From Acidobacteriota bacterium (GTDB lineage Bacteria; Acidobacteriota; Terriglobia; Versatilivoradales; Versatilivoraceae): a DNA stretch of 64,000 nt. Numbering within the stretch: position 1 is the stretch's first letter; every line of letters starts with the position of its first letter. Location: NCBI GenBank assembly GCA_022826755.1, contig JAJDUG010000005.1, positions 62,001 through 126,000 of the forward strand, written 5' to 3'. The notes under the pieces were generated by a model that saw nothing but the letters and a program-made list of their open reading frames with translations, made no database searches and had not been told where the DNA came from. The translations under genes and the position numbers were made by a program. Positions 1 through 64,000 of the stretch are shown in pieces.

Positions 1-127
1 CGGCCTCGGAGGCGTTGGAGGTAGGCGCGTATCCCATCTTCACGAGGGTGCCGGCCACCTTTTCGGAGTCGTGATGATTCATCTGACAACCGAAAGTCTC
101 GATAAAGAATTTCTTGCCTTGGGTCAT
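1..127 (-). CDS. miaB: MiaB tRNA methylthiotransferase, N-terminal fragment
   Basis: Only the first 42 codons lie in the window; the gene continues past position 1. The reverse strand reads from ATG at 127 and begins with KKFFIETFGCQMN at residues 5-17, followed by DSEKVAGTL. This is the characteristic start of the UPF0004 domain of MiaB, the radical-SAM enzyme that adds the 2-methylthio group to isopentenyl-adenosine 37 of tRNAs. Cys14 would be the first of three cysteines holding the auxiliary iron-sulfur cluster. RimO and MtaB begin similarly, but the TFGCQMN form is typical of MiaB. A short palindrome, TTGACAGTCAA (130-140), sits just upstream and no clear ribosome-binding site is visible. 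The gene lies downstream of recN in the same direction but is separated from it by 560 bp of repeats. Confidence 0.85.
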   Translation of the reverse strand, partial: MTQGKKFFIETFGCQMNHHDSEKVAGTLVKMGYAPTSNASEA

Positions 128-687
128 GGTTGACAGTCAATGAAAGCCGATCATGCCGGCCGGATCCAAGGAAGCCGATGGCAGCAACAATCATCGGCTC
201 AAGGGGAAACCCTATGAAGCTCCAGGTAGAATGCAGGAACCTGATGCCAAAGTCGAGCCTTAACCCGCATTTCTCACCAACGGCAGGAAACGTGGGTTCT
301 CAAGAAGAATTATCCACGAAGGGACACGAAGGACGACGAAGGGCCACGAAGGCGCCGAGGACAACCGTGACGGGATCGCAAGGTGACGAAGGCATGAAAG
401 ATATCCACCAAGGAAAACGACGAACCACCAATGGACACGAATGAACACCAATGAACGGCATGATGAGTCGTTCATTGGGAGGGACAACCGATATCGAGGA
501 GGTTGTCTACGAAGGACACGAAGGGATTCCAAAGCAACAAGATTGCAGAAGCATCCCGGTGTCGCTTGTCGTTGAGGACAGTCCCTCCGAATTCGTGTCT
601 ATTCGTGTTCATTCGTGGTTCGTCTTTATTGACAGCCACTTGTTTGTCGTCCGAATGATCCGTCCCGTCGTGGGCGGCGGGGCCGCC
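128..687. repeat. Intergenic CACGAA/TTCGTG repeat region between recN and miaB
   Basis: No convincing gene is seen here. From about 297 the plus strand carries degenerate CCACGAAGG units (297-360, 405-455, 510-525), then a composite element at 592-684. The element consists of TTCGTG units, a GTCTTTATTGAC block, and a GC-rich end containing GATCCGTCCCGTCG. The GC-rich end stops 3 bp from the recN stop codon. Short open frames in this stretch translate to repetitive His/Glu/Arg/Thr-rich peptides and are explained by the repeat. Confidence 0.75.
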
Positions 688-2388
688 TCAGGTCGAGGCG
701 CTTTGGAGAAGTTCGGCGGCATGCTTGAGGACATTGTCGGTCACCCGCTCCCCGCTGATCATGCGGGCGATTTCGCGAATGCGGCTCTCCCGGTCCAGCC
801 GGTCGACCCGGGTCACCGTGCGGTCGTTCTCCACCCTTTTCCGGATATGAAAATGGTTGTCGGCATAGGAGGCGATCTGCGGAAGGTGAGTCACGCACAA
901 CACCTGGTTGGCCCTGGAAAGAACCTTGAGTTTCCGCCCCACCACGTCGGCTGCCCGTCCACCGATGCCGCTATCGACTTCGTCGAAGATCAGCGTTTTC
1001 CCCTCGTCATCGATGGAACGAATGGTTTTCAAGGCCAACATGATCCTCGAGACCTCCCCGCCGGAAGCGATCTTGGCCAAGGGCTTCAGGTCTTCACCCG
1101 GATTGGGGCTGATCAGGAAGTCGATCACGTCGGTCCCGTTCGCGCTGCCGGACACCCCGTGTCCGGACGAAGCCTGTCCACCACTGCCGGGAGCGGAAGA
1201 GAAGGCCACCCGGAACCGGGTTTTTTCCATGGCCAGTTGGCCCAACTCTCCACCCATGGAGCACTCGAGTCTCTCGGCGGCCGTTTTTCGCTGGAGGCTG
1301 AGTGACCCTGCCCGACTCAGATAGTCGCTCTCCAGAACCTGCAACTCCTTCTCGATCGACTCGACCCTGCGGTCGGCTTCCTGCAGTTCCTCCAGTTCTC
1401 CTTCGATCCGCCGGCCATGGGCCATGACCGCCTCAACCGATTCCCCGTACTTTCGCTTGAGACGGTCGATTTCGACCAGCCGCCCCTCGATCCGATCCAG
1501 CCGTGACGGATTCACCTCGACCCCGGAGGCATATTCCCTCAATGCCAGCGAGACGTCCTCGATGCTGATGCAGGCCGATTGAAACTGGTCCTGAAGGCCC
1601 CGGCAGCGGGGGTCCAGAGATCCCAACTCCTCCAGCAGCCGGCCGGTCTGCCTGAGCCGGGCTCCAATCGAATCTTCCGATTCGTAGAGGCGGACATGGG
1701 CCTGGTGAGCGGCCTGGAAAAGACGGTCCGCGTTGGAGAGCAGGCGGCGCTCCTCCAGGAGTTGAGATTCCTCATCGGGGGAGGACAAGCCCGCCTTGCG
1801 GATCTCATCGACTTGAAAGGAAAGCAGATCGATAGCCCGCAGCCTCTCCTGCTCGCTCAATTTCAAGCGCCGAACCTGCTCCCACGCTCCCTCCAGCCTG
1901 CTGTAGAGCCCTTCGACTTCAGCCAGGGTGACCTGATGGCCGCCGTAGAGGTCGAGCCACCGCAACTGGGAATCGCGACTGAAGAGCGACTGTTGGTCGC
2001 TCTGCCCGTGAATGTCGACGCAATGTGTCCCCAGCTTCCTCAGGAAGGCAACCGGCACCATCTGGTTGTTGACGAAAGCCCGTCCCCTGCCATCCGGAAC
2101 GACTTCTCTCCGGACGATCACGCCCTCCGAATCGAACTCCAGCCCGCTCGCCTCCAGCGGGCCGCGCAACCGCTCCACTCCCTCGAAGCAGGCCGAAACC
2201 GTGGCTTTGCCGGACCCGGTGCGAACCATTTCGGACCGCGCCTTGGCGCCCGCCAGCAACCCCAAGGCATCGACGATGATCGACTTTCCTGAACCTGTTT
2301 CACCCGTCAACAGATTCAATCCCTCCCGGAACTGCAGGGAAAGGTGATCGATCAGGGCGAAATCGCGTATTTCCAGGAACTTCAGCAT
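688..2388 (-). CDS. recN: DNA repair protein RecN
   Basis: RecN is an SMC-like ATPase that acts at DNA double-strand breaks during recombinational repair. The 566-residue product is close to the usual 550-560. It has a Walker A motif GETGSGKS at residues 29-36, a long coiled-coil middle rich in Leu, Glu and Arg, an ABC-type signature IASGGEVSRIMLALK, and a Walker B/D-loop LIFDEVDSGIGG followed by VTHLPQIASYAD near the C-terminus. The frame stays open upstream of the ATG at 2388, but the extension is unlike RecN, and MLKFLEIRDFALI is the canonical start. It is divergent from tolQ. Its stop codon is nearly abutted by a composite repeat element at 592-684. Confidence 0.96.
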   Translation of the reverse strand: MLKFLEIRDFALIDHLSLQFREGLNLLTGETGSGKSIIVDALGLLAGAKARSEMVRTGSGKATVSACFEGVERLRGPLEASGLEFDSEGVIVRREVVPDGRGRAFVNNQMVPVAFLRKLGTHCVDIHGQSDQQSLFSRDSQLRWLDLYGGHQVTLAEVEGLYSRLEGAWEQVRRLKLSEQERLRAIDLLSFQVDEIRKAGLSSPDEESQLLEERRLLSNADRLFQAAHQAHVRLYESEDSIGARLRQTGRLLEELGSLDPRCRGLQDQFQSACISIEDVSLALREYASGVEVNPSRLDRIEGRLVEIDRLKRKYGESVEAVMAHGRRIEGELEELQEADRRVESIEKELQVLESDYLSRAGSLSLQRKTAAERLECSMGGELGQLAMEKTRFRVAFSSAPGSGGQASSGHGVSGSANGTDVIDFLISPNPGEDLKPLAKIASGGEVSRIMLALKTIRSIDDEGKTLIFDEVDSGIGGRAADVVGRKLKVLSRANQVLCVTHLPQIASYADNHFHIRKRVENDRTVTRVDRLDRESRIREIARMISGERVTDNVLKHAAELLQSAST

Positions 2389-2758
2389 GGCGCGGACGGG
2401 AGTCGGCGTGAAATCGTGGAATCTGCTCCAGGAAGAGGGGTGAGTGTACCATAGAAGAAGGTTGAAGTTTGAAGGGGGAAGGGGGAAGGCGGGGGTGCCT
2501 CTTGGGAGCGCGGGCGGCCCGGCCGCCCCCCGGCCGAGGCTGGTTGAAATACTGGTCGCGACCTGGTGAGAAATCCAGGCTCGGCGGGGACCGAGCCGGT
2601 TGTTCGGGCGCCGGTTGACGACCCCGAGAAGTCTATGGTAACTTCCGGCACAACACGGTTGTGACGGGGTTCGTTCTGGCAGTCCAGGAAAACGCTGGGG
2701 GACCTGTTTGACCATAGATCCGGGCGGTCTGCTCCCTGTGCTTGCGCAGGGAGCCGAG
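2389..2758. other. Divergent intergenic region recN / tolQ
   Basis: This 370 bp gap between the divergent recN and tolQ genes shows no plausible gene. The part near recN includes a purine-rich stretch around 2455-2490. Promoters for both directions are expected here, but I see no clean -35/-10 pair that I would defend. Confidence 0.5.
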
Positions 2759-3433
2759 ATGGACTTGTTGAAGTTGATCCTTCAGTCGGGTCCCCTGGCC
2801 AAGGGCGTCCTGCTGGTTCTTGTATTCTTCTCGATTTTTTCCTGGGCAATCACCTTCAAGAAATACTTCTATCTCAAAAAGCTGCGCGCCGATTCGGAAG
2901 CTTTCCTGCGTATCTTTCGAAAGAGCAAACGCTTTTCGGAAATCAGCTCGGCTTGCGAAACCCTGAGGCACACTCCCCTGGTCGAGGTCTTTCTGGCCGG
3001 CTACGAGGAACTGGAAGCCCAGTTGATGAGCCAACCCGCCGGTAACCGCCCCGCCCCGTCTCCGACGCTCAAGACCATCAACGTCATTCAGCGGGCGCTC
3101 TCCCGAGCCTCCTCGGTTCAACTGACCAAGCTGGAGCGCAATATGAGCTGGTTGGCCACCACGGCCTCGGTGGCCCCCTTTATCGGGTTGTTCGGTACGG
3201 TCCTCGGAGTCATCGACGCCTTCGCCGGGCTGGGGATGGAGGGGGCGGCCACCATCCGCGCCGTAGCCCCCGGAATATCGGAGGCACTCATCGCCACCGC
3301 GGCCGGTCTTTTTGCAGCCATTCCAGCGGTGATCGCCTACAACTACTTTGTCCACCACCTCAAGGAGTTCGGCTCGGCCATGGACGACTTCTCCCTGGAG
3401 TTCCTGAACCTGATGGAGCGGACCTTCCTGTAA
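2759..3433 (+). CDS. tolQ: Tol-Pal system proton channel subunit TolQ (MotA/TolQ/ExbB family)
   Basis: TolQ is the inner-membrane channel subunit that, with TolR, uses the proton motive force to drive TolA during outer-membrane constriction. The 224-residue product has an N-terminal membrane segment (about residues 15-33, GVLLVLVFFSIFSWAITF), a cytoplasmic loop, and two further hydrophobic segments near residues 125-150 (TTASVAPFIGLFGTVLGVI) and 165-190 (ALIATAAGLFAAIPAVIAYN). This is the family layout. I chose ATG 2759 because AGGGAG lies just upstream and the protein then starts as homologues do; a TTG at 2708 would add 17 residues. ExbB is the alternative name, but tolB, pal and cpoB follow, so TolQ is the better call. 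Confidence 0.93.
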   Translation: MDLLKLILQSGPLAKGVLLVLVFFSIFSWAITFKKYFYLKKLRADSEAFLRIFRKSKRFSEISSACETLRHTPLVEVFLAGYEELEAQLMSQPAGNRPAPSPTLKTINVIQRALSRASSVQLTKLERNMSWLATTASVAPFIGLFGTVLGVIDAFAGLGMEGAATIRAVAPGISEALIATAAGLFAAIPAVIAYNYFVHHLKEFGSAMDDFSLEFLNLMERTFL

Positions 3434-3505
3434 TCCGGGCGGCCGGGCATTCGGCAAGCCCGGACCCAAGGCCGGGCGTCCAAGTATGGTTCAAGAGGTG
3501 AACCG

Positions 3506-3916
3506 ATGGCATTCACCAACCCGCAGGGCAGAACCCAGACGTCGCTTTCGGAAATCAACGTGGTTCCCCTGGTCGACGTGGTGCTGGTCCTGCTCATCAT
3601 CTTCATGCTGACCGCACCCATCATTCAATCCGGAATCGAGGTCAGTGTCCCCAAGACCAGGACGGTCAGCGAGTTGACCAAGGAATTGCTGGTGGTCAGC
3701 ATCAACCGGGATCAGCGGCTCTTCGTGGGCTCCGATCCCATCAACATCAACGATCTGGAAGCCCGCCTCCAGGCCAGGATCAAGGACCCCGAAACCGCCA
3801 TGATCTACTTGCGCGCCGACGAGGAAGTGCCCTTCGGGACCATCGCCCGAGTCATGGACCGGGCCAGGCTTGCAGGCGTGAAGAATATCAACGTGGTCAC
3901 CCAGCCGGAACAGTAG
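3506..3916 (+). CDS. tolR: Tol-Pal system stator TolR (ExbD/TolR family)
   Basis: The 136-residue protein has the ExbD/TolR pattern: a short cytoplasmic N-terminus ending in SEINVVPLVDVVLVLLIIFM (about residues 16-35), in which the membrane-embedded Asp of PLVDV is the proton-coupling residue. A periplasmic domain follows, ending in a region with IYLRADEEVPFG and MDRARLAGV, which are typical of the family. It works with TolQ to energise TolA. AGAGGTG lies upstream of the ATG. It is 72 bp downstream of tolQ and clearly in the same operon. Confidence 0.94.
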   Translation: MAFTNPQGRTQTSLSEINVVPLVDVVLVLLIIFMLTAPIIQSGIEVSVPKTRTVSELTKELLVVSINRDQRLFVGSDPININDLEARLQARIKDPETAMIYLRADEEVPFGTIARVMDRARLAGVKNINVVTQPEQ

Positions 3917-3984
3917 CCAGGACGCTTCCGGCTCCGCCGGCCGGCGTGGGCCGAACTCCTGCTCCCGCCCTGTCCTGAAAATCG

Positions 3985-4788
3985 ATGCCGGTCCAGCGAC
4001 ACTCCATTTTTGAAATTCAGAAGGAAAAGCTGGGGGGATTCCTCTACCTGTCGGTCGTCAGCCACCTGCTGGTGGGCGTGACCTTCTTCCTCCTGCCCTC
4101 CTACCTCAACCCGAGCGCCGACCCCTGGGGAGACAGCCAGGGAGGCGGCGGCTCCATATCGGTTGGCCTGGTGCAGGGATCAACCATTCGGGGACTGAAC
4201 CTGCCCCGTCCCAATCAGACCACCGACAGCAATGTCGCCACCGAGTCCACGGGTTTGGGTCAGACCGAAGAGGCCAAGGCGGCGGAAACCAAGCCGGAAA
4301 TCCCCGACCCCAAGGCCTTCGAGGTCAAGAAGAAGCGCAGGGTCCGCAAGCGGCCGCGCGCCCGGCGACAGGCTCCCAAACAGGTTGCGCAGGTCCCTCC
4401 TTCCAACAGAGTGCCCTTTGGCGAGGGGGGTGCTCCCGATCTCTCCTACTCCCAGTTCCAAACCGGCATGGGGACCGGCGGCATCGGGTTGGGGGACGGT
4501 TTTTTCGGCAAGAAGTATGGCTGGTACGTGAGACAGATTCGCGACATCGTCAGCAGCAACTGGCAGAAAAACCTCGTCAGCCCCAACGTGCGCACGGCGA
4601 AGCGGGTGGTGGTTCAATTCACCATCCGCCGGAACGGTTCCATAGCCCGGGAAACGGTCAAGCAATCCAGCGGGGTCCCGTCGCTGGACCGTTCCGGCCT
4701 CAGGGCCATCAAGGCTTCCCGATTCCCTCCCCTGCCCGGAGGAGAGACCCGGTTGGTGGCTGAATTCTGGTTCGAGCACTCCAGGTAA
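3985..4788 (+). CDS. tolA: TolA/TonB-type energy transducer
   Basis: The 267-residue protein has one N-terminal membrane anchor (about residues 17-39), a Gly/Ser-rich then charged, Pro- and Lys/Arg-rich linker (KKKRRVRKRPRARR near 112-125), and a C-terminal TonB-like domain (about 180-267) with VVVQFTIRRNGSIARE and LDRSGLRAIKASRFPPLP. This organisation spans the periplasm and passes force from TolQR to Pal/TolB. Its place between tolR and tolB makes TolA the role, although the C-terminal domain reads as a TonB-family domain rather than E. coli TolA. The start follows the tolR stop by 68 bp and no strong ribosome-binding site is seen. Confidence 0.85.
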   Translation: MPVQRHSIFEIQKEKLGGFLYLSVVSHLLVGVTFFLLPSYLNPSADPWGDSQGGGGSISVGLVQGSTIRGLNLPRPNQTTDSNVATESTGLGQTEEAKAAETKPEIPDPKAFEVKKKRRVRKRPRARRQAPKQVAQVPPSNRVPFGEGGAPDLSYSQFQTGMGTGGIGLGDGFFGKKYGWYVRQIRDIVSSNWQKNLVSPNVRTAKRVVVQFTIRRNGSIARETVKQSSGVPSLDRSGLRAIKASRFPPLPGGETRLVAEFWFEHSR

Positions 4789-4814
4789 ACCCAGGTACAG
4801 ACAACGGGAGACCC

Positions 4815-6152
4815 ATGACCAAATTTCTTGCCCCTGCCTGCCTGTTGTCGATGACGTTCCTCGGTGGCCCATTGCCGGCCTCCGCCCAGGAAACCGACAG
4901 CCAGGTCCGAGTCGTGGTGACCGAGGGAGTCAGGGCCCGCGTGGCCGTGGCCGATATTCAACAACGAGGTTCCGATCCGGAACTGGACCGGCACACCCGG
5001 CTCTTCGACGACGTCCTGTGGAACGACCTGCGGCGGGCGGGCGTGTTCGAGCTGGTGCCCAAGACCTTCTACCCCCTGCAACTCCCCTCGCAGCCCTACG
5101 AGGTCAACTACGAGGAGTGGACCGCCGAAGACGTGAAGGCTCAAAACCTGGTCTATGGCAATTCCTACATGCAGCGCGGCCAGTTTGTGGTCGAGGCCCG
5201 TTTGATCGATGTCAACACCCGGGAGTCCATCATCGGGAACCGCTACCGGGTCGATCCGGATGAGGAGGGCGTCCGATCGCTGGCACACCGTCTGGCCGAC
5301 GAAATCGTGCTCCGCATCGGCGGCGGCGTTCGGGGGGTCGCTTCCACCCGGATCGCCTTCGTCTCGGACCGCAACGGCCACAAGGAAATCTTCACCATGG
5401 ACTACGACGGCTACGGACAGAAGGCGCTCACCAACCACCGGTCCATCAGCCTGACCCCGCGCTGGTCGCTGGACAACTCACGCATCGCCTACACTTCCTA
5501 CCACCGAGGCAACCCCGACCTGTATTTTCGTACCGTCTACGATCAACGACTCATCCCCTTCTCCCATCGGGGCGGCTTGACCACCACGCCGGCCTTTGCT
5601 CCCGACGGGGAAAGGATCGCCTTCAGCTCCAGCAAGAGCCGTGACCCCGAAATCTACGTTTCCGATCTCCGAGGCCGCGATCTCAGGCGGCTGACCCGGG
5701 CTCGCGGCGTGGACATCTCGCCAGTGTGGAACCCCAAGTCGGGCAGGCAAATCGCCTTCGTCTCCGGTCGAAGCGGTTCCCCCCAGATCTGGATCATGGA
5801 TGAGGACGGCTCCAACCTGCGCCGGCTGATCAACGAAGGCGGAGAAGCCGTGAGTCCCTCCTGGAGTCCGGACGGCGTTCACCTGGCGTTCTCCTGGAGG
5901 CGGCGGCTGACGGGACGATTCGACATCTACCTGCTGGACGTGGTCAGCGGCCGGTTCACCCAGCTCACTCGAGACGGCAACAACAACGAGCATCCGGTCT
6001 GGTCGCCCGACAGCCGCCACATCGCCTACGAGTCCAACCGTTTCGGAAGCCGCCAGGTCTTCATCATGCTGGCCGACGGCACTCAGAAGGAGCAACTGAC
6101 CCGCCAGGGCCGGAACACCTCTCCCGCCTGGTCCAATTACTTTCAGCAGTGA
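4815..6152 (+). CDS. tolB: Tol-Pal periplasmic protein TolB
   Basis: The 445-residue protein has a signal peptide (ALLSMTFLGG-like core ending ASAQ, about residues 1-25). The TolB N-terminal domain contains AVADIQQRG and LFDDVLWNDLRRAGVFELV. It is followed by six beta-propeller blades from about residue 170, each with the pattern (R/H)IAF-S-R----IY--D--G---LT. TolB docks on Pal and the outer membrane in the Tol-Pal system. GGGAG precedes the ATG and the gene starts 26 bp after tolA, in the conserved order. Confidence 0.96.
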   Translation: MTKFLAPACLLSMTFLGGPLPASAQETDSQVRVVVTEGVRARVAVADIQQRGSDPELDRHTRLFDDVLWNDLRRAGVFELVPKTFYPLQLPSQPYEVNYEEWTAEDVKAQNLVYGNSYMQRGQFVVEARLIDVNTRESIIGNRYRVDPDEEGVRSLAHRLADEIVLRIGGGVRGVASTRIAFVSDRNGHKEIFTMDYDGYGQKALTNHRSISLTPRWSLDNSRIAYTSYHRGNPDLYFRTVYDQRLIPFSHRGGLTTTPAFAPDGERIAFSSSKSRDPEIYVSDLRGRDLRRLTRARGVDISPVWNPKSGRQIAFVSGRSGSPQIWIMDEDGSNLRRLINEGGEAVSPSWSPDGVHLAFSWRRRLTGRFDIYLLDVVSGRFTQLTRDGNNNEHPVWSPDSRHIAYESNRFGSRQVFIMLADGTQKEQLTRQGRNTSPAWSNYFQQ

Positions 6153-6157
6153 TTTTT

Positions 6158-6187
6158 TTGTTTTACACTGGATTTATTTTTTATAGA
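6158..6187 (+). promoter_or_regulatory. Possible sigma70-type promoter for pal
   Basis: The tolB-pal gap is AT-rich, unlike its surroundings. TTGTTT (6158-6163) and TATAGA (6182-6187) are 18 bp apart, and transcription would start about 65 bp before pal. The match is only moderate; the T-runs may equally be part of a weak terminator after tolB. Confidence 0.35.
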
Positions 6188-6258
6188 CTAGTGGCCGCTA
6201 TCAAACTTTCAGGATACGTTACGCTTCCACACCCATATTCGAACGGAGGAAGGACATT

Positions 6259-7014
6259 ATGAAAAACAGGAAGTTCTTGAACGTGGCTGCCCTGTGCCTG
6301 TTCGCGCTCCTCATCGCAATCTCGGGCGGCTGTAAGAAGAAGGTGCCGGTCGCGCCGCCGGAAGAGCCTCCGCCGCCTGCACCGCCTCCCAAGCCCACGG
6401 CGACCCTCTCGGCCAGCCCGACGACCATCCAGAAGGGAAAGTCCTCGACCCTGACTTGGAGCACCACCAACGCCACCAACGTCTCCATCAACCAGGGAAT
6501 CGGCGACGTGAGCACCAGCGGGTCGCGCTCGGTGTCTCCCAGTTCATCCACCACCTATACGCTGACCGCCAAGGGCGAGGGCGGATCGATTACCGCGAGC
6601 GCCCGGGTGACGGTCACGGCGCCGCCTGCACCGCCTCCCAAGCCGAAGAAGAGAGAACCGACGATTGAGGAGATGTTCACCAAGAAGGTCAAGGACATCT
6701 ATTTCGACTACGACAAGTCGGAGATCCGGGACGACGCCCGCGCCACCCTGGCGGCGGCCTCCGAGTTCCTCAAGAAATACCCGCAAGTCAGCTTCACCAT
6801 TGAAGGCCATTGCGACGAGCGGGGCAGCGGGGAGTACAACCTGGGTCTGGGCGACCGCAGGGCCAACTCCGCCCTCAGCCATCTCACCTCCATGGGAATC
6901 TCCAGTTCTCGAGTCAAGACCATCAGCTACGGCAAGGAGAGGCCCCAGTGCACGGAGTCCAATGAGTCCTGCTGGCAGAAGAACCGCCGGGCCCATTTCG
7001 TGCTGAGTCGCTGA
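6259..7014 (+). CDS. pal: Peptidoglycan-associated lipoprotein Pal with Ig-like insert
   Basis: Pal is an outer-membrane lipoprotein that binds peptidoglycan and is the target of TolA/TolB. The 251-residue product has a lipoprotein signal with lipidated Cys25 (AISGGC). A Pro-rich linker is followed by an Ig-like beta domain at about 45-115 (TLTWSTTNATNV, TYTLTAKG), another Pro-rich linker, and an OmpA-like domain from about 140 (DIYFDYDKSEIRDDA, IEGHCDERGSGEYN, LGDRRA). The OmpA part holds the residues that bind diaminopimelate. The Ig-like insert makes it about 80 residues longer than E. coli Pal. The ATG is preceded by GGAGGAAGG. It follows tolB and precedes cpoB. Confidence 0.95.
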   Translation: MKNRKFLNVAALCLFALLIAISGGCKKKVPVAPPEEPPPPAPPPKPTATLSASPTTIQKGKSSTLTWSTTNATNVSINQGIGDVSTSGSRSVSPSSSTTYTLTAKGEGGSITASARVTVTAPPAPPPKPKKREPTIEEMFTKKVKDIYFDYDKSEIRDDARATLAAASEFLKKYPQVSFTIEGHCDERGSGEYNLGLGDRRANSALSHLTSMGISSSRVKTISYGKERPQCTESNESCWQKNRRAHFVLSR

Positions 7015-7351
7015 CGCAAGCAAGCAGTTCCCGCGGCGCGGCCGCCCCCTGTGATCCTGCAGCGGGCGGCCCGCCGCATTAGATTTGTTCTCCCTCCAGC
7101 CGTTGATTCCCGCCATATGCCGGGTGGTTCTCCCTTCAAGCAGTCCCTCGAGCCGATGCTTCCATGGCGTGATGCCGGGTCGGTTCCGGCCTCTTCTCTT
7201 TTGCGGGGTATCCAATCGGCAGGTCCAACCCGTTTCCCGGATGGTTTCCCGACGCTTCCGCGGCTCAACCCGAGCTTGCCCTGTCGATTGGCCTGCTGCT
7301 ATGATTCACCCAACGACACCTTATGGACCCCCAGATATCGAGGTGACCAAA
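7015..7351 (+). other. Intergenic region pal / cpoB
   Basis: This stretch is GC-rich just after pal (about 7030-7080, several GGCGGCC/GGCCGCC runs that could fold into a terminator) and unremarkable after that. The cpoB frame stays open through it but shows no family similarity before the signal peptide, so I leave it untranslated. Confidence 0.4.
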
Positions 7352-8182
7352 TTGCTAAGACACACCCTGTTGCCCAGCCTAGGGATTCTATTGATGGCGG
7401 TGCTTCCGGCCTCGGCGCAGAAAAGGGAAATCATCCGGCTGCAAGCCGACGTTTCCATCCTGCAGCAGCAACTGCGGGAGCTGCAGAAGGGCTTCGACTC
7501 CGACATCGCCGTCCTGAAAGACCTGGTCGAGAAGCTCTTCGACCAGTCGGGCAGGATGCAGGTCGTCCTTGAAGGGATGAAAACCAATAACCAGCAGACG
7601 GAAACGGCCGTAGGGTCCAAGATCGATTCGCTGGAGACCCAGTTTTCGGTGGTCAACACCGGAATCGACATGGTGATGGAAAGAATCAACAAACTCTCCA
7701 TGCAGATGGCCGAGACCAAGTCCCAGGTCGTCGAGTCCCTGGACAATCCACGGCGCCCGAGTGGTGCTCCGTCTCCGGAGGCACTCTACAATTCCGCCTA
7801 CGGCGACTACCTCAAGGGCAGCTATGACCTGGCCCGCGAAGGTTTTCAGGAATACGTCAACAACTATCCGCAAACCGAACTCTCGGACAACGCTCTCTAC
7901 TGGATCGGCGAAACCTACTACGGGGTCCGGAACTTCACCGAGGCCGTGAATGCCTTTGACCGGGTGATACAGATCTATCCCAAGGGCGACAAGGTCTCGG
8001 CGGCGATATTGAAGAAGGGGTTCAGCTACCTGGAGCTCGAAAACCAGCAGGCCGGGGTCAAGGAGCTCCGCTGGGTCATCCAGAAACATCCTTCCTCCGA
8101 AGAGGCCAAGATCGCCAGGAATCGTCTGAAAATCCTGGGCGTATCGGCCCGCGCCTCTCGGCGGAAGGCATCGCGCCGCTGA
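7352..8182 (+). CDS. cpoB: CpoB/YbgF-type TPR protein of the Tol-Pal system
   Basis: CpoB links peptidoglycan synthesis with outer-membrane constriction. From TTG 7352 the protein is 276 residues: a signal peptide (LLPSLGILLMAVLPASAQ), a coiled coil at about 25-120 (heptads such as IIRLQADVSILQQQLRELQ), and a C-terminal TPR domain from about 150 (YNSAYGDYLKGSYDLAREGF, ALYWIGETYYGVRNFTEAV). The frame is open from 7085. I prefer TTG 7352 because GAGGTGA ends 5 bp before it and it gives a compact signal peptide; ATG 7301 and GTG 7343 are alternatives. It is the last gene of the tol-pal cluster, as in other bacteria. Confidence 0.87.
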   Translation: MLRHTLLPSLGILLMAVLPASAQKREIIRLQADVSILQQQLRELQKGFDSDIAVLKDLVEKLFDQSGRMQVVLEGMKTNNQQTETAVGSKIDSLETQFSVVNTGIDMVMERINKLSMQMAETKSQVVESLDNPRRPSGAPSPEALYNSAYGDYLKGSYDLAREGFQEYVNNYPQTELSDNALYWIGETYYGVRNFTEAVNAFDRVIQIYPKGDKVSAAILKKGFSYLELENQQAGVKELRWVIQKHPSSEEAKIARNRLKILGVSARASRRKASRR

Positions 8183-8233
8183 AAAATTTCTCCCGAACCA
8201 ATTCTCCCATCGAAGTTTAAAAGGAGGCATGGA

Positions 8234-8656
8234 ATGGCAGGCTCAGTCAACAAGGTGATTCTGGTGGGCAGGCTGGGGCAGGACCCCGAAGTCAGATTCA
8301 CCCAGGGAGGCACGGCGGTCGCAAACGTTCGCATCGCAACCGACGAGACCTGGAAGGACCAGAGCGGCGAACGGCAGCAGCGAACCGAGTGGCACACGGT
8401 CGTCCTCTGGCGCAGGCTGGCGGAAATCTGCGGCCAGTATCTCAGCAAGGGAAGGCTGGTCTACATCGAGGGGCGCCTGCAGACCCGGAGCTGGGAGGAT
8501 CGCGAAGGAAACAAACGCTACACCACGGAAGTCCGGGCCGACAACATGGTCATGCTGGGCGGCCGATCCGAGGAAGGACAGGCTGCGCCGGCAGCCCAAC
8601 CCGCCGCCGCGGCCGTTTCGGATTCCGGGACATCCGACGACGACATCCCATTCTAG
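8234..8656 (+). CDS. ssb: Single-stranded DNA-binding protein
   Basis: The 140-residue protein has the SSB OB-fold ([19 protein letters not shown] at residues 5-23, [32 protein letters not shown]) and a disordered Ala/Pro/Gln linker. The acidic tip DDDIPF at the C-terminus recruits replication and repair partners. A strong ribosome-binding site, AAGGAGG, precedes the ATG. It is followed after 13 bp by a kinase-like gene. Confidence 0.97.
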
Positions 8657-8669
8657 CCCGCCCTTTACC

Positions 8670-9614
8670 GTGCTCATCGGCAAGCAGATCGGCCCTTACC
8701 GAATTCTCTCCAGAGACCGGCTGGCGGACACCCGGCACTTTTACAAGGCGACCCATATCGAGCGGCGGGAGACCGCCGCACTGCTGTTTCTGACACGGCC
8801 GCCGCGGCAGGAAGACCCTGCCGAATCCCAGTTCCTGCAGAAGCTGGCCCTCTACGCCACCCTGGACCATTCCAACCTGGCGCGGCTCTTCCCCATTGAG
8901 ACTCACGACGAACATCACATCCTTCCCATGGAATTCATACATGGGAAGACGCTGGCCGAGATAATTGCCGGGGGGCCTTGCGACTTCGACCTGGCCCTTC
9001 AGACAGCCATTCAAACCGTCCGCGCACTGCTGGAGGTGCACGAGAACGGCCTCGTTCACGGGCGCCTCACCTCACGCAGCCTGTTCCTGCAGGAAGACAA
9101 CCAGGTCAAGCTGCTCGATATCGTCCTGCCTTATCTGCCACCCGGCCTGGTTCTGCAGGATCCGGAGGACCCGGAGTCGCGGGAACCGGACCTTCCGGCG
9201 GGTCAGCCGCCCCTGCTGCACCTCAGCTACCGGGCACCGGAGCAGGTGCGGGGGGAGCCCGGAGATGCCAGGAGCGACCTGTTCTCCCTGGGGGCCGCGC
9301 TCTACGAATTATCGCTGGGGGAGTTTCTCTTTACGGGTGGAGACGGGGCCGCACTGGACCGGCAGATTCAGGACCGGGAGCTTCCCCGGCTGATTTCCGT
9401 GCGGCCCCAAACCTCTCCGGGCTGGAGCCGCCTCCTGGGAGCACTCCTGCAAAAGGATCCGGCCGACCGATACCCTTCCGCCTACGAGCTGTTGAGTGAC
9501 CTGGAGAAGCTCAACTACGGATTCAGCCTGGACAAACTGGCATTCCGCCCGGCCAATCCCAGGCTCACCCGCCGCGGATTCTTCAGGAGCTTCACCGGAG
9601 AACTCGAGGAATGA
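8670..9614 (+). CDS. Protein kinase-like protein, probable pseudokinase
   Basis: The 314-residue protein (GTG start, 13 bp after ssb) follows the Hanks-type kinase fold: IGPYRIL at residues 7-13, FIHGKTL at 89-95, then YRAPEQVRG and ARSDLFSLGAALYEL in the C-lobe. The catalytic residues are missing. The VAIK lysine position reads AALLFL (36-41), the HRD motif reads HGR (130-132), the metal-binding Asn is Ser137, and DFG reads DIV (150-152). It should therefore not phosphorylate in the usual way, though it could bind ligand or act as a scaffold. No membrane segment is obvious; the C-terminus is basic and ends with GELEE. The tight spacing suggests co-transcription with ssb. Confidence 0.8.
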   Translation: MLIGKQIGPYRILSRDRLADTRHFYKATHIERRETAALLFLTRPPRQEDPAESQFLQKLALYATLDHSNLARLFPIETHDEHHILPMEFIHGKTLAEIIAGGPCDFDLALQTAIQTVRALLEVHENGLVHGRLTSRSLFLQEDNQVKLLDIVLPYLPPGLVLQDPEDPESREPDLPAGQPPLLHLSYRAPEQVRGEPGDARSDLFSLGAALYELSLGEFLFTGGDGAALDRQIQDRELPRLISVRPQTSPGWSRLLGALLQKDPADRYPSAYELLSDLEKLNYGFSLDKLAFRPANPRLTRRGFFRSFTGELEE

Positions 9615-9619
9615 TCCCG

Positions 9620-9714
9620 CCGGGCCACCGCCCTGCCAGGCGGATCATTCGAGGGAAAATGACCGATTATTTGATAAAGACGAACCACGAATGGACACGA
9701 ATGAACACGAATAG
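9620..9714 (-). repeat. Composite gene-end repeat element, copy 2
   Basis: It begins 5 bp after the kinase-like gene's stop codon. Read away from the gene, it has a GC-rich block with GGCGGATCATTCGAGGG, an AT-rich spacer, AAAGACGAACCACGAATGG, and then ACACGAATGAACACGAATAG. It matches the reverse complement of the elements at 592-684 and 30807-30902, including the placement beside a stop codon. Confidence 0.8.
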
Positions 9715-9793
9715 ACCGGCTTCATGGCCTTTCGGGAGTAGGGACATGTTCCGCTATGCCGGTTTGTTGTTTTTAGGAACATGGATAGACAGG

Positions 9794-9925
9794 ATGGACA
9801 GGATTAACAGGAGGGAAACCTGCCGCTGCAAGAGATGGCTCGGGCGATGATCCGGTGGGGGCTTGCGGATGCCCAGGAATACAGGACGCCGGACTCCCGG
9901 GAACAATCCTGTATATCCTGTCCAT
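9794..9925. repeat. Inverted ACAGGAT repeat pair
   Basis: The 19-base arms at 9794-9812 (ATGGACAGGATTAACAGGA) and 9907-9925 (TCCTGTATATCCTGTCCAT) are inverse complements with two mismatches, separated by 94 bp. Together they could form a long hairpin. There is no gene between them. Confidence 0.75.
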
Positions 9926-10216
9926 CTATGCGATTTCATCAATCAGTTTATTGGTGTTCATTCGTGTCCATTGGTGGTTTGTCGTTTTCCTTTGTGAATA
10001 ACTCTTATCGGTCCTTCGTGGTTGTCGTTGGTGGATAACCCCCTCAACTGGGTTCAGACAAGCCGGGCCCCACCCCCACGACGGGGCGGATCATTCGAGG
10101 GTGAAACCGGGGACGTTGATGGCGTATCGGGGGCAGCGACAGGTTCCGATTCCCTCACCGTCTTTCTTCGTGTGTCTTCGTGGTCCTTCGTGTGTCTTCG
10201 TGGATAGCTCTTTTTT
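9926..10216. repeat. TTCGTG repeat region after transketolase
   Basis: This region holds many TTCGTG/TTGGTG units (9950-10035 and 10165-10205) and a partial inverted copy of the composite element's GC-rich block at 10064-10111 (CCCCACGACGGGGCGGATC). The region overlaps the 3' end of the transketolase frame. No separate gene is supported. Confidence 0.7.
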
Positions 10217-12077
10217 CTGTTGTTTCAAATAAGCCCACCTGCAGCAACTCCCTCACCTTGGCGGCGATCCGAGCGGCGCTGAGGCCGAAGTGGTCCAGCA
10301 ACTCCGCCGGCTTTCCGGAGCGGGGAACCTCGCGTACAGCCATCTTGTGGACGCTGATATTGTGGTTGGCCACGGCGTTCAGCACGGCATCCCCCAGGCC
10401 CCCTTCGCTGTAGTGCTCTTCCACCACAATGACGGTCCTGCCACGGGCGGCGGCCGCCTCGACCAGGCCCTCCTCATCCACCGGCTTGACGCAGTAGGCA
10501 TCCATCACCCCAACCGGGATCCCCTCGGACAGGAGCAGGTCGTAGGCCTTGAGCGATTCGTGGAGCGTCACCCCGGCAGCCACCAGCAGCAGTCGGTCCC
10601 CTTCGGAGGAACGCAACACCTTGCTGCCGCCCACCCGAAAGACTTCCCGGTTGTCGTAAAGGACGGCCGTCTTGGGCCGGCTGGTGCGGATATAGACCAG
10701 GCCGCGGTGCTCGGCGGCCAGGGCCACCACCCGCTCGGTCGAAACGGCGTCGGACGGATAGAAGACCACCGAACCCGGCAGGGAGCGAAACATGGCCAGG
10801 TCCTCCAGACCCATCTGAGACGGCCCGTCCTCCCCGATGGAGACGCCGCAGTGAGAACCGACGCACTTGACGTTGGCCTGGGAAATGACGCCCATTCGCA
10901 AGTGATCCATGCCGCGTCCGAAAAACGCGGCGAAGGTGGAGGCAAAGGGGATCTTGTTCTTCTTGGAGAGGCCGATGGCGGCGCCGACCATGTTCTGCTC
11001 GGCAATGAAGCACTCGAAGAAGCGATCGGGAAAAGCCTTCATGAACTTCTCCGAGAAGGTCGAGTTCTTGGTATCTCCGTCCAGAGCTACCACGTTGTCG
11101 AAGCATTCTCCGAGCTTGACCAGCGCGCTCCCGTAAGCCTCCCGAGTGGCTACCAGGTCGCCCTTCCTGAACTCGGGCTCCCTCAAGCGGGTCTTGGGAA
11201 GCATGGGGACCTCGGCTTCCCCGGAACGGCGAAAGGGCTCGGAAGCCGACTGAACCGGAAGCTCAGCCAGGGCTCCATCGAGCTGGTCTCCCTTCTTCAG
11301 GGCCTTGCCGTGCCATCCCTCCCGGTTCGCCAGCAGCGATACTCCGTGGCCCTTCTCGGTCCGGGCCAGCACGGCCGTGGGGCGGTCCGTCACCCCTTCC
11401 GCTTCTTCAAAGGCCCCAATGATCTGATCGTAGTCGTGTCCGTCGATGGAGACGGCATGCCAGCCGAATCCGGCGAACTTGCGTTCATAGGCCTCTACGT
11501 CCCAACCGTGCATGGTCTCCTGGCTCTGTCCCTGGCGGTTGATATCGACGACGGTCACCAGGTTTTCCAGCCGGTAGTGGGTGGCCATGGCCACGGCTTC
11601 CCAGACCGACCCTTCGGCGCTTTCTCCATCCCCCATCAGCACGAAGGTCCGGCTCCCGGATCGATCCAGGTACTTGGCGCTCAAGGCCATCCCCACCCCC
11701 GCCGAAAGGCCCTGCCCCAGCGAACCGGTGGCCACATCGACCCACTTCGACCGGGGTGTGGGGTGGCCCTCCAGGTCACTCCCGAAGCGCCGCAGGCTCA
11801 GAATCCGGTCGGCCTCGATCAGGCCCGTCTCCACCCAGGCGGCGTACAGGAGAGGAGCCGCATGCCCCTTGGACAGAATGAAACGGTCGCTGTCGAGACT
11901 GAGCGGGTTCTCGAAGTCGATCCGCATGACGTGAAAGAAAAGGACCGCTGCCAGATCGGCGGCAGACAGGCAGGACGTGGGGTGCCCGGAGCCGGCTTCG
12001 GAGGTCGCCCGCAAGGAATGGACTCGCAGGCGGGTGGCAATTTCCTTCAAGCGTTTGTGAAGTTGGTGGTTGTTCAT
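10155..12077 (-). CDS. tkt: Transketolase, animal-type single chain
   Basis: Transketolase transfers two-carbon ketol units in the pentose phosphate pathway using thiamine diphosphate. The 640-residue protein has SGHPTSCLSAADL near the N-terminus, SKGHAAPLLYAAW, the ThDP/Mg motif GDGESAEGSVWEA ending VVDIN, and the pyrimidine-domain segment CFIAEQNMVGAAIG. It also has GSHCGVSIGEDGPSQMGLED and VPRSGKPAELLDHFG. These blocks match the vertebrate/TKTL-like form rather than the long E. coli TktA form. ATG 12077 is chosen because the upstream residues look unconserved. The last 18 or so residues (IHEDTRRTTKTHEERR) are the translation of the intergenic CACGAAG repeat and are probably a recent extension. 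Confidence 0.93.
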   Translation of the reverse strand: MNNHQLHKRLKEIATRLRVHSLRATSEAGSGHPTSCLSAADLAAVLFFHVMRIDFENPLSLDSDRFILSKGHAAPLLYAAWVETGLIEADRILSLRRFGSDLEGHPTPRSKWVDVATGSLGQGLSAGVGMALSAKYLDRSGSRTFVLMGDGESAEGSVWEAVAMATHYRLENLVTVVDINRQGQSQETMHGWDVEAYERKFAGFGWHAVSIDGHDYDQIIGAFEEAEGVTDRPTAVLARTEKGHGVSLLANREGWHGKALKKGDQLDGALAELPVQSASEPFRRSGEAEVPMLPKTRLREPEFRKGDLVATREAYGSALVKLGECFDNVVALDGDTKNSTFSEKFMKAFPDRFFECFIAEQNMVGAAIGLSKKNKIPFASTFAAFFGRGMDHLRMGVISQANVKCVGSHCGVSIGEDGPSQMGLEDLAMFRSLPGSVVFYPSDAVSTERVVALAAEHRGLVYIRTSRPKTAVLYDNREVFRVGGSKVLRSSEGDRLLLVAAGVTLHESLKAYDLLLSEGIPVGVMDAYCVKPVDEEGLVEAAAARGRTVIVVEEHYSEGGLGDAVLNAVANHNISVHKMAVREVPRSGKPAELLDHFGLSAARIAAKVRELLQVGLFETTEKRAIHEDTRRTTKTHEERR

Positions 12078-12096
12078 AGGCTTGTTGGTGTCACCG

Positions 12097-12873
12097 TCAG
12101 GCACCGAGCTCGACCAGGACCGGAGCGTGGTCCGAGGCGGTCAGCCCCTCTTTCTTTTTTCGATATTCCCGGTCTATGCCGGCTGATCCGATCCCCTCTT
12201 TCAACACGGGGGTCACCAGCAAGAAGTCGATCCGCAATCCCTGGTTCTTGTAGAAGGCCCCCGCCCGATAGTCCCACCAGGAGAAGGCCTGCTCCCGGGG
12301 AAACAGCTCACGGTAGGCGTCCAGCCAGCCCCACTCCAACAGCCGCTGAAACCGGGCCCTCTCTTCCGAGGTGTGAAAGATCTCCCCGCTGAATTCCTCT
12401 TCGTTCCAGCTATCCAGGGGAGTGGGACAGATATTGAAATCCCCGCACAGAACGGCAGGCTGCGACGGATCCGATCCCTCCTCCAGATGCCCGGCCAGAG
12501 AATCCAGCCACTTGAGCTTGCGAGGGAAATCGGCATGATCCACGCTTTTCCCGTTGGGGCAGTAGAGTGTGGTGAATTTCAAGCCGCCCACTTCTGCCGA
12601 AATCAGCCGCGCACCCATCTCCTCCTCGCCGGGCAGCCCCCGTTCCCGGATCCGGGGAGGATCGCGGCTCAGGATGGCGACCCCGTTCCAGGCCTTTTGG
12701 CCATGAACCAGGGCATGGTACCCCCGGGACTTCAATGCCTCGAACGGAAAACGCTCCTCGGCCATCTTCAACTCCTGCAGGCCAACCAGGTCGGGCTGAC
12801 GCGCGTCCAGCCAGTGCAGGAGAAACTCGAACCGGGCACGCAGCCCGTTGATGTTCCAGGTGGCGACTTTCAT
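12097..12873 (-). CDS. xthA: Exodeoxyribonuclease III (AP endonuclease)
   Basis: The 258-residue protein carries the exonuclease III motifs: VATWNINGLRAR at the N-terminus, LVGLQELKM with the metal-binding Glu, LCGDFNICPTPLD with Asp and Asn, RIDFLLV, and the C-terminal TASDHAPVL with catalytic Asp-His. It cuts the backbone at abasic sites and trims 3' ends during base-excision repair. It lies 19 bp upstream of the transketolase start and is read in the same direction, so the two may share a transcript. Confidence 0.94.
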   Translation of the reverse strand: MKVATWNINGLRARFEFLLHWLDARQPDLVGLQELKMAEERFPFEALKSRGYHALVHGQKAWNGVAILSRDPPRIRERGLPGEEEMGARLISAEVGGLKFTTLYCPNGKSVDHADFPRKLKWLDSLAGHLEEGSDPSQPAVLCGDFNICPTPLDSWNEEEFSGEIFHTSEERARFQRLLEWGWLDAYRELFPREQAFSWWDYRAGAFYKNQGLRIDFLLVTPVLKEGIGSAGIDREYRKKKEGLTASDHAPVLVELGA

Positions 12874-12958
12874 GGCAGAGAACAGACCAGGACCGGGTCC
12901 CGGGAACCCACGATGGCACGCGTCTCTCGGGCTGAGACCCCGGGAGAGCCACGCGGAC

Positions 12959-13312
12959 TCAGGACGAGGCCTCGAACAGCTCCACCGGAAGGTCTTCGAT
13001 CTTGGCGGCCAGGATCAGGTCCTTGACCGAGATACCATCCACCGAATGGGTCCAGGTCTCGATCCTCACCTGGCGGTAGCCCTCCAGATGCAGATCCGGA
13101 TGGTGGTCCTCAGCTTCGGCGAGCTCGGCCACACGTCTAAAGAACTCGATGCCGGCGACAAAATGCCTCACCTTCCAGCAGCGCACGATGCGTTTGCCGT
13201 CCGCGCTGATTTTCCAACCCGGCAGTTGCGCCAGAGCCGAGTCGATTTGCGCGGGCGGCAACACCGACACTTCGCCGACGGCTTGGCAGCTTTGGTCTTT
13301 CCAGTCGGACAT
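12959..13312 (-). CDS. phhB: Pterin-4a-carbinolamine dehydratase
   Basis: The 117-residue protein has the PCD/DCoH signature: LPGWKI, a central FVAGIEFFRRVAELAE helix, the active-site block AEDHHPDLHLEGYRQVRIE, and WTHSVDGISVKDLILAAKI. The enzyme dehydrates 4a-hydroxytetrahydropterin formed by aromatic amino acid hydroxylases; in bacteria lacking these it may serve molybdopterin metabolism. No hydroxylase lies in this window, so the partner is unknown. It starts 6 bp after the stop of the upstream TIM-barrel gene and is likely co-transcribed with it. Confidence 0.92.
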   Translation of the reverse strand: MSDWKDQSCQAVGEVSVLPPAQIDSALAQLPGWKISADGKRIVRCWKVRHFVAGIEFFRRVAELAEAEDHHPDLHLEGYRQVRIETWTHSVDGISVKDLILAAKIEDLPVELFEASS

Positions 13313-13318
13313 GAACGG

Positions 13319-14395
13319 TCAGCTCCCCTCTTCGATCTGTTGTATGAGCCATTGGATCTTGCCGAAATTGATCCTCATCGCATCCAGGTTGGTGCCTCCG
13401 GCAGGGCGGAAATGGCTGGCGACCATCAGGACAGCCTGACTTCGGTGGCGGCGCAGATTCCGCAGCACCGCGTCGTAGCCCACCGACCCCTCCCCAAGCG
13501 GTCGCCACTCGAATTCTCCCCTGACCCCGTCAAAGACATGAACGTCCTTCAAGTGCAGCCCGTGCAGGTAGGGCCGCAGATTGGAAAAGCCGGCCGTGGC
13601 GGCGTCCCACTCACCGATCAGCACATTGTCCGCCGGAGACCACTGCACCTTCAACCGGTCGGAGCCAAGGCTTTCCGCCAGGCGCCGGAAGTTTCCGGTC
13701 GAACTCATGTAATGGAACGGCCGCATCCCCACGACCACATCCACGCCGTATTTGTCGGCCTGCTCCAGTATCAGGGTGAAGGCGGCCACCAGCTTGCGCA
13801 GGTCGACCTCGGCGATGACCCCGCCGCGCGTCAACCACTTCATGGGCCAGGTCGGCGCCTTCGTCCAGCTCCCCTGACCGGCAGACCACTCCCCCGGCCA
13901 GCAGAAACCGTAGCAATGAACGGCTCCCACTCCCAGACGAGCGGCAATCTGCATGGAGCGCACCAATCCGTCGAACTGGTCGCGGAAGGCGCCATCCTCG
14001 AGCATCTTCCCTGGAGTCAACCCAACCAGCCGAGTGTTGTGAAAGGGACGATAGGCGCAAATCTGATAGAGCTTGAGTCCACGGCGGGCGACGCTCTCTC
14101 CCAAGGCATCGGCCTCGGCGTCGCTCATGGTGGCAATGCAGGGCTCACCCCCGGGCATGTCCGGCTCTCCACCCGGCCGGGCGCCTTCAAACCAGACGTA
14201 TTCGGCACCCAGTTCCCTGGCGGCGTCCAGTTCCCGCGCAAACGGCAACTTCAGTTCGCTCAGCCAGATGCCGAGCTTGAAGCGGTGATCGCCTTGATCG
14301 GCCGGTCCGCGAGCAGCAACCGCTGCCTTTCGTCGTGGAAGCAGGGAGGCGGACAGGCTCCCGGCGCCACCGACCAGAAACTCTCTTCTGTTCAT
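13319..14395 (-). CDS. Tat-exported sugar-phosphate isomerase/epimerase-like TIM-barrel protein
   Basis: The 358-residue protein starts with a twin-arginine signal (NRREFLVGGAG, residues 2-12). The body reads as a xylose isomerase-like TIM barrel: AARELGAEYVWFEG, RRGLKLYQICAYRP, ARLGVGAVHCYGF, VVVGMRPFHYM, LKVQWSPADNVL, LHGLHLKDVHVFDG and WRPLGEGSVGYDAVL. The His/Asp/Glu residues at strand ends are the usual metal site. I choose ATG 14395 for its Tat signal; the frame stays open for 200 codons upstream but without recognisable content. The substrate is unknown; relatives act on ketoses, inositols and sugar acids. It is 6 bp upstream of the pterin dehydratase. Confidence 0.82.
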   Translation of the reverse strand: MNRREFLVGGAGSLSASLLPRRKAAVAARGPADQGDHRFKLGIWLSELKLPFARELDAARELGAEYVWFEGARPGGEPDMPGGEPCIATMSDAEADALGESVARRGLKLYQICAYRPFHNTRLVGLTPGKMLEDGAFRDQFDGLVRSMQIAARLGVGAVHCYGFCWPGEWSAGQGSWTKAPTWPMKWLTRGGVIAEVDLRKLVAAFTLILEQADKYGVDVVVGMRPFHYMSSTGNFRRLAESLGSDRLKVQWSPADNVLIGEWDAATAGFSNLRPYLHGLHLKDVHVFDGVRGEFEWRPLGEGSVGYDAVLRNLRRHRSQAVLMVASHFRPAGGTNLDAMRINFGKIQWLIQQIEEGS

Positions 14396-14879
14396 ACCTG
14401 ATGCTCCCCCTAACAGCAAGACCTGTCTTGTCGACGTTCCCATTGCCCCGGATGTGAGATGGAAATCGATGGGCTCCGGCGATTCCTCGGACTTGGACGA
14501 CAGGTCCCCCGGAATCGTCCAAGGACAGGAGGCGAACTCCCCATGTTCCCGGCAGGGATGGATATCGGAGCGTGCCGAGTGCCTGTCTCGGAAATACGGA
14601 CTGGAGAAGCGATTCTCCGTCGCCGGAAACTCGACCGGCATTCTATCAACAAGGGACTGGTCCGACAACACCGTCGGCCTTGCCGTCAGAGCACCGATGA
14701 GCGGGCTCGAAGACCCGGTTGAAAATCCCGGCCTTTGCCACAATAATGAGCCGGAAGGCAGCCATGGCGCCCTCCTCGCGCCGTGCCCCTTCAACCACGG
14801 TCCCCGGCTGCCCGGGCTCCCGCGGGCAAACCCGGTGCCGGGGCGAGAGGCCGCTTGGCAGGCGACCGGAAAGGACCCA
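14396..14879. other. Divergent intergenic region with a palindrome
   Basis: This 484 bp gap lies between two divergent Tat-exported enzyme genes. The inverted repeat CAAGAC-CT-GTCTTG at 14417-14430 lies 22 bp upstream of the TIM-barrel start and could be an operator. Frames on both strands stay open here because of high GC, but none shows family motifs. Confidence 0.5.
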
Positions 14880-16532
14880 ATGGAACGTCGAGAATGGCTT
14901 GCCCAGACAGGCTTGACCCTGATGGCAACCGGCCTGGCCCAGGCAGCCGGGCCGCCGCGAGGCAGCGGCGGTGAGAGCCGGGCCAGGCTCAACCCCTGGC
15001 GCCTTCAGGACGCCGATCTGCGCTCCTACATGCTGCTGGGGGTGCGGCACATCTACCGGAGCGCCATCAACCGAAGCCGCGGGTGTCTTCCCTACGTCCG
15101 ATTCAACCTGACCGAGGAACCCACCTGGGCCCGCCACGAGTACTGGGGATCGCCCCACATGGTGGGACGTTTCCTGGATGCACTGGCGGTTTGTTCCCCG
15201 ATCCTGGATCTGCCGGCCGACCGCGAGGCCGTAGAGGGACTGCAACGGTTGCTGCACCAGTCGATCGCCAATTCCTCCGGATTGGCCTTCGACACCCTGC
15301 CCGGACCGGACGGCAAGCGGACGGCCGCTCTGCACCACTCCCGAGAGGTCCTGCTGGGATTGCTGGGGCTGCGGACATGGCAAGGGTCCGAACCCTCCAT
15401 CAGGCTGGCCCGGAGATTCGTGCGAAGGCTGGAGGAAGTGACCCGGGCCACCGGCTCCTTTCCCTCGGACAAGTACTCGGAGGAGGGTTGGATACCCTCG
15501 CCGACCCGCAAGCTCAATCAGACTTCGGGACGGTTGATCGGCGCCCTGGTGAAGTACTTTCGAGCCACCCGCGATTCCCTGGCGGTCGACCTGGCCGTCC
15601 GTTTCGCCGAGGCCAACATCGAGGCCTGCTTTACTTCCAAGGGTGAGTTGACGCCGGATGCGGGCGAGCACCTGCACTCTTCGGAGGGTACCATGACCTC
15701 CCTGATCGACCTGGGACTGCTCACGGGGGAGCAGCGGTACCTGAAAACGGGACGCCTGCTCTATGACGTCGGCTTGCGGCGCTGGAGAACCTCCTGGGGG
15801 TGGGCCAAGGAAAGCAGAAACGAACAACCCGGCCGCGGGGAGGCCAACAACACCGGCGACTTCGTGGAAGCCGCACTGCTGCTGGGCCGGAGCGGGCACC
15901 CGGAATATTTCCAGGACGCCGAGCGGATCATACGCAATGGCTTGCTGGCCTCCCAGGTGGTGGCCACCGACTGGATTCCACAATCCTCCCTGGCCGACAC
16001 CAGGGACTACGCCTATGCGCGAATCCGGGATCGGGCCAGGGGCGCGTTCGCCTTCACCCTGCCCAACGCCTACCACTCCTACAACACCGATCTGATGGGA
16101 GGAGCGCTTCAGTCTCTGGCCGAAGCTTACCAGGCAAGCGTGGTGAAGGACGACTCGGGAGTCTGGGTGAACCTGCTCTTCAGCACCGACACTCCCTGGC
16201 TCCGCGTGCGTTCGGAAGTGCCTCAGGCCGGTCGACTCCACTTGGAGGTGTTGCAGCAGGAACGGGTGAGAGTTCGACTGCCGGATTGGATCCCGGCGGA
16301 AAGGGCACGGGTCGACGGAGCCGGCAGTGCCGGCGACACCCGACGCGGGAAGAGCACCCTCGATCTGGGGTCCTTGCCCAAAGGCGCCCGGATTACGGTC
16401 AGCTTCGATCAGCCCGGGCGTCGGACCCGGGAGAAGGCCCCGGGCTTCCCCGACCCCTTCGAGGTGGAATGGCTAGGCGATACCATCCTGGCCATGGAGC
16501 CCAGGCCCACACAACCCATTGCTCTCTTTTGA
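14880..16532 (+). CDS. Six-hairpin glycosidase-like exported protein
   Basis: The 550-residue protein begins [20 protein letters not shown], a Tat-like signal. The body is rich in helices with paired motifs seen in alpha/alpha-toroid enzymes: [66 protein letters not shown] and [20 protein letters not shown]-terminal beta region follows ([34 protein letters not shown]). This resembles GH127-like/DUF1680 proteins, some of which are beta-L-arabinofuranosidases, but I cannot identify a catalytic Cys/Glu pair with certainty. It is divergent from the TIM-barrel gene, and the pair may act on one substrate. ATG 14880 is chosen from the signal peptide; no strong ribosome-binding site is seen. Confidence 0.65.
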
Positions 16533-16542
16533 CAGGATCAAG

Positions 16543-16619
<77 letters not shown>

Positions 16620-16685
16620 TCCGATGTGCCAAGCCTCTCAAGCTAGCGGATGGGCACCGGACTGTCAAGAGATGCAGATGGCCCG

Positions 16686-17285
16686 TCAGACCCCGAACAG
16701 CGCCCGTTGCAACTCTCGCAGGGCCCGGCCCCGGTGGCTGATGCGCAGCTTCTCCTCGGGACTCAACTGCGCCAGGGTGCGGCCTCGCTCTGGAACCTGG
16801 AAGATGGGGTCGTAGCCGAACCCGTGTCGCCCCCGAGCCTCCCGTCCGATCACGCCCTCCAGGGTCCCTCGGAAGACCTCGAGCACGACTCCCCCCTGAG
16901 CCAGTGCGATCCAGCACTCGAACCTGGCCGTCCGCCGGACATCCGCCACCTGGTCCAATTCCTCCAGGATTTTCCGACAGCGTTCCGCATCGCTGGCCTG
17001 CTCGCCGAGGTAGCGGGCGGAATAGACTCCCGGCCGGCCACCCAGGGCATCTACCAGCAGCCCCGAGTCATCGGCAATGGTCGGGAGCTCGGTGAATCGA
17101 CTGTAGTGGGCAGCCTTCTGGCGGGCGTTGGCCTCGAAGGTGGCCCCCTCCTCCGGAGCCTGGGTCACGCCAGGAATCGCCTCCAGAGACACCAGTTCGA
17201 CCGGAACCGCCGCCAGAGACGACTTCAATTCCCTGAGCTTGCCCGGGTTGAAGGTAGCCACCAGCAGACGGGGGCCCAAGGGCAT
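16686..17285 (-). CDS. rdgB: XTP/dITP diphosphatase (RdgB/HAM1 family)
   Basis: The enzyme hydrolyses non-canonical purine nucleoside triphosphates such as dITP and XTP to monophosphates, keeping them out of DNA. The 199-residue protein has the family blocks [15 protein letters not shown] at the N-terminus, [51 protein letters not shown] and a C-terminal [15 protein letters not shown]. The open frame extends far upstream, but [13 protein letters not shown] from ATG 17285 is the natural start. It follows rph in the same direction (95 bp), a common neighbourhood. Confidence 0.95.
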
Positions 17286-17380
17286 CGTCAACGAATGGCG
17301 GGTTGCTCTTGGCTTGGGGCGCACGCTTCGGGTCTTTCGGGACGGGCCGGCGAAGGGGTCGCAAGGCGGCTTCCGCTCGG

Positions 17381-18097
17381 CTACAACCGGATCAGGCTCT
17401 TTTGGATCTCGACCAGCCGGGATATGCCTTCGCCGGCCAGATCCATGAGGGCGGTGAGGGCCTGGCGGGAAAAGGGATCTCCTTCCGCCGTCCCCTGCAC
17501 CTCCACCAGGGCGCCGGCGCCCGTCTGAACCACGTTCATGTCCACCTGGGCTCGGGAGTCTTCCTGGTAATTGAGGTCCAGCAGCGGGGCTCCGTCCACC
17601 ACGCCCACGCTGGTGGCCGCCACGTAGTCCTTGATCGGCAGGGCCGGCAAGGTCCCCCGGTCCACCAGACCTTGCAGAGCCAGCGCCAAAGCCACGAAGG
17701 CGCCGGTGATGGAAGCGGTGCGGGTCCCGCCGTCCGCCTGGATCACGTCGCAATCCACCCAGACGGTCCGTTCCCCCAGATCCTGCAGCCGGGTGACACT
17801 CCGCAGCGAGCGGCCGATCAGGCGCTGAATCTCGTGGGTCCGGCCCGAAACCCTGCCACGACTGGATTCCCGAGGAGTCCGGGTCTCGGTGGCCCTGGGA
17901 AGCATGGCGTATTCGCTGGTGACCCATCCCCGATTCCGTCCCCGCAGGAAGGGTGGCACCGAATCTTCGATGCTTGCCGTGCAGATGACCCGGGTCTTCC
18001 CCACCGCAATCAGCACCGAGCCCTCGGGCCCGGCAATGAAATCCGGCTGGATGGTCACCGGCCGGAGTTGCCTGCTCTCTCTCCCATCGGTACGCAT
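17381..18097 (-). CDS. rph: Ribonuclease PH
   Basis: RNase PH is a phosphorolytic 3'-5' exoribonuclease that trims tRNA 3' ends. The 238-residue protein has the whole family pattern: [103 protein letters not shown] and [20 protein letters not shown]. It begins 10 bp downstream of the GerMN gene and precedes rdgB. Confidence 0.97.
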
Positions 18098-18107
18098 AGG
18101 GTTCCTT

Positions 18108-18746
18108 TCAATACTCCTGCAGTCCAGTGCTTCCCATCTCTCCGTCCTCGTTTTGCAGCGCCGTCATGCTCAAATCCTGAGGCAGCGGTCTCCTGAGGTC
18201 TATATGCCCCGCCAGGGTATCGGCCTCGGCTCCATCGATCAGGATCTGAACCTCACTCACCGCCGGCAAATTATAGGTCAGGGAATTCACCATCGAGTAA
18301 ATGGAGGAGACTTCACCCGTGATCCCTCCCGGATGCCGGATACTGGCATCTCCGGTAATGTCCACCACCATCAAGCCCCCTTCAGCCCAATAGACCTCCC
18401 GCAGCCGGGTTTCCGAAGGCAGCGCCGGCACGTTGCCCGAGAGCGACCCCTTGATCAGAGCCACCAGGATCTGCTTCGCTTCAAGGGTGACATCCTCGGA
18501 AGCATGGATTTCGCGCACCTCCGCCTCCAACTGGCCGTCCACCTCGCCGGAGGCGAAAAAGAGGACGACCTTCTTGCGGGGCGCGCTGGCTTCGAACGCC
18601 GGTTCTTCCATCAAGGCGGGCGCCTGCGCTTCCGGAGGCAAGCCGGCCAATCGCTGAACCTGGCGCTGCAGATTGATGAAATAGACAGCGCCTCCGGCCA
18701 GCAACAGCGACAGAATCATCATACCCAAGGTGATATGGCGAGGCAT
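18108..18746 (-). CDS. GerMN-domain membrane-anchored protein
   Basis: The 212-residue protein has an N-terminal membrane anchor (about residues 6-24, [18 protein letters not shown]), a short linker, and a GerMN/sporulation-germination-like domain. Features of that domain are [44 protein letters not shown] and [25 protein letters not shown]. In non-sporulating bacteria such proteins often sit beside amidase genes, and here amiC lies just upstream in the same direction. A cell-envelope role is therefore likely. ATG 18746 has GAGGAGGGGAGG upstream. Confidence 0.82.
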
Positions 18747-18789
18747 AGCCTCCCCTCCTCGATGGGAATATTTCGGTGAGTCCGCTCCC

Positions 18790-18850
18790 TGCCGTGCAGG
18801 GCGCCTCATCCGTGGAAAAATATCCAATCGTCAATAAAGACGAACCACGT
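18790..18850 (-). repeat. Degenerate composite repeat element
   Basis: On the plus strand this carries CTGCCGTGCAGGGCGCCTCATCC, an AT-rich part, and GTCAATAAAGACGAACCACG. It is the same order of blocks as the elements at 592-684, 9620-9714 and 30807-30902, but more diverged and lacking the long CACGAA tail. It lies in the gap between amiC and the GerMN gene. Confidence 0.6.
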
Positions 18851-18898
18851 CAGGCAACATTCCATTCCAACGGAACCCGGCCAACCACACGCGACCAG

Positions 18899-20425
18899 TC
18901 ACGGACTCTCCGGGCGAGCCACGGTTGCTTCATCAATGGGGCGAAACTGTTGCAGGGCCGCCAATACGGCCAGGGCCACTCCGTTTTGAAAGGGTTCGGT
19001 CTGCACCGTTTCCCTGAACTCGTCCTGCTTCACGTTTCCAAGCTCCAGCAGGACTGCCGGCATGGCCAGGGGAGACAGGAGCCTCAGGGGCGCGTGCCGA
19101 AAACTCAACGGCTGGCCGCCATTGAAACGCTCGTTGGTGACCGCTTGCAAGATTTCGGCCAGGTGGAAACTTCTGTGAAGCACGGCTGCCTGGGCTCGAT
19201 CCCAACGCACCAGCTCGAAGGCAGCTTCCCCGCTCCGGTCCTGCGCAAGAGCCTCCCCGGGCGGCAGCTTGGCGAGATAGACATAGCTCCTGGAGGGCAT
19301 CGGCGAGGTGCCGTTTCCCAGGTGTATGCTGAGAAACAGGTCGGAGCGGCTGCGATTGGCCTCCCGCGCACGATCTTCCAGCGAAAGAGTCCGGTCCTGG
19401 CCGCGAGACAATACCGTCTCCACCCCCAGCCTGCTTTCCAGTACCCAACGCACCTTGCGAGCGATGGAAAGGGTGACATCCTTTTCATAGACGCCCTCCC
19501 CCACCACAACGCCCCTGTCGGCGCCACCGTGTCCGGGATCGATGGTGATTCGCCTCCAACCGGAAGCCTTGGGCCGCCTTGTCCACCGGAAGGACCGCTC
19601 CGATCCCCGTGCCGTTGTCGAGTCCTCGACGATTGGCCGGAATGCGTCCACCAGGTAGGCATTTTGGCCGGACAGCCGAGTCAGGCGAGCCCGGACGGAT
19701 TCGTCGGCCAGCGAGACCACCAACCGGCTCGACTCGGCGGTTTCCTCAAACGAGACGCCCCCTATCCGCTCATCACGATAGGACGTGACCTCGACTCCGG
19801 GAGGATCGACCGGATAGGCGCCGAGCAGGAACACCATGCGGCGATCCTCGCCACGGACCTCGATCTCGCCGGCGTTCACCAGGGAGACGACCAATCGACT
19901 GGCCTCATCGGTGGAGCGGGCGGTGAGATTGATTCGGACGAAATCCCGGCCTCCGGTCAACCATCGGTTCCCCGAGGGAGACACTTTGATGGCGGGTTTG
20001 AGCACCCGGTTGAGCACGTCGGGCACAAAGCCACGCGGGGTCAGCCAGCGGCCTCGATGGAACAGCACCGGCGCCGCAAGGGCGATCGAGCTTCGATTCA
20101 ATCGCACCCGCACCCGGTTGTGATTCAGCTCCAATACATTCCTGCCGGCGAAGATCCTCAGATAACCCGCCGACCCGCTCTCGGAATAGGCCAGGTCGAG
20201 AAGCCGCAGGACATCCAGGATGGGGACATGGCTCCGGCCGTCGACGGAGACCAGGGGCAGTCGGATCCGTTGCTGCCGATGGAAAATCAGCAACTCACCG
20301 GGCGCGGCGTCGGTCGGGTTGAGGCTGGTGGATCCAACCGCAAGCAGCAGACAAAGCAAGAGGCCGCCGGCCAGCCGCGCCGCCGGACTGCCCTGCGCAT
20401 CATTAGAGGAAAAACGACCGATCAT
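18899..20425 (-). CDS. amiC: N-acetylmuramoyl-L-alanine amidase (AmiC type)
   Basis: The 508-residue exported enzyme cleaves the amide bond between MurNAc and the peptide stem, usually during cell separation. It has a signal peptide (about residues 15-40), two AMIN-like beta domains (about 45-270, e.g. ASRLVVSLVNAGEIEV and SSRLVVSLADESV), and a C-terminal Amidase_3 domain. The zinc site is visible as His in IDPGHGGADRG, Glu in EKDVTLSIARKV and His in LFLSIHLGNG; PAVLLELGN holds the catalytic Glu. The first dozen residues (MIGRFSSNDAQG) are encoded by a repeat element (20386-20430). No good ribosome-binding site precedes this ATG, so the true start is uncertain. Confidence 0.92.
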   Translation of the reverse strand: MIGRFSSNDAQGSPAARLAGGLLLCLLLAVGSTSLNPTDAAPGELLIFHRQQRIRLPLVSVDGRSHVPILDVLRLLDLAYSESGSAGYLRIFAGRNVLELNHNRVRVRLNRSSIALAAPVLFHRGRWLTPRGFVPDVLNRVLKPAIKVSPSGNRWLTGGRDFVRINLTARSTDEASRLVVSLVNAGEIEVRGEDRRMVFLLGAYPVDPPGVEVTSYRDERIGGVSFEETAESSRLVVSLADESVRARLTRLSGQNAYLVDAFRPIVEDSTTARGSERSFRWTRRPKASGWRRITIDPGHGGADRGVVVGEGVYEKDVTLSIARKVRWVLESRLGVETVLSRGQDRTLSLEDRAREANRSRSDLFLSIHLGNGTSPMPSRSYVYLAKLPPGEALAQDRSGEAAFELVRWDRAQAAVLHRSFHLAEILQAVTNERFNGGQPLSFRHAPLRLLSPLAMPAVLLELGNVKQDEFRETVQTEPFQNGVALAVLAALQQFRPIDEATVARPESP

Positions 20426-20430
20426 CAAAA
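20386..20430 (-). repeat. Repeat fragment overlapping the amiC start
   Basis: The plus strand reads GCCCTGCGCATCATTAGAGG followed by AAAAACGACCGATCAT. It aligns with 9630-9673 (GCCCTG, GGATCATTCGAGGG, AAAATGACCGATTAT) with a few changes and a small gap. It contains the annotated start codon of amiC. Confidence 0.6.
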
Positions 20431-20484
20431 GGAAGAAATATTATTGAGAGTACGAGAGTGGGCGCGGAACGACGGGCCGGTTCC

Positions 20485-22176
20485 TCAGGCGCTTACGAAG
20501 ACTTCCACTTCGTCGATCAGGATGTCCCGGGTCTGGTCCGGATCGCCGTGGGTCAGGCGCACCTCCAGCCAGTTGTCTCCATACTGCGCCGGGGGCTCGG
20601 TCAGATCGAACCAGAAGGTGGAGAAGGGACCGGGAAGCTCGGGCACCGGGGGCAGGCCGGAACTGCTGGTGGAGTTGGGGTCCACGATGGCCTTCAGGTC
20701 CGAGCGTCGCTCGTCGCCGCGTCTCCGCAGCCGTGAATCGGGAACCGGCGTTCCGTTGACCCGGACCTGGAAGCGATCGCCGTCGACGGCGTGATAGGCC
20801 CGAAACAGCAGCGTGGCCCCGCGGGAGCGCCCGATGTGCTCACAGACCCGAAACCGATATTGCCCCTCACTTCGCGGAGTTCCCCGTTTCAGCACCATCC
20901 GGTCGGCCTTGACCGCTCCGGTAGAGGTCCGATCCACGCCGAACCCCAGGCACCCGGCCCACACCGGCTCGAAGACATAGTGGCGGTTGCCTCGGGTCAG
21001 CTCCCTCGGCTCCCGGGTCTCGGCCAGGCCACGAAGCATTTGAGGGTAGAAGGGAGCCCAGGAGAGAGGCACGAAGTGGTTGTAGAAGAAGATTCCGTCG
21101 GCGCCGGCGCCGTACATGTTCATGGCCAAGGCCCTCTGCTGGTCCAGGGTGATGGGCTGCCCCCCCAGGCGGCGCCTCATGCGGAGGCTGCTCCAGGGAA
21201 GGAGTCCCGGATAGAGCAGACATCGACTGGACCGGGTCAGCCGTGAAAAGGCTTCCCAGGGCACATTGGGCTCGCAGTACATGGTGTCGGCCGGGGATAC
21301 GTAGTTGATGAGCCCTCCCTTGATCCAGGTGGCCACATCCAGCCCCATGGCGTCGCACTCTTCAAGGGTCTGAAAGACGCGCGCCCCCAACAACAGATCC
21401 TTGTTCCTGTCTCGACCCTTCTTGTCCAGCATTCCGCGGATTCGACCCACCAGCTCGTTCATCAGTTCTTTTCGCTCCGGCCCGGCGCCGGCAGGGAAAT
21501 AGGCGTGGTCCCGGAAGCAGAGCTCCAGGCCATCCACATCGAAACGATTCACCAGCTCCTCGGCCACCGAAAACAGATAATCGCGCACCGGAGCAAAGGT
21601 GAAGTCCATGGGCGTGCTCAAGGCGTAGTAGGGACCGGGTGGCATTTCCCGAATCTGCCACTGGGGATTGTTCACCAGGAAACCGGCGCCCGCTCCCACA
21701 CCCTGCCGGATGGAGACGTGGCCGTGATTGTCGTTCACCCGGAGACCGGCCAGGAAGGTCATGCGCCGGTGGCGGCACTGGTCCAGCAGGATCCCCAGGG
21801 GCTGCTTGCCTTCGTCCAGCAGGGGAAGGAAGCGGCGGTGCTGGGGCCTGGCGTCATAGTCGAACCGGGGGCTGCGCCAGTAGGTGGTCCACCCCTGGGT
21901 GTAGGCCTCCTGAATGAACAGATCCACCCGGGAAGCGGCCAGCGTGTCCACCCAATTCCTGAGATCCTGCTCCGAGACCGGATCCGGCAGATACCGCCGG
22001 GCGATGCTGGAAGGGTCGCTCACATAGAGGATGCGGCGCAAGCCTCGGGGAGTGTGCCCCCCAGGCTTGAGCGGGGGGGCGGTTAAACGGCGGGATTGGG
22101 AAAAGCCCCCCTGGGGCCAGGCGGCGGTGGCGACCGCGGCTTCCAGAAACCTTCTGCGCGAAAGATGGCTGCTCAT
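20485..22176 (-). CDS. GHL-1: Tat-exported glycosidase-like TIM-barrel protein
   Basis: The 563-residue protein has a Tat signal (SRRRFLEAA, residues 6-14) and is the first of six paralogues in this window. The barrel carries the two family landmarks: GLRVNDNH at 144-151, and DGLELCFRDH at 215-224, where the other members have DG(I/L/V)ELD. Cys220 thus replaces a conserved Asp, which may alter or remove catalysis. A C-terminal beta-sandwich (about 420-563) contains FQVRVNGTPVPDSRL, a motif shared by all six. The fold resembles glycoside hydrolase-like COG1649/GHL10 proteins; this is a pattern judgement and the substrate is unknown. It lies downstream of a DUF1501 gene and a PSCyt1/DUF1553 gene, probably in one operon. 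Confidence 0.7.
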   Translation of the reverse strand: MSSHLSRRRFLEAAVATAAWPQGGFSQSRRLTAPPLKPGGHTPRGLRRILYVSDPSSIARRYLPDPVSEQDLRNWVDTLAASRVDLFIQEAYTQGWTTYWRSPRFDYDARPQHRRFLPLLDEGKQPLGILLDQCRHRRMTFLAGLRVNDNHGHVSIRQGVGAGAGFLVNNPQWQIREMPPGPYYALSTPMDFTFAPVRDYLFSVAEELVNRFDVDGLELCFRDHAYFPAGAGPERKELMNELVGRIRGMLDKKGRDRNKDLLLGARVFQTLEECDAMGLDVATWIKGGLINYVSPADTMYCEPNVPWEAFSRLTRSSRCLLYPGLLPWSSLRMRRRLGGQPITLDQQRALAMNMYGAGADGIFFYNHFVPLSWAPFYPQMLRGLAETREPRELTRGNRHYVFEPVWAGCLGFGVDRTSTGAVKADRMVLKRGTPRSEGQYRFRVCEHIGRSRGATLLFRAYHAVDGDRFQVRVNGTPVPDSRLRRRGDERRSDLKAIVDPNSTSSSGLPPVPELPGPFSTFWFDLTEPPAQYGDNWLEVRLTHGDPDQTRDILIDEVEVFVSA

Positions 22177-22226
22177 GGCTGTTCCCGCCTTCCCGACTCT
22201 TGGCGAATCCCTCTTGAGCCCTCTCC

Positions 22227-22283
22227 AACCCCTTGGTGGCCCTTCTGTGTTCTTCGTGTCCTTCGTGGATTCCTCTTTTTCCC
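22227..22283. repeat. TTCGTG-type repeat between DUF1501 and GHL-1
   Basis: The plus strand reads CCAACCCCTTGGTGGCCCTTC, then TTCGTGTCCTTCGTGGATTCC and CTCTTTTTCCC. The same order of blocks occurs at 49210-49270, and the end block recurs at 10185-10216 and 62567-62598. It fills most of the 134 bp gap between two probably co-transcribed genes. Confidence 0.7.
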
Positions 22284-22310
22284 TGATTGCCCCTCTGAGG
22301 CGCGACCTCG

Positions 22311-23765
22311 CTAGACCATCTCCCTGATGATCTTGCCGCCCAGATCGGTGAGGCGTTTGAACCTGCCCGCGTGGTAGTAGGTCAGGCGCATGTCGTCCAA
22401 CCCCATCAGGTGAAGGAAGGTGGCGTGCAGATCGTGGAGGTGGTAGGGACTCTCGACGGCCTTCTCGCCCAGCTCGTCGGTGGCCCCCACAACCGTGCCT
22501 CCCTTCACGCCGCCGCCGGCGAACCACATGGGCATGGCCGTCTTGTTGTGTTCCCGCCCCGGGGCCTTCCAGTTATGGGGCAGGCTCTGGGGAGTGCGCC
22601 CGAATTCGCCTCCCCAGGCCACCAGGGTCTGGTCAAGCAGGCCCCGCTGCTTGAGGTCCTTCAGCAGGGCGGCCATGGGCCGGTCGGTTTCCAGGCCCCG
22701 CAGGCGGTGCTGGCCGGCGATATCCTGGTGCGAATCCCAGCCCCGGGAGTAGATCTGCACGAAGCGCACGCCCCGCTCCACCAGGCGCCTGGCCATCAGG
22801 CACCGTCGGCCCATGGGTTCGGTGATCTTGTTGTCGAGTCCGTAGAGCTCCCGGATGGCCGGCGGTTCCTTGTCCACGTCCAGGGCCTCCGGCACCGTCA
22901 TCTGCATGCGGAAGGCCAGTTCGTAGTTCTTCATCCGGGCCCAGAGGTCGCTCTTCAACGGATGCCCATCCAGGTAGGGCCGGTTGAAGTGGTTGAGCAG
23001 TTGAATATTGGCCTCCTGCTGTTCGGCAGTGGTCCCGGCGGGGGGCTGCAGATCCACGATGGGAACGCCCTCCGACTTGAGGGGGGTTCCCTGGTAGATG
23101 GCCGGCAGGTACCCGTTGGACCAGTTCTGGGGGCCCCCGAAGCCCCCGGTTCCGCTGATGGGAAACACCACGAAGGCCGGCAGGTTCTCGTTCTCGGTTC
23201 CCAGCCCGTAGACCGTCCAGGAACCCAGCGAAGGACTGCCGGGCAGGCCTTCGCCCGTATTCATCAGGAAGGTGGCCAGGGAATGGGCGTCGGAGTCGGT
23301 GTGAATCGACCGCACCACCGCCATGTCGTCAACGCAGGTGGCCAGATGGGGAAACATGTCCGACACTTCGGTGCCGCACTGTCCGAACTTGCTGAAGCGG
23401 AAGGGACTTCCCACGTAGAGCAGTTTTCTGCCCGAGGTGCGCAACTGGGCTCCATCGAAGGCCGGGGTGCCGTGATACTTGTTCAACAACGGCTTGGGAT
23501 CGAAGGTATCCATCTGGCTGGGACCGCCCGCCATGAACAGGAAGATACATGATTTGGCCCGGGCCGGACGGTGGCTCTTCTTGGGCGCCAGAGGATTGCC
23601 GCCTGCCTCCGCGCCCAGCAGGCCCTCCCGAAAGAGCAGGGAGGAAAGGGCCACGCCTCCGACACCGCGGCCCAGGCGATAGAGGAAGTCCCGGCGCCCC
23701 AGCTCACCCGGGGAACGGCCGGGCGCTTCGAATCGACCGCAATATTCGTGGTTGAGATTCTTCAT
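22311..23765 (-). CDS. DUF1501 protein (sulfatase/phosphatase-like fold), Tat-exported
   Basis: The 484-residue protein has an internal Tat motif (GRRDFLYRLGRGVGGVALS, from about residue 22). The DUF1501 blocks are CIFLFMAGGPSQMDTFDPKP, FSKFGQCGTEVSDMFPHLA, DDMAVVRSIHTDSDAH, LGSWTVYGLGTENENLPAFV, RGVRFVQIYSRGWDSH, QTLVAWGGEFGRTPQS and REHNKTAMPMWFAGGGVKGG. DUF1501 belongs to the alkaline phosphatase/sulfatase superfamily, but its reaction has not been established to my knowledge. It sits 108 bp after a PSCyt1/DUF1549/DUF1553 gene, the usual partner. A paralogous pair is at 34836-38905. Confidence 0.9.
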   Translation of the reverse strand: MKNLNHEYCGRFEAPGRSPGELGRRDFLYRLGRGVGGVALSSLLFREGLLGAEAGGNPLAPKKSHRPARAKSCIFLFMAGGPSQMDTFDPKPLLNKYHGTPAFDGAQLRTSGRKLLYVGSPFRFSKFGQCGTEVSDMFPHLATCVDDMAVVRSIHTDSDAHSLATFLMNTGEGLPGSPSLGSWTVYGLGTENENLPAFVVFPISGTGGFGGPQNWSNGYLPAIYQGTPLKSEGVPIVDLQPPAGTTAEQQEANIQLLNHFNRPYLDGHPLKSDLWARMKNYELAFRMQMTVPEALDVDKEPPAIRELYGLDNKITEPMGRRCLMARRLVERGVRFVQIYSRGWDSHQDIAGQHRLRGLETDRPMAALLKDLKQRGLLDQTLVAWGGEFGRTPQSLPHNWKAPGREHNKTAMPMWFAGGGVKGGTVVGATDELGEKAVESPYHLHDLHATFLHLMGLDDMRLTYYHAGRFKRLTDLGGKIIREMV

Positions 23766-23873
23766 GGGTCGTCTTCCGATCTTGAATTCCTCCGCCCCGC
23801 CCCTGCGGCACCTCCCGGCGAAACCGGGAAAAGACAGGCGACTCCGAGCCCGGAGCGGGTCCCCGGCAAAGCC

Positions 23874-26423
23874 TCACTCCAGAAAGATGAACTCGTTCAT
23901 GTTCAACAAGACCAGGCAGAGGTCGGCCAGCCGGTCCTGGTCTCCGCCGGGGGGCGGTAGCGAGGGTGAGGCATCCGAGCCCACCCCCGGCGCAATAGCG
24001 GGCCCACTGGCCAGCTTGATGGAAGGCTGGCCGGCCGTCAGGGGCCGGGTCAGAAAGTCCAGGCCGCGGGCTCGTTCCCCGGGCGTGGGATCGCGCTGAA
24101 GAGCCAAACGGAAGGCCAACTTCAGCCGAGATCCGTCATCGGGCCCCGCCTCGCGGACGATCCGCCGCGCCATCCTGCGACTCTGATCGTGCACGAACGG
24201 GTTGTTGAACAAGGCGAATACCTGGGGAGCCACGGTGGTCACCTGACGCCTCCAGCAGCTTTCGTTCAGGTTGGCTCCGTCAAAGACATTCATCATGGGC
24301 AGTTGAAAGGACCGCCCCTGCCACATGTAGACGGTGCGCCGATTTCTTTCTTCCCGGCTGGAAGGTTTCCACCAGGTCCCTCCCTCCCACAACAGGTCTT
24401 CCTCGACCTTGGGGAAAAACCCCGGTCCTCCGATCGTGGCATTCAACTCCCCGCTGACTGCCAGGATGCTGTCCCGGATGGCCTCGGCCTCCAATCGCAG
24501 CGGATTGCTCCGCCAAAAGTAGCGATTGTCGGGGTCGATCCCGCGGTACTGCTCGGCGCCAGGGTTCCGAATCGACTGCCGGTAGACATTGGACTGCAGG
24601 ATCAACCGGTGCACGGCCTTGATGCTCCAACGGTTCCGCACAAAATAGGACGCCAAAAAATCGATCAGCTCGGGGTGGAGGGTTCCCGATCCGTTCCGTC
24701 CGAAATCGCTGGCGGTCCGCACCAGTCCCTCGCCGAAATGGTGCTGCCAGATTCGGTTCACCATGACCCGGGCCGTCAAGGGATTGTCGGGGTGTGCGAT
24801 CCACTCGGCCAGCGTCTGCCGGGGATTCTGTCTGGGATTCTCGCTCTCAAACGGAAACTGGTCCTCAAGGGCGCTCAAAAAACCCGGCTCGACCGGCTCC
24901 CCCCTGGACTCCGGGCTACCGCCCATCAGGATGTAGGTGGTGGGCATGGCCGGGTGGGGACGGCGCGCCCCGTACCCGCTCTGGATTTCCCAGGCCGTGT
25001 GCACCCGGGGCTTGAAGTAGTCGCGATGGCTCACGTTGCCATAGGCGGTGTTCTGTCTCTCGATCAGGCGATAGAGTTCCCTCTCCTCCCGCGTGAACAG
25101 AACCCCGCGATTGAGAGCCGTCTTCAGTTCGCCGGCATCGCTCAACGGCACCACCTCGTCCTTCAGGTCCTGCCCTTCGACCAGGTGGAATGGCTTTTCC
25201 AGGCGCTTCAGAAATTCCGCCGTGGTCTTCTCCTTCAACTCCTTGCGCTGGTCCAACTCCTGCTGCCAGCCTTCGGCACGCTGTTTCCAGGATTCGGGAT
25301 CGAGGCTGGGACCCTCGTACTGAGTAAAGGCAAGGTCGGCTTCACCCAGGCTGAGGGAGGAAAAGAAGGCCTCGGTCCGGTAATAGTCGCGCGTGGGAAT
25401 GGGGTCGTACTTGTGGTCGTGACAGCGAGCGCACTCCAGGGTGAGCCCCAGGAAGACCGATCCAGTGGTGGAGACCAAATCGACGAGCAGATTCTGCCGC
25501 CCGGAGTCCTCTCCGACGACCCCAAGATTGAGGAAACCGAGTCCGATCTTGCCCTCGGCGCCGTAAACCGCATACAGATCGCCGGCCACCTGCTCCTTGA
25601 TAAAGCGGTCGTAAGCTCGATCCTGATTGAAGGCGCGAATGACGTAGTCCCGGTAGCGCCAGATGTGGGGGCGAGGGTAGTCGGGACCACCCCCTTCGGT
25701 ATCGGCGTAGCGAACCAGGTCCAGCCAGTGCCTGCCCCAACGCTCCCCGTAGCGGGGATTGCCCAGCAGTGTCTCGATTTCCTGCTCGTAGGCGTCCTCG
25801 GACGGGTTGTCCAGAAACCGGACCATGGCTTCCGGCGTGGGTGGCATGCCGATCAGACCGAAATAGACCCGGCGCAGCAAGGATCTCCGGGAAGCCGGGG
25901 GTGCCGGTTGCATCCCCTGTTTCTCCAACTTGGCCAGCACCAGGGCGTCAATGGGGTTTCTTACCCACTGCCGATCTCGGACCGCGGGGATGGCCGGCGG
26001 CTCCGGCCTGGTGAAGGGCCAGGACGCTCCCGTGCCCGCGGAAGTATCGGCCGGGGGCGACAGTCGGTCGATCCAGGCCGCAATCAGACCGATCTCCTCC
26101 TCTGCCAGAGGCGGTTCTCCCAGTGGCATGGCGGGCTGCTTCTCGCCCCGCAGGTATTGGATCAGGGGACTGGCATCGGCATTGCCGGGCAGGACGGCAG
26201 GCCCGTTGAGGGCGCCTCCGCGGAGAATGGCCTCCGGGGTTTCCAGCACCAGGCCGCTATTGTGGGTCCGGGCGTTGTGGCAGGAAAGACAGCGGGTCTC
26301 CAGGATGGGTTTGACCTGCGTCCGGAACCGGACCCGGGTGTCTTCAGCCGCTTCTGCGAAAGCCGCCAACCCGGTGAAAAGAACCACCCCGATCGAGATC
26401 GGTCTCAACAACTCGCACCCCAT
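23874..26423 (-). CDS. PSCyt1-DUF1549-DUF1553 exported protein
   Basis: The 849-residue protein has a signal peptide (about residues 1-26). An N-terminal cytochrome-like PSCyt1 domain carries a haem motif CLSCH at 45-49 and ends in EEEIGLIAAWIDRL. The DUF1549 domain includes GERWGRHWLDLVRYADTEGG and HIWRYRDYVIRAFNQD, then a second CxxCH in CARCHDHKYDPIPTRDYY. The DUF1553 domain includes ARVMVNRIWQHHFGEGLV, FGRNGSGTLHPELIDFLA and a C-terminus ending MNEFIFLE. The family is common in Planctomycetota, Verrucomicrobiota and Acidobacteriota and has no settled function; pairing with DUF1501 is the rule. It heads a reverse-strand series with DUF1501 and GHL-1. Confidence 0.9.
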   Translation of the reverse strand: MGCELLRPISIGVVLFTGLAAFAEAAEDTRVRFRTQVKPILETRCLSCHNARTHNSGLVLETPEAILRGGALNGPAVLPGNADASPLIQYLRGEKQPAMPLGEPPLAEEEIGLIAAWIDRLSPPADTSAGTGASWPFTRPEPPAIPAVRDRQWVRNPIDALVLAKLEKQGMQPAPPASRRSLLRRVYFGLIGMPPTPEAMVRFLDNPSEDAYEQEIETLLGNPRYGERWGRHWLDLVRYADTEGGGPDYPRPHIWRYRDYVIRAFNQDRAYDRFIKEQVAGDLYAVYGAEGKIGLGFLNLGVVGEDSGRQNLLVDLVSTTGSVFLGLTLECARCHDHKYDPIPTRDYYRTEAFFSSLSLGEADLAFTQYEGPSLDPESWKQRAEGWQQELDQRKELKEKTTAEFLKRLEKPFHLVEGQDLKDEVVPLSDAGELKTALNRGVLFTREERELYRLIERQNTAYGNVSHRDYFKPRVHTAWEIQSGYGARRPHPAMPTTYILMGGSPESRGEPVEPGFLSALEDQFPFESENPRQNPRQTLAEWIAHPDNPLTARVMVNRIWQHHFGEGLVRTASDFGRNGSGTLHPELIDFLASYFVRNRWSIKAVHRLILQSNVYRQSIRNPGAEQYRGIDPDNRYFWRSNPLRLEAEAIRDSILAVSGELNATIGGPGFFPKVEEDLLWEGGTWWKPSSREERNRRTVYMWQGRSFQLPMMNVFDGANLNESCWRRQVTTVAPQVFALFNNPFVHDQSRRMARRIVREAGPDDGSRLKLAFRLALQRDPTPGERARGLDFLTRPLTAGQPSIKLASGPAIAPGVGSDASPSLPPPGGDQDRLADLCLVLLNMNEFIFLE

Positions 26424-26626
26424 GTCGAATAAAGGACAATATAGTTTAATGCCATCACTATCGACAGAACAAGCCGCCCCTCATAGAATGAGGGTATTGG
26501 ATCCTGGGATCTTGACCAGCACCTTTGCCCTGCCCCGCTCCTGATGCCCTGTCGTCCAATTCCAGGGGATGCCGGCCAGGATCCGGTTCGGGCATTCGTA
26601 GCCTGCCTGGTGAATGGGAGGAGGCT

Positions 26627-27826
26627 ATGCAGAGACGGCACTTTCTTCACACGGTTCTAGCCTCAGGGCTTGCGTCCGGAGCGCCCTCCGCTGCGGGAAC
26701 TGCCGGACTTGGGTGGCCGGACCCCGGCACAGCCAGGTATCGGGCCGGGGTGATCGGCCTGGGCTGGATGGGACTGCTCTACGACCTGGCGGAGCGCATC
26801 CCCGATCGCTTCGATGTGGACGACGCGGATCGACCCACGCCCAAGTTGGACATCCACCGGCGATTCCACCACCACGACCACCCTGGAAATGAAGGGCTCC
26901 CTACCTCCTACGCCGAAGCGCTGTGGGATCGTCCGGAAGTGCACCTGGTGGCTGGCGCCGACCGCGACAGGAAACGGCTCGAGGCCTTTGGCGAACGCTA
27001 CGGCATCCAGGCCCTCTACACCGACGCCGTCGAGATGATGGAAAGGGAAAAGCTCGATATCGTCGCCGTGGCGACCAACACCAAGGGCCGGGCCTTTCTC
27101 ACCGTCAAGGCGGCGGAGTTGGGGGCCAAGGGCATCTTCACCGAGAAACCCATGTGCCACACCCTGGAGGAAGCCGACCGCATGGTCCAGGCCTGCGCCG
27201 ACCACGGCATTGCTCTCAACTGCGGCGCCATCACCACCACCCACCCCTCCTTTGCCAGGGCCAGGGAGTTGGTGCGGCAGGGAGCAATCGGCGAGCTGGT
27301 TTCCATCGAGTCCTCGGCCCCGGCAGCTCAGCATCAAAACTGGTCCTACTTCCTGGAAAGCCCACCGGCCTGGGTGTGCGGAACAGGGGATCAACCCAGA
27401 AGAGAATCCGGAAGCGACGAGTTCAGGGGCCAGGGAATGATGGTGGCAAGCGACGGACTGGTGGTCCACTTCCGCGGGGGTGCTCCCGGGGTCCGCCTTT
27501 GCGGCGGCAAAGGGGAAATGACCTTTTCGTTCGTCTCCGGCTGGCAGCTCTGGCAGACAGCCGAGACGCCTGCGGGAACCCGACGGGTCTCCATGCCCTG
27601 GCCCGCCCCCCAGTTCGTCCCTCCCTACGGCGCCGTCTACAGCCTGGCAGACGTGGTGGACTGCATGGAAGGCCGGCTGGACGAACCCAAGAACTCGGGA
27701 CGCCGAGTGGCCGCAGCTCTGGAAGTGGAGATTGCCCTCAAGCTGTCCTCCAGCCAGGGGGGCGCTCGAATTGACCTTCCCCTGGCCGACCGTTCCCTGG
27801 GCCTCAACTATGACTGGTTCCGGTAA
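26627..27826 (+). CDS. Gfo/Idh/MocA-family oxidoreductase, Tat-exported
   Basis: The 399-residue protein begins MQRRHFLHTVLASGLASG, a Tat signal. A Rossmann domain follows with AGVIGLGWMGLLYDL as the NAD(P)-binding turn, then VHLVAGADRDRKRLEAFGERYG. The family lysine motif reads TEKPMCHTLEEADRM. The C-terminal domain is the usual alpha/beta half. Such enzymes oxidise or reduce sugars and inositols, often with a tightly bound cofactor when exported. GGGAGGAGG precedes ATG 26627. The stop overlaps the start of GHL-2 by 17 bp, so the two are translated from one message. Confidence 0.9.
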   Translation: MQRRHFLHTVLASGLASGAPSAAGTAGLGWPDPGTARYRAGVIGLGWMGLLYDLAERIPDRFDVDDADRPTPKLDIHRRFHHHDHPGNEGLPTSYAEALWDRPEVHLVAGADRDRKRLEAFGERYGIQALYTDAVEMMEREKLDIVAVATNTKGRAFLTVKAAELGAKGIFTEKPMCHTLEEADRMVQACADHGIALNCGAITTTHPSFARARELVRQGAIGELVSIESSAPAAQHQNWSYFLESPPAWVCGTGDQPRRESGSDEFRGQGMMVASDGLVVHFRGGAPGVRLCGGKGEMTFSFVSGWQLWQTAETPAGTRRVSMPWPAPQFVPPYGAVYSLADVVDCMEGRLDEPKNSGRRVAAALEVEIALKLSSSQGGARIDLPLADRSLGLNYDWFR

Positions 27827-29552
27827 ACCCTCGTCCCCCCCCAACGACTTTCTGCTCAGCCGGCGGCGCCTTCTCCTGCTGGGAGCGGGAGGGCTGGCCA
27901 GCCTGGCCCATCCCGGCAGGTCCAGCGGTCGCAACTCCAGGCCGGGGCCTCTCCTGTTCAACTGCGACGGGTCCATGATCCACTGCTGGGGGCGAGCCGC
28001 CTTGCCTCAAGGGAGCGGCCCCTTGAGCGGTCGGGAATTCACCGACCTGGTTTTTTTCCCCATCGAGAACAGCGGCGTCGACACCCTGTTGTTCAGCTTT
28101 GGCAGCGGCAACGTGGCCGAGTACCAGAGCAACGTGCTGGAGTGGCCCGGAGAAGCCGACCGATTCCAGTTTCCCGAAAGCAGGACCTGGCACGGAGGCG
28201 TGGAGGTCGATCCCAAGGACCAGTACCTGAACCCCAAGAGCCTGGCCGACTCCGGCCACAACCCGCCCCAGGTCATCGTGGAGGAGTGCCGCCGCAGGGG
28301 AATGAAGGCTTTCGTGTCCCTCCGCATGAACGATATCCACGATGGACAGCACCCCCGGGGCTCCCTTCCCAACCCGGAACTGCCCACTTTCAAGAGACTC
28401 AATCCCGACTGGCTGGTTCCCGATCTGGATTGGTGGAGCGCCCTGAATTTCGATGTGGCCCCGGTCCGGGAGCTGAAGCTGCGAGTCATCGAGGAATTCT
28501 TCGACCGCTGGGACTTCGACGGCATCGAGCTCGACTGGCTCCGTCACACCCTCTATTTTCCTCGGGGCCTGGAACGGGAAAAAGGCAAGGTTCTGACCGA
28601 ATTCATGCGAGTCGCAAGGGAGAGTCTGCGGCGGAGGGCGGCCAGCCGGGGGCGCCCCATCGAGTTGGCGGTGCGTGTGCCCGAGCGGGTGGAATGGTGC
28701 CTGGAGGGAGGATTCGAAGTTCCGACCTGGATTCGGGAGGGGCTGGTCGACTCTCTGATTTTGGGTCAAGGACTGACCGAGTGCCGGGGCCTGTCGGAAT
28801 TCGAAGAGCTCATGGGAGACCGCCGACTGCCGATCTATCCCAGCCTCTACCCCTTTGGCAACGGTTACCCCATCTATCCCGACGAGGTGATTCGAGGCAG
28901 CGCCGCCAACCTCTGGCGGGACGGGGCCGACGGGCTCTACACCTTCAACTGGTTCTTCTACGGGCGGTGGCGCAACCGCCTGCTGCGGGAGATTGCCGAT
29001 CCGCCTCTGCTTCGGGACAAGGACAAGCGCTACACCCTGGTGCAGCGATTCGAGGCCCACCGGACCGGACGCTCGCCCCGTTCCGATTCGGTGCGTTTCA
29101 ACAGCATGATCAAGGCGGCCCCACTTCCCTTCGTCCTGGGCAGGGCGGGAGCCGGCCAAACGCTCACCCTGCCCATTGCCGACGAGATCTCCTCGACCTC
29201 CAGCCCGCCCCGCCGGGCCGAGCTGCTGGTGGGCCTGGACGGACTGTCCGGCGATGTTCTGGAGTTTTGGCTCAACGGCCAGGTCCTGGAGCCGGGGGAA
29301 ATGGACGCGGTGAAAGACCTGGCGACGGTGGCCTGCCACCTGGACATCCCCGAGGGCCAGGGGATTCTGGGCTTTCCCCCAAGGCGGCGCCTGGACATGG
29401 ACTTCAGGGGCTTGCGGCTGCAGGTGCCGCCGGCGCGTTTGACCCGCGGCGACAACCGGCTCCGATTGCGGCTCAAGCGGCGCCCCTCGAATGCGGACAG
29501 ACCGGTGCGGGTAAGGCGAATCGAGCTGTCGGTGGGTTACGGGGCCGGTTAG
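27810..29552 (+). CDS. GHL-2: Tat-exported glycosidase-like TIM-barrel protein
   Basis: The 580-residue paralogue has a Tat signal after a short leader (LSRRRLLLLGAGGLASL, from residue 16). It shows RMNDIH at 172-177 and DGIELDW followed by LRH at 237-246, an intact set of the acidic residues conserved in the family. The C-terminal beta-sandwich contains EFWLNGQVLEPGE and ends with RVRRIELSVGY. A TIM-barrel glycosidase-like enzyme is the best guess from fold; no substrate can be named. It overlaps the upstream Gfo/Idh gene by 17 bp. Its stop overlaps the stop of the convergent gene at 29549 by 4 bp. Confidence 0.72.
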   Translation: MTGSGKPSSPPNDFLLSRRRLLLLGAGGLASLAHPGRSSGRNSRPGPLLFNCDGSMIHCWGRAALPQGSGPLSGREFTDLVFFPIENSGVDTLLFSFGSGNVAEYQSNVLEWPGEADRFQFPESRTWHGGVEVDPKDQYLNPKSLADSGHNPPQVIVEECRRRGMKAFVSLRMNDIHDGQHPRGSLPNPELPTFKRLNPDWLVPDLDWWSALNFDVAPVRELKLRVIEEFFDRWDFDGIELDWLRHTLYFPRGLEREKGKVLTEFMRVARESLRRRAASRGRPIELAVRVPERVEWCLEGGFEVPTWIREGLVDSLILGQGLTECRGLSEFEELMGDRRLPIYPSLYPFGNGYPIYPDEVIRGSAANLWRDGADGLYTFNWFFYGRWRNRLLREIADPPLLRDKDKRYTLVQRFEAHRTGRSPRSDSVRFNSMIKAAPLPFVLGRAGAGQTLTLPIADEISSTSSPPRRAELLVGLDGLSGDVLEFWLNGQVLEPGEMDAVKDLATVACHLDIPEGQGILGFPPRRRLDMDFRGLRLQVPPARLTRGDNRLRLRLKRRPSNADRPVRVRRIELSVGYGAG

Positions 29553-30628
29553 GATTTGGCAGAAAAAATGGACTCGTCGATCCAGCCGGGCCTGAAGTGG
29601 CGCGGGGACCAGTCCGCCGGCACCTGATCCACCGGAAAGAGACTCCCTCCTCGCTCCAGATAGGAGTAGTAGCCGGCCAGAAACACCTGCGTCTTCTTGC
29701 GAATGACCTCGAAGGGCTGGTAGCTGTCCCCCTGAAAGGTTCGCTGCATGTCCATGAGCTGGGGGGCGAAGTAGTAGTAGAGGGTCTCCCTCCGGTCCGG
29801 GCTGCGGTCCACGGTGACGGTCTCGCTTCCCTTGTCCCCGGTGACCTTCAGATAGAGGTGGTGGATGTCGGGGACCCCATGCAGCGCGGCCAGGAAGGGG
29901 GGTTGTCCTTCCCTGCCCTTGAACAGCATGGTGTCCTGCAGATAGGTAGCCTTGCGCTCGTCGTCGGTGAACAGGGAGACCTTCTCCACCTCGTAACCCA
30001 GCGCCCGCAGGATGAACCACTGAACGTGGAAATGGGCCGGATATTCGTTGGTGTTGCAGAGGCCGTGCACTCCCTTGATGACCCCCACGTTGCCTAACCG
30101 ATCCTTGAGATAGGAAGCCTGGTAATAGTGTTCCTGAACGCTGGTGGCCATCAGCGGCGTGCCCTGTTTGGCAGCCAGGTTCAGGATCGCATCGATATCC
30201 CGCAATCGATAGCTGAAGGGCCGGCTCAGGTAGGTGGGCACTCCCGCCTCGACATAGGGCCAGGCCAGGCGGTGCTGCCAGGGAACCTCGTAGAGCCCGC
30301 CGAAGCCGATGGCATCCACCTTGCCCAGCATCCCGTCGTAGCGGTCCACCGCCACGCAGCCGTACTTGGCCGCAAACTCGCGGGCCAGCTTGGGGTTTAC
30401 GTCCCAGCAGTGGGTGATCTCCATGTTCAGCAAACCGCCGCCGAACAGTCCCTTGGCGGCCAGGATTTCAGCCCAGATCCCCCAGAAGGTGTACTCCCCC
30501 ACGTTCAAGGCCCCCACCCGAATCTTTCGGGACGGGGCCCCGGAGGTTTCCGCCCGGGCTTGAGAAACGGCCGCCGGCAGCCAGGCCCCCGCCGCCATTG
30601 ACGCCATAAACGAACGACGATCGGTCAT
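29549..30628 (-). CDS. Divergent Gfo/Idh/MocA-like exported protein
   Basis: The 359-residue protein has a Tat signal (DRRSFMASMAAGAWLPAAVS from residue 3). The body follows the Gfo/Idh pattern in outline: IRVGALNVGEYTFWG, ITHCWDVNPKLAREFAAKYG, VDAIGFGGLYEVPWQHRLAW, then AGVPTYLSRPFSYRLRDID where relatives have EKP. The dinucleotide turn lacks the full GxGxxG and the EKP lysine is Arg. Catalysis may therefore differ or be lost. ATG 30628 follows GGAGCGAC. It is convergent with GHL-2 and separated from the upstream enolase-superfamily gene by repeats. Confidence 0.75.
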   Translation of the reverse strand: MTDRRSFMASMAAGAWLPAAVSQARAETSGAPSRKIRVGALNVGEYTFWGIWAEILAAKGLFGGGLLNMEITHCWDVNPKLAREFAAKYGCVAVDRYDGMLGKVDAIGFGGLYEVPWQHRLAWPYVEAGVPTYLSRPFSYRLRDIDAILNLAAKQGTPLMATSVQEHYYQASYLKDRLGNVGVIKGVHGLCNTNEYPAHFHVQWFILRALGYEVEKVSLFTDDERKATYLQDTMLFKGREGQPPFLAALHGVPDIHHLYLKVTGDKGSETVTVDRSPDRRETLYYYFAPQLMDMQRTFQGDSYQPFEVIRKKTQVFLAGYYSYLERGGSLFPVDQVPADWSPRHFRPGWIDESIFSAKS

Positions 30629-30660
30629 GAGTCGCTCCTTTGCTTGGGTTTCGCGCTGCA

Positions 30661-30902
30661 TGCGACGCGGTAAAAAGAGGTATCCACGAAGGCACACGAA
30701 GGGCCACGAAGAAAACAGGAAGGGGAAAAACAAATCCACCAATGACACGAAGTGACGCCCTTCAAGTTCCGGCGTTTGGTCTCGGCCCCGAGCGCAAAAA
30801 GATTTTTTCGTGTCTATTCGTGTTCATTCGTGGTTCGTCTTTATTAACGCCCCCTGTTTCACTCTCGGATGATCCGCCCCGTCGTGGGGGGGGGGTGGGG
30901 GC
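30661..30902. repeat. CACGAA repeats and composite gene-end element, copy 3
   Basis: AAAAAGAGGTATCCACGAAGG and further CACGAAG units lie at 30671-30715. A composite element follows at 30807-30902: TTCGTGTCTATTCGTGTTC, ATTCGTGGTTCGTCTTTATT, then GGATGATCCGCCCCGTCGTG and a G-run. It is near-identical to 592-684 in its first 50 bp, and its GC-rich end stops 4 bp before the stop codon of the enolase-superfamily gene. Confidence 0.8.
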
Positions 30903-30906
30903 ACCG

Positions 30907-32295
30907 CTAGCCTGAATCTTCCCGTTCACTCCTCCAGACCGGCCCCGAACCGGTCTCTGCCCAGAGACGCTCAAAGGCCTGCGATCCGTCGGCATCCCAA
31001 AAATCGGTCACCACCGGGTTGGCGTATCCGGAGGTTCCTCGCTGCAGCCGCGGCCCCGGAACTTCCGGAGGGTTCAGGAATCGGAGGTTGGACCCGGGCG
31101 CGTCGGGGTCGAAGCGGAAATAGACCTTGAAGCCGTTGCGGTAACGCATCCGCACCAGGAAGCGCTCCTGCCGGGGGCGGGGCGCCTGACTGAGCCGGCG
31201 CAGCTTGTCACGGTCCAGGGTCACCCCCAGGCCCGGCTTCTCGAGAACCTGCACGCTGCCGTTCACCACGGGCATGGTTTCGACCGTCACGTCTTCCTTC
31301 CAGAGATGACAAAGGCTCACGTGATCCAGGATGGCCATCTTGAACACGGCCGCCTCGTGCGCCAGGAAGGCCTGGTTGATGGTTCCGCCGCACTGCTGCA
31401 GCATGAAGGGGGTATTGGTGGCCTCGGCCATGCCGGCCAGCTTGGCGGCGAGTCCCACCGGGGCATGGCCGGCCATGAAGCCGTCGCTCAGACCGTGACG
31501 CATGAAGGTATCGGCCGGCCCGTGGTGAATGAGGATGGGGATGGAACACCCTTCCCGGAGAATCCGGTAGCCCTCATGGTCGATGGCCCGAATGGGATCC
31601 TCGATGCGGCCGGCCACGCTGAATTTCTCCAGTTCCTTGAGGACCGGCTCCACCGCCTCCACGTTGGAGTCCGCGTTGAAATCGTAGTGAACCTTGAATC
31701 CGGGAGGAGCCACCTTCTGGATGGCCTCGGTCTGGTCCACCACGTTCTGAATCACGTCCACGTGATACTTGAGCCAGTGAAACCCCCGCCCGGCCACGTT
31801 GATCGCTTCTTCGGCCATGCCCTCGGGCGGTTGAGAGGCCGTCCAAGCCGCCACCGGAACCCAGGAGCGCACTTGTGGCCCGATGAGTTTCCAGCAGGGC
31901 AGGCCGAGATACTTGCCGATCAGGTCGTAGACGGCCATGTTGATGGCCAGGTTCCTGGTGTCGCCGATCCAGTCGAGAGCGCTGGTGCCGATATAGCGGG
32001 AAGAAGGATCGTTTTCGGGAAGCCGGCCCCAGCTCTCTCCGATGCCTTGCAGGCCGCTTTGCGTCTTGGCGACATAGATGGTACGCAGTTGGATTCCCAA
32101 TCCGTGATACCGGAAAAGCCAGCGCCTGTTGTAGTCGTGGAAGGGAGGACAAACCTCGTGCGCCTCGATGTCGGTGATCCTCAGTTCCTCGCGGGCATTA
32201 CCGGAGAGGGCAGCCCGCAGCCACCCGGGCACGCCCAGTCCGGCCACACCCAGGGCGCCCAAGGCCAGGAATTCACGGCGAAGCAGGCACGACAT
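30907..32295 (-). CDS. Mandelate racemase/muconate-lactonizing-like protein (enolase superfamily), Tat-exported
   Basis: The 462-residue protein starts with LRREFLALGALGVAGLGVPG (from residue 5), a Tat signal. An enolase-superfamily capping domain and barrel follow: NLAINMAVYDLIGKYLGLPC, RGFHWLKYHVD (general base Lys position), KVHYDFNADSN (first metal Asp), RIEDPIRAID (second metal Glu) and IPILIHHG near the third site, where an acidic ligand is not obvious. Family members dehydrate or racemise sugar acids. About 80 extra residues at the C-terminus are not typical. Export of this family is unusual and fits the exported set around it. GAGAGGAG precedes the ATG; a palindrome GTGAT-GCT-ATCAC lies 75 bp upstream (32370-32382). 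Confidence 0.83.
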   Translation of the reverse strand: MSCLLRREFLALGALGVAGLGVPGWLRAALSGNAREELRITDIEAHEVCPPFHDYNRRWLFRYHGLGIQLRTIYVAKTQSGLQGIGESWGRLPENDPSSRYIGTSALDWIGDTRNLAINMAVYDLIGKYLGLPCWKLIGPQVRSWVPVAAWTASQPPEGMAEEAINVAGRGFHWLKYHVDVIQNVVDQTEAIQKVAPPGFKVHYDFNADSNVEAVEPVLKELEKFSVAGRIEDPIRAIDHEGYRILREGCSIPILIHHGPADTFMRHGLSDGFMAGHAPVGLAAKLAGMAEATNTPFMLQQCGGTINQAFLAHEAAVFKMAILDHVSLCHLWKEDVTVETMPVVNGSVQVLEKPGLGVTLDRDKLRRLSQAPRPRQERFLVRMRYRNGFKVYFRFDPDAPGSNLRFLNPPEVPGPRLQRGTSGYANPVVTDFWDADGSQAFERLWAETGSGPVWRSEREDSG

Positions 32296-32369
32296 GAGCG
32301 ACTCCTCTCAGATCCGGAACGTCTGATGGCCGGCAGTCAGGCACGGGACGATTTCAGGGACATTAAGGC

Positions 32370-32382
32370 GTGATGCTATCAC
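32370..32382. promoter_or_regulatory. Palindrome upstream of the enolase-superfamily gene
   Basis: GTGAT-GCT-ATCAC is a perfect 5-bp inverted repeat in the 114 bp gap between the propeller gene and the enolase-superfamily gene. It could be an operator; no regulator gene is present nearby to support this. Confidence 0.3.
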
Positions 32383-32409
32383 AATCCCCCGGCTTGGGCT
32401 CCAACGGGA

Positions 32410-34584
32410 TCACCCCGCGACAACCGGCCTCACATAGAGACCGTGAAGCTGAGGATTCCCCTTCCCTCGGGTCATTCTCAACCGCACCCGCAACGGCTTG
32501 GGCGTTTCCGGGAGTTGCCCACCCCCGGGTTCCCAGCGCAAGGGCGCCTCGTAACCGTCCCGCTCGATGGCCACCGAGCGCGCCAGGCCGAAGCCTTCCA
32601 GGGGAGCCCCGCCCACGCCATCCAGCAGCTCGGCCTGCAGGCGACCGCCTCGCGAGAGCCCGCTGACATTCACGGTGAGCCGGTGACGGCTCCATCCCCG
32701 CCGCGGCGGCCTCAGCGACACCGAAGTGATCTCCCCCGCCTGGCGGCCGGCTTCCAGCTCCAGACCCAAAAGGCGGTGGCGTCCCACCCTGGCCAGCCCG
32801 ATGCTGCCTTCGGAACTGTAATAGATCCACCATTCGTTTCCAACCTCCAGAAAACTGGACACGCGGGCTGCCCCTTGCTCCCAGGCCTGACCGTTCGGTT
32901 CGAGCTGGATTCTCCGGGAAGTCCACAAGCCGAATCCGATATTCTCCGTCTCCTCCGGCTCGGTTGCCCACCCGGTGAACCGCATGCGGTAGCCTCCTCC
33001 ATCGGCCTCGTGGTGCCCCACAAAGGCCCACCAGTTATTGTTCTCTCTCAGGACTATCGCCGCAGCGTGGAGGGTGCTGTTGCGAGGAACCTCATCGAAG
33101 GCATAGTGGCGGACATTGTGGGGCGCACGCACGAATCTGCGGCCGTCGGGCGAAGTGGCTACGTCTACAATGAAGCCGTGAGGGCCCTGGGTGTGCAGGA
33201 ACATCAGGTAACGCCGTTCCGGAGGGGCGGCTTCGTCGCGGATCAACTCCACCGGCAATTCGTACTCGTTGGAGTTGAGGCCGGGTTGGAGCGAAAAGCA
33301 GATGTTGGTCTGCCGCCCCCCGAACCGCACCAGGCCCAGGTCCGGCTTGCTCCAACGAATCCCGTCGGCAGACTCCGCATAGCCGGCTCTTCCCTGCTGC
33401 AACCGGTCCACGTATCCCCCATACCACATCCTGAACCGATGGCCTTCCTTGAGCACGCCGACCGCGCCCAGGCTGCCCGCGTCCCAGGAGCCCGGAGGCC
33501 CCGTGTTCAGCACCGGGGTGGCCGGGGTCACTTTCCAGTCTGTACCGTTCCTGGAAAAGGCATGGTAGAGACCGAAAGTGACCCTGCCGATGGCCTGGCT
33601 CATTCGGTTCACGCCGTTGAAGTACATGTGGAACCCCTCACCGTCCCGGATCACTTCGGCATTGAACCCTCCGTAGTCCCGGCCCGAGGGATCGGGGATG
33701 TCGGCCTTGTCCAAGACGGGATTGGCGCCAAAACGGGTCAGGGTGTTCTCCACCATGCGGGCTCCCTGCAGCTCCCAGTCCAGGTCCAGCAGCACCGGTA
33801 GAGAGGTGCGACCGGTGGCGGCAGCCTGGGTCGACACCTCGAACCGATCGATGTCAAGCTCCTGTCCGGGATGGCGGCTCTCCAGGAAGACATAGTCCTC
33901 CTCCCCGGGGGTTTCCGGCACAAGTTGCTGCACGGAACCATGGCGCCCATTTTGTTCCCGGGCGATCTTGTCCCTCTGGGCGCCGGTGATGGGTTGCTTC
34001 AAGTCCATCAGGTAGCGCCCGTCGCAGTAGATCCGAGCCGGGCCGGCAGCATCGGGAACGATCAGGACCCAGGTGTGCCAGTCCCGGTGGTCCAGCCCGG
34101 GCACCCGGGTTCTTTCCCGCCAGGGATCGGCCGCGTTGACCAGGATCTGCCAACCCTTGATTCCGAAAGAGATTCCATGGGTCGGACAGGCCCCCAGGCT
34201 GAAAGCCCAGTTCCCCAGGGCGCGGCTCTTCAACCCCAGGGTAAAGAGCGTGCGGCCGGCTTCCCCCGTGCACAGCAGCTTCAGGCGCAGGAAGAGCGGC
34301 CCCGCCTGCAGCCTGGGAATGGACTGCCGGCAACGAGAATAGCGGGTGTCCAGGTTGGTCCGGAGGCGGTGAAAGTGCGGGAAGTCCCGGTGCTCGAAGC
34401 GGTGGATTTCCGAGTCGGTCCACCTGACTGCGAAGGACCGCCGGCCGCCGGCCGTCCCATAGCGTTGGGGCTCCGACCAAGTCCTGGAATTGCTTTCCTC
34501 GACGCCGCCCGGAACACATCTGGCAGCCAACGCCGGCAAAACGGCGGCTGCCGCCAGGAAGGACCTGCGTCCCCAAGTTGCCAT
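32410..34584 (-). CDS. Beta-propeller glycosidase-like protein with lectin-like N-domain, Tat-exported
   Basis: The 724-residue protein has a Tat signal (GRRSFLAAAAVLPALAA from residue 5). A concanavalin-like beta domain lies at about 40-270 (LKLLCTGEAGRTLFTLGL, WHTWVLIVPD, IYCDGRYLMDLK). A five-bladed propeller at about 280-590 resembles GH32/43/130-type proteins (YGGFNAEVIRDGEGFHMYFN, SWDAGSLGAVGVLKEGHRFR, MWYGGY, YAESADGIRWSKPDLGL). A C-terminal beta domain ends the protein. The Asp/Glu catalytic set cannot be fixed by eye. GAGGATT precedes ATG 34584. It is divergent from the PSCyt1/DUF1553 gene at 34836 and shares its promoter region. Confidence 0.68.
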   Translation of the reverse strand: MATWGRRSFLAAAAVLPALAARCVPGGVEESNSRTWSEPQRYGTAGGRRSFAVRWTDSEIHRFEHRDFPHFHRLRTNLDTRYSRCRQSIPRLQAGPLFLRLKLLCTGEAGRTLFTLGLKSRALGNWAFSLGACPTHGISFGIKGWQILVNAADPWRERTRVPGLDHRDWHTWVLIVPDAAGPARIYCDGRYLMDLKQPITGAQRDKIAREQNGRHGSVQQLVPETPGEEDYVFLESRHPGQELDIDRFEVSTQAAATGRTSLPVLLDLDWELQGARMVENTLTRFGANPVLDKADIPDPSGRDYGGFNAEVIRDGEGFHMYFNGVNRMSQAIGRVTFGLYHAFSRNGTDWKVTPATPVLNTGPPGSWDAGSLGAVGVLKEGHRFRMWYGGYVDRLQQGRAGYAESADGIRWSKPDLGLVRFGGRQTNICFSLQPGLNSNEYELPVELIRDEAAPPERRYLMFLHTQGPHGFIVDVATSPDGRRFVRAPHNVRHYAFDEVPRNSTLHAAAIVLRENNNWWAFVGHHEADGGGYRMRFTGWATEPEETENIGFGLWTSRRIQLEPNGQAWEQGAARVSSFLEVGNEWWIYYSSEGSIGLARVGRHRLLGLELEAGRQAGEITSVSLRPPRRGWSRHRLTVNVSGLSRGGRLQAELLDGVGGAPLEGFGLARSVAIERDGYEAPLRWEPGGGQLPETPKPLRVRLRMTRGKGNPQLHGLYVRPVVAG

Positions 34585-34717
34585 GGAATCCTCCTTGTGG
34601 ATGTCTTTTTGCCTTCTATATGTGTGGATCTCCCGCGTCGATGATCGGTCGAGAGAACATTGCCCTCGGCCGGCAGGTAAGGACACAATCCTTCGCCAAA
34701 CCTGCGCCTGTTTCGGA

Positions 34718-34746
34718 TTGACCCGTCAAGAGCCCTGTTATATATT
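34718..34746 (+). promoter_or_regulatory. Promoter for the PSCyt1/DUF1553-DUF1501 operon
   Basis: TTGACC (34718-34723) and TATATT (34741-34746) are separated by 17 bp in an AT-rich island within GC-rich DNA. A perfect TATAAT at 34767-34772 lies just downstream and may serve a second start, though its -35 is poor. Transcription would begin 80 bp or less before the ATG at 34836. Confidence 0.5.
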
Positions 34747-34756
34747 TCACGTGAAA
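34745..34756. promoter_or_regulatory. Candidate operator palindrome
   Basis: TTTCACGTGAAA is a perfect 12-bp palindrome. It overlaps the end of the proposed -10 and the expected transcription start, where a repressor would block initiation. Confidence 0.45.
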
Positions 34757-34835
34757 AAGTGCAAGTTATAATTTCCTGTTCCGGAAAGACTTTCAACCAT
34801 TCGTCATTTGCGGGCAGTTGGCCCCGGGAGATGCA

Positions 34836-37394
34836 ATGAACCACTTGTTCAGCCATCTCTGCCTCGCCGCGGTTCTCGTCCTGTCAGCCCAACCCTCGAT
34901 CCCCGTCGCGCTCGGCGCGGATGAGGAGATCGACTTCGACCGCGACATCCGGCCCATTCTCGAGCAGCACTGCCAAAGTTGCCACAGCGCAGAGGCTCAT
35001 CAGAGCGGCCTGGTGGTCGAGACCCTGGATGCACTGCTGGAAGGGGGTGCGCTGGATGGACCGGCGGTGATTGCCGGCAACAGCGCCGCCAGCCCCTTGA
35101 TCGCGAGGCTCAAGGGCGACGCCGAGCCGGCCATGCCGATGAGCGGCTCCCGGCTGACGGACGGGGAGATCAGCCTGATAGCCGCCTGGATCGACCGGTT
35201 GAAGCCGGCCGATGGGGCGGCGGACCGCGCCGGGGGCGGCTCCGGGAGCTGGCCCTGGACCCGGTTGGCCCTGCCCGAGGTCCCAGCCGTAAAGCAGCAG
35301 CAGTGGGTCCGAAACCCGGTTGATGCGTTCGTCCTGGCCGCACTGGAGGAGAAGGGCATGGAACCGGCCCCGCCGGCCTCCCGCCGGGCCCTCCTGCGAC
35401 GGATTCACTTCGGACTGAACGGCCTGCCACCCTCTCCCGAAGCAATGGCCGCCTTTCTCCAGGCCCCCTCGGAGGATGCCTACCGCAACGCCATCGAGAG
35501 GCTGCTGGACAATCCGGCCTACGGAGAGCGTTGGGGCAGGCATTGGCTGGACCTAGTGCGCTACTCGGACACGGTGGGCGAATCCGTCGACTATCCCCGG
35601 CCCCACATGTGGCGATACCGGGACTACGTGATCCGGGCTTTCAACCGGGACATGCCCTACGACCGCTTCATCCGGCAGCAGCTCGCCGGAGACGCCTACA
35701 GAAAATATGGGGCGGAAGGCAAGATCGCCACCGGGTTCCTGCACCAGTGGGTGTTCGTGCAGCGCGTGGATTCGCCCCAGACCCGACGGGACTACCTCAA
35801 TGACGTGGTCGGGACCACCGGTTCGGTGTTCCTGGGAATGACCCTGGGCTGCGCCCGCTGCCACGACCACAAGTACGATCCCATTCCCACGCGGGACTAC
35901 TACCGAATGGAGGCCTTCTTTGCTCCGGTGACGGTAGGCCCCGAACCCGTTCCCTTCACCCCCTACGAGCTTCCGGAACTGGAGCCCGGACGCTGGAAGA
36001 AAAAGGCCGAGGACTGGAAGAGCCTGCTGGACCGGCGCAAGGAGGAGGGCGCCAGGTTCAAGGCCGAGCTGGCGGCGCGGGTGGCTCCCCACACCCAGCT
36101 CATGGCTCCTCAGGATCTCAAGGACTGGGTGGTCTCCGATCTGAAACGCACTCCCTTCCCCAAGAGGTCCCTCTATTCCAAGGAGGAGACGGAACGGCTG
36201 CGCCTGATTTCACGACAGGGCCAGCGTTTCGCCAACCCCAACAGCCCCGACTACTACAAGGCAATGGCCTTTGTGGCCTCGCAGGGCTTCCGCGCCCACA
36301 CCGCCGGCCCCCCGACCACCTATGTGCTGAAAGGGGGCAACTACAAGCTTCGGGGCGAGGTCGTGGAACCGGGAGTGCTGAGCGCCGTCACCGGTCATTC
36401 CCGGCCGGTGGACTACAAGGGCCTGGATATTCGTTCTTCGCGAGGAAGCTCCCGCAGGCTGCTGGCCGAATGGGTCGCCAGCCCCGACAACCCCCTGACG
36501 GCCCGGGTGATGGTAAATCGGATCTGGCAGTACCACTTCGGCCGCGGCCTGGTGTCCACCCCCAGCGACCTGGGCAAGAACGGCGGGGGCACCGTCCACC
36601 GGGAACTGCTCGACTGGCTGGCCTGGCAGTTCATCCGGAGCGGGTGGAGCATCAAGGAGATGCACCGGATCATTCTGCAGTCCAATGTCTACCGGCAATC
36701 CCTGCGGACGCCCCACCTGGAGGCCTACCGCAAGCTGGACAGCGACAACCGCTACCTGTGGCGGCGCAACCCCATTCGATTGGAAGCCGAGGTCACGCGG
36801 GACAGCGTGTTGGCTGTCAGCGGACAGCTCAACCCCTCCATGGGAGGCCCGCCCTTCTTCCCCGATATCGACGATCAGGTGCAGTTGCGCGCCGGGGTGT
36901 GGTGGGAGCCTTCGCCACGCCAGGAACGAAGCCGGCGCAGCGTTTACGTGCTGCAGTGCCGGTCCTTGCAGTTGCCCATGGTGGCGGTGTTCGACGGTCC
37001 CAATATCAACGAGAGCTGCCCCGTCAGGGACGTCACCACCGTGACCCCCCAGGTCTTCGCCCTGCTCAACAGCAGGTTCTCCCACCAGCAGGCCCGCTTC
37101 ATGGCGGACCGCATCCGGCGGGAGGCGGGCGACGATCCCGAACGCCAGGTGGAGCACGCCTTCCAACTGGCCTTTCAGAGGACTCCTTCAGCTCTGGAGC
37201 GCAACGAGTGCCTGTCCTTTTTGAAACAGCATGAGGACGGTCCGGAGCCTCCCCCCAGGGTGACGCTGCGGGCCATCGGTTTCGGAAACGATCTGGGAGA
37301 ATCGCTGAACAAGCAGAAGCACCCCAACGGCGACCTGCTGTCGCGCCTTTGCCTGGTTCTCATCAATATGAACGAGTTCATTTTCCTGGAGTGA
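34836..37394 (+). CDS. PSCyt1-DUF1549-DUF1553 exported protein (second copy)
   Basis: The 852-residue paralogue of the protein at 23874-26423 has a signal peptide (about residues 1-28). The PSCyt1 haem motif CQSCH is at 46-50, and the domain ends in GEISLIAAWIDRLKP. DUF1549 follows (GERWGRHWLDLVRYSDTVGE, HMWRYRDYVIRAFNRDMPYD, CARCHDHKYDPIPTRDYYRM). DUF1553 contains RVMVNRIWQYHFGRGLVSTP, RLEAEVTRDSVLAVSGQLN and the ending LINMNEFIFLE. ATG 34836 is chosen over TTG 34818 because GGGAG lies just before it and it opens the signal peptide directly. It precedes a DUF1501 gene by 56 bp. Confidence 0.9.
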   Translation: MNHLFSHLCLAAVLVLSAQPSIPVALGADEEIDFDRDIRPILEQHCQSCHSAEAHQSGLVVETLDALLEGGALDGPAVIAGNSAASPLIARLKGDAEPAMPMSGSRLTDGEISLIAAWIDRLKPADGAADRAGGGSGSWPWTRLALPEVPAVKQQQWVRNPVDAFVLAALEEKGMEPAPPASRRALLRRIHFGLNGLPPSPEAMAAFLQAPSEDAYRNAIERLLDNPAYGERWGRHWLDLVRYSDTVGESVDYPRPHMWRYRDYVIRAFNRDMPYDRFIRQQLAGDAYRKYGAEGKIATGFLHQWVFVQRVDSPQTRRDYLNDVVGTTGSVFLGMTLGCARCHDHKYDPIPTRDYYRMEAFFAPVTVGPEPVPFTPYELPELEPGRWKKKAEDWKSLLDRRKEEGARFKAELAARVAPHTQLMAPQDLKDWVVSDLKRTPFPKRSLYSKEETERLRLISRQGQRFANPNSPDYYKAMAFVASQGFRAHTAGPPTTYVLKGGNYKLRGEVVEPGVLSAVTGHSRPVDYKGLDIRSSRGSSRRLLAEWVASPDNPLTARVMVNRIWQYHFGRGLVSTPSDLGKNGGGTVHRELLDWLAWQFIRSGWSIKEMHRIILQSNVYRQSLRTPHLEAYRKLDSDNRYLWRRNPIRLEAEVTRDSVLAVSGQLNPSMGGPPFFPDIDDQVQLRAGVWWEPSPRQERSRRSVYVLQCRSLQLPMVAVFDGPNINESCPVRDVTTVTPQVFALLNSRFSHQQARFMADRIRREAGDDPERQVEHAFQLAFQRTPSALERNECLSFLKQHEDGPEPPPRVTLRAIGFGNDLGESLNKQKHPNGDLLSRLCLVLINMNEFIFLE

Positions 37395-37450
37395 GCCTTG
37401 CCGGTTGGCGGAGTTCGGCAGCGTAACCAAATTGAGTAATGGGAGTGATC

Positions 37451-38905
37451 ATGGCCAAGAGTGAGTTCGAGGTTTGTTCGCGGGTGGAACGACCGGACCC
37501 GCGCCTGGGAGAGATGGGTCGCCGGGATTTCCTGTACGGATTCGGCAGAGGCGTGGGAAGCCTGGCGCTCTCGTCGCTGCTCTGCCGGGATGGTTGGCTT
37601 CAGGCCGCCGAAACGGCCCAGGACCCGCTGGCTCCCAAGCAGCCCCACTTCGCCGCCAAGGCCAAGGCCTGCATCTTTCTCTTCATGGGGGGGGCTCCCG
37701 GTCAGATGGACACCTTCGACCCCAAACCGGCATTGGCCAAGTATCATGGAACCCCGGTCACCCGGGTCTACGGCAGCCTGGAGAAGCGTATTTACGTCGG
37801 CAGCCCCTTCAAGTTCGCGCGACACGGCCAGTGCGGCATGGAGGTGTCGGAGATTTTTCCCCACCTGGCCACCTGCGTGGACGACATTGCGGTGGTCCGC
37901 TCGCTCCATACCGACTCGGAGGCCCATCCCGGGGCCTGCTTCATGATGAACACCGGGGTCTCCATCCCCGGCAGCCCTTCGGTCGGTTCCTGGACCATCT
38001 ACGGTCTGGGCAGCGAGAGCCAGAACCTGCCCGCCTTCGTGGTCCTGCCCGACCATCGGGGACGCATCTCCGGCGGGGCGGTCAACTACTCCAACGGATA
38101 CCTGCCGGCCGCCACCCACGGCACCCTGCTGAATTCGGTGGGGGCGCCCATCTTCGACCTTCAGCCCCCGGAGGGAGTCACCCGGCAGCAGCAGCAGACC
38201 GACATCGCCCTGCTCAATCGGCTGAACCGTCCCTACCTGGAGTCCGACCCCGGCAACGGCAACCTGCTGGCCCGCATGAAGAACTACGAGCTGGCCTTCC
38301 GCATGCAGTTCGCCGTGCCCGAGGCGGTGGACATCGACAGCGAGCCCGAAAAGGTCAAGGAGATGTACGGCCTCCATGACAAGATGAAAGAGCCCATGGC
38401 TCGCAGGTGCTTGATGGCCCGCCGACTGGTGGAGCGGGGAGTCCGCTACGTCCAGGTCTACTGCGGCGGCTGGGATTCCCACGAGAACATCGCCGAAGAG
38501 CACCGCAAGCGGGGCTACGAGACCGACCAGCCGGTCACGGCGCTGCTGAAGGACCTGAAGCAGCGGGGCATGTTGGATGAGACCCTGGTGGTGTGGGCCG
38601 GGGAATTCGGACGCACCGCCGACAACTCCATGGACTTCTTCCGCTCCCATCCCGGCCGCGACCACAACAAGGAGGCCATGGTGGCCTGGCTGGCCGGCGG
38701 CGGCATCAAGGGCGGGACGGTGGTGGGCAACACCGACGAGCTGGGCATCAAGGCGGCCGAGAACGTCTATCACCTGCACGACCTCCATGGCACCATGCTG
38801 CACAGCCTGGGCCTGGATGACATGCGGCTCACCTACTACCACGCGGGACGCTTCAAGCGCCTGACCGACCTGGGCGGCCGCCTGATCAAGGAGATCGTGG
38901 CATAG
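37451..38905 (+). CDS. DUF1501 protein (second copy), Tat-exported
   Basis: The 484-residue paralogue of the protein at 22311-23765 has the Tat motif MGRRDFLYGFGRGVGSLALS. It then shows CIFLFMGGAPGQMDTFDPKP, GQCGMEVSEIFPHLATCVDD, RSLHTDSEAHPGACFMMNTG, ERGVRYVQVYCGGWDSHENI, TLVVWAGEFGRTADNS and GRDHNKEAMVAWLAGGGIKG. ATG 37451 has GGGAGTG upstream; ATG 37439 would add four residues. It forms an operon with the upstream PSCyt1/DUF1553 gene. Its function is not established beyond the phosphatase/sulfatase-like fold. Confidence 0.9.
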   Translation: MAKSEFEVCSRVERPDPRLGEMGRRDFLYGFGRGVGSLALSSLLCRDGWLQAAETAQDPLAPKQPHFAAKAKACIFLFMGGAPGQMDTFDPKPALAKYHGTPVTRVYGSLEKRIYVGSPFKFARHGQCGMEVSEIFPHLATCVDDIAVVRSLHTDSEAHPGACFMMNTGVSIPGSPSVGSWTIYGLGSESQNLPAFVVLPDHRGRISGGAVNYSNGYLPAATHGTLLNSVGAPIFDLQPPEGVTRQQQQTDIALLNRLNRPYLESDPGNGNLLARMKNYELAFRMQFAVPEAVDIDSEPEKVKEMYGLHDKMKEPMARRCLMARRLVERGVRYVQVYCGGWDSHENIAEEHRKRGYETDQPVTALLKDLKQRGMLDETLVVWAGEFGRTADNSMDFFRSHPGRDHNKEAMVAWLAGGGIKGGTVVGNTDELGIKAAENVYHLHDLHGTMLHSLGLDDMRLTYYHAGRFKRLTDLGGRLIKEIVA

Positions 38906-38915
38906 CGAGACCCGA

Positions 38916-38943
38916 TTGACGCGGCCCGCACGTGCTTTATAAT
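38916..38943 (+). promoter_or_regulatory. Sigma70-type promoter for the GWxTD gene
   Basis: TTGACG (38916-38921) and a perfect TATAAT (38938-38943) are 16 bp apart, 67 bp before the ATG at 39010. It begins 11 bp past the DUF1501 stop codon, so the GWxTD gene probably has its own transcript. Confidence 0.6.
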
Positions 38944-39009
38944 GAAATGGAGTCCGAAACGAACAAGAAACGCCTTTCAGCCGATGGCTGACATCAAGCA
39001 AGGTGCCCC

Positions 39010-40632
39010 ATGAGAATCCCACGCAAATGGAACCGGTTCCTGGCCGGCGGTTTGACCTTCCTTTTCGTTCTATCAGGATCGGCGCTGCTGGCCGACCGGA
39101 AGAAGGACCGGGAGCGCGAGAAGTCGCTCCGCACGGAGACCTCGGACCGATACCTGAAGAAGTGGATGAAGCAGGACGTCGGCTACATCATCAGCGGGGA
39201 AGAGAAGGAAGCCTTCAAGCGCCTGACCACCGACGACGAGCGCTATCAGTTCATCGAGCAGTTCTGGCTACGTCGTGACCCGACTCCGGACACGCCCGAC
39301 AATGAGGCCAAGCTGGAGCACTACCGCCGCATCGCCTTTGCCAATGAGCGTTTCGCCTCGGGAAGACCGGGTTGGGAGACGGACCGGGGGCGGATCTATA
39401 TCACCTTCGGTCCTCCGGACGAGATCGAGAGGCATTCCGCCGGCGGCACTTACGACCGCCCACCCGAGGAGGGGGGCGGACAGACGATTACCTTCCCCTT
39501 TGAAGTGTGGCGCTACCGCTATATCGAAGGCAGGGCCCTGGGAGAGGAGGTCCGGATCGAATTCGTGGACCCCAGCTTCAGCGGGGAGTACCGCCTGGCC
39601 TTGAGGTCCAAGGACAAGGACGCCATCTACTACACTCCCCAGATCGGCTTGACCACGGCCGAGATGGCGGGCATGGCCTACAAGGAAGATCGCGACATTA
39701 TGGGGGGAACGGGGTATGGCATGGGCGGAAACCTGCGCCCCTACCAGCAATTTGACCGGCTGAGGCAGCATGCAGCCTTGACCCGGGCTCCCAAGGTGCG
39801 CTTCAAGGACCTGGAAACGGTCATCAACACCAAGCTTTCCTACAACCTGCTTCCCTTTCGTTTCACTACCGACTTCTTCAAGATCACCGAAGACATGGTG
39901 CTGACACCCATCACCATCCGCCTCCGCCACCAGGATTTGACCTTCCAGAACCAGGATGGCGTTGAGCGCGCCCGCGTGAACATCTTCGGGCGGATCTCGA
40001 CCATAACGGGACGGGTGGTGGAGGTTTTCGAGGACGTCATATCCCAGGACGTGCCCGCCTCCCTGATGAAGGAGGCGCTGGAACGGGACTCCCTATATCA
40101 GAAAACCCTGAACCTGCGCTCCGGAAGATACAAGCTGGAGTTGGTGCTGAAGGACATTCACAGCGGCAACATCGGGACTCAGTACTATGGAATGGTGATC
40201 CCCCACTTCCCCGACGACAGTCTGGCCAGCAGCTCCATCATCCTGGCGGACACCATCCAGCCCCTGCCCCCGAAACAGATGGGGAGCGGCATGTTCGTCA
40301 TTGGAACCAACAAGGTGCACCCCAACGTTGAAGACCGCTTCGACCGAAAAGAGACCATGGGAATCTATTTCCAGGTCTACAACCTGACCGTGGACGACAA
40401 GACCCGCAAGCCGTCGGCCTCGGTTCAATTTGTCCTGAAAAGGGGAGGCAAGGAAATCACCCGCCTGACCAAGACCGAGGAGGAGCTGGCGGGGGCCGCC
40501 CAGCAGATGACCCTGGAACAGCACTTGGCCCTGAGCGCGCTTGATCCCGGCAGCTACCAACTGGTGGTGAACGTCACCGACAACCTGGCCAATCGATCTC
40601 TCAGCAAGGCGGCCAAGTTCGAGGTCCGCTGA
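39010..40632 (+). CDS. GWxTD-motif exported protein
   Basis: The 540-residue protein has a basic N-terminus and signal peptide (about residues 1-28, FLAGGLTFLFVLSGSALLA). A helical region follows (KKWMKQDVGYIISGEEKEAF, FWLRRDPTPDTPDNEAK), and then the motif GWETDRGRIYITFGPPDEIE (from about residue 120) that names the family. The rest is beta-rich and ends in a domain like those in other acidobacterial members (SPGSYQLVVNVTD-type ending). The family has no assigned activity. AAGGTG precedes the ATG. It is convergent with GHL-3, with 9 bp between stops. Confidence 0.88.
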   Translation: MRIPRKWNRFLAGGLTFLFVLSGSALLADRKKDREREKSLRTETSDRYLKKWMKQDVGYIISGEEKEAFKRLTTDDERYQFIEQFWLRRDPTPDTPDNEAKLEHYRRIAFANERFASGRPGWETDRGRIYITFGPPDEIERHSAGGTYDRPPEEGGGQTITFPFEVWRYRYIEGRALGEEVRIEFVDPSFSGEYRLALRSKDKDAIYYTPQIGLTTAEMAGMAYKEDRDIMGGTGYGMGGNLRPYQQFDRLRQHAALTRAPKVRFKDLETVINTKLSYNLLPFRFTTDFFKITEDMVLTPITIRLRHQDLTFQNQDGVERARVNIFGRISTITGRVVEVFEDVISQDVPASLMKEALERDSLYQKTLNLRSGRYKLELVLKDIHSGNIGTQYYGMVIPHFPDDSLASSSIILADTIQPLPPKQMGSGMFVIGTNKVHPNVEDRFDRKETMGIYFQVYNLTVDDKTRKPSASVQFVLKRGGKEITRLTKTEEELAGAAQQMTLEQHLALSALDPGSYQLVVNVTDNLANRSLSKAAKFEVR

Positions 40633-40641
40633 GGGTTGGTC

Positions 40642-42228
40642 TTACACTCTCGGGGAGGTCGGGTAGGATCCGTATTCGACCCGGATTTCGACCGACTCTA
40701 CCGAAATTCTCCCCGCCATTCCCGCCGGCCGCCGATCCAGGGAAATTTCCAGCAGGTTCTCCCCCTGGCGCGGCCTCACGTTCCGCAACCGATACTCCAA
40801 CCACTGCCCCAGCCAGGGATCGATGCGATTGGCATAGTCGCGCCGGCAGATCTCCTGCTCCAGGGACTGGCCGTTCAACAGCAGTGTCAGGCGATCGGCC
40901 GTCACCAGGTTGTCGACGTAGAGCTTGAGAACGACCTGCCTGATCCGTTGGGCCCCGCCCTCGATGTCGTCTGAAATGGTAAAGGGAATGGAATAGCGCC
41001 TGCCGGCTTCGCCGGCAGGCATTCTCAGGGGCAGAGTGGCCCGGTAGCCCATGTCAACCGCCCCCTTGGAGCGGCGGTGCAGCAGGTAGTGCTTGTCGGC
41101 TTCCCGGATCAGCTCCGGATCTCCCAGCTCGGTCAGGACCCGTCGTTCGCTGTCCCCCAAGGGCCAATTGAAAAACCACGCGTAGAGCCCGTCCACGCCG
41201 CGCCGCCGGTAGTTGGCGGCGGCAGCGCGAAAATTCTCGGGCGTGGGAAAGAGGACCTTGAGCGCCGCCGGGTCGGTTCCGGTGGCTTCGTCTCCAACGT
41301 AGGGCGCCAGGACGCCGTAGACGGCGATATCCCGGTCGTGAGCCGCTTCGACGAGCCAGTCGACAGGCATGTCCACATCCAGGGTGAAATCGATGTAGAG
41401 CATGGGCGCCAGGTAGTCGACCAGGCCTTCCCGGATCCATGTCCGCACGTCCAGACCCTGTTTGAGGCACATCTCCTCGGTGGGATAGACCCGGGCCCCC
41501 ACCTGGCCCGGCTTGCCGGGCCGATTGCGGACCGCTTTGGAGATCTTGGCCACCCACTCGGTCAGCACCGGGGTCATGGCCGGCACATCCTCCGGCCTCA
41601 GGAACAGCGGCATGCCTCCAGGCGCCGCCGCGAAGTCCAGCTCCACCCCCTCGGTGGCGTATTCGGTGGCCAGCTCCTTCAGCACCGCGTACTGGTGGTC
41701 GCGCACGAACTCGTGGGCCAGGCCCCGGCCCCCCTCGGGGACCTTGTACTTCCCTTCCAGCCCCCCGTAGGAGGCCATGCGCACGCTGGCGACGAAGTCC
41801 ATCCCCTTCTCGTGGGCGCGGTCGATCAGCACGGCCAGCGGGTCCAGGCCCCGGTCGATCAGGCTCTGCATGTTCTCCCAGGTGCGCCAGTAGGCGGTGA
41901 TCGGGAAGGGACGCATGTCGGCGCCGAATCGCTGGCCCACCCGGGAGGGATAGAAGAGACCGTCCCCCCGCTCCACCCCGTAGACAAAGGTGTCCACGGC
42001 CGTTCCGGCCACCTCGTCTATGGGCACCCAGGCGTCTTCCATGGTCATGGGGGGCTCGAACACGTAGAGGTAGTAGTGGCGGGCGTCGTTGTAATAGAGG
42101 GTCCGTTTCCTGCGCCGGGTCTGCTTGCCGGGGAGCGGCTCAGCCAAGAGGCCGGCGGAGGTGCCGGCCGCTCCCGCGCCGCCGGCAGCGGTGAGGGCCT
42201 GCACGAATTTCCGACGGGTTACACTCAT
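40642..42228 (-). CDS. GHL-3: Tat-exported glycosidase-like TIM-barrel protein
   Basis: The 528-residue protein has a Tat signal (TRRKFVQALTAAGGAGAAG from residue 4). In the barrel, EGVELDF at 193-199 keeps the acidic pair of the family, but the upstream landmark reads SVRMASYGG (148-156) in place of RMND(I/N)H. The following region carries AAPGGMPLFLRPEDV instead of an Arg-His pair. The C-terminal beta-sandwich has TLLLNGQSLEQEI. It is a tandem duplicate of GHL-4 (42265-43851), matching residue for residue over most of its length. GGAGGT precedes the ATG. The pair is probably one transcript; GHL-4 comes first. Confidence 0.7.
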   Translation of the reverse strand: MSVTRRKFVQALTAAGGAGAAGTSAGLLAEPLPGKQTRRRKRTLYYNDARHYYLYVFEPPMTMEDAWVPIDEVAGTAVDTFVYGVERGDGLFYPSRVGQRFGADMRPFPITAYWRTWENMQSLIDRGLDPLAVLIDRAHEKGMDFVASVRMASYGGLEGKYKVPEGGRGLAHEFVRDHQYAVLKELATEYATEGVELDFAAAPGGMPLFLRPEDVPAMTPVLTEWVAKISKAVRNRPGKPGQVGARVYPTEEMCLKQGLDVRTWIREGLVDYLAPMLYIDFTLDVDMPVDWLVEAAHDRDIAVYGVLAPYVGDEATGTDPAALKVLFPTPENFRAAAANYRRRGVDGLYAWFFNWPLGDSERRVLTELGDPELIREADKHYLLHRRSKGAVDMGYRATLPLRMPAGEAGRRYSIPFTISDDIEGGAQRIRQVVLKLYVDNLVTADRLTLLLNGQSLEQEICRRDYANRIDPWLGQWLEYRLRNVRPRQGENLLEISLDRRPAGMAGRISVESVEIRVEYGSYPTSPRV

Positions 42229-42264
42229 GGGGACCTCCAGAAAAACCTGCCAACCGCCAAAGGG

Positions 42265-43851
42265 TCAGGCCTTCGGCGTGGTCGGATAGAATCCGTAGTC
42301 GACCTGCACTTCCACCCACTCCACCGAAATGCCCACTCCCATGTGTGGCGGACGCTCATCCAGGGATATTTCCAGCAGGTTCTTACCCTTGCGGGGGCGC
42401 ACCTTCCGCAGGTGAAACTCCAGCCACTGCCCCTGGTAGGGAACGATATTATCGGCGTAGTCGCGCAGGCAGATCTCCTCTGCCAGCGACTGGCCGTTCA
42501 GCAGGACCGTCAGCCGGTCGGAGGTCAACAGGTTGTCGATTTGCAGCTTCAGAACGACCTGGCGGATCCGGTCCGCCTTGCCCTCGATGTCGTCTGAAAT
42601 CGAGAAGGGGATGGGGTAGCGCTTGCCGGGTTCGGGTCCGGGAATCTCCACCGGCAGACTGGCCGGGTAGCCCATTTCATCGGCCCGCTCGGAGCCCGCG
42701 TGAAGCACATAGTGCTTGTCGGCTTCCCCGATCAGTTCCGGGTCCCCCAACTCCGTCAGGATGCGCCGTTCCGTGTCTCCCAACGGCCACTGCATGAACC
42801 AGGCATAGAGGCCGTCGGCGCCGCGTCTCAAGTAATTGGCGGCCGCCGCCCGCACGTTTTCGGGAGTGGGGTAGATCCTCTTGGGAGCGGCCGGCGCCGA
42901 CCCGGTGGCCTCGTCTCTGATGTAGGGCTGAAGGGTGCCGTAGACGGGGATATCCTTGGCGTGGGCCGCTTCGATGACCCAATCGATGGGCATGTCCACG
43001 TCCAGGGTGAAATCGATATAGAGGATGGGGGCCAGGTAGTCGACCAGGCCTTCCCGGATCCAGGTCCGTACGTCGAGGCCCTGCTTGAGGCACATCTCTT
43101 CGGTGGGATAGACCCGTGCCCCCACCTGGCCCGGCTTGCCGGGCCGGTTGCGGACCGCCTTGGAGATCTTGGCCACCCACTCGGTCAGCACCGGGGTCAG
43201 GGTGGAGACATCCTCCGGCCTCACGTAGAGAGGCATTCCCCCGGGCGCCGCCGCGAAATCGAGTTCCACGCCATCGGTGGCGTATTCCGTCGCCAACTCC
43301 TTCAACACCGCGTACTGGTGGTCGCGCACGAAGTCGTGGCCCAGGCCCCGGCCGCCCTCGGGGACCTTGTACTTGTCTTCCAGCCCCCCGTAGGAAGCCA
43401 TGCGCACGCTGGCGAAGAAGTCCATCCCCTTCTCATGGGCGCGGTCGATGAGCACGGTCAGCGGGTCCAGGCCCCGGTCGATCAGGCTCTGCATGTTTTC
43501 CCAGGTGCGCCAGTAGGCGGTGATCGGGAAGGGACGCATGTCGGCCCCGAAGCGCTGGCCCACCCGGGAGGGATAGAAGAGGCCGTCCCCTCTCTCCACC
43601 CCGTAGACAAAGGTGTCCACCGCCGTTCCGGCCACCTCGTCGATGGGCACCCAGGCGTCTTCCATGGTCATGGGAGGCTCGAACACGTAGAGGTAGTAGT
43701 GCCGGGCGTCATTGAAATAGAGGGTCCTTTTCTTGCGCCCCTTCTGTTTGCCGGGGAGCGGCTCGGCCAGCAGGCCGGCGGAGGAGCCGGTCACTCCCGC
43801 TCCCCCGGCAACAGTGAGGGCCTGCATGAATTTTCGACGCGTAACGCTCAT
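42265..43851 (-). CDS. GHL-4: Tat-exported glycosidase-like TIM-barrel protein
   Basis: The 528-residue protein is the same length as GHL-3 and nearly identical in the N-terminal two-thirds (for example the whole stretch around ADMRPFPITAYWRTWENM). It has the Tat signal TRRKFMQALTVAGGAGVTG and DGVELDF at 193-199. Differences concentrate in the second half: INPAA-type loops after the barrel core, and the C-terminal domain (VLLNGQSLAEEI, HLRKVRPRKGKNLLEI). GGAGGA precedes the ATG. A 36 bp gap separates it from GHL-3. It is divergent from GHL-5. Confidence 0.7.
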   Translation of the reverse strand: MSVTRRKFMQALTVAGGAGVTGSSAGLLAEPLPGKQKGRKKRTLYFNDARHYYLYVFEPPMTMEDAWVPIDEVAGTAVDTFVYGVERGDGLFYPSRVGQRFGADMRPFPITAYWRTWENMQSLIDRGLDPLTVLIDRAHEKGMDFFASVRMASYGGLEDKYKVPEGGRGLGHDFVRDHQYAVLKELATEYATDGVELDFAAAPGGMPLYVRPEDVSTLTPVLTEWVAKISKAVRNRPGKPGQVGARVYPTEEMCLKQGLDVRTWIREGLVDYLAPILYIDFTLDVDMPIDWVIEAAHAKDIPVYGTLQPYIRDEATGSAPAAPKRIYPTPENVRAAAANYLRRGADGLYAWFMQWPLGDTERRILTELGDPELIGEADKHYVLHAGSERADEMGYPASLPVEIPGPEPGKRYPIPFSISDDIEGKADRIRQVVLKLQIDNLLTSDRLTVLLNGQSLAEEICLRDYADNIVPYQGQWLEFHLRKVRPRKGKNLLEISLDERPPHMGVGISVEWVEVQVDYGFYPTTPKA

Positions 43852-44074
43852 GGTTTCCTCCGAAGATTTCCTGACCGCTCCCTCGAACCGGCGGGTGCCT
43901 GGCTGCCGCCAAGGTTCGGGAAACCGACAGTTCCATGGGGCTCCTCACACCTTCAGCCCCGGGTAGTTTTCCTTCTTTCGAATCAGGCCGACGTTTTTGG
44001 TCCCCCTATCTTATACAATTCTCAACCATCAGGTTACAGATTCACAGATTCGTGGACGGAAAGGGGACAAAACC

Positions 44075-45631
44075 ATGTACGGCCCAAGGACTCTCTCTCA
44101 CTGGTGGTTGCTTGCGGCCCTGGCCTGCCTGGCGGGCTGCGGGACGGCTCCGCAACCGGAACCGGGAACACCCATGGAGCGGACCGGCCCTTCGCCGGAC
44201 CTCCAGCGCCGCATCATCGTCAACGACGACGGCGAGGTCGACCCCATCTCAGAGCGCCGGCCACTGGCAGCCTACCTGGCCCAGCGTTTTCAGGACGCGG
44301 TGGGTTCCCAGGTCGACTCCTACTTCATCTGCGTGGGCAGCACCGACCGCGGACCCGCCACAGGGAAGAAAGCCAGGCTACAGGACACCCAGAACCGCTG
44401 GTATCCGGCCATGAAGGCGCCGCCGGAAATCGACCGAATGACCCGAGCCTACCTGGAAGCCGCCAAGGAAGCCGGAATGGAGATCTTCGCCTCCATGCGG
44501 ATGAACGACATTCACGACGCCTGGGCTCCTCGGCTTACCTATCCCCTGAAAATGGCTCGGCCCGACCTTTTGCTGGGCGCCAGAATGGATCACGCCCCCG
44601 ACGCCGTCATGCGCGCCTTCTGGTCGGGATTCGACTATGCCAGGGAAGAGGTCCGCCAACACTTCCTGGATTTCATTCGCACCTATTGCCGCCAATACGA
44701 CTATGACGGGCTCGAGCTGGATTACTTTCGCCACCCCCTGTTCTTCAAGCTGGGCGAAGCGCGGCAGCACCTGGATACCATGACCGGGTTCGTGCGAAGG
44801 GTCCGCGGCATCCTGCGCGAGATCGGCCGGGAACGGGGCAGGCCCTACCTGCTGGCCATACGGGTTCCCGACACGCCGGCAATGGCTCTCAGGACCGGTC
44901 TGGACGTGGAGCAGTGGATGAAGGAAGGACTGCTGGATCTGCTGATCGTGGGAGGCGGCTACATGCCCTATGCCGGCCGCTTGCAGACATTCGTCGACCT
45001 GGCCCACCGCTACGGGATCCCGGCCTATCCCTGCATCAACCACTTCCGCGAACCCGTGGCCATGCGCAGCCTGGCCTCCAACTTCTGGTCCATGGGTGCC
45101 GACGGGGTCTACCTGTTCAATTATTTCGGAGTCGCTTCCGGTATGGAAGGCGGGCGCATGGTTCCGCAGGTGAGCGATCCTGCCGAACGACGCAAGGTCT
45201 TGAGCCAGATGGGCGATCCGGCATCGCTCCAGGGACTGGAAAAACGGTTCCCGGCCGACAACGGAGCCTCCATCTTCTATGCCGGCTTCTCCAACCCTCA
45301 GGGGCAGTTTCCGGTGAGGCTGGTGGAAGCCCGGCCGATCGAACTGATGGTAGGCGACGATGTCGGAGAGGCCGAGCGGCCGGCGAGTGAACTGCTCCTG
45401 AAAATCAGCGTAGCGGATGTGCCATCGGGCGAAGGCATCGCCGTCGAGGTCAACGGCGCCCGCGTTCCCTCCTCCAGCCTGGAGCGGACCGGGAAGACCT
45501 CCTTTGCGGCCCGACTGCAGGCGGAAGCCCTCAAGCGGGGACTGAACGAGGTAGTGGTCCTGCCGGGACCCGATTCAACCGGGCGGCTGGCCTCCAGGGT
45601 GACGGGACTGGAGCTGCAGGTGAGGTATTGA
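44075..45631 (+). CDS. GHL-5: lipoprotein glycosidase-like TIM-barrel protein
   Basis: The 518-residue paralogue differs from the others in export route. It has no twin Arg but a lipoprotein signal with Cys22 (ALACLAGC), so it should be Sec-exported and membrane anchored. It shows FASMRMNDIHDAW (138-150) and DGLELDY followed by FRHP (211-221), the complete family signature. The C-terminal domain has VEVNGARVPSSSLE and ends VTGLELQVRY. ATG 44075 is chosen by the lipobox. It is divergent from GHL-4 (223 bp gap) and convergent with the SDR gene across a long inverted repeat. Confidence 0.72.
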   Translation: MYGPRTLSHWWLLAALACLAGCGTAPQPEPGTPMERTGPSPDLQRRIIVNDDGEVDPISERRPLAAYLAQRFQDAVGSQVDSYFICVGSTDRGPATGKKARLQDTQNRWYPAMKAPPEIDRMTRAYLEAAKEAGMEIFASMRMNDIHDAWAPRLTYPLKMARPDLLLGARMDHAPDAVMRAFWSGFDYAREEVRQHFLDFIRTYCRQYDYDGLELDYFRHPLFFKLGEARQHLDTMTGFVRRVRGILREIGRERGRPYLLAIRVPDTPAMALRTGLDVEQWMKEGLLDLLIVGGGYMPYAGRLQTFVDLAHRYGIPAYPCINHFREPVAMRSLASNFWSMGADGVYLFNYFGVASGMEGGRMVPQVSDPAERRKVLSQMGDPASLQGLEKRFPADNGASIFYAGFSNPQGQFPVRLVEARPIELMVGDDVGEAERPASELLLKISVADVPSGEGIAVEVNGARVPSSSLERTGKTSFAARLQAEALKRGLNEVVVLPGPDSTGRLASRVTGLELQVRY

Positions 45632-45636
45632 TTTTT

Positions 45637-45803
45637 AGTGGAGAGTGAAGAGTGGAGAGTGGAGAGTGATTAGATCCACACGATAAGCATCTTGTCGATC
45701 TCGGCGCAGTTTTCAAAAAAAGCTTTACAAGGTCATCAGGCGCTCGCCTCCTCCCGAAACCCACCGCTGACCACTCTCCACTCTCCACTCTCCACTCTCC
45801 ACT
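45637..45803. repeat. Long inverted GGAGAGT repeat between convergent genes
   Basis: Arm 1 (45637-45668) repeats AGTGGAGAGTGGAGAGTG. Arm 2 (45771-45803) is the inverse, CCACTCTCCACTCTCCACT repeated, with about 100 bp between. Arm 1 begins 5 bp after the GHL-5 stop and arm 2 ends 2 bp before the SDR stop. A hairpin with T/A-runs in the loop (around 45712-45722) could act as a two-way terminator. Confidence 0.75.
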
Positions 45804-45805
45804 GC

Positions 45806-46597
45806 CTAATACAGTCCCCCGGTGGCGCCGCCGTCGGCCACCAGCACCTGGCCGGTGATGTCGTCGGCCGCCTGGCTGCACAGGAACACCACCAGCGAGG
45901 CCAGCTCCGAGGCCTCTCCCAATCGCCCCACGGCCGTCTGTTCCGCCCATTGGGATTCGATTCTCTCGACGGTTTCTCCCTGCTTTTCGGCCTCCCGGGC
46001 CAACAGGTCACCCACCAGGGGGGTCTTGAAGACTCCCGGGCATACGGTATTGACCCGTACCCCGTCCCGGCCGAATTCCTGGGACAACAGCTTGCTGAGA
46101 GCCGCCACCCCTGCCCGGTAGACCGAGGAGAGGTAGTAGGGAGGATGGGGATCCTTGACGGCCACGCTGGTGATATGGACAATCCGGCCCCACTTGCCCT
46201 GGACCATGTGCGGAATCACCCGGCGGCACAGGCGCACCACCGGTAGAAGAACGCCTTCGAACCCGGCCCGCCAGGAAGCCTCGTCGTGCGAGAAGAAGTC
46301 GCCCATTTGGGGGTGGCCCACGTTGGTGACCAGGATGTCGATGGTTCCGAACCGTTCCAGGGCCTGATCCACCAGGCGTTCCACGCCTTCCCCACTGGCC
46401 AGGTCACATACTGCAGGCAGCACCCGGGCGCTTGTTTCATCGGAAATGGTCCGCGCCGTCTCCAGCAGCCGTTCCCGGTTGCGGGCGCAGATGACCAGCC
46501 CGGCCTGCTCCCTGGCCAGCCCCAGCGCACTGGCTTCTCCCAACCCCTGGCTGGCGCCGCAGACCAGGGCCACCTTGCCCTTCAATCCATAGTCCAT
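45806..46597 (-). CDS. Short-chain dehydrogenase/reductase with altered active site
   Basis: The 263-residue SDR has a Rossmann start GKVALVCGASQGLGEASA, CDLASGEGVERLVDQALERFG, the NAG-like motif VTNVGHPQ, HITSVAVKD with Ser, and PGVFKTPLV after RVNTVCPG. The catalytic YxxxK is not found: the segment LSSVYRAGVAALSK aligns so that Tyr becomes Ser and Lys becomes Arg. This occurs in a subgroup of SDRs annotated as 3-oxoacyl-ACP reductases of uncertain activity. The protein has no signal, so it would be cytoplasmic, unlike its neighbours. GAGGAGG precedes the ATG. Confidence 0.85.
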   Translation of the reverse strand: MDYGLKGKVALVCGASQGLGEASALGLAREQAGLVICARNRERLLETARTISDETSARVLPAVCDLASGEGVERLVDQALERFGTIDILVTNVGHPQMGDFFSHDEASWRAGFEGVLLPVVRLCRRVIPHMVQGKWGRIVHITSVAVKDPHPPYYLSSVYRAGVAALSKLLSQEFGRDGVRVNTVCPGVFKTPLVGDLLAREAEKQGETVERIESQWAEQTAVGRLGEASELASLVVFLCSQAADDITGQVLVADGGATGGLY

Positions 46598-46612
46598 TGT
46601 CCCCCTCCTCTC

Positions 46613-48823
46613 TCAGAATTGAAGCTCCCGTCGTTTCTCCCGAATGGGCCGATAGCAGTACTCGTTCATAAGCGCCACCGCACCCAGATCCCCGTGATCC
46701 TTGGCCACTCCGGCATAGGACTCGAGGGCTTCCCGAATGGCCCGGTGAGCCAGTTCAATCTGGCGTCCGGCCTCTTTTTTCCGACCCTCCCGCAGCGCCC
46801 GCCCGGTAGCCCCGAAGGCATCGGCGGCCTCCAGGTAGCGCACGGCAAAACGGAGCCGCTCCGCAAAATACCGGGTGTAGTCTTTCCCCTGCGGCCGGCT
46901 GCGCCTGTGGGCCTCTTCCATCTGCCGGAGGGCCTCGGCGTAGAGCTGCCGATCCTGTCTGATGGCCTCCGACAACCCTCCGCTCTCATAGTGCTTGGTC
47001 ATCATCCCCGGCACGGGAAACCCGAACCCCAGGCCATGCTGATCCAGGCCCAGTGTGATTTTCTCGATGAGGGCGAAGGCCTCGAGGGCCGGCTCCACCG
47101 CCTCCGGCCCGCACACCTGCCGGACCTGGTCGGCATAGGCCTTCTCCGGCGTCATGGCGGCATCCCAACTGGCCCGGCTCAGATAGTGCACGGTCGGGTC
47201 GAGGTCTCCGACGGTCCAGTAGCGGGTGTAGAAGCCCGCCCAGCCGTTCTGGCGGAGCAGTTGCGTCAGCCGGTGCAGGGAGCCGGTCGCCAATTGAGGC
47301 AACACCCCCACGTTGTCGTCGGCCAGGGTGAAGATGAGCGTGGAGGGGACCCCACCGGGCGGGACCTGCCTCAGCAGCTCCGGTTGGCGAAGCTGCCGGC
47401 TGGCCGTGTAGTCGATGAAGTTCAGCATCTCTCCGCCCTGCGGCAGCATGCGTGCCACCAGCGGGAACAGTTCCGCCACCACGCCGTTGTAGACGATCCT
47501 GATGTCCTCTCCCCCTCCGGGGCGTTTCAGAAGCTGCTTCTCCCGCAGCAGCGAATCGAAGAACCAGAGGCTCGACAGGTCTCCCTGCAGCATGGTCTCC
47601 ACCCGCTCGCCGCCTCCGGGGAACGACGTCCTGTCGCGCGCCCGCTTCCTCAGGCGGTCATAGCTGCCCAGGTCAGGCCCCGGGTAGCGGGCCGTCAAGC
47701 GCCGGTAGGCCTTGGCCGCCTGTCCGACCCAGCTCCGGTGCTCCGGCATGCCCACGTGGATGGTGTCGATGTCGGGATAGGTTTCGACATAGGCGCGAAA
47801 GATGGTGGCGACCATATCCCGCAGCCCCCGGTCCTGCATGGACTGGCCGCGTCCGGGACCTGCCGTCAGGTCTCCCAGTTGCCGTTCCATTTCGGACCCC
47901 GGCAGGACCTTCATGAACTCCTTGGGCCACTGGAAGGGCTGAATGGACAGCCCGGTCTCCATCCCCAGGCGTTTGGCTTCCTTCAGGATGCCGCGAACCA
48001 GGCTGATGGCTCGCCGGCGCATTTCTTCTGCGGATTGGGCGCCCACGAACTCGGGGTTGGTGAAGACCTCCATGGCGCCGAACCGCTCCCGGCCGATGGT
48101 TTCCGGCCCGATGGGATGGCGGTGGCCGAAATAGAGGACGCCCGGAGGCTTTTCCATCCCTCGGAAGCTGTAGTGCACGAAGGGCTGGGCCGGCCAGAGG
48201 GCGCAGTGGATGCGGTTGTACTTCATCTTGGCGATCTGGCGCAGAAAGCGGCGGTTCTCCTCCCGGCTCCAGGAAACCGGCCCGTGGGGCAAATCGTTCA
48301 CCAGGCGCCAGCAGCGGATGCGCAGGTTGGGCTCCAGGACCAGGTCGAGGTCGGGCAAGCCGGACCATCGGCGGCGTTCGGGAAAGACGTCCCGGTTCAC
48401 AAGATATCTCACCCCCAGACGCTCGCCCAGGTCGTAGGCGGCCCACAGCACCGCCACCGGACTGCCCCCGCCCACCAGCAAGGTCGGAACCGGACCGCCC
48501 ACACTCCTGAGAAGCAGCCCCTGGTCGCTCAAATCGGGCCAGCTCTCTCCGGTGGCCTCGGCCAGCATCGGATTGCTTTGGGGACGCCCGACCAGGATCA
48601 CCGCCCGGGCCTCTTCCTCCACAGCCGTTCCCACGGCGGCCGACACCTCGAACAGCTTCTCCAACATCGAGGCCAGCTCCGAAGCCGCCAGGCTCTCCAG
48701 TTCGCTGGCCTCGCCGCCCACCACGATGGCCACCCGCGGCCGTTCCTCCTCGAGCAGGCAAGCCGGCGCCCCCGCCAGCATCGCTGCCAGACACAGCAGA
48801 CGAACCCCCGATGGTCTCTTCAT
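46613..48823 (-). CDS. Exported GH67/GH20-like protein (DUF4838-type)
   Basis: The 736-residue protein has a signal peptide (about residues 1-22, possibly lipidated at Cys22). The N-terminal domain resembles the one in alpha-glucuronidases and hexosaminidases (VAIVVGGEASELESLAASEL, VLVGRPQSNPML, AAYDLGERLGVRYL). The body is barrel-like (IAKMKYNRIHCALWP, GMETGLSIQPFQWPKEF, DIDTIHVGMPEHRSWVG, LIFTLADDNVGVLPQ), and the C-terminus is helical, rich in Glu/Arg. It lies 15 bp upstream of the SDR. The relation to uronic-acid-releasing enzymes is a pattern judgement; catalytic Glu residues were not identified. Confidence 0.62.
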   Translation of the reverse strand: MKRPSGVRLLCLAAMLAGAPACLLEEERPRVAIVVGGEASELESLAASELASMLEKLFEVSAAVGTAVEEEARAVILVGRPQSNPMLAEATGESWPDLSDQGLLLRSVGGPVPTLLVGGGSPVAVLWAAYDLGERLGVRYLVNRDVFPERRRWSGLPDLDLVLEPNLRIRCWRLVNDLPHGPVSWSREENRRFLRQIAKMKYNRIHCALWPAQPFVHYSFRGMEKPPGVLYFGHRHPIGPETIGRERFGAMEVFTNPEFVGAQSAEEMRRRAISLVRGILKEAKRLGMETGLSIQPFQWPKEFMKVLPGSEMERQLGDLTAGPGRGQSMQDRGLRDMVATIFRAYVETYPDIDTIHVGMPEHRSWVGQAAKAYRRLTARYPGPDLGSYDRLRKRARDRTSFPGGGERVETMLQGDLSSLWFFDSLLREKQLLKRPGGGEDIRIVYNGVVAELFPLVARMLPQGGEMLNFIDYTASRQLRQPELLRQVPPGGVPSTLIFTLADDNVGVLPQLATGSLHRLTQLLRQNGWAGFYTRYWTVGDLDPTVHYLSRASWDAAMTPEKAYADQVRQVCGPEAVEPALEAFALIEKITLGLDQHGLGFGFPVPGMMTKHYESGGLSEAIRQDRQLYAEALRQMEEAHRRSRPQGKDYTRYFAERLRFAVRYLEAADAFGATGRALREGRKKEAGRQIELAHRAIREALESYAGVAKDHGDLGAVALMNEYCYRPIREKRRELQF

Positions 48824-49389
48824 GACGGCTCCTCAAGTGATTTTGGATAGCGCCACCATTCTATGACAAATCCCCCCGTCCGCAATGAGGATGAGCCAGG
48901 GGAATGGCGACCGAAGCCGGAACTTCATGGCCACAAAAGGCACAAAAAACCATCCGATCGGCGAGACTCGAAATCAAGAAACTCGTTTTGTGCCTTTTGT
49001 GCTTTTTGTGGTTACTGTTGCCTTTTGTGCTTGTTGTGGTGAACGCCGGAGCCTGCAGCGCATCACCTTTGCCGCCTCAAGGTCATTCCGAATTGCGAAT
49101 TTTACAAGAGGCTCAACTCATCAATCCGCTTATTGGTGTTCATTCGTGGTTCGCCGTTTCCCTTTGTTTCGATCTTTGTGGCCCTTCACCCTACCCCTTC
49201 GACTCCTTTCCAACCCCTTGGTGGCCCTTCGTCGTCCTTGGTGGACCTTCGTGGATAACTCTTTTTCCCTCCGGGCTTTTGGTGTTACAGTGTGCGGGCG
49301 CCTGCACCCCCAAGTTTTTGGATCCGTAACGACCCTGGCCGCCTCGCCATCCCGGTGAGCGGTCACATTCGAGAGAAGGAGCCCCCAAT
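48824..49389. repeat. TTCGTG/TTTTGTG repeat-filled intergenic region
   Basis: The 566 bp gap between divergent genes holds TTTTGTGCCTTTTGTGC-like units (48985-49045), TTGGTGTTCATTCGTGGTTCG (around 49131-49155), and CCAACCCCTTGGTGGCCC with CCTTCGTGGATAACTCTTTTT (49210-49265). Open frames here are repetitive and unlike proteins. A promoter for GHL-6 is expected but not clear. Confidence 0.65.
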
Positions 49390-51099
49390 ATGGAATTCAA
49401 CCGACGAACCTTCCTGGAAACGGGAGCCCTGGGCATGGCGGCCTGGGGAGGGTCCATGGCCGATTTTCCCTTGCAGGGGAAGGCTGCCGGCAGTTCCTCC
49501 CAAGGGTCCCCCAAGGACAGGCCACCGGCCTACCCGGTCATCTACAACTGGGACGGAGCTCCTCACGACTATTCCGAGTACCCGCAATCGGTGGAGCAGT
49601 TCGTGGAAAAGGCCTACGCGCCCATGAAGGACACCCAGGTGGGGGCTCACTTCTGGTGCACCGGCGAGCACGAGGCCAAGTGGCCTTCCAAGACCATCGA
49701 AATGGCGGGCGACTCCCAGGGCCGCCTCTACGACACGGTGCGGTCCATGCGGCACAACGAAGGCATCCGGGAGCTGCTGCGCAAGGGCGAGAATCCCTAT
49801 GCCGCCCTGGTGAAGCGCGGTCATGAGCTGGGAATGCACGTCTACGCCTCCATCCGCATGAACGACAACCACTTCAACGGCCTGCAGCTCGAGGACATGG
49901 CCGAAGCCAGTATCGAAGGCTTGACTCCCTTGCGCAAGCGGCACCCGGAGTGGTGCCTGGGACCCCGCCAAGCTCCAAAGTGGTTCGCGGCCTCCTGGAA
50001 TTTCGCCATCCCCGAGATCCGGGAACTCCGCCTGCAGAGCGTCACCGAGGTCTGCAAACTGGCCGACTGGGACGGAGTCGAGCTGGACTGGCAGCGGCAC
50101 GCCTTCCACCTGCCCCTGGATGACGCCCAGCGCCTCAGCTATACCCTGACCGACCTGCAGCGCGCCTTGCGCTCCATGACCCGACGCCTGGCCCGGGAGA
50201 GGGGGCGGCCCTTCTACGTGGCGGTGCGGGTGGCGACCACCATGGAGTCCTGCCGGCGCATCGGCTACGACCTGAAGACCTGGGTCCGGGAAGATCTCTG
50301 CGACATGATGACGGCCGGGGGTGGAGCCCTGACCGACTACGGCGTGGAGGTGGAAGCCTTCCTCGACCTGCTGAAGGGCACTGGAATCCGCTTTTATCCC
50401 GGCTTCGACAGCGGCTTCTGGGGCCCCCACCAGGGACTGAAGCCCCACCGGGAATGGCATGAGGCCATGGTGCGGGCCGCCGCCACCGGCTACTGGGAAC
50501 GCGGGGCCGACGGCATCTACTGCTTCAACTGGCACGCCAACGAGAGGACCCGCCGGCCCCTGCTGACGACCGTGGGATCCCTCGGGACTCTCAAGAGAAC
50601 CGACAAGGTCTACGCCGCCCTGCACCGCTACATCGGCGGCTGGCCCTTCAGTGAACCCAAGGAAGGAAACTGGGCCGGCGCCGACCTTCACGACCGCCTC
50701 TATGGGGAGACCCCGGTGGCGCTCTACCGCACGCTGACGGAGGAAGGCCCCCGCTTCCACGTCAAGGTGTACGACGACCCGGTCCAGGAAGCTCGCGAAG
50801 GGAACCTCGAGACCGCCGAGCTGCAGGTGGAACTGAAACACCGCTCGGTCAAGGACAGGGTTGAAGTCACCCTGGATGGCGCCCCGCTGCCCGAGCCGCA
50901 GGTACGCAACGTGGCCGCGGAAGACCCGGACAACCCTTCCGACGTGGCTGAAGACAGTTGGCTGGTGTGGAAACTGCGCCCGGAACAAGCCGCCCGGGGC
51001 ACCCACCTGGTCCAGGTTCGCCTGCTGAAGCGTGATGCACGGATACGACCGCCGCTGGTGGTGCAGAGCGTGGAGATGCACTTGAACTATCGGGGGTAG
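49390..51099 (+). CDS. GHL-6: Tat-exported glycosidase-like TIM-barrel protein
   Basis: The 569-residue protein has a Tat signal (NRRTFLETGALGMAAWGG from residue 4) and all family landmarks: YASIRMNDNHFNG (152-164) and DGVELDW followed by QRH (228-237). The middle has VAVRVATTMESCRRIGYDLK and WVREDLCDMMTAGGG, and the C-terminal beta-sandwich VTLDGAPLPEPQV. GAGAAGGAG precedes the ATG. Its stop is one base away from that of the convergent cytochrome gene, so the two transcripts must run into each other. The substrate is unknown. Confidence 0.72.
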   Translation: MEFNRRTFLETGALGMAAWGGSMADFPLQGKAAGSSSQGSPKDRPPAYPVIYNWDGAPHDYSEYPQSVEQFVEKAYAPMKDTQVGAHFWCTGEHEAKWPSKTIEMAGDSQGRLYDTVRSMRHNEGIRELLRKGENPYAALVKRGHELGMHVYASIRMNDNHFNGLQLEDMAEASIEGLTPLRKRHPEWCLGPRQAPKWFAASWNFAIPEIRELRLQSVTEVCKLADWDGVELDWQRHAFHLPLDDAQRLSYTLTDLQRALRSMTRRLARERGRPFYVAVRVATTMESCRRIGYDLKTWVREDLCDMMTAGGGALTDYGVEVEAFLDLLKGTGIRFYPGFDSGFWGPHQGLKPHREWHEAMVRAAATGYWERGADGIYCFNWHANERTRRPLLTTVGSLGTLKRTDKVYAALHRYIGGWPFSEPKEGNWAGADLHDRLYGETPVALYRTLTEEGPRFHVKVYDDPVQEAREGNLETAELQVELKHRSVKDRVEVTLDGAPLPEPQVRNVAAEDPDNPSDVAEDSWLVWKLRPEQAARGTHLVQVRLLKRDARIRPPLVVQSVEMHLNYRG

Positions 51100-51100
51100 C

Positions 51101-53458
51101 TCACTGCTCTTTTCCGCGGATGCGCTCCGCCAGCTCCCCGGCCCGTTCCGGGTCCAATTCCTTGAGGACTTCGACCTGCGCCTCCGCTGAGGCCTTGTCC
51201 CCCGAGCTCAGGTAAACCAGGCCCAGGTAGAACCGGATCTCGGGATTGTTGGGGGAGAGGCTCGCGCTACGGGACAGGGCTTCAATGGCCTCCCGGGCGC
51301 GGCCCCGGCGGGCCTGGGTCAGCCCCAGGTTGACGTAAGCCCTGTCCGAGTCGGGCCGGAGTCGCACGGCCTGGCGGAAGGCCTCCACGGCAGCCTCCAG
51401 TTGGCCCAGTTGACTGTAGGCCATTCCCAGGTTGAATCGGGCTTCTGCGTCCTCCGGCCTCAGGCGGACTGCCTGCCGGAAGAACTGCAGGGCCTCCCGG
51501 GTGCGGCCCTTCCGGGCCAGAGCCACCCCCAGGTTGTAGTGGGCTTCAGCGGAAGCGGGATCCAGGGCGGCGGCCTGGCGAAAGGCCGCCAGGGCTTCCT
51601 CCTGCAGGCCCTGCCGCGCCTGGGCCAGACCCAGGTTCAGATGGCCCTGGGCACTGTCCGGGTCGACCCGGATAGCCTGTTGAAAATGGCCTGCCGCCTC
51701 GGCCGACGGTCCCCGCTCCAGAGTTTCCTTTCCCAGACCGAGGTGGGCCTCTGCCAGCAGCGGATCGAAGCGCAAGGCTCGCCGGAACGATTCCACGGCA
51801 GGACGGCCCTGCTGCCGGTTGACCAGTCCCAGGCCCAGATGGGCCTTGGCATAGTTTGGGTCGAGGGCCAGAGTGCTCCGATATTGTTCGACAGCGGCCG
51901 CGAGCTGGCCCTGCCGCCGCATCACCTCGGCCAGGTTGAAACGGGCGATGGGGCTGTCGGGATCGATGTCCAAGGCCCGACCCAGGCTGGCCCGAGCGGC
52001 GTCGTAGGCCCCGGTCCTGGCCTGGGCCATGGCCAACTTGACGTAAGGCTCGGCGAAGTCGGCACTCTTTTTTCCCAGGGCCGCCGAGAGCCGGGTCAGG
52101 CCTTGCCGCAAACTCCCCCGGGTCTGCACCTCGGCCATCCCCACATAGAGATCCCGTTCCCAACCGGACAACGACTGGGGAAAGTACAACAGCGGCTGCT
52201 CCTCCCGGGGAGCATGGTCCTCCTTGAAGGGAGCCAACAAATCCCGGTCCGGAGGCCCCCTCTGGATCAAGTGATCGGTCATGACCGCGTGCACCACGTC
52301 CTGGGCCCGCCGCTTGGGCATGTGGCAAGCGGTGCAGTCGCCGGGAGGCGTCTCTCCATGGACGGCGATCGAGGGGCGGTTGTGGCAACTCAGGCAGCGT
52401 TCCCGGTAATGGCTGGCGGCCTCCTTCCCTCGCAGCTTGCGGTGGGGGTCATGGCAGGTAGTGCAGGTCAGGGCGCCCCGGCTCAGGCGGAAGCAGGCCG
52501 ACTGCCGCATCCGGTAGCCGGCGCTGTCGATCTCGAAGCGATCGAGCGGATCCTTGGCGTCGGGCTCACCAAGATCGAAGTGGACGATGTAATCCGCCAG
52601 GGACTCTCCCGGCTGAAAGGAATAGACCGGCCGGCCCGACCGCCGGAACCGCGGCGCCGCCGCCGCCGCTTCCAGGTGACACTGAAGACAGACCTCCAGT
52701 TGCCGTTCGGCGCTCAGCCTGGCCGGATTGACAATGGATTGTCGGATCTGTTCGGCAGCAGCCTCTCCCGTCGACGCCAGCTTCACGTGATCGGCGCCCG
52801 GGCCGTGGCACCGGTGGCAACCGATGCCTGAGGGCAGCTCGCTCCTGAAAACGTTCCGTTGGCCGTAGCGGTCCGAAGATTCCGGGAGCAGCGGATAGCC
52901 GTTGTGACAAAACAGGCAGGAGTGGGTAACCTGCCGGCCGAAGTCTTCGTGGTCCGGGTGGTCGTAGCCGGGGCTCATCCCCCAGCGCTGAATCAGCGGA
53001 TACCAGGTCACCGGCAACTGGCGCAGCACACCCCCCTCATCCAGGTTCAGATAGCTGCGGGCATGCTCGCCCGATCCGATGATGTGGGTCACCTCCCGTT
53101 CCAGGACGTTCTTCTCCTTTCCACCCGCGTCCAGTTGGTAGCGCCTCTGGTAGAAGCGCCCCTCCCGCTGAATCATCCGGTAATGCCGATTGGAGGGGAC
53201 GTGGTGGAAGTGGTTCTCCCGGGTATAGTCCTCGATCACGTTGTCCGGGGAGGGCCGGTAGAAGGAGCGGGCCATGGCCACTTCGCCGTAGCTCCGGTAG
53301 ATCTCGGCATGGCAGGACTGGCAGACCTGAGAGTCTAGAGAGGAGTGAGTGGGGGCTTGGCTGGATCGGGTGTGACTGGCCTGCGGCCAAAGCGAGGCCA
53401 GGCAAACCAAGCCTAGCCCCACCCAACCCATGCGACGGGAGATTTCCGGAACCGTCAT
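51101..53458 (-). CDS. Multihaem cytochrome c-TPR fusion, copy 1
   Basis: The 785-residue exported protein has a signal/anchor (about residues 9-27) and a haem domain with seven CxxCH motifs between residues 46 and about 390: CQSCH, CLFCH, CHRCH, CLQCH, CTTCH, CLSCH and CTACH. From about 430 it has at least nine TPR units ending in patterns such as AHYNLGVALARKGRTREALQ. The haem part resembles cytochrome c554/DmsE-like electron carriers; the TPR half likely binds partners. ATG 53458 is chosen over GTG 53473 for its closer fit to a signal peptide. Two paralogues are at 59717 and 62615. Confidence 0.87.
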   Translation of the reverse strand: MTVPEISRRMGWVGLGLVCLASLWPQASHTRSSQAPTHSSLDSQVCQSCHAEIYRSYGEVAMARSFYRPSPDNVIEDYTRENHFHHVPSNRHYRMIQREGRFYQRRYQLDAGGKEKNVLEREVTHIIGSGEHARSYLNLDEGGVLRQLPVTWYPLIQRWGMSPGYDHPDHEDFGRQVTHSCLFCHNGYPLLPESSDRYGQRNVFRSELPSGIGCHRCHGPGADHVKLASTGEAAAEQIRQSIVNPARLSAERQLEVCLQCHLEAAAAAPRFRRSGRPVYSFQPGESLADYIVHFDLGEPDAKDPLDRFEIDSAGYRMRQSACFRLSRGALTCTTCHDPHRKLRGKEAASHYRERCLSCHNRPSIAVHGETPPGDCTACHMPKRRAQDVVHAVMTDHLIQRGPPDRDLLAPFKEDHAPREEQPLLYFPQSLSGWERDLYVGMAEVQTRGSLRQGLTRLSAALGKKSADFAEPYVKLAMAQARTGAYDAARASLGRALDIDPDSPIARFNLAEVMRRQGQLAAAVEQYRSTLALDPNYAKAHLGLGLVNRQQGRPAVESFRRALRFDPLLAEAHLGLGKETLERGPSAEAAGHFQQAIRVDPDSAQGHLNLGLAQARQGLQEEALAAFRQAAALDPASAEAHYNLGVALARKGRTREALQFFRQAVRLRPEDAEARFNLGMAYSQLGQLEAAVEAFRQAVRLRPDSDRAYVNLGLTQARRGRAREAIEALSRSASLSPNNPEIRFYLGLVYLSSGDKASAEAQVEVLKELDPERAGELAERIRGKEQ

Positions 53459-53540
53459 TTCCAGGAAGGACACTTGGGACCACCCCGGGCGAGCGCAATC
53501 AGCCTCGGCAGAGGCAGGCGGGAAGGGCTGCCCGGCCTAT

Positions 53541-54659
53541 CTACTTGTCCTTCTTGGCGTCGAAGGTGGTCTTCACTTGAGCCGCCAGAGCCTGGATCAT
53601 GCTGTTGGCTTCGGCGGCATAGGGACCCGAAGGTTCCAACTCCACGTACTTCTTGAAAGCCTCCAGGGTTCCCGGAGGCGGAATGGACCTTCCCTGCTCG
53701 TCCACCGTGGCCATTCCCAGCAGGCAGACCCCCAGTTGGTACTGGGAATTGGCGTGGTCGGGATTGGCCTCGATTGCCTTCCGAAAGGCGGTGATGGCTC
53801 CCTGGTTTCGCCCGCTGTTCACCAGGGTGGCCCCCAGGTTGAAATAGGCCAGGTCCGCGCCGCCGGGATTCAGTTCCAGGGCCTGGTTGATGGCCGCCAG
53901 GGCTTGATCGGTCTGGTCCATCAGGCCGTACAGCAGACCCAGATTCATCTGATACTTGGCTCCCACCTTGGAGTCGGGGTTCTGAGCCAGAACGGTCAGG
54001 GCCTGCCGGTAGCTTTCAATGGCGTCGTCGTATTTCCGCAGGGCCCGGTTCGTCTCTCCCATCTCGGCGAAAATAATGTGTTGCCGCGGATCCATTTCGG
54101 CCGCCCGCACATAAGCTTGCAGGGCCTGCCGGTAGCGCCTGGCATGGAAATGTTCCCGGCCCTTCTTGAACTCGTCGTTCATGTGGCCGAACTTGCGCTC
54201 CTCTTCCTTGGCGCGGTCGGCGGCGACTTCGGAGGCCGAGCGCTTGGCCAGGGCCTCCTGACGCTTCTTTTTCAACTTGGCGATCGCCTGGAGATCGAAG
54301 TCCACCTTGACCGGCTCGGCGTCATAGGCAAAGGTGTCGCCGGGCCGCTTGGTTCGGTATATCCTCACTCTGGGCACGGCGTGCATCTCCGTGCCGTTCA
54401 CGTGCACACTCACACGGTAGTAACCCAGAGGGATGGCGCCGTGAAAGTAGCGCCCTTTCTTGTTGGTCTTGACCGTAAACTTGCGCACCACCTGGGTGTC
54501 ATCGATGTGAATCACGGCGCCCTTCAGGGGCTTGCCGTCCACCCCCTTGACCTGCCCCATCACCTGCGCCCTCTGAGCCTCGCAAACCTCTGGGACGAAA
54601 AGGCCGAAGAGCGCCACCGCCAGTAGCGGCAACCCTGAAGACTTGACCAGTCGTGACAT
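53541..54659 (-). CDS. TPR protein with carboxypeptidase-regulatory-like domain
   Basis: The 372-residue exported protein has a signal peptide (about residues 1-28, LPLLAVALFGLFVPEVCEA). A beta-sandwich of the CarboxypepD_reg type follows (VMGQVKGVDGKPLKGAVIHI, YYRVSVHVNGTEMHA), then a charged Lys/Arg/Ala helix, and four or five TPR units (YRQALQAYVRAAEMDPRQHI, LAYFNLGATLVNSGRNQGAI). It lies upstream of the cytochrome-TPR gene by 82 bp in the same direction and may help assemble it. ATG 54659 fits the signal peptide. Confidence 0.8.
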   Translation of the reverse strand: MSRLVKSSGLPLLAVALFGLFVPEVCEAQRAQVMGQVKGVDGKPLKGAVIHIDDTQVVRKFTVKTNKKGRYFHGAIPLGYYRVSVHVNGTEMHAVPRVRIYRTKRPGDTFAYDAEPVKVDFDLQAIAKLKKKRQEALAKRSASEVAADRAKEEERKFGHMNDEFKKGREHFHARRYRQALQAYVRAAEMDPRQHIIFAEMGETNRALRKYDDAIESYRQALTVLAQNPDSKVGAKYQMNLGLLYGLMDQTDQALAAINQALELNPGGADLAYFNLGATLVNSGRNQGAITAFRKAIEANPDHANSQYQLGVCLLGMATVDEQGRSIPPPGTLEAFKKYVELEPSGPYAAEANSMIQALAAQVKTTFDAKKDK

Positions 54660-54947
54660 GCAACCTCCTGTTCCCGGCATGCCCGCGGCACCCGGAGATC
54701 TTGACGGCGCTATCGGGGTCAGCGGCAGCGACGCCAATGAGCATTTACCCAGTGACGGCTCCGCTCTTGACCTGGGACTCCCGAATCCTGCTGCCACCCT
54801 GCCTCAGGAATCCCACTCTGAAAGGAAAGTCCCTCCGACCGCTGCCATTTCCGCTGAAATTTTCGCTCTCCGATCATAGCATCATGCGCAGCTTTAGGGA
54901 ATATCGGATGTCGGCGCATGGCTGGTTGGCGCGTCGGGTCAGCCTTT
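54660..54947. other. Intergenic region before the TPR gene
   Basis: This 288 bp stretch separates the PIN-domain toxin gene from the TPR gene read in the same direction. I see no gene or clear repeat; a promoter for the TPR gene is expected. Confidence 0.4.
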
Positions 54948-55370
54948 TCACTGACGCAATCCACCTCCGGTCCGGAATAGCTCCAGGAATGCTCTCGGCG
55001 ATTCCACCCGCGCCCCTTGACGGTTCTGCACAGGGTAGTGCTTGAGATTCCCGGTCACCAGGAATTGGGCATTCCCGGACAGGGCAACCTCCAAGAAGAC
55101 TTCGTCCTCTGGGTCCGGCAGCCGTTCGACCAGAGGAAGGGCTGTCACCAGATCCCCGTCGGCTTGCAATTGATCCAGCAGGGAGTCTACCTGGATTTCA
55201 GTGAAGGGAAATGCGGGCCGCAGGAGCACCTGCCGATACTCCACCAGGATTCGGGCGTCGTAACAGATCCTGACGGCGCCGGCCGTGATCAACCGCACGA
55301 TGCTGCCGGGAGGACCAGAGGGAGTTAACAGACCGGACAAGAGGACATTGGTGTCCAGCACAATCCTCAT
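54948..55370 (-). CDS. PIN-domain toxin
   Basis: The 140-residue protein has the PIN-domain acidic set: the first Asp in MRIVLDTNVLLSG at the N-terminus, Glu in RILVEYRQVLL, the DPEDEVFLEVAL block, and FLVTGNLKHYP. PIN toxins are Mg-dependent RNases. It starts within the stop codon of the antitoxin gene (ATGA overlap), a classic toxin-antitoxin layout. The family resembles COG1569. Confidence 0.87.
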   Translation of the reverse strand: MRIVLDTNVLLSGLLTPSGPPGSIVRLITAGAVRICYDARILVEYRQVLLRPAFPFTEIQVDSLLDQLQADGDLVTALPLVERLPDPEDEVFLEVALSGNAQFLVTGNLKHYPVQNRQGARVESPRAFLELFRTGGGLRQ

Positions 55371-55654
55371 CGACTCCGCTGCCTGCGGGTGGCATCGATT
55401 TCGGCATTGATGTCTTGCAGCGACAGTCGATCAGTGCCGGCTCTGACCGACGCTTGCTGCATGGCTGTCGCAGCAACCTGGGCGCGAGCCCGGCGCAGAG
55501 CGCTCAGCGATTCTTCCAGGTTCTCGTCCGACATCGCCGAAAGAAGCGCGACAGGCTTGCCGTTGGAGGTCACGATCAAGTCCTTCTCGTTGGCAAGCAT
55601 CTTCCATACAGCAGCCGATTGCCCACGCAATTCCCGGACGCTCACAAATCGCAT
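55367..55654 (-). CDS. Phd/YefM-type antitoxin
   Basis: The 95-residue protein starts MRFVSVRELRGQSAAVWKML and continues KDLIVTSNGKPVALLSAM, the Phd/YefM DNA-binding fold. The C-terminal half is helical and should neutralise the PIN toxin, whose start overlaps its stop by 4 bp. The frame is open from 55786, but ATG 55654 is the natural start. The operon would be autoregulated through the upstream region. Confidence 0.82.
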   Translation of the reverse strand: MRFVSVRELRGQSAAVWKMLANEKDLIVTSNGKPVALLSAMSDENLEESLSALRRARAQVAATAMQQASVRAGTDRLSLQDINAEIDATRRQRSR

Positions 55655-55820
55655 TCGACTCCTCTGCCCTATAAGTGCATACAAATGAGTACACGATTGT
55701 ATCACAAAAGTCCAGTAAAGCTGCGCCACTACATCGCCCGACGACAGCCCCGCTTTCGGCCCAACAGTGGTCGGACACGGCACCACCGGCGAAGCCCGAC
55801 CAGTTTGACGGAGAGCCTGC

Positions 55821-58214
55821 TTACTGCAGAACCGTCACCGTGGTCCGGGCGCCCACCGACTGGCCGCTGGCTCCCGGCGCCCGGGTCATCAGCGTCAACT
55901 TGTATTGGCCGGGCTCCACGTTCTTGAAAGACAGGTTGAAGGCCACGTTCACGGCGCCTTCTTCCAAGGGTTCAACTTGACCTTCACTCAAGGTGATCAG
56001 CGGAAACCGGCTGACCTTGCCCCAGCGGTCGGTCAGTTGAATTTTGGCCGTCATCCCCTGGCTCTCCCCGGGATACATCAGGTTGTAGAGGGTATAGAAG
56101 AAAGTGACGGGGTATTGGCGGTCGATTTGGTCGTCTAGCGGAGGATGAATCTGGATGTCCCCAAAGATCATGGCCTCCCCACCCTCCAGCAGACTGGCTT
56201 GCAGCTCGGCGCTCAGATCGGCCAACGGCGTGAGCTGCTGGGTCAGCACCAGTTGGCTGCTCTCCAGGCCGCCCGCGGGCAGGGATGGATCGGGGTCTTC
56301 CTCCGCCGGGGCCGGTTCCATGGATTCCGAGCGCACGAACTCCTCGGGAAGGGTGGTTGCGGCTGCTTCCGCAACCCCGGAGTCGGCCGGGGATGGCAGA
56401 CCTGCCGCGGCGCTCTCGGGTATGGGCAGGGTGACTGTCTCGTCGAGGGACCCCATCCGGGTCCGGTGGCTTTCTCTGACCACCGCCTTGACATTGTATT
56501 CGCCCGCAGGAACCTCCCACTCCGTCCGGGTGGTGAAGCCGCGCTGGAGCATGGAGCGGTAGCTGGATTCGCCCAGATTCAGCTCGATGGTCTTTTGCGA
56601 CCCTTCCACCCGCTGGCCGTCCCGGTCGTAGACCATCAGCACCAGGTGGAGTAGGTTCTGGCGCCGTTCTCCCTCCTGCCGAAAGGGCATCCCCGCGATA
56701 CTGACGTTGGTGAAGACGTTCAGGCGGTGGCGATCGTCCCGGATCGGGGAGGAGCGATAGGCCAGTCGGAGCGGAATCTGGTCGAAATTTCCCGGAGCGG
56801 TCAGGGCCAGTTGAATGTCTTCGTTCTTGCGATCCTCCAGGGAGAGTGTTTTCCGGGGCGCAAAGTATCCCCGGCGGTAGCTGAGCTCCACGGTGGGCCG
56901 GTCCACTTCCACCCGGATCTTGTGGTATTTTCCGTCGGCCTTCTGATCGGGGGAAGCGTAAGAGAGCACATAGTAATAGGACTGGGTATGGCTGATTTGG
57001 CTGAGGCCCGACACCAGGTCGTTGTTGTCGGTGAACAGGACGCCCCCGGTTTCCTCGGTCAGTTTCTCCAGGGGGCGGCGCTGATGGGTCTGGTCGCGGT
57101 AAAGATGGGAGAATTCCCTGCCCATGGTCAAGCCTGCGTTGAAGTCCTCGTGGCTGATGGGCTCGCCGGTCAGGTTTCTGACCTGGTCGTTGTTGGCGGC
57201 CTCGAAGCCGACGGTGTGGAGTCCGCGAATGTCCACCACGTTGACGGCCACCCGGGAGCGCAGGGCGCGGCCCACGACCCGGTCCAGCCTCCAGCGCATG
57301 GAACGCGTCGGGACGAATCCGTCGGAAAACAGAACCAGGGATTTACTGGCCCTGAAATGCTGCAGGGTCTGGACATGGTGGCGCAGTGAGGCCACCAGCC
57401 TCTGAATGGCCCCCTGGGCTCCCGAGTACTGGTGAAAGGCTTCGGCGCGAACGTGCTGTTCGATGTCGCCCGGGTCCAGATCCCTCACTTCAGCGCACCT
57501 GCTGGCCTCCCTGAAGGCCCGGGTGAAATCGATTCCCCGGTGCCCGTCCACGATCCGGATCACCTGCACGTCGGTCATGACCGGGCAGCGGCTGCGGTAG
57601 GGGCGGGACAGGTAGAATTTCCCGACGTGGAGGGCCTCGATCCGCTCCCGAAGCAGCTTGCGGTCGCTGGTGAAGGGCATTCGGACGCGTCCCGAAGCTG
57701 AAAAGACGCCCACCTGGTCCTCAGGCCCCATCTCCTCGGCAATGAATTTCTGCAACGCGGATACGACCCAGAAAAAATACCTGGGGGAACGGGCCGTCAG
57801 GTCGTCGATGAAGTAGCTGATCAGCCGGGTGCGGTCGCCTGGCTCTTCGGCTGCAACCTGTGCACCAGGGGTGGGCCGCTCCGTTCCACCCCCGGCTGCA
57901 TCCGTCCCGGCCTCCAGTTGGCTGGATTCCACCTCAAAGCTTTGAATCCGTTGGCGCTTGCCGTCCTCAAAGAGCTTGAAGTCCTTGACGGTCAGGTCCT
58001 TGACGGGCCTGCCGGCCTTGTCGGTGACGGTGACGTTCACCAGCACCACGTTCACCGGGACCCTGAAGGTGAAGCCCGAAGATGACTTGTCGGATTGGGG
58101 CTCCTGTTCGTCAGAAGCAGCCGGCACTGGAGTCGGTGCCCACAAGACAACTGTCAGCCCGATGGCCGGCAACCAGGCGCAGAACCGAAGCCAGGTCCGA
58201 AGATGCATCGTCAT
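55821..58214 (-). CDS. VWFA-related exported protein (acidobacterial type)
   Basis: The 797-residue protein has a signal peptide (about residues 10-33). A beta domain follows with NVVLVNVTVTDKAGRPVKDL and FKLFEDGKRQRIQSFEVES, the hallmark of the acidobacterial VWFA-related family. The von Willebrand-A-like domain (about 130-420) includes LISYFIDDLTARSPRYFF and SLVLFSDGFVPT. The C-terminal half is beta-rich (YYYVLSYASPDQKADGKYHK, VEVDRPTVELSYRRGYFAPR) and ends in Ig-like segments. The MIDAS site looks partial: DDLT replaces the DxSxS turn. Function is unknown; related proteins are secreted. It is divergent from DUF3179. Confidence 0.85.
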   Translation of the reverse strand: MTMHLRTWLRFCAWLPAIGLTVVLWAPTPVPAASDEQEPQSDKSSSGFTFRVPVNVVLVNVTVTDKAGRPVKDLTVKDFKLFEDGKRQRIQSFEVESSQLEAGTDAAGGGTERPTPGAQVAAEEPGDRTRLISYFIDDLTARSPRYFFWVVSALQKFIAEEMGPEDQVGVFSASGRVRMPFTSDRKLLRERIEALHVGKFYLSRPYRSRCPVMTDVQVIRIVDGHRGIDFTRAFREASRCAEVRDLDPGDIEQHVRAEAFHQYSGAQGAIQRLVASLRHHVQTLQHFRASKSLVLFSDGFVPTRSMRWRLDRVVGRALRSRVAVNVVDIRGLHTVGFEAANNDQVRNLTGEPISHEDFNAGLTMGREFSHLYRDQTHQRRPLEKLTEETGGVLFTDNNDLVSGLSQISHTQSYYYVLSYASPDQKADGKYHKIRVEVDRPTVELSYRRGYFAPRKTLSLEDRKNEDIQLALTAPGNFDQIPLRLAYRSSPIRDDRHRLNVFTNVSIAGMPFRQEGERRQNLLHLVLMVYDRDGQRVEGSQKTIELNLGESSYRSMLQRGFTTRTEWEVPAGEYNVKAVVRESHRTRMGSLDETVTLPIPESAAAGLPSPADSGVAEAAATTLPEEFVRSESMEPAPAEEDPDPSLPAGGLESSQLVLTQQLTPLADLSAELQASLLEGGEAMIFGDIQIHPPLDDQIDRQYPVTFFYTLYNLMYPGESQGMTAKIQLTDRWGKVSRFPLITLSEGQVEPLEEGAVNVAFNLSFKNVEPGQYKLTLMTRAPGASGQSVGARTTVTVLQ

Positions 58215-58235
58215 TCAACCCTTGACTGAAGAATA

Positions 58236-58250
58236 GGAAAGTGACTTTCC
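58236..58250. promoter_or_regulatory. Palindrome in the VWFA/DUF3179 divergent region
   Basis: GGAAAGT-G-ACTTTCC is a perfect 7-bp inverted repeat 22 bp upstream of the VWFA start and 73 bp upstream of the DUF3179 start. It may be an operator for one or both genes. Confidence 0.35.
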
Positions 58251-58322
58251 ATTTTACATCAGGGGCTGGTTTTAATCCTTGAAATGTGCAATATGAGAAT
58301 ATCCCATCGCTCTGGAGCAAGC

Positions 58323-59720
58323 ATGTCGGCAAAAACCCTCACCTCGGCACTGTTGGCTGTCCTGCTTGGCCTGCACTGGGCTGGGCTCTCCGAGACCCTT
58401 CCCGGCAGCGCGCCTCCCCAGGGAACCGAGAGTCAGAAGCAGGTGGTGCAGCACCTGTTCGACTTCCTGGACCAGAAGGAAGGGGCCCTGGAAGCCTTCG
58501 AGGCCGAATGGGAGATGAGCCTGGCTCCGATGGTGGTGGAAACCCTGCGTTTTTTTGCCCCGCGCCAGGAACTCCTGTTCGACGACGAGACCCCGGCAGG
58601 CAGGTTGTGGGACTTGCTGGAGAGAAAGACCGGCCAGGACGTGGATCGGGACCTCTACCCCATGATGGAGTGGGTGTGGGAACAGGATTTCGAAATGCAT
58701 CCCTTCTATCCCGCCTTCAAGGCCGAAATCCACGCCCCCATCGACGAGCGGTTTCACTGGTGGTTCTATCCCGGCATGAAGCACACCATCCGGCTGGACG
58801 AGATCGTCTGGGGCGGAGTGAAGGTGGACGGCATCCCCCCTCTGGAGCACCCCAGGTTCATCGAGGCCGGCGAGGCCGCCTATCTGGAAGGGACCGACGT
58901 GATTTTCGGAGTGTACCTCAACGGCGAAGCCAAGGCCTATCCCAAGCGCATCCTGGCCTGGCACGAGCTGTTCAACGACACCGTGGGGGGCATGGAGGTG
59001 AGCTGCGCCTACTGCACCTTGTGCGGATCAGCCGTGCTCTACGACCAACAGATCGGCAAGCGCCAGTTCGACTTCGGGACCAGCGGCTTTCTCTTCCGCT
59101 CCAACAAGCTCATGTACGACCGCCAGACCCGCTCGCTCTGGTCGGCCCTGGAAGGGGTTCCCGTCGCCGGCAAGCTGGTGGGGTCGGGACTGAAGCTGAA
59201 TCGGCTGCCCATCGTGACCACCACCTGGAGCGCCTGGAGAAAAAGCCACCCCCGAACCCGGGTGCTCTCGCTGGAAACGGGCCATCGGAGGGACTATGGC
59301 GAGGGCGTGGCCTACCGCGCCTACTTCGCCACTCAGGAATTGATGTTTCCGGTCCGCTATCGGGACAGCAGGCTCAGCAACAAGCAGGAGGTGGTGGCCC
59401 TGCTGCTGGAGGGAGAGGCAGTGGCCTACGACACCGCCTTCCTGGGCAAGAACCCGCTCTACCAGGACCGGGTGGGCGGGCAAGCGATCGTCATCTTGAC
59501 CGACCGGTCGGGAGCCAACCGGGTTTACGACGCCGCCGGAGTGACCTTCACCCGCTGGAACCGCAAGGCCAGGCTGACCGACAGCCGCGGGCAATCCTGG
59601 AAGGTCAGCGAAGAGGCCCTGACCAACAAAGGCGGAGAGAAACGCTTGCGGCTTCCCGCCCATCGGGCCTTCTGGTTCGGCTGGCACAACCAGTTCCCCA
59701 ACTCCCACCTGGTGCGTTAA
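58323..59720 (+). CDS. DUF3179-domain exported protein
   Basis: The 465-residue protein has a signal peptide (TSALLAVLLGLHWAGLSETL from about residue 6). The DUF3179 core carries VYLNGEAKAYPKRILAWHE, NDTVGGMEVSCAYCTLCGSA, RSLWSALEGVPVAG, and FTRWNRKARLTDSRGQSWKV near the end. The Cys pair in SCAYCTLCG is typical. The family's role is unknown. GGAG precedes ATG 58323; earlier in-frame starts lack a ribosome-binding site. It is convergent with the second cytochrome-TPR gene, with stops overlapping by 3 bp. Confidence 0.88.
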   Translation: MSAKTLTSALLAVLLGLHWAGLSETLPGSAPPQGTESQKQVVQHLFDFLDQKEGALEAFEAEWEMSLAPMVVETLRFFAPRQELLFDDETPAGRLWDLLERKTGQDVDRDLYPMMEWVWEQDFEMHPFYPAFKAEIHAPIDERFHWWFYPGMKHTIRLDEIVWGGVKVDGIPPLEHPRFIEAGEAAYLEGTDVIFGVYLNGEAKAYPKRILAWHELFNDTVGGMEVSCAYCTLCGSAVLYDQQIGKRQFDFGTSGFLFRSNKLMYDRQTRSLWSALEGVPVAGKLVGSGLKLNRLPIVTTTWSAWRKSHPRTRVLSLETGHRRDYGEGVAYRAYFATQELMFPVRYRDSRLSNKQEVVALLLEGEAVAYDTAFLGKNPLYQDRVGGQAIVILTDRSGANRVYDAAGVTFTRWNRKARLTDSRGQSWKVSEEALTNKGGEKRLRLPAHRAFWFGWHNQFPNSHLVR

Positions 59721-62509
59721 TTTCGGTTTATTTCCTCCATCAACCCGGCCGCGCGGGCTGCGTCCAGTTCCTTCAGCTTGTCGTATTGTTCCAGAGCCGC
59801 GGTCCTGTCTCCAACCGCCAGGTAGGCCAGCCCAAGCTCGAAGAGGGCCTCGACGTCTCCAGGCCGGAAACGAAGAACCTGCCTGAGGGCGGGGATCGCC
59901 TGTCGCGGCTGTCCCAAGCGGGCGTGGGCCTCCCCAATGAACTGGTGGAGTTGGACCAGGTCGGGCTTGATGCGGGTGGCCTCCTGAAAGGCCCGAATGG
60001 CCTCCGGCAGGCGCCCCAGTTGCACGTAGGCTGTCCCAAGATGGAGGTGAGCCTGCAAGGATTCGGGCTGCAGGCGCACGGTTTCCCGGAAGGCCTCACT
60101 GGCCTCCTGGTGCCGGCCCAGTTGGCCGAAGGCGGCCCCCAGGTTGGACCAGGCTTCGGCAAAGTCGGGCTTGACCTCGATGGCTTGCTGAAAGGCGTCC
60201 ACCGCCTGCCGGAATTGTCCCGTCTGGCCGTAAGCCAGGCCCAGTTTCAAACGGGTCTGGACGTCCGCGGGGTTGATGCGGACTACTTGAGCCAGGGCGG
60301 CGGCGGCCTCCTGCCATTGCCCCATTTGTCCAAGCACCAGACCCAGGTTGGAGTAGGCTTCACCGTTTTCGGGATCGATCCGAACCGCCTCCCGAAAGGA
60401 CTCCACCGCCTCCGCCAGGCGCCCCGCCTGGCCGAAGGCCACTCCCAGGCTGGAATGGGCTTCGGCATAGTCGCTCCTGAGGCCGAGCGCTTCTTCGAAG
60501 GATTGGATGGCTTCCTCCTGACGGCCCAGCTCATTCTGGGACAGACCCAGGTTGTAATGGGCTTCGGCATCCTCCGGCTTGAGGGAAATGGCCTGCCGGA
60601 AGGCGCTGACGGCTTGCTCGTGGCGGCCCAGTCCCGCCCGGGCCACCCCCAGCGAGCGGTATACCCCCGGACGATTGGGTTCGATCTGCAGTGCACGATG
60701 AAACTCCCGGGTGGCTTCGTCGACCTGACCCTTCTGCAGAAAAATGGTTCCCGAGTTGGCATGGGCGTCCGCCGAGAGAAGATCGCTGCGCACAGCCAGT
60801 CGAAAATGTTCCAGCGCCGCCTCGATCTGTTGCCGCTCCTTCAGGATCAGTCCCAGGCCGTTGTGGGCGGCGGCGTGGCCGGGATTGAGGCGAAGGGCGT
60901 GCCGGTACTGCTCGGCAGCCTCCTCCGGACGGCCCTGCTTCCTCAGCACCTCCCCCAAGCGGAAGCGGGCGGGCGCCAGCTCCGGATCGGCCTCCAGGGC
61001 GCGTCTCAGGGGAGTTTCGGCTTGATCCAGGTCCCCCGACTCCACCTGCACCAGGGCCAACTGAAGGTAGGGCTCAGGGCTGGTCCCCTGCCATTGGGGC
61101 AGGGCCAGCTCGAGTCGGTCCACCCCCCGGGCAAAATGGACCGGTGACTGAATCTCTCCCAATCCCCGGTAGATTTCCCGTTCCGAAGCCGGCAACGCAT
61201 CCGGTTGATGCAGCACCACCTGGTCGGGCGTGGGGGAGTGGTCCTCCCTGAGGGGCGCCAGCAGGTCCTCTTGGGGAGGGTGGCGCTGAATGAAATGATC
61301 GGTCATCACCACGTGGACCGCGTCCTGGGTGCGGCGCTGGGGCATGTGGCAGCTCGTGCAGTCGCTCTCTCCGGGATCCGGATGAGCCTGCGGCGAGACC
61401 TTGGCGTGACAATCCAGGCAACGTTCCCGATAGTGCCGCACCGCTTCCTCCCCGCGGGGAGCGTGATGGGGATCGTGGCAGGTGGTGCAGGTCATCTTTC
61501 CCCGGCTCCCGATAAAGCAGGGCGACCGGCGCAGGCGATAGCTGCTGCTGTCCACCTCGAACCGCTCGCTCAACTCCCGGGTCTCGGGATCGACCAGGTC
61601 GAACCGGACGGCGTAATCCGCCAGGGGTTCGCCCGGACGGTAGGAATAGACCGCGCGCCCGAAGCGCTGCAGGTGCGGGCCGGCGGTGGCCACCGGCAGG
61701 TGGCACTGCATGCAGACCTCCATCTCCCGCTCGGGTCCCAGGCGGACCGGATTCACCATGGTCCGGCGGATGTCGGCCGCATCCGTCGTGCCGCTGGACA
61801 CCAGCTCCAGGTGCCGGGCCCCGGGGCCGTGGCAGCGCTGGCAGTCGATCCCCGACGGCAGTTCCCGGGGAAAGCGGCTGCCGAGCCCAAGGTGGTCCGA
61901 GGGTTCCGGAAGGGGCGGATAGGCGTTGTGGCAGAACATGCATTCATGGGTCACCTGACGGCTGAAATCCTCATGGTCGGGCCGGTCGTAGCCGGGACTC
62001 ATGGCCCAGCGCTGCTCCTGGGAATACCAGCTCGCCGGCAATTGCCTCAGCACGCCGCCGGCGTCCAGATTGAGGTAGCTGCGGGCGTGGTTTCCCGAGC
62101 CGATGATGTGGGTGACCTCCATCTCGAAGACGTTGTGCTCCGTCCCTTGGGCATCCAGTTGGTAGCGCTTCTGGTAGAACCGATCGCCCCGTTGAATCAT
62201 CCGATAGTGGCGGTTGGAGAGCTCATGGTAGAAGTGGTTGTTGAGGGTGTAGTCCTCGATGACGTTTTCAGCGGAGGGCCGGTAGAAGGATCGGCCCATG
62301 GCGACTTTTCCGTAGCTCTCGTAGATGTCGGCGTGACAAGGCTGACACAGTTGGGGATCGACATATTGCGACGAGGAGGGATCGACTGGAACCTGGGACC
62401 CAATCGCCAACCCGATGAGACCCAGACCGACCGCCGCCCCGGCGCCCACGCCGAGCCACCGCCTGAGCGTCAAGGAAGATCCACTTCTGATAATGGGTGC
62501 AGCGTTCAT
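59717..62509 (-). CDS. Multihaem cytochrome c-TPR fusion, copy 2
   Basis: The 930-residue protein has an N-terminal membrane segment (about residues 19-39), then seven CxxCH motifs from residue 55: CQPCH, CMFCH, CQRCH, CMQCH, CTTCH, CLDCH and CTSCH. From about residue 450 there are some thirteen TPR units (e.g. AEAHYNLGLSQNELGRQEEA), about four more than copy 1. The segment SFYRPSAENVIEDYT and the motif THIIGSGNHARSYLNLD are shared with copy 1, so the haem halves are close paralogues. The N-terminal segment may remain as an anchor. The role as periplasmic electron carrier is inferred from the haem motifs. Confidence 0.87.
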   Translation of the reverse strand: MNAAPIIRSGSSLTLRRWLGVGAGAAVGLGLIGLAIGSQVPVDPSSSQYVDPQLCQPCHADIYESYGKVAMGRSFYRPSAENVIEDYTLNNHFYHELSNRHYRMIQRGDRFYQKRYQLDAQGTEHNVFEMEVTHIIGSGNHARSYLNLDAGGVLRQLPASWYSQEQRWAMSPGYDRPDHEDFSRQVTHECMFCHNAYPPLPEPSDHLGLGSRFPRELPSGIDCQRCHGPGARHLELVSSGTTDAADIRRTMVNPVRLGPEREMEVCMQCHLPVATAGPHLQRFGRAVYSYRPGEPLADYAVRFDLVDPETRELSERFEVDSSSYRLRRSPCFIGSRGKMTCTTCHDPHHAPRGEEAVRHYRERCLDCHAKVSPQAHPDPGESDCTSCHMPQRRTQDAVHVVMTDHFIQRHPPQEDLLAPLREDHSPTPDQVVLHQPDALPASEREIYRGLGEIQSPVHFARGVDRLELALPQWQGTSPEPYLQLALVQVESGDLDQAETPLRRALEADPELAPARFRLGEVLRKQGRPEEAAEQYRHALRLNPGHAAAHNGLGLILKERQQIEAALEHFRLAVRSDLLSADAHANSGTIFLQKGQVDEATREFHRALQIEPNRPGVYRSLGVARAGLGRHEQAVSAFRQAISLKPEDAEAHYNLGLSQNELGRQEEAIQSFEEALGLRSDYAEAHSSLGVAFGQAGRLAEAVESFREAVRIDPENGEAYSNLGLVLGQMGQWQEAAAALAQVVRINPADVQTRLKLGLAYGQTGQFRQAVDAFQQAIEVKPDFAEAWSNLGAAFGQLGRHQEASEAFRETVRLQPESLQAHLHLGTAYVQLGRLPEAIRAFQEATRIKPDLVQLHQFIGEAHARLGQPRQAIPALRQVLRFRPGDVEALFELGLAYLAVGDRTAALEQYDKLKELDAARAAGLMEEINRN

Positions 62510-62518
62510 GTCAGCCAG

Positions 62519-62606
62519 CAGAGCATCTTCGTGCCCCTTCGTGCAAACCTATATTCCCCTTTGCGTCTTTCTTGGCGGCCCTTCGTGGATCACTCTTTTT
62601 GTCGTT
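62519..62606. repeat. TTCGTG repeat between cytochrome genes
   Basis: The 105 bp gap between the second and third cytochrome-TPR genes is mostly repeat: TTCGTGCCCCTTCGTGC, then GGCGGCCCTTCGTGGATCAC and TCTTTTTGTCG. The end block matches 22265-22280 and 49248-49266. Confidence 0.65.
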
Positions 62607-62614
62607 GTTCCAAG

Positions 62615-64000
62615 CTAATCCCGAGGCCGATCACCAGGGGCTTGCCGGTTCATCTGCTGCTTCAGCACTTCAGCCTGCCGGTTCGCGCCCAGGCGCTTCA
62701 ATGTCTCGTACTCATTCTGCGCCGCCTCCCTGTTCCCCAGCGAGAGATGAGCCATTCCCAAAAAGAACCGGATTTCGGGATCCCGTGGCCGGATGGCCGC
62801 CGTCTTTTGAAAAGCCTCGAGGGCCTCGGGCAGTCGACCCAGTTGGGCATAGGCCAGGCCGAGGCTGGAAAGCCCCCCAGCATCGTCCGGCCTCAGCCGG
62901 ACGGCTTCCCGAAACGCCGCCAGGGCTTCTTCCAACTGTCCCAGTTCGTTGTGGGCCACCCCCAAATTGTAATGATAGTCGGCGTCTTGGGGATTGAGTT
63001 GGATGGCTTGGCGGAATGCTTCGACCGCCTGCCCTGTTCGGCCGGCTCGTGCCCGAGCCAAGCCCAGACTGTAGTGAGCCTCGGAAAGGTCGGGCTTGAG
63101 GCGAACCGCCTCGGAGAAGGCATCCAGGGCTTGCGGTTGCCGGCCCAACCTGGACAGGACCGTACCCATATTGAGATACACCTGGGCGTTGGCGGGTTCA
63201 ATGCTCAAGGCTCTCTCAAGCTCCTGAACGGCCCGGTTCCAATCCCCCTGCTGAAGATAGGCTGTCCCCAGGTTGGCAAAACCCTCGGCCAGAAAGGGGT
63301 TGTGCCGCACTGCCCTGCGAAAGTGGGCGATGGCCGATTCGCTCTGTCCCTGGCCCTTCGCGATGAGCCCCAAACCGATTTCGGCTTCTCCATAGGTGGG
63401 ATCGGCATCCAGGGCCAGCCGGTAGTGGCGGACGGCCTGGTTCCATTTCTCCTGCTCCCTCAGCATGTCCGCCAGCCTGGTGCGGGCAATGACCATGCGG
63501 GAATCCAAACCCAGGGCCTGGCGCAAACGAACCTCTGCCGCGTCCGGTTCGCCGGCCTCCAGCAAAGCCTTGCCCCATTCGGCAAAGAATTCGGGGTGCG
63601 AGGAAGTCCCCGGGCTCAAGCGGGGCTTCAGCTTGCTCAGTCCCTGCCTGAGATGGGAGGGCGACTGGATCTGTGCCAACCCCCAATAGATGTCCCGTTC
63701 CGATGCCGGGAGGGCTTCCGGGTCGTTCAGGACCACCGCCCCTTCATGGGGCGTATGGTTTTCCTCGAGCGGGGCCAGCAGGTCCCGGGCAGGCGGACGG
63801 CGCTGAATCCAGTGATCGGTCATCACCACGTGGACGGCGTCCTCGGTCCGCCGGCTGGGCATGTGGCAAGCCACGCAATCGCTTTGAGACGGTTGCGGAT
63901 GGACCTGGCTCGACAGGCCGGGGTGGCAGCTCATGCAGCGCTGGCGAAAATGTCGAGCGGCTTCCGGCCCTCGCGGAGTCCGATGGGGATCGTGGCAGGT
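62615..64000 (-). CDS. Multihaem cytochrome c-TPR fusion, copy 3 (5' end outside the window)
   Basis: The reading frame runs off the window edge; 461 codons are present. It starts in the haem domain with TCHDPH, the tail of a CTTCH-like motif, followed by CMSCH and CVACH, and then HMPSRRTEDAVHVVMTDHWI as in the other copies. About nine TPR units follow (AHYSLGLARARAGRTGQAVE, DYHYNLGVAHNELGQLEEAL). The first methionine in frame (63934) is internal. The C-terminus ends in APGDRPRD. With copies at 51101 and 59717 it shows a local expansion of this family. Confidence 0.88.
   Translation of the reverse strand, partial: TCHDPHRTPRGPEAARHFRQRCMSCHPGLSSQVHPQPSQSDCVACHMPSRRTEDAVHVVMTDHWIQRRPPARDLLAPLEENHTPHEGAVVLNDPEALPASERDIYWGLAQIQSPSHLRQGLSKLKPRLSPGTSSHPEFFAEWGKALLEAGEPDAAEVRLRQALGLDSRMVIARTRLADMLREQEKWNQAVRHYRLALDADPTYGEAEIGLGLIAKGQGQSESAIAHFRRAVRHNPFLAEGFANLGTAYLQQGDWNRAVQELERALSIEPANAQVYLNMGTVLSRLGRQPQALDAFSEAVRLKPDLSEAHYSLGLARARAGRTGQAVEAFRQAIQLNPQDADYHYNLGVAHNELGQLEEALAAFREAVRLRPDDAGGLSSLGLAYAQLGRLPEALEAFQKTAAIRPRDPEIRFFLGMAHLSLGNREAAQNEYETLKRLGANRQAEVLKQQMNRQAPGDRPRD

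Follow-up and report, generated by a model that had tools for sequence, protein, structure and literature searches.

A family of pseudokinases encoded downstream of ssb in Candidatus Versatilivoradales (Acidobacteriota)

Introduction

Few bacterial pseudokinases have, to our knowledge, a known job. In the sections of a 2025 review drawn on here (PMC12599244), bacterial pseudokinases are defined by the loss of the beta3 Lys, the HRD Asp and/or the DFG Asp, and several groups are described. MviN, of the ActPs3 group, is among the best studied. It is a membrane protein with degenerate motifs in a bacterial kinase fold; its C-terminal tail, phosphorylated by PknB and read by FhaA, matters for its recruiting role, and the protein acts together with an active kinase and an FHA-containing partner, mixing scaffolding with phosphosignalling. 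The features given for ActPs3 are an activation-loop deletion and, often, a C-terminal membrane segment. In the ActPs2 group the beta3 Lys is changed to Arg and the HRD Asp to Asn. The GLW pseudokinases carry Leu in place of the beta3 Lys, the triplet GLW in place of HRD, and a C-terminal membrane segment. CP1 and DLHK have no membrane segment and show variable catalytic losses, CP1 being fused to a COG3899 ATPase domain and DLHK keeping the HRD Asp. Finally, YukC/EssB, a membrane protein of type VII secretion, uses a non-catalytic kinase fold as a scaffold.

The string 'Acidobacteri' is absent from the main text of the same review (PMC12599244). Among the papers listed by a literature search, which took in no preprints and few subscription papers, none had a title or an abstract beginning that linked a pseudokinase to ssb, Tol-Pal or Acidobacteria in the sense meant here. 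Here we describe a gene in a 64,000-nucleotide stretch of DNA (the window) from an Acidobacteriota bacterium (contig JAJDUG010000005.1), which a first-pass annotation had read as a degenerate kinase directly behind ssb, with a possible role as a nucleotide sensor or as a scaffold in the DNA damage response.

Results

A kinase fold without its catalytic residues

The features of the locus are collected in Table 1. The Pfam Pkinase match in the gene product covers residues 25–274 (E 6.5e-20). A phmmer alignment with staphylococcal Stk1/PknB (9ymt, 4eqm) sets the motif positions, pairing 'aall' with VAIK, 'vhgrltsrsl' with 'vhrdikpqni' and 'lldiv' with 'ifdfg'. The comparison set comprised 37 kinases from outside the orthologue group, 11 of the order and 26 of other families in the class, and all of them carry the canonical residues K39, E58, D132, K134, N137, F151 and G152; the window protein has L39, K58, R132, T134, S137, I151 and V152. 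The alignment agrees with the first-pass annotation that the VAIK Lys, the HRD Asp, the metal Asn and the DFG Phe and Gly have been lost, and adds to that list the alphaC Glu, the catalytic-loop Lys and the glycines of the Gly loop (positions 19, 20 and 22, which are mostly Gly in other kinases); the DFG Asp is kept. Five of the six residues in the K/E/D/K/N/D catalytic set of an active PknB-type kinase are thus lost. H130, the DFG Asp D150, the APE motif (189–191), D203, G208 and R267 are retained, and P190, D203, G208 and R267, likewise H130 and E191, are invariant in all 12 orthologues. According to the part of PMC4718504 used here, the change from HRD to HG plus a basic residue has been reached convergently by many pseudokinases.

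Table 1. Features of the locus, in window coordinates.
Feature	Position	Strand	Basis or remark
recN	688-2715	-	5.95 kb from the pseudokinase gene
tolQ/exbB, tolR/exbD, tonB/tolA, tolB, pal and cpoB-like genes upstream of ssb	2708..8182	+	Pfam ExbD, TonB, TolB_N/PD40, OmpA, TPR/YfiO; boundaries are mechanical ORF ends; tolQ putative, named from its position
ssb, C-terminal tip DDDIPF	8234..8656	+	Pfam SSB, E 5.2e-42
Gap from ssb stop to pseudokinase start, 13 bp	8657..8669	+	No Shine-Dalgarno-like motif
Pseudokinase gene, GTG start, 314 aa	8670..9614	+	Pfam Pkinase; orthologues in 12/12 genomes of the order; AlphaFold2 two-lobed kinase fold
Degenerate Gly loop, residues 19-25, ADTRHFY	8724..8744	+	Positions 19, 20 and 22 are A, D and R
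beta3 VAIK Lys replaced by Leu39	8784..8786	+	L in 7/7 genus members, K in 5/5 orthologues of other genera
alphaC Glu replaced by Lys58	8841..8843	+	Among 12 orthologues, K 11 times and R once; all 37 other kinases have E
Catalytic loop HGRLTSRS in place of HRDxKPxN	9057..9080	+	HRD Asp absent 12/12; T134-S135 invariant 12/12
DFG position reading DIV, Asp kept (150-152)	9117..9125	+	Alignments
C-terminal tail, residues 284-314, RRGFFRSF-GE motif	9519..9611	+	Conservation; modelled helix 301-309, low to middling confidence

AlphaFold2, run on an 11-sequence alignment, gave a two-lobed kinase fold (pLDDT 77.5, pTM 0.73; the five models ranged in pLDDT from 42 to 77.5), with values below 50 at residues 151–155, 167–174, 296–299 and 310–314. 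The solved structures that best matched this model in Foldseek were Stk1, PknA and PknB (best E 8.5e-17). No membrane segment was found in any of the 12 orthologues, whose maximum KD19 values lie between 1.23 (the window protein) and 1.76, with no strongly hydrophobic 19-residue stretch. The kinase fold, together with L39 and R132, places the protein within the general definition of a pseudokinase, and the HRD Asp is missing from 12/12 orthologues. The product of the gene was confirmed as a real pseudokinase, with a kinase fold probably derived from a PknB-type Ser/Thr kinase.

The protein matched 32 PADLOC models, for which cut-offs are not provided, the best among the 25 listed being PD-T4-6 (E 2.5e-36). 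A defence role was set aside, as the models look kinase-type, the gene occupies one locus in all 12 genomes and its catalytic residues are lost; the matches probably express general kinase homology.

Orthologues and distribution

An orthologue is present in each of the 12 examined genomes of Ca. Versatilivoradales (Terriglobia, Acidobacteriota); most of the genomes compared are fragmented MAGs. Identity to the window protein is 86–92% in the six other genomes of its genus and 45–57% in five genomes of three other genera (G007 to G011). One member of the order is carried as Candidatus Versatilivorator vitaminiformans (NCBI: Candidatus Versatilivoradales, Terriglobia, Acidobacteriota). The sequence record holding the G007 orthologue (L049, VFZK01000108.1) is titled Acidimicrobiia, though the genome is placed in this acidobacterial order.

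A profile of the 12 orthologues scored its own members at 515–580 bits and the next kinase at 209 bits across 399 genomes of the class, the 12 included. When 396 genomes drawn from the phylum were searched, none of the 395 beyond the window's own passed E 1e-65; the other 11 members of the order, whose copies score far beyond this threshold when the order itself is searched, are without a match there because they were not part of the draw. The best five candidates per genome were scored in both the class and the phylum searches. A wider scan of contigs returned 11 loci, ten of them from genomes of the order and one a deltaproteobacterial kinase with 24% identity. In the tree of the 12 orthologues and the 37 other kinases, the 12 group together (support 100/100), and the stem leading to them has a length of 2.0. 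G008 is the sister of the window's genus (support 100/97); the tree resolves this pairing, and not the branching order of the three main branches. The pseudokinase is probably vertically inherited and, in the searches made, limited to Ca. Versatilivoradales, a view held as part of the joint explanation given in the Discussion.

Stepwise loss across the order

The catalytic losses differ in depth between the genera. No orthologue has Asp at position 132 of the HRD motif: members of the window's genus show R, Q or H there, G008 has N, and the remaining four genomes have R. Position 134, the catalytic-loop Lys, is T in 12/12. The beta3 Lys is L in all seven genus members and K in the five others. 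At the position of the metal Asn, S is found throughout the genus and also in G009, whereas the other four genomes have N. The DFG motif appears as D(I/A/V)V in genus members, as NFV in G008, as EFG in G007 and unchanged in G009, G010 and G011, so that its Asp is kept in 10/12 orthologues and is N or E in two. Outside the genus, then, the beta3 Lys is kept in 5/5 genomes, the metal Asn in 4/5 and an intact DFG in 3/5, and glycines 19 and 22 of the Gly loop persist in G007, G009, G010 and G011. Replacement of the beta3 Lys and loss of most of the Gly loop are confined to the window's genus, and the loss of the DFG Gly is common to the genus and its sister G008.

The simplest account would put the losses of the catalytic base, the alphaC Glu and the catalytic-loop Lys on the stem of the clade, and that of the DFG Gly on the branch shared by the genus with G008; the beta3 Lys, the DFG Phe and the remaining Gly-loop glycines would have gone within the genus, and the metal Asn on two separate occasions.

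Comparison with described kinase and pseudokinase families

The protein shares fold and sequence ancestry with the Hanks kinases of the PknB/PrkC/Stk1 type, and its best NCBIfam match is NF033483, at 103 bits against a cut-off of 450; NCBIfam returned only kinase matches, all far below the curated cut-offs. It differs from these kinases in that the catalytic base, the loop Lys and the alphaC Glu are absent from 12/12 orthologues, and in having no membrane segment and no domain beyond a 31-residue tail.

Set against the descriptions in the sections of PMC12599244 used here, the protein resembles MviN in its degenerate motifs, but lacks both ActPs3 features: a stretch of 36 residues separates its DFG and APE positions, and it has no membrane segment. 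Moreover, no FHA match was found in its genus. The Leu at the beta3 position is shared by the GLW pseudokinases and the window's genus, whereas the HRD position reads HG(R/Q/H) in the genus and HGR, HGQ, HGH, HEN or HER across the order. The two ActPs2 substitutions do not describe the family either, with Leu or Lys at position 39 and Asn132 in 1/12. The lack of a membrane segment and the variable catalytic losses are in common with CP1 and DLHK. However, the 314-aa protein consists of a kinase domain and the 31-residue tail, matches only kinase families in Pfam and has no fused ATPase domain as in CP1, and the HRD Asp that DLHK keeps is absent from 12/12. The scaffold use of a non-catalytic kinase fold in YukC/EssB offers a parallel, though no type VII secretion genes were recognised beside the pseudokinase gene. 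As far as the searches show, the orthologues would thus represent a new family of bacterial pseudokinases, set apart from ActPs2, ActPs3, GLW, CP1 and DLHK by the published descriptions of those groups.

Constraint and the C-terminal tail

The pseudokinase ORF is open and full-length in 7/7 genomes of the genus. The dN/dS ratio (Nei–Gojobori, all 21 genus pairs) has a median of 0.154 and a range of 0.112–0.201; medians for neighbouring genes are 0.153 for tkt (10 pairs), 0.110 for ssb (21), 0.100 for tolB (6), 0.129 for cpoB (15) and 0.131 for xth (10), and mean dS in the comparison is 0.26–0.40. The pseudokinase was thus shown to be under purifying selection in the window's genus. The full-length ORFs and the dN/dS of about 0.15 rule out local decay. 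The first-pass annotation had named close orthologues with intact catalytic residues as the sign of such decay; none was found, and the loss was seen to be conserved when the orthologues were aligned, the HRD Asp being absent from 12/12.

Within the genus no other stretch is as well conserved as the C-terminal tail (97%). When the genus is compared with the other genera, the tail stands at 55%, against 58% for aG–aI, 70% for APE–aF and a lowest value of 24% for residues 142–186. R301, R302, F304, R306, F308 and G310 of the tail are invariant in 12/12. Positions K58, T134, S135, P180, P181, W252, P269, F304, R306, F308 and G310 are family-specific, that is, present in 11 or 12 of the 12 orthologues and in no more than 15% of the other kinase rows; as those rows were cut at the profile-match envelope, the absence of the tail from other kinases carries little weight. 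A possible likeness of the tail to Tat signals was dropped, the tail being C-terminal.

Gene neighbourhood

The spacing of 13 bp between ssb and the pseudokinase gene, and a distance to recN of about 6 kb, had both been reported correctly for the window. The cpoB and ssb genes lie upstream of the pseudokinase gene on the same strand in 12/12 genomes, a pairing with ssb common to all the examined genomes of the order; the 13-bp spacing is not general. Of the seven genus genomes, five have a 13-bp junction and one an 18-bp junction, and in the last the stop and start codons overlap by 1 base; outside the genus, the gap is 207 bp in G008 and 637–1017 bp in the other four genomes, and the tight junction is therefore found only in the window's genus. 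A Shine-Dalgarno-like motif is absent from the 20 bases before the start in 11/12 orthologues (G007 has one about 12 bases ahead of its start), which supports coupling to ssb weakly, since 4/10 window genes, the pseudokinase gene included, are without such a motif too. Expression of the pseudokinase is probably tied to ssb in the genus, with the short or overlapping junction as the better support.

In G007, G009, G010 and G011, which represent two genera, a small and a larger CxxC gene lie between ssb and the pseudokinase gene (L039 17176-17877, L040 10939-11573, L038 7840-8510 and L042 1320-1783). The CxxC proteins look Zn-ribbon-like, and the larger has a hydrophobic segment in G009, the one genome checked. 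No Pfam match at 0.01 was obtained for the three proteins examined (both of G010 and the large one of G009), and the larger gene looks broken in G011 (L042).

The run tolQ-tolR-tonB/tolA-tolB-pal-cpoB-ssb is complete in the window, G001, G002, G003 and G008, with a divergent recN beside it (the contig of G002 ends within recN and holds only its start). In G007 and G010 the stretch examined contains tonB/tolA, tolB, pal and cpoB and gave no match to tolQ or tolR. Up to the contig or stretch end, pal and cpoB are visible in G004 and G006, and cpoB in G005, G009 and G011. The downstream genes vary between genera, the upstream genes much less. The tkt gene follows in the window, G001, G002, G005, G006 and G008, and not in G004; in G003 the contig ends. 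G007 has a RecQ helicase gene on the opposite strand downstream, and G009 and G011 each have a radical SAM gene. In G010 the pseudokinase gene is followed on its own strand by two genes, one for an FHA/Zn-ribbon protein and one for an intact Ser/Thr kinase (L040 7204-9242).

Four copies of the 27-base CACGAATGGACACGAATGAACACGAAT were noted in the window, at 426-452, 591-617, 9686-9712 and 9950-9976. They have 0–3 mismatches and occur in both orientations, two of them between the pseudokinase gene and tkt; none was seen in 100 shuffles. ARAGORN called a tmRNA (marked with an asterisk) at 5973-6550 on the minus strand, antisense to tolB/pal, which is probably a false call.

As a control, one region was taken from each of 20 genomes out of 47 ssb-bearing genomes of other Terriglobia families. 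The cpoB gene lies upstream of ssb in 15/20 of these regions, most of them with tol-pal genes. A kinase gene downstream of ssb was found in 0/20 within the stretch examined (which in L072 reaches only ~230 bp past ssb), and one region (G012, L081) has a large general kinase upstream of ssb. A class-wide pairing of ssb with a kinase was thereby ruled out. Two genomes of another family (L064, L066) have recN beside tolQ and no pseudokinase gene.

The phospho-Ser/Thr toolkit of the window's genus

The pseudokinase is the sole PF00069 match in 5/7 genomes of the genus (G001, a single contig; G002; G003, where the one gene is matched as two pieces; G004; and G006). One further match was found in each of G000 and G005. 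In G000, which is the window's own genome, the extra kinase has a match to PDC-M71A, a candidate defence protein (E 1.2e-107), and looks accessory, being located near a PDC-M71B and a PDC-S35 gene; this region (L043 4976-9120, contig C9 of G000) resembles a defence island, in which the PDC-S35 protein has TIR-effector matches. The extra match of G005 is partial, with HRD and DFG intact, on a 5-kb contig.

FHA matches were found in none of the seven genus genomes and none in G008, and number 4–8 in each of G007, G009, G010 and G011. PP2C_2 matches were found in 0/7 genus genomes and in 3/5 other genomes of the order; this is a weak marker, as G007 and G011, which have several kinases, were also unmatched. 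A group of intact kinases from G007, G008, G010 and G011 forms a clade (100/97) with no counterpart found in the genus among the kinases sampled. Kinase-poor genomes occur elsewhere in the class, with, for example, one or two matches to the pseudokinase in G047, G021, G019 and G040. Judged by the PF00069, FHA and PP2C_2 families, the window's genus seems to have dropped most Hanks-type phosphorylation.

Discussion

The locus is best explained, with a probability that we put at about 0.6, by an order-limited and vertically inherited pseudokinase, derived from a PknB-type kinase, that would work as a soluble, non-catalytic protein-binding module. As the catalytic machinery has been lost and the protein nevertheless kept intact, it probably binds a partner rather than acting as an enzyme. 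In the window's genus, the residues lost suggest that binding would be independent of ATP; as the other genera keep nucleotide-binding residues, ATP binding may be part of the ancestral role. Contacts with the partner would likely be made through the C-lobe and the basic-aromatic tail (RRxFFRxF-GE), although the conservation of the tail across genera (0.55) does not exceed that of aG–aI (0.58) and falls short of that of APE–aF (0.70). The partner may be SSB, a Tol-Pal or divisome protein, or some other protein; gene position points first to SSB and the Tol-Pal proteins as candidates, and cannot choose between them, ssb being the last gene of the cluster. The genus pseudokinase is hardly a regulator of a Hanks kinase or a dock for an FHA protein, since no conserved ones were found there.

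A scaffold that docks on SSB or on replisome or repair proteins, and serves replication or the DNA damage response, is the foremost of the alternatives, though a rather unlikely one. The order ssb then pseudokinase in 12/12 genomes and the junction of 13–18 bp or an overlap in the genus would fit it, and the basic-aromatic tail could suit the acidic tip of SSB. However, the tight junction belongs to one genus only, with gaps of 207–1017 bp elsewhere and two CxxC genes in between in four genomes, and any gene joining the 3' end of the cluster lands beside ssb, because ssb ends it. The link to DNA damage proposed in the first-pass annotation proved weak: the tol-pal-cpoB-ssb cluster also occurs in other families of the class, recN and ssb are found together in genomes without the pseudokinase gene, and recN, which adjoins tolQ in L064 and L066 in the same situation, was ruled out as a sign of such a role.

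The same neighbourhood would also fit an envelope scaffold serving the Tol-Pal or division machinery, by analogy with MviN, which serves peptidoglycan synthesis. The cpoB and ssb genes precede the pseudokinase gene in 12/12 genomes, with more tol-pal genes where the contigs reach, and it is the downstream genes (tkt, RecQ, radical SAM, FHA and kinase) that differ between genera, the upstream ones much less. We consider this unlikely, as the pseudokinase has no membrane segment, the MviN–FhaA mechanism is not simply transferable to a genus with no FHA match, and the tol-pal-ssb cluster exists in other families without the pseudokinase gene.

The earlier suggestion of a nucleotide sensor, which would bind ATP or another nucleotide without catalysis and switch a partner, fits only the genera other than the window's. 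There, G010 and G011 keep the beta3 Lys, the metal Asn and DFG, G009 the Lys and DFG, and G007 and G008 the Lys and the Asn, and glycines 19 and 22 are kept in G007, G009, G010 and G011. In the window's genus, 7/7 genomes have lost those glycines, the beta3 Lys, the metal Asn and the DFG Phe and Gly, with dN/dS still at ~0.15; a sensor is an improbable role for the window protein.

It is very improbable that the fold carries out some other transfer, as in SelO or SidJ. In favour of it, H130 and T134-S135 never vary and 10/12 orthologues still have the DFG Asp; but this Asp is N or E in 2/12, the genus has lost the beta3 Lys, the Gly loop and the metal Asn, and SelO and SidJ themselves retain both the Lys of beta3 and the Asp of DFG, as described in the sections of PMC12599244 used here. 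That the gene is decaying and functionless in the window's genus, as the greater number of catalytic losses there might suggest, is scarcely credible for a gene that is full-length in 7/7 genomes with dN/dS of 0.11–0.20, as in functional neighbours.

For the protein-binding module that we favour, the orthologue series is of interest in itself, running from members that have lost only the catalytic residues to members in which almost nothing of the ATP site is left. Tentatively, and at somewhat less than even odds, the window's genus may have dismantled its toolkit of Hanks kinases, FHA and PP2C_2 proteins and kept, under strong constraint, one structural homologue that was by then already without catalysis, independent of ATP and of a kinase network, with living intermediates in the other genera. 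With no conserved partner kinase or FHA reader found in the genus, the series is well suited to asking cleanly whether binding alone can preserve a bacterial kinase fold. If the reading is true, the conserved job of this bacterial kinase homologue would be purely structural, independent of ATP and of any kinase network.
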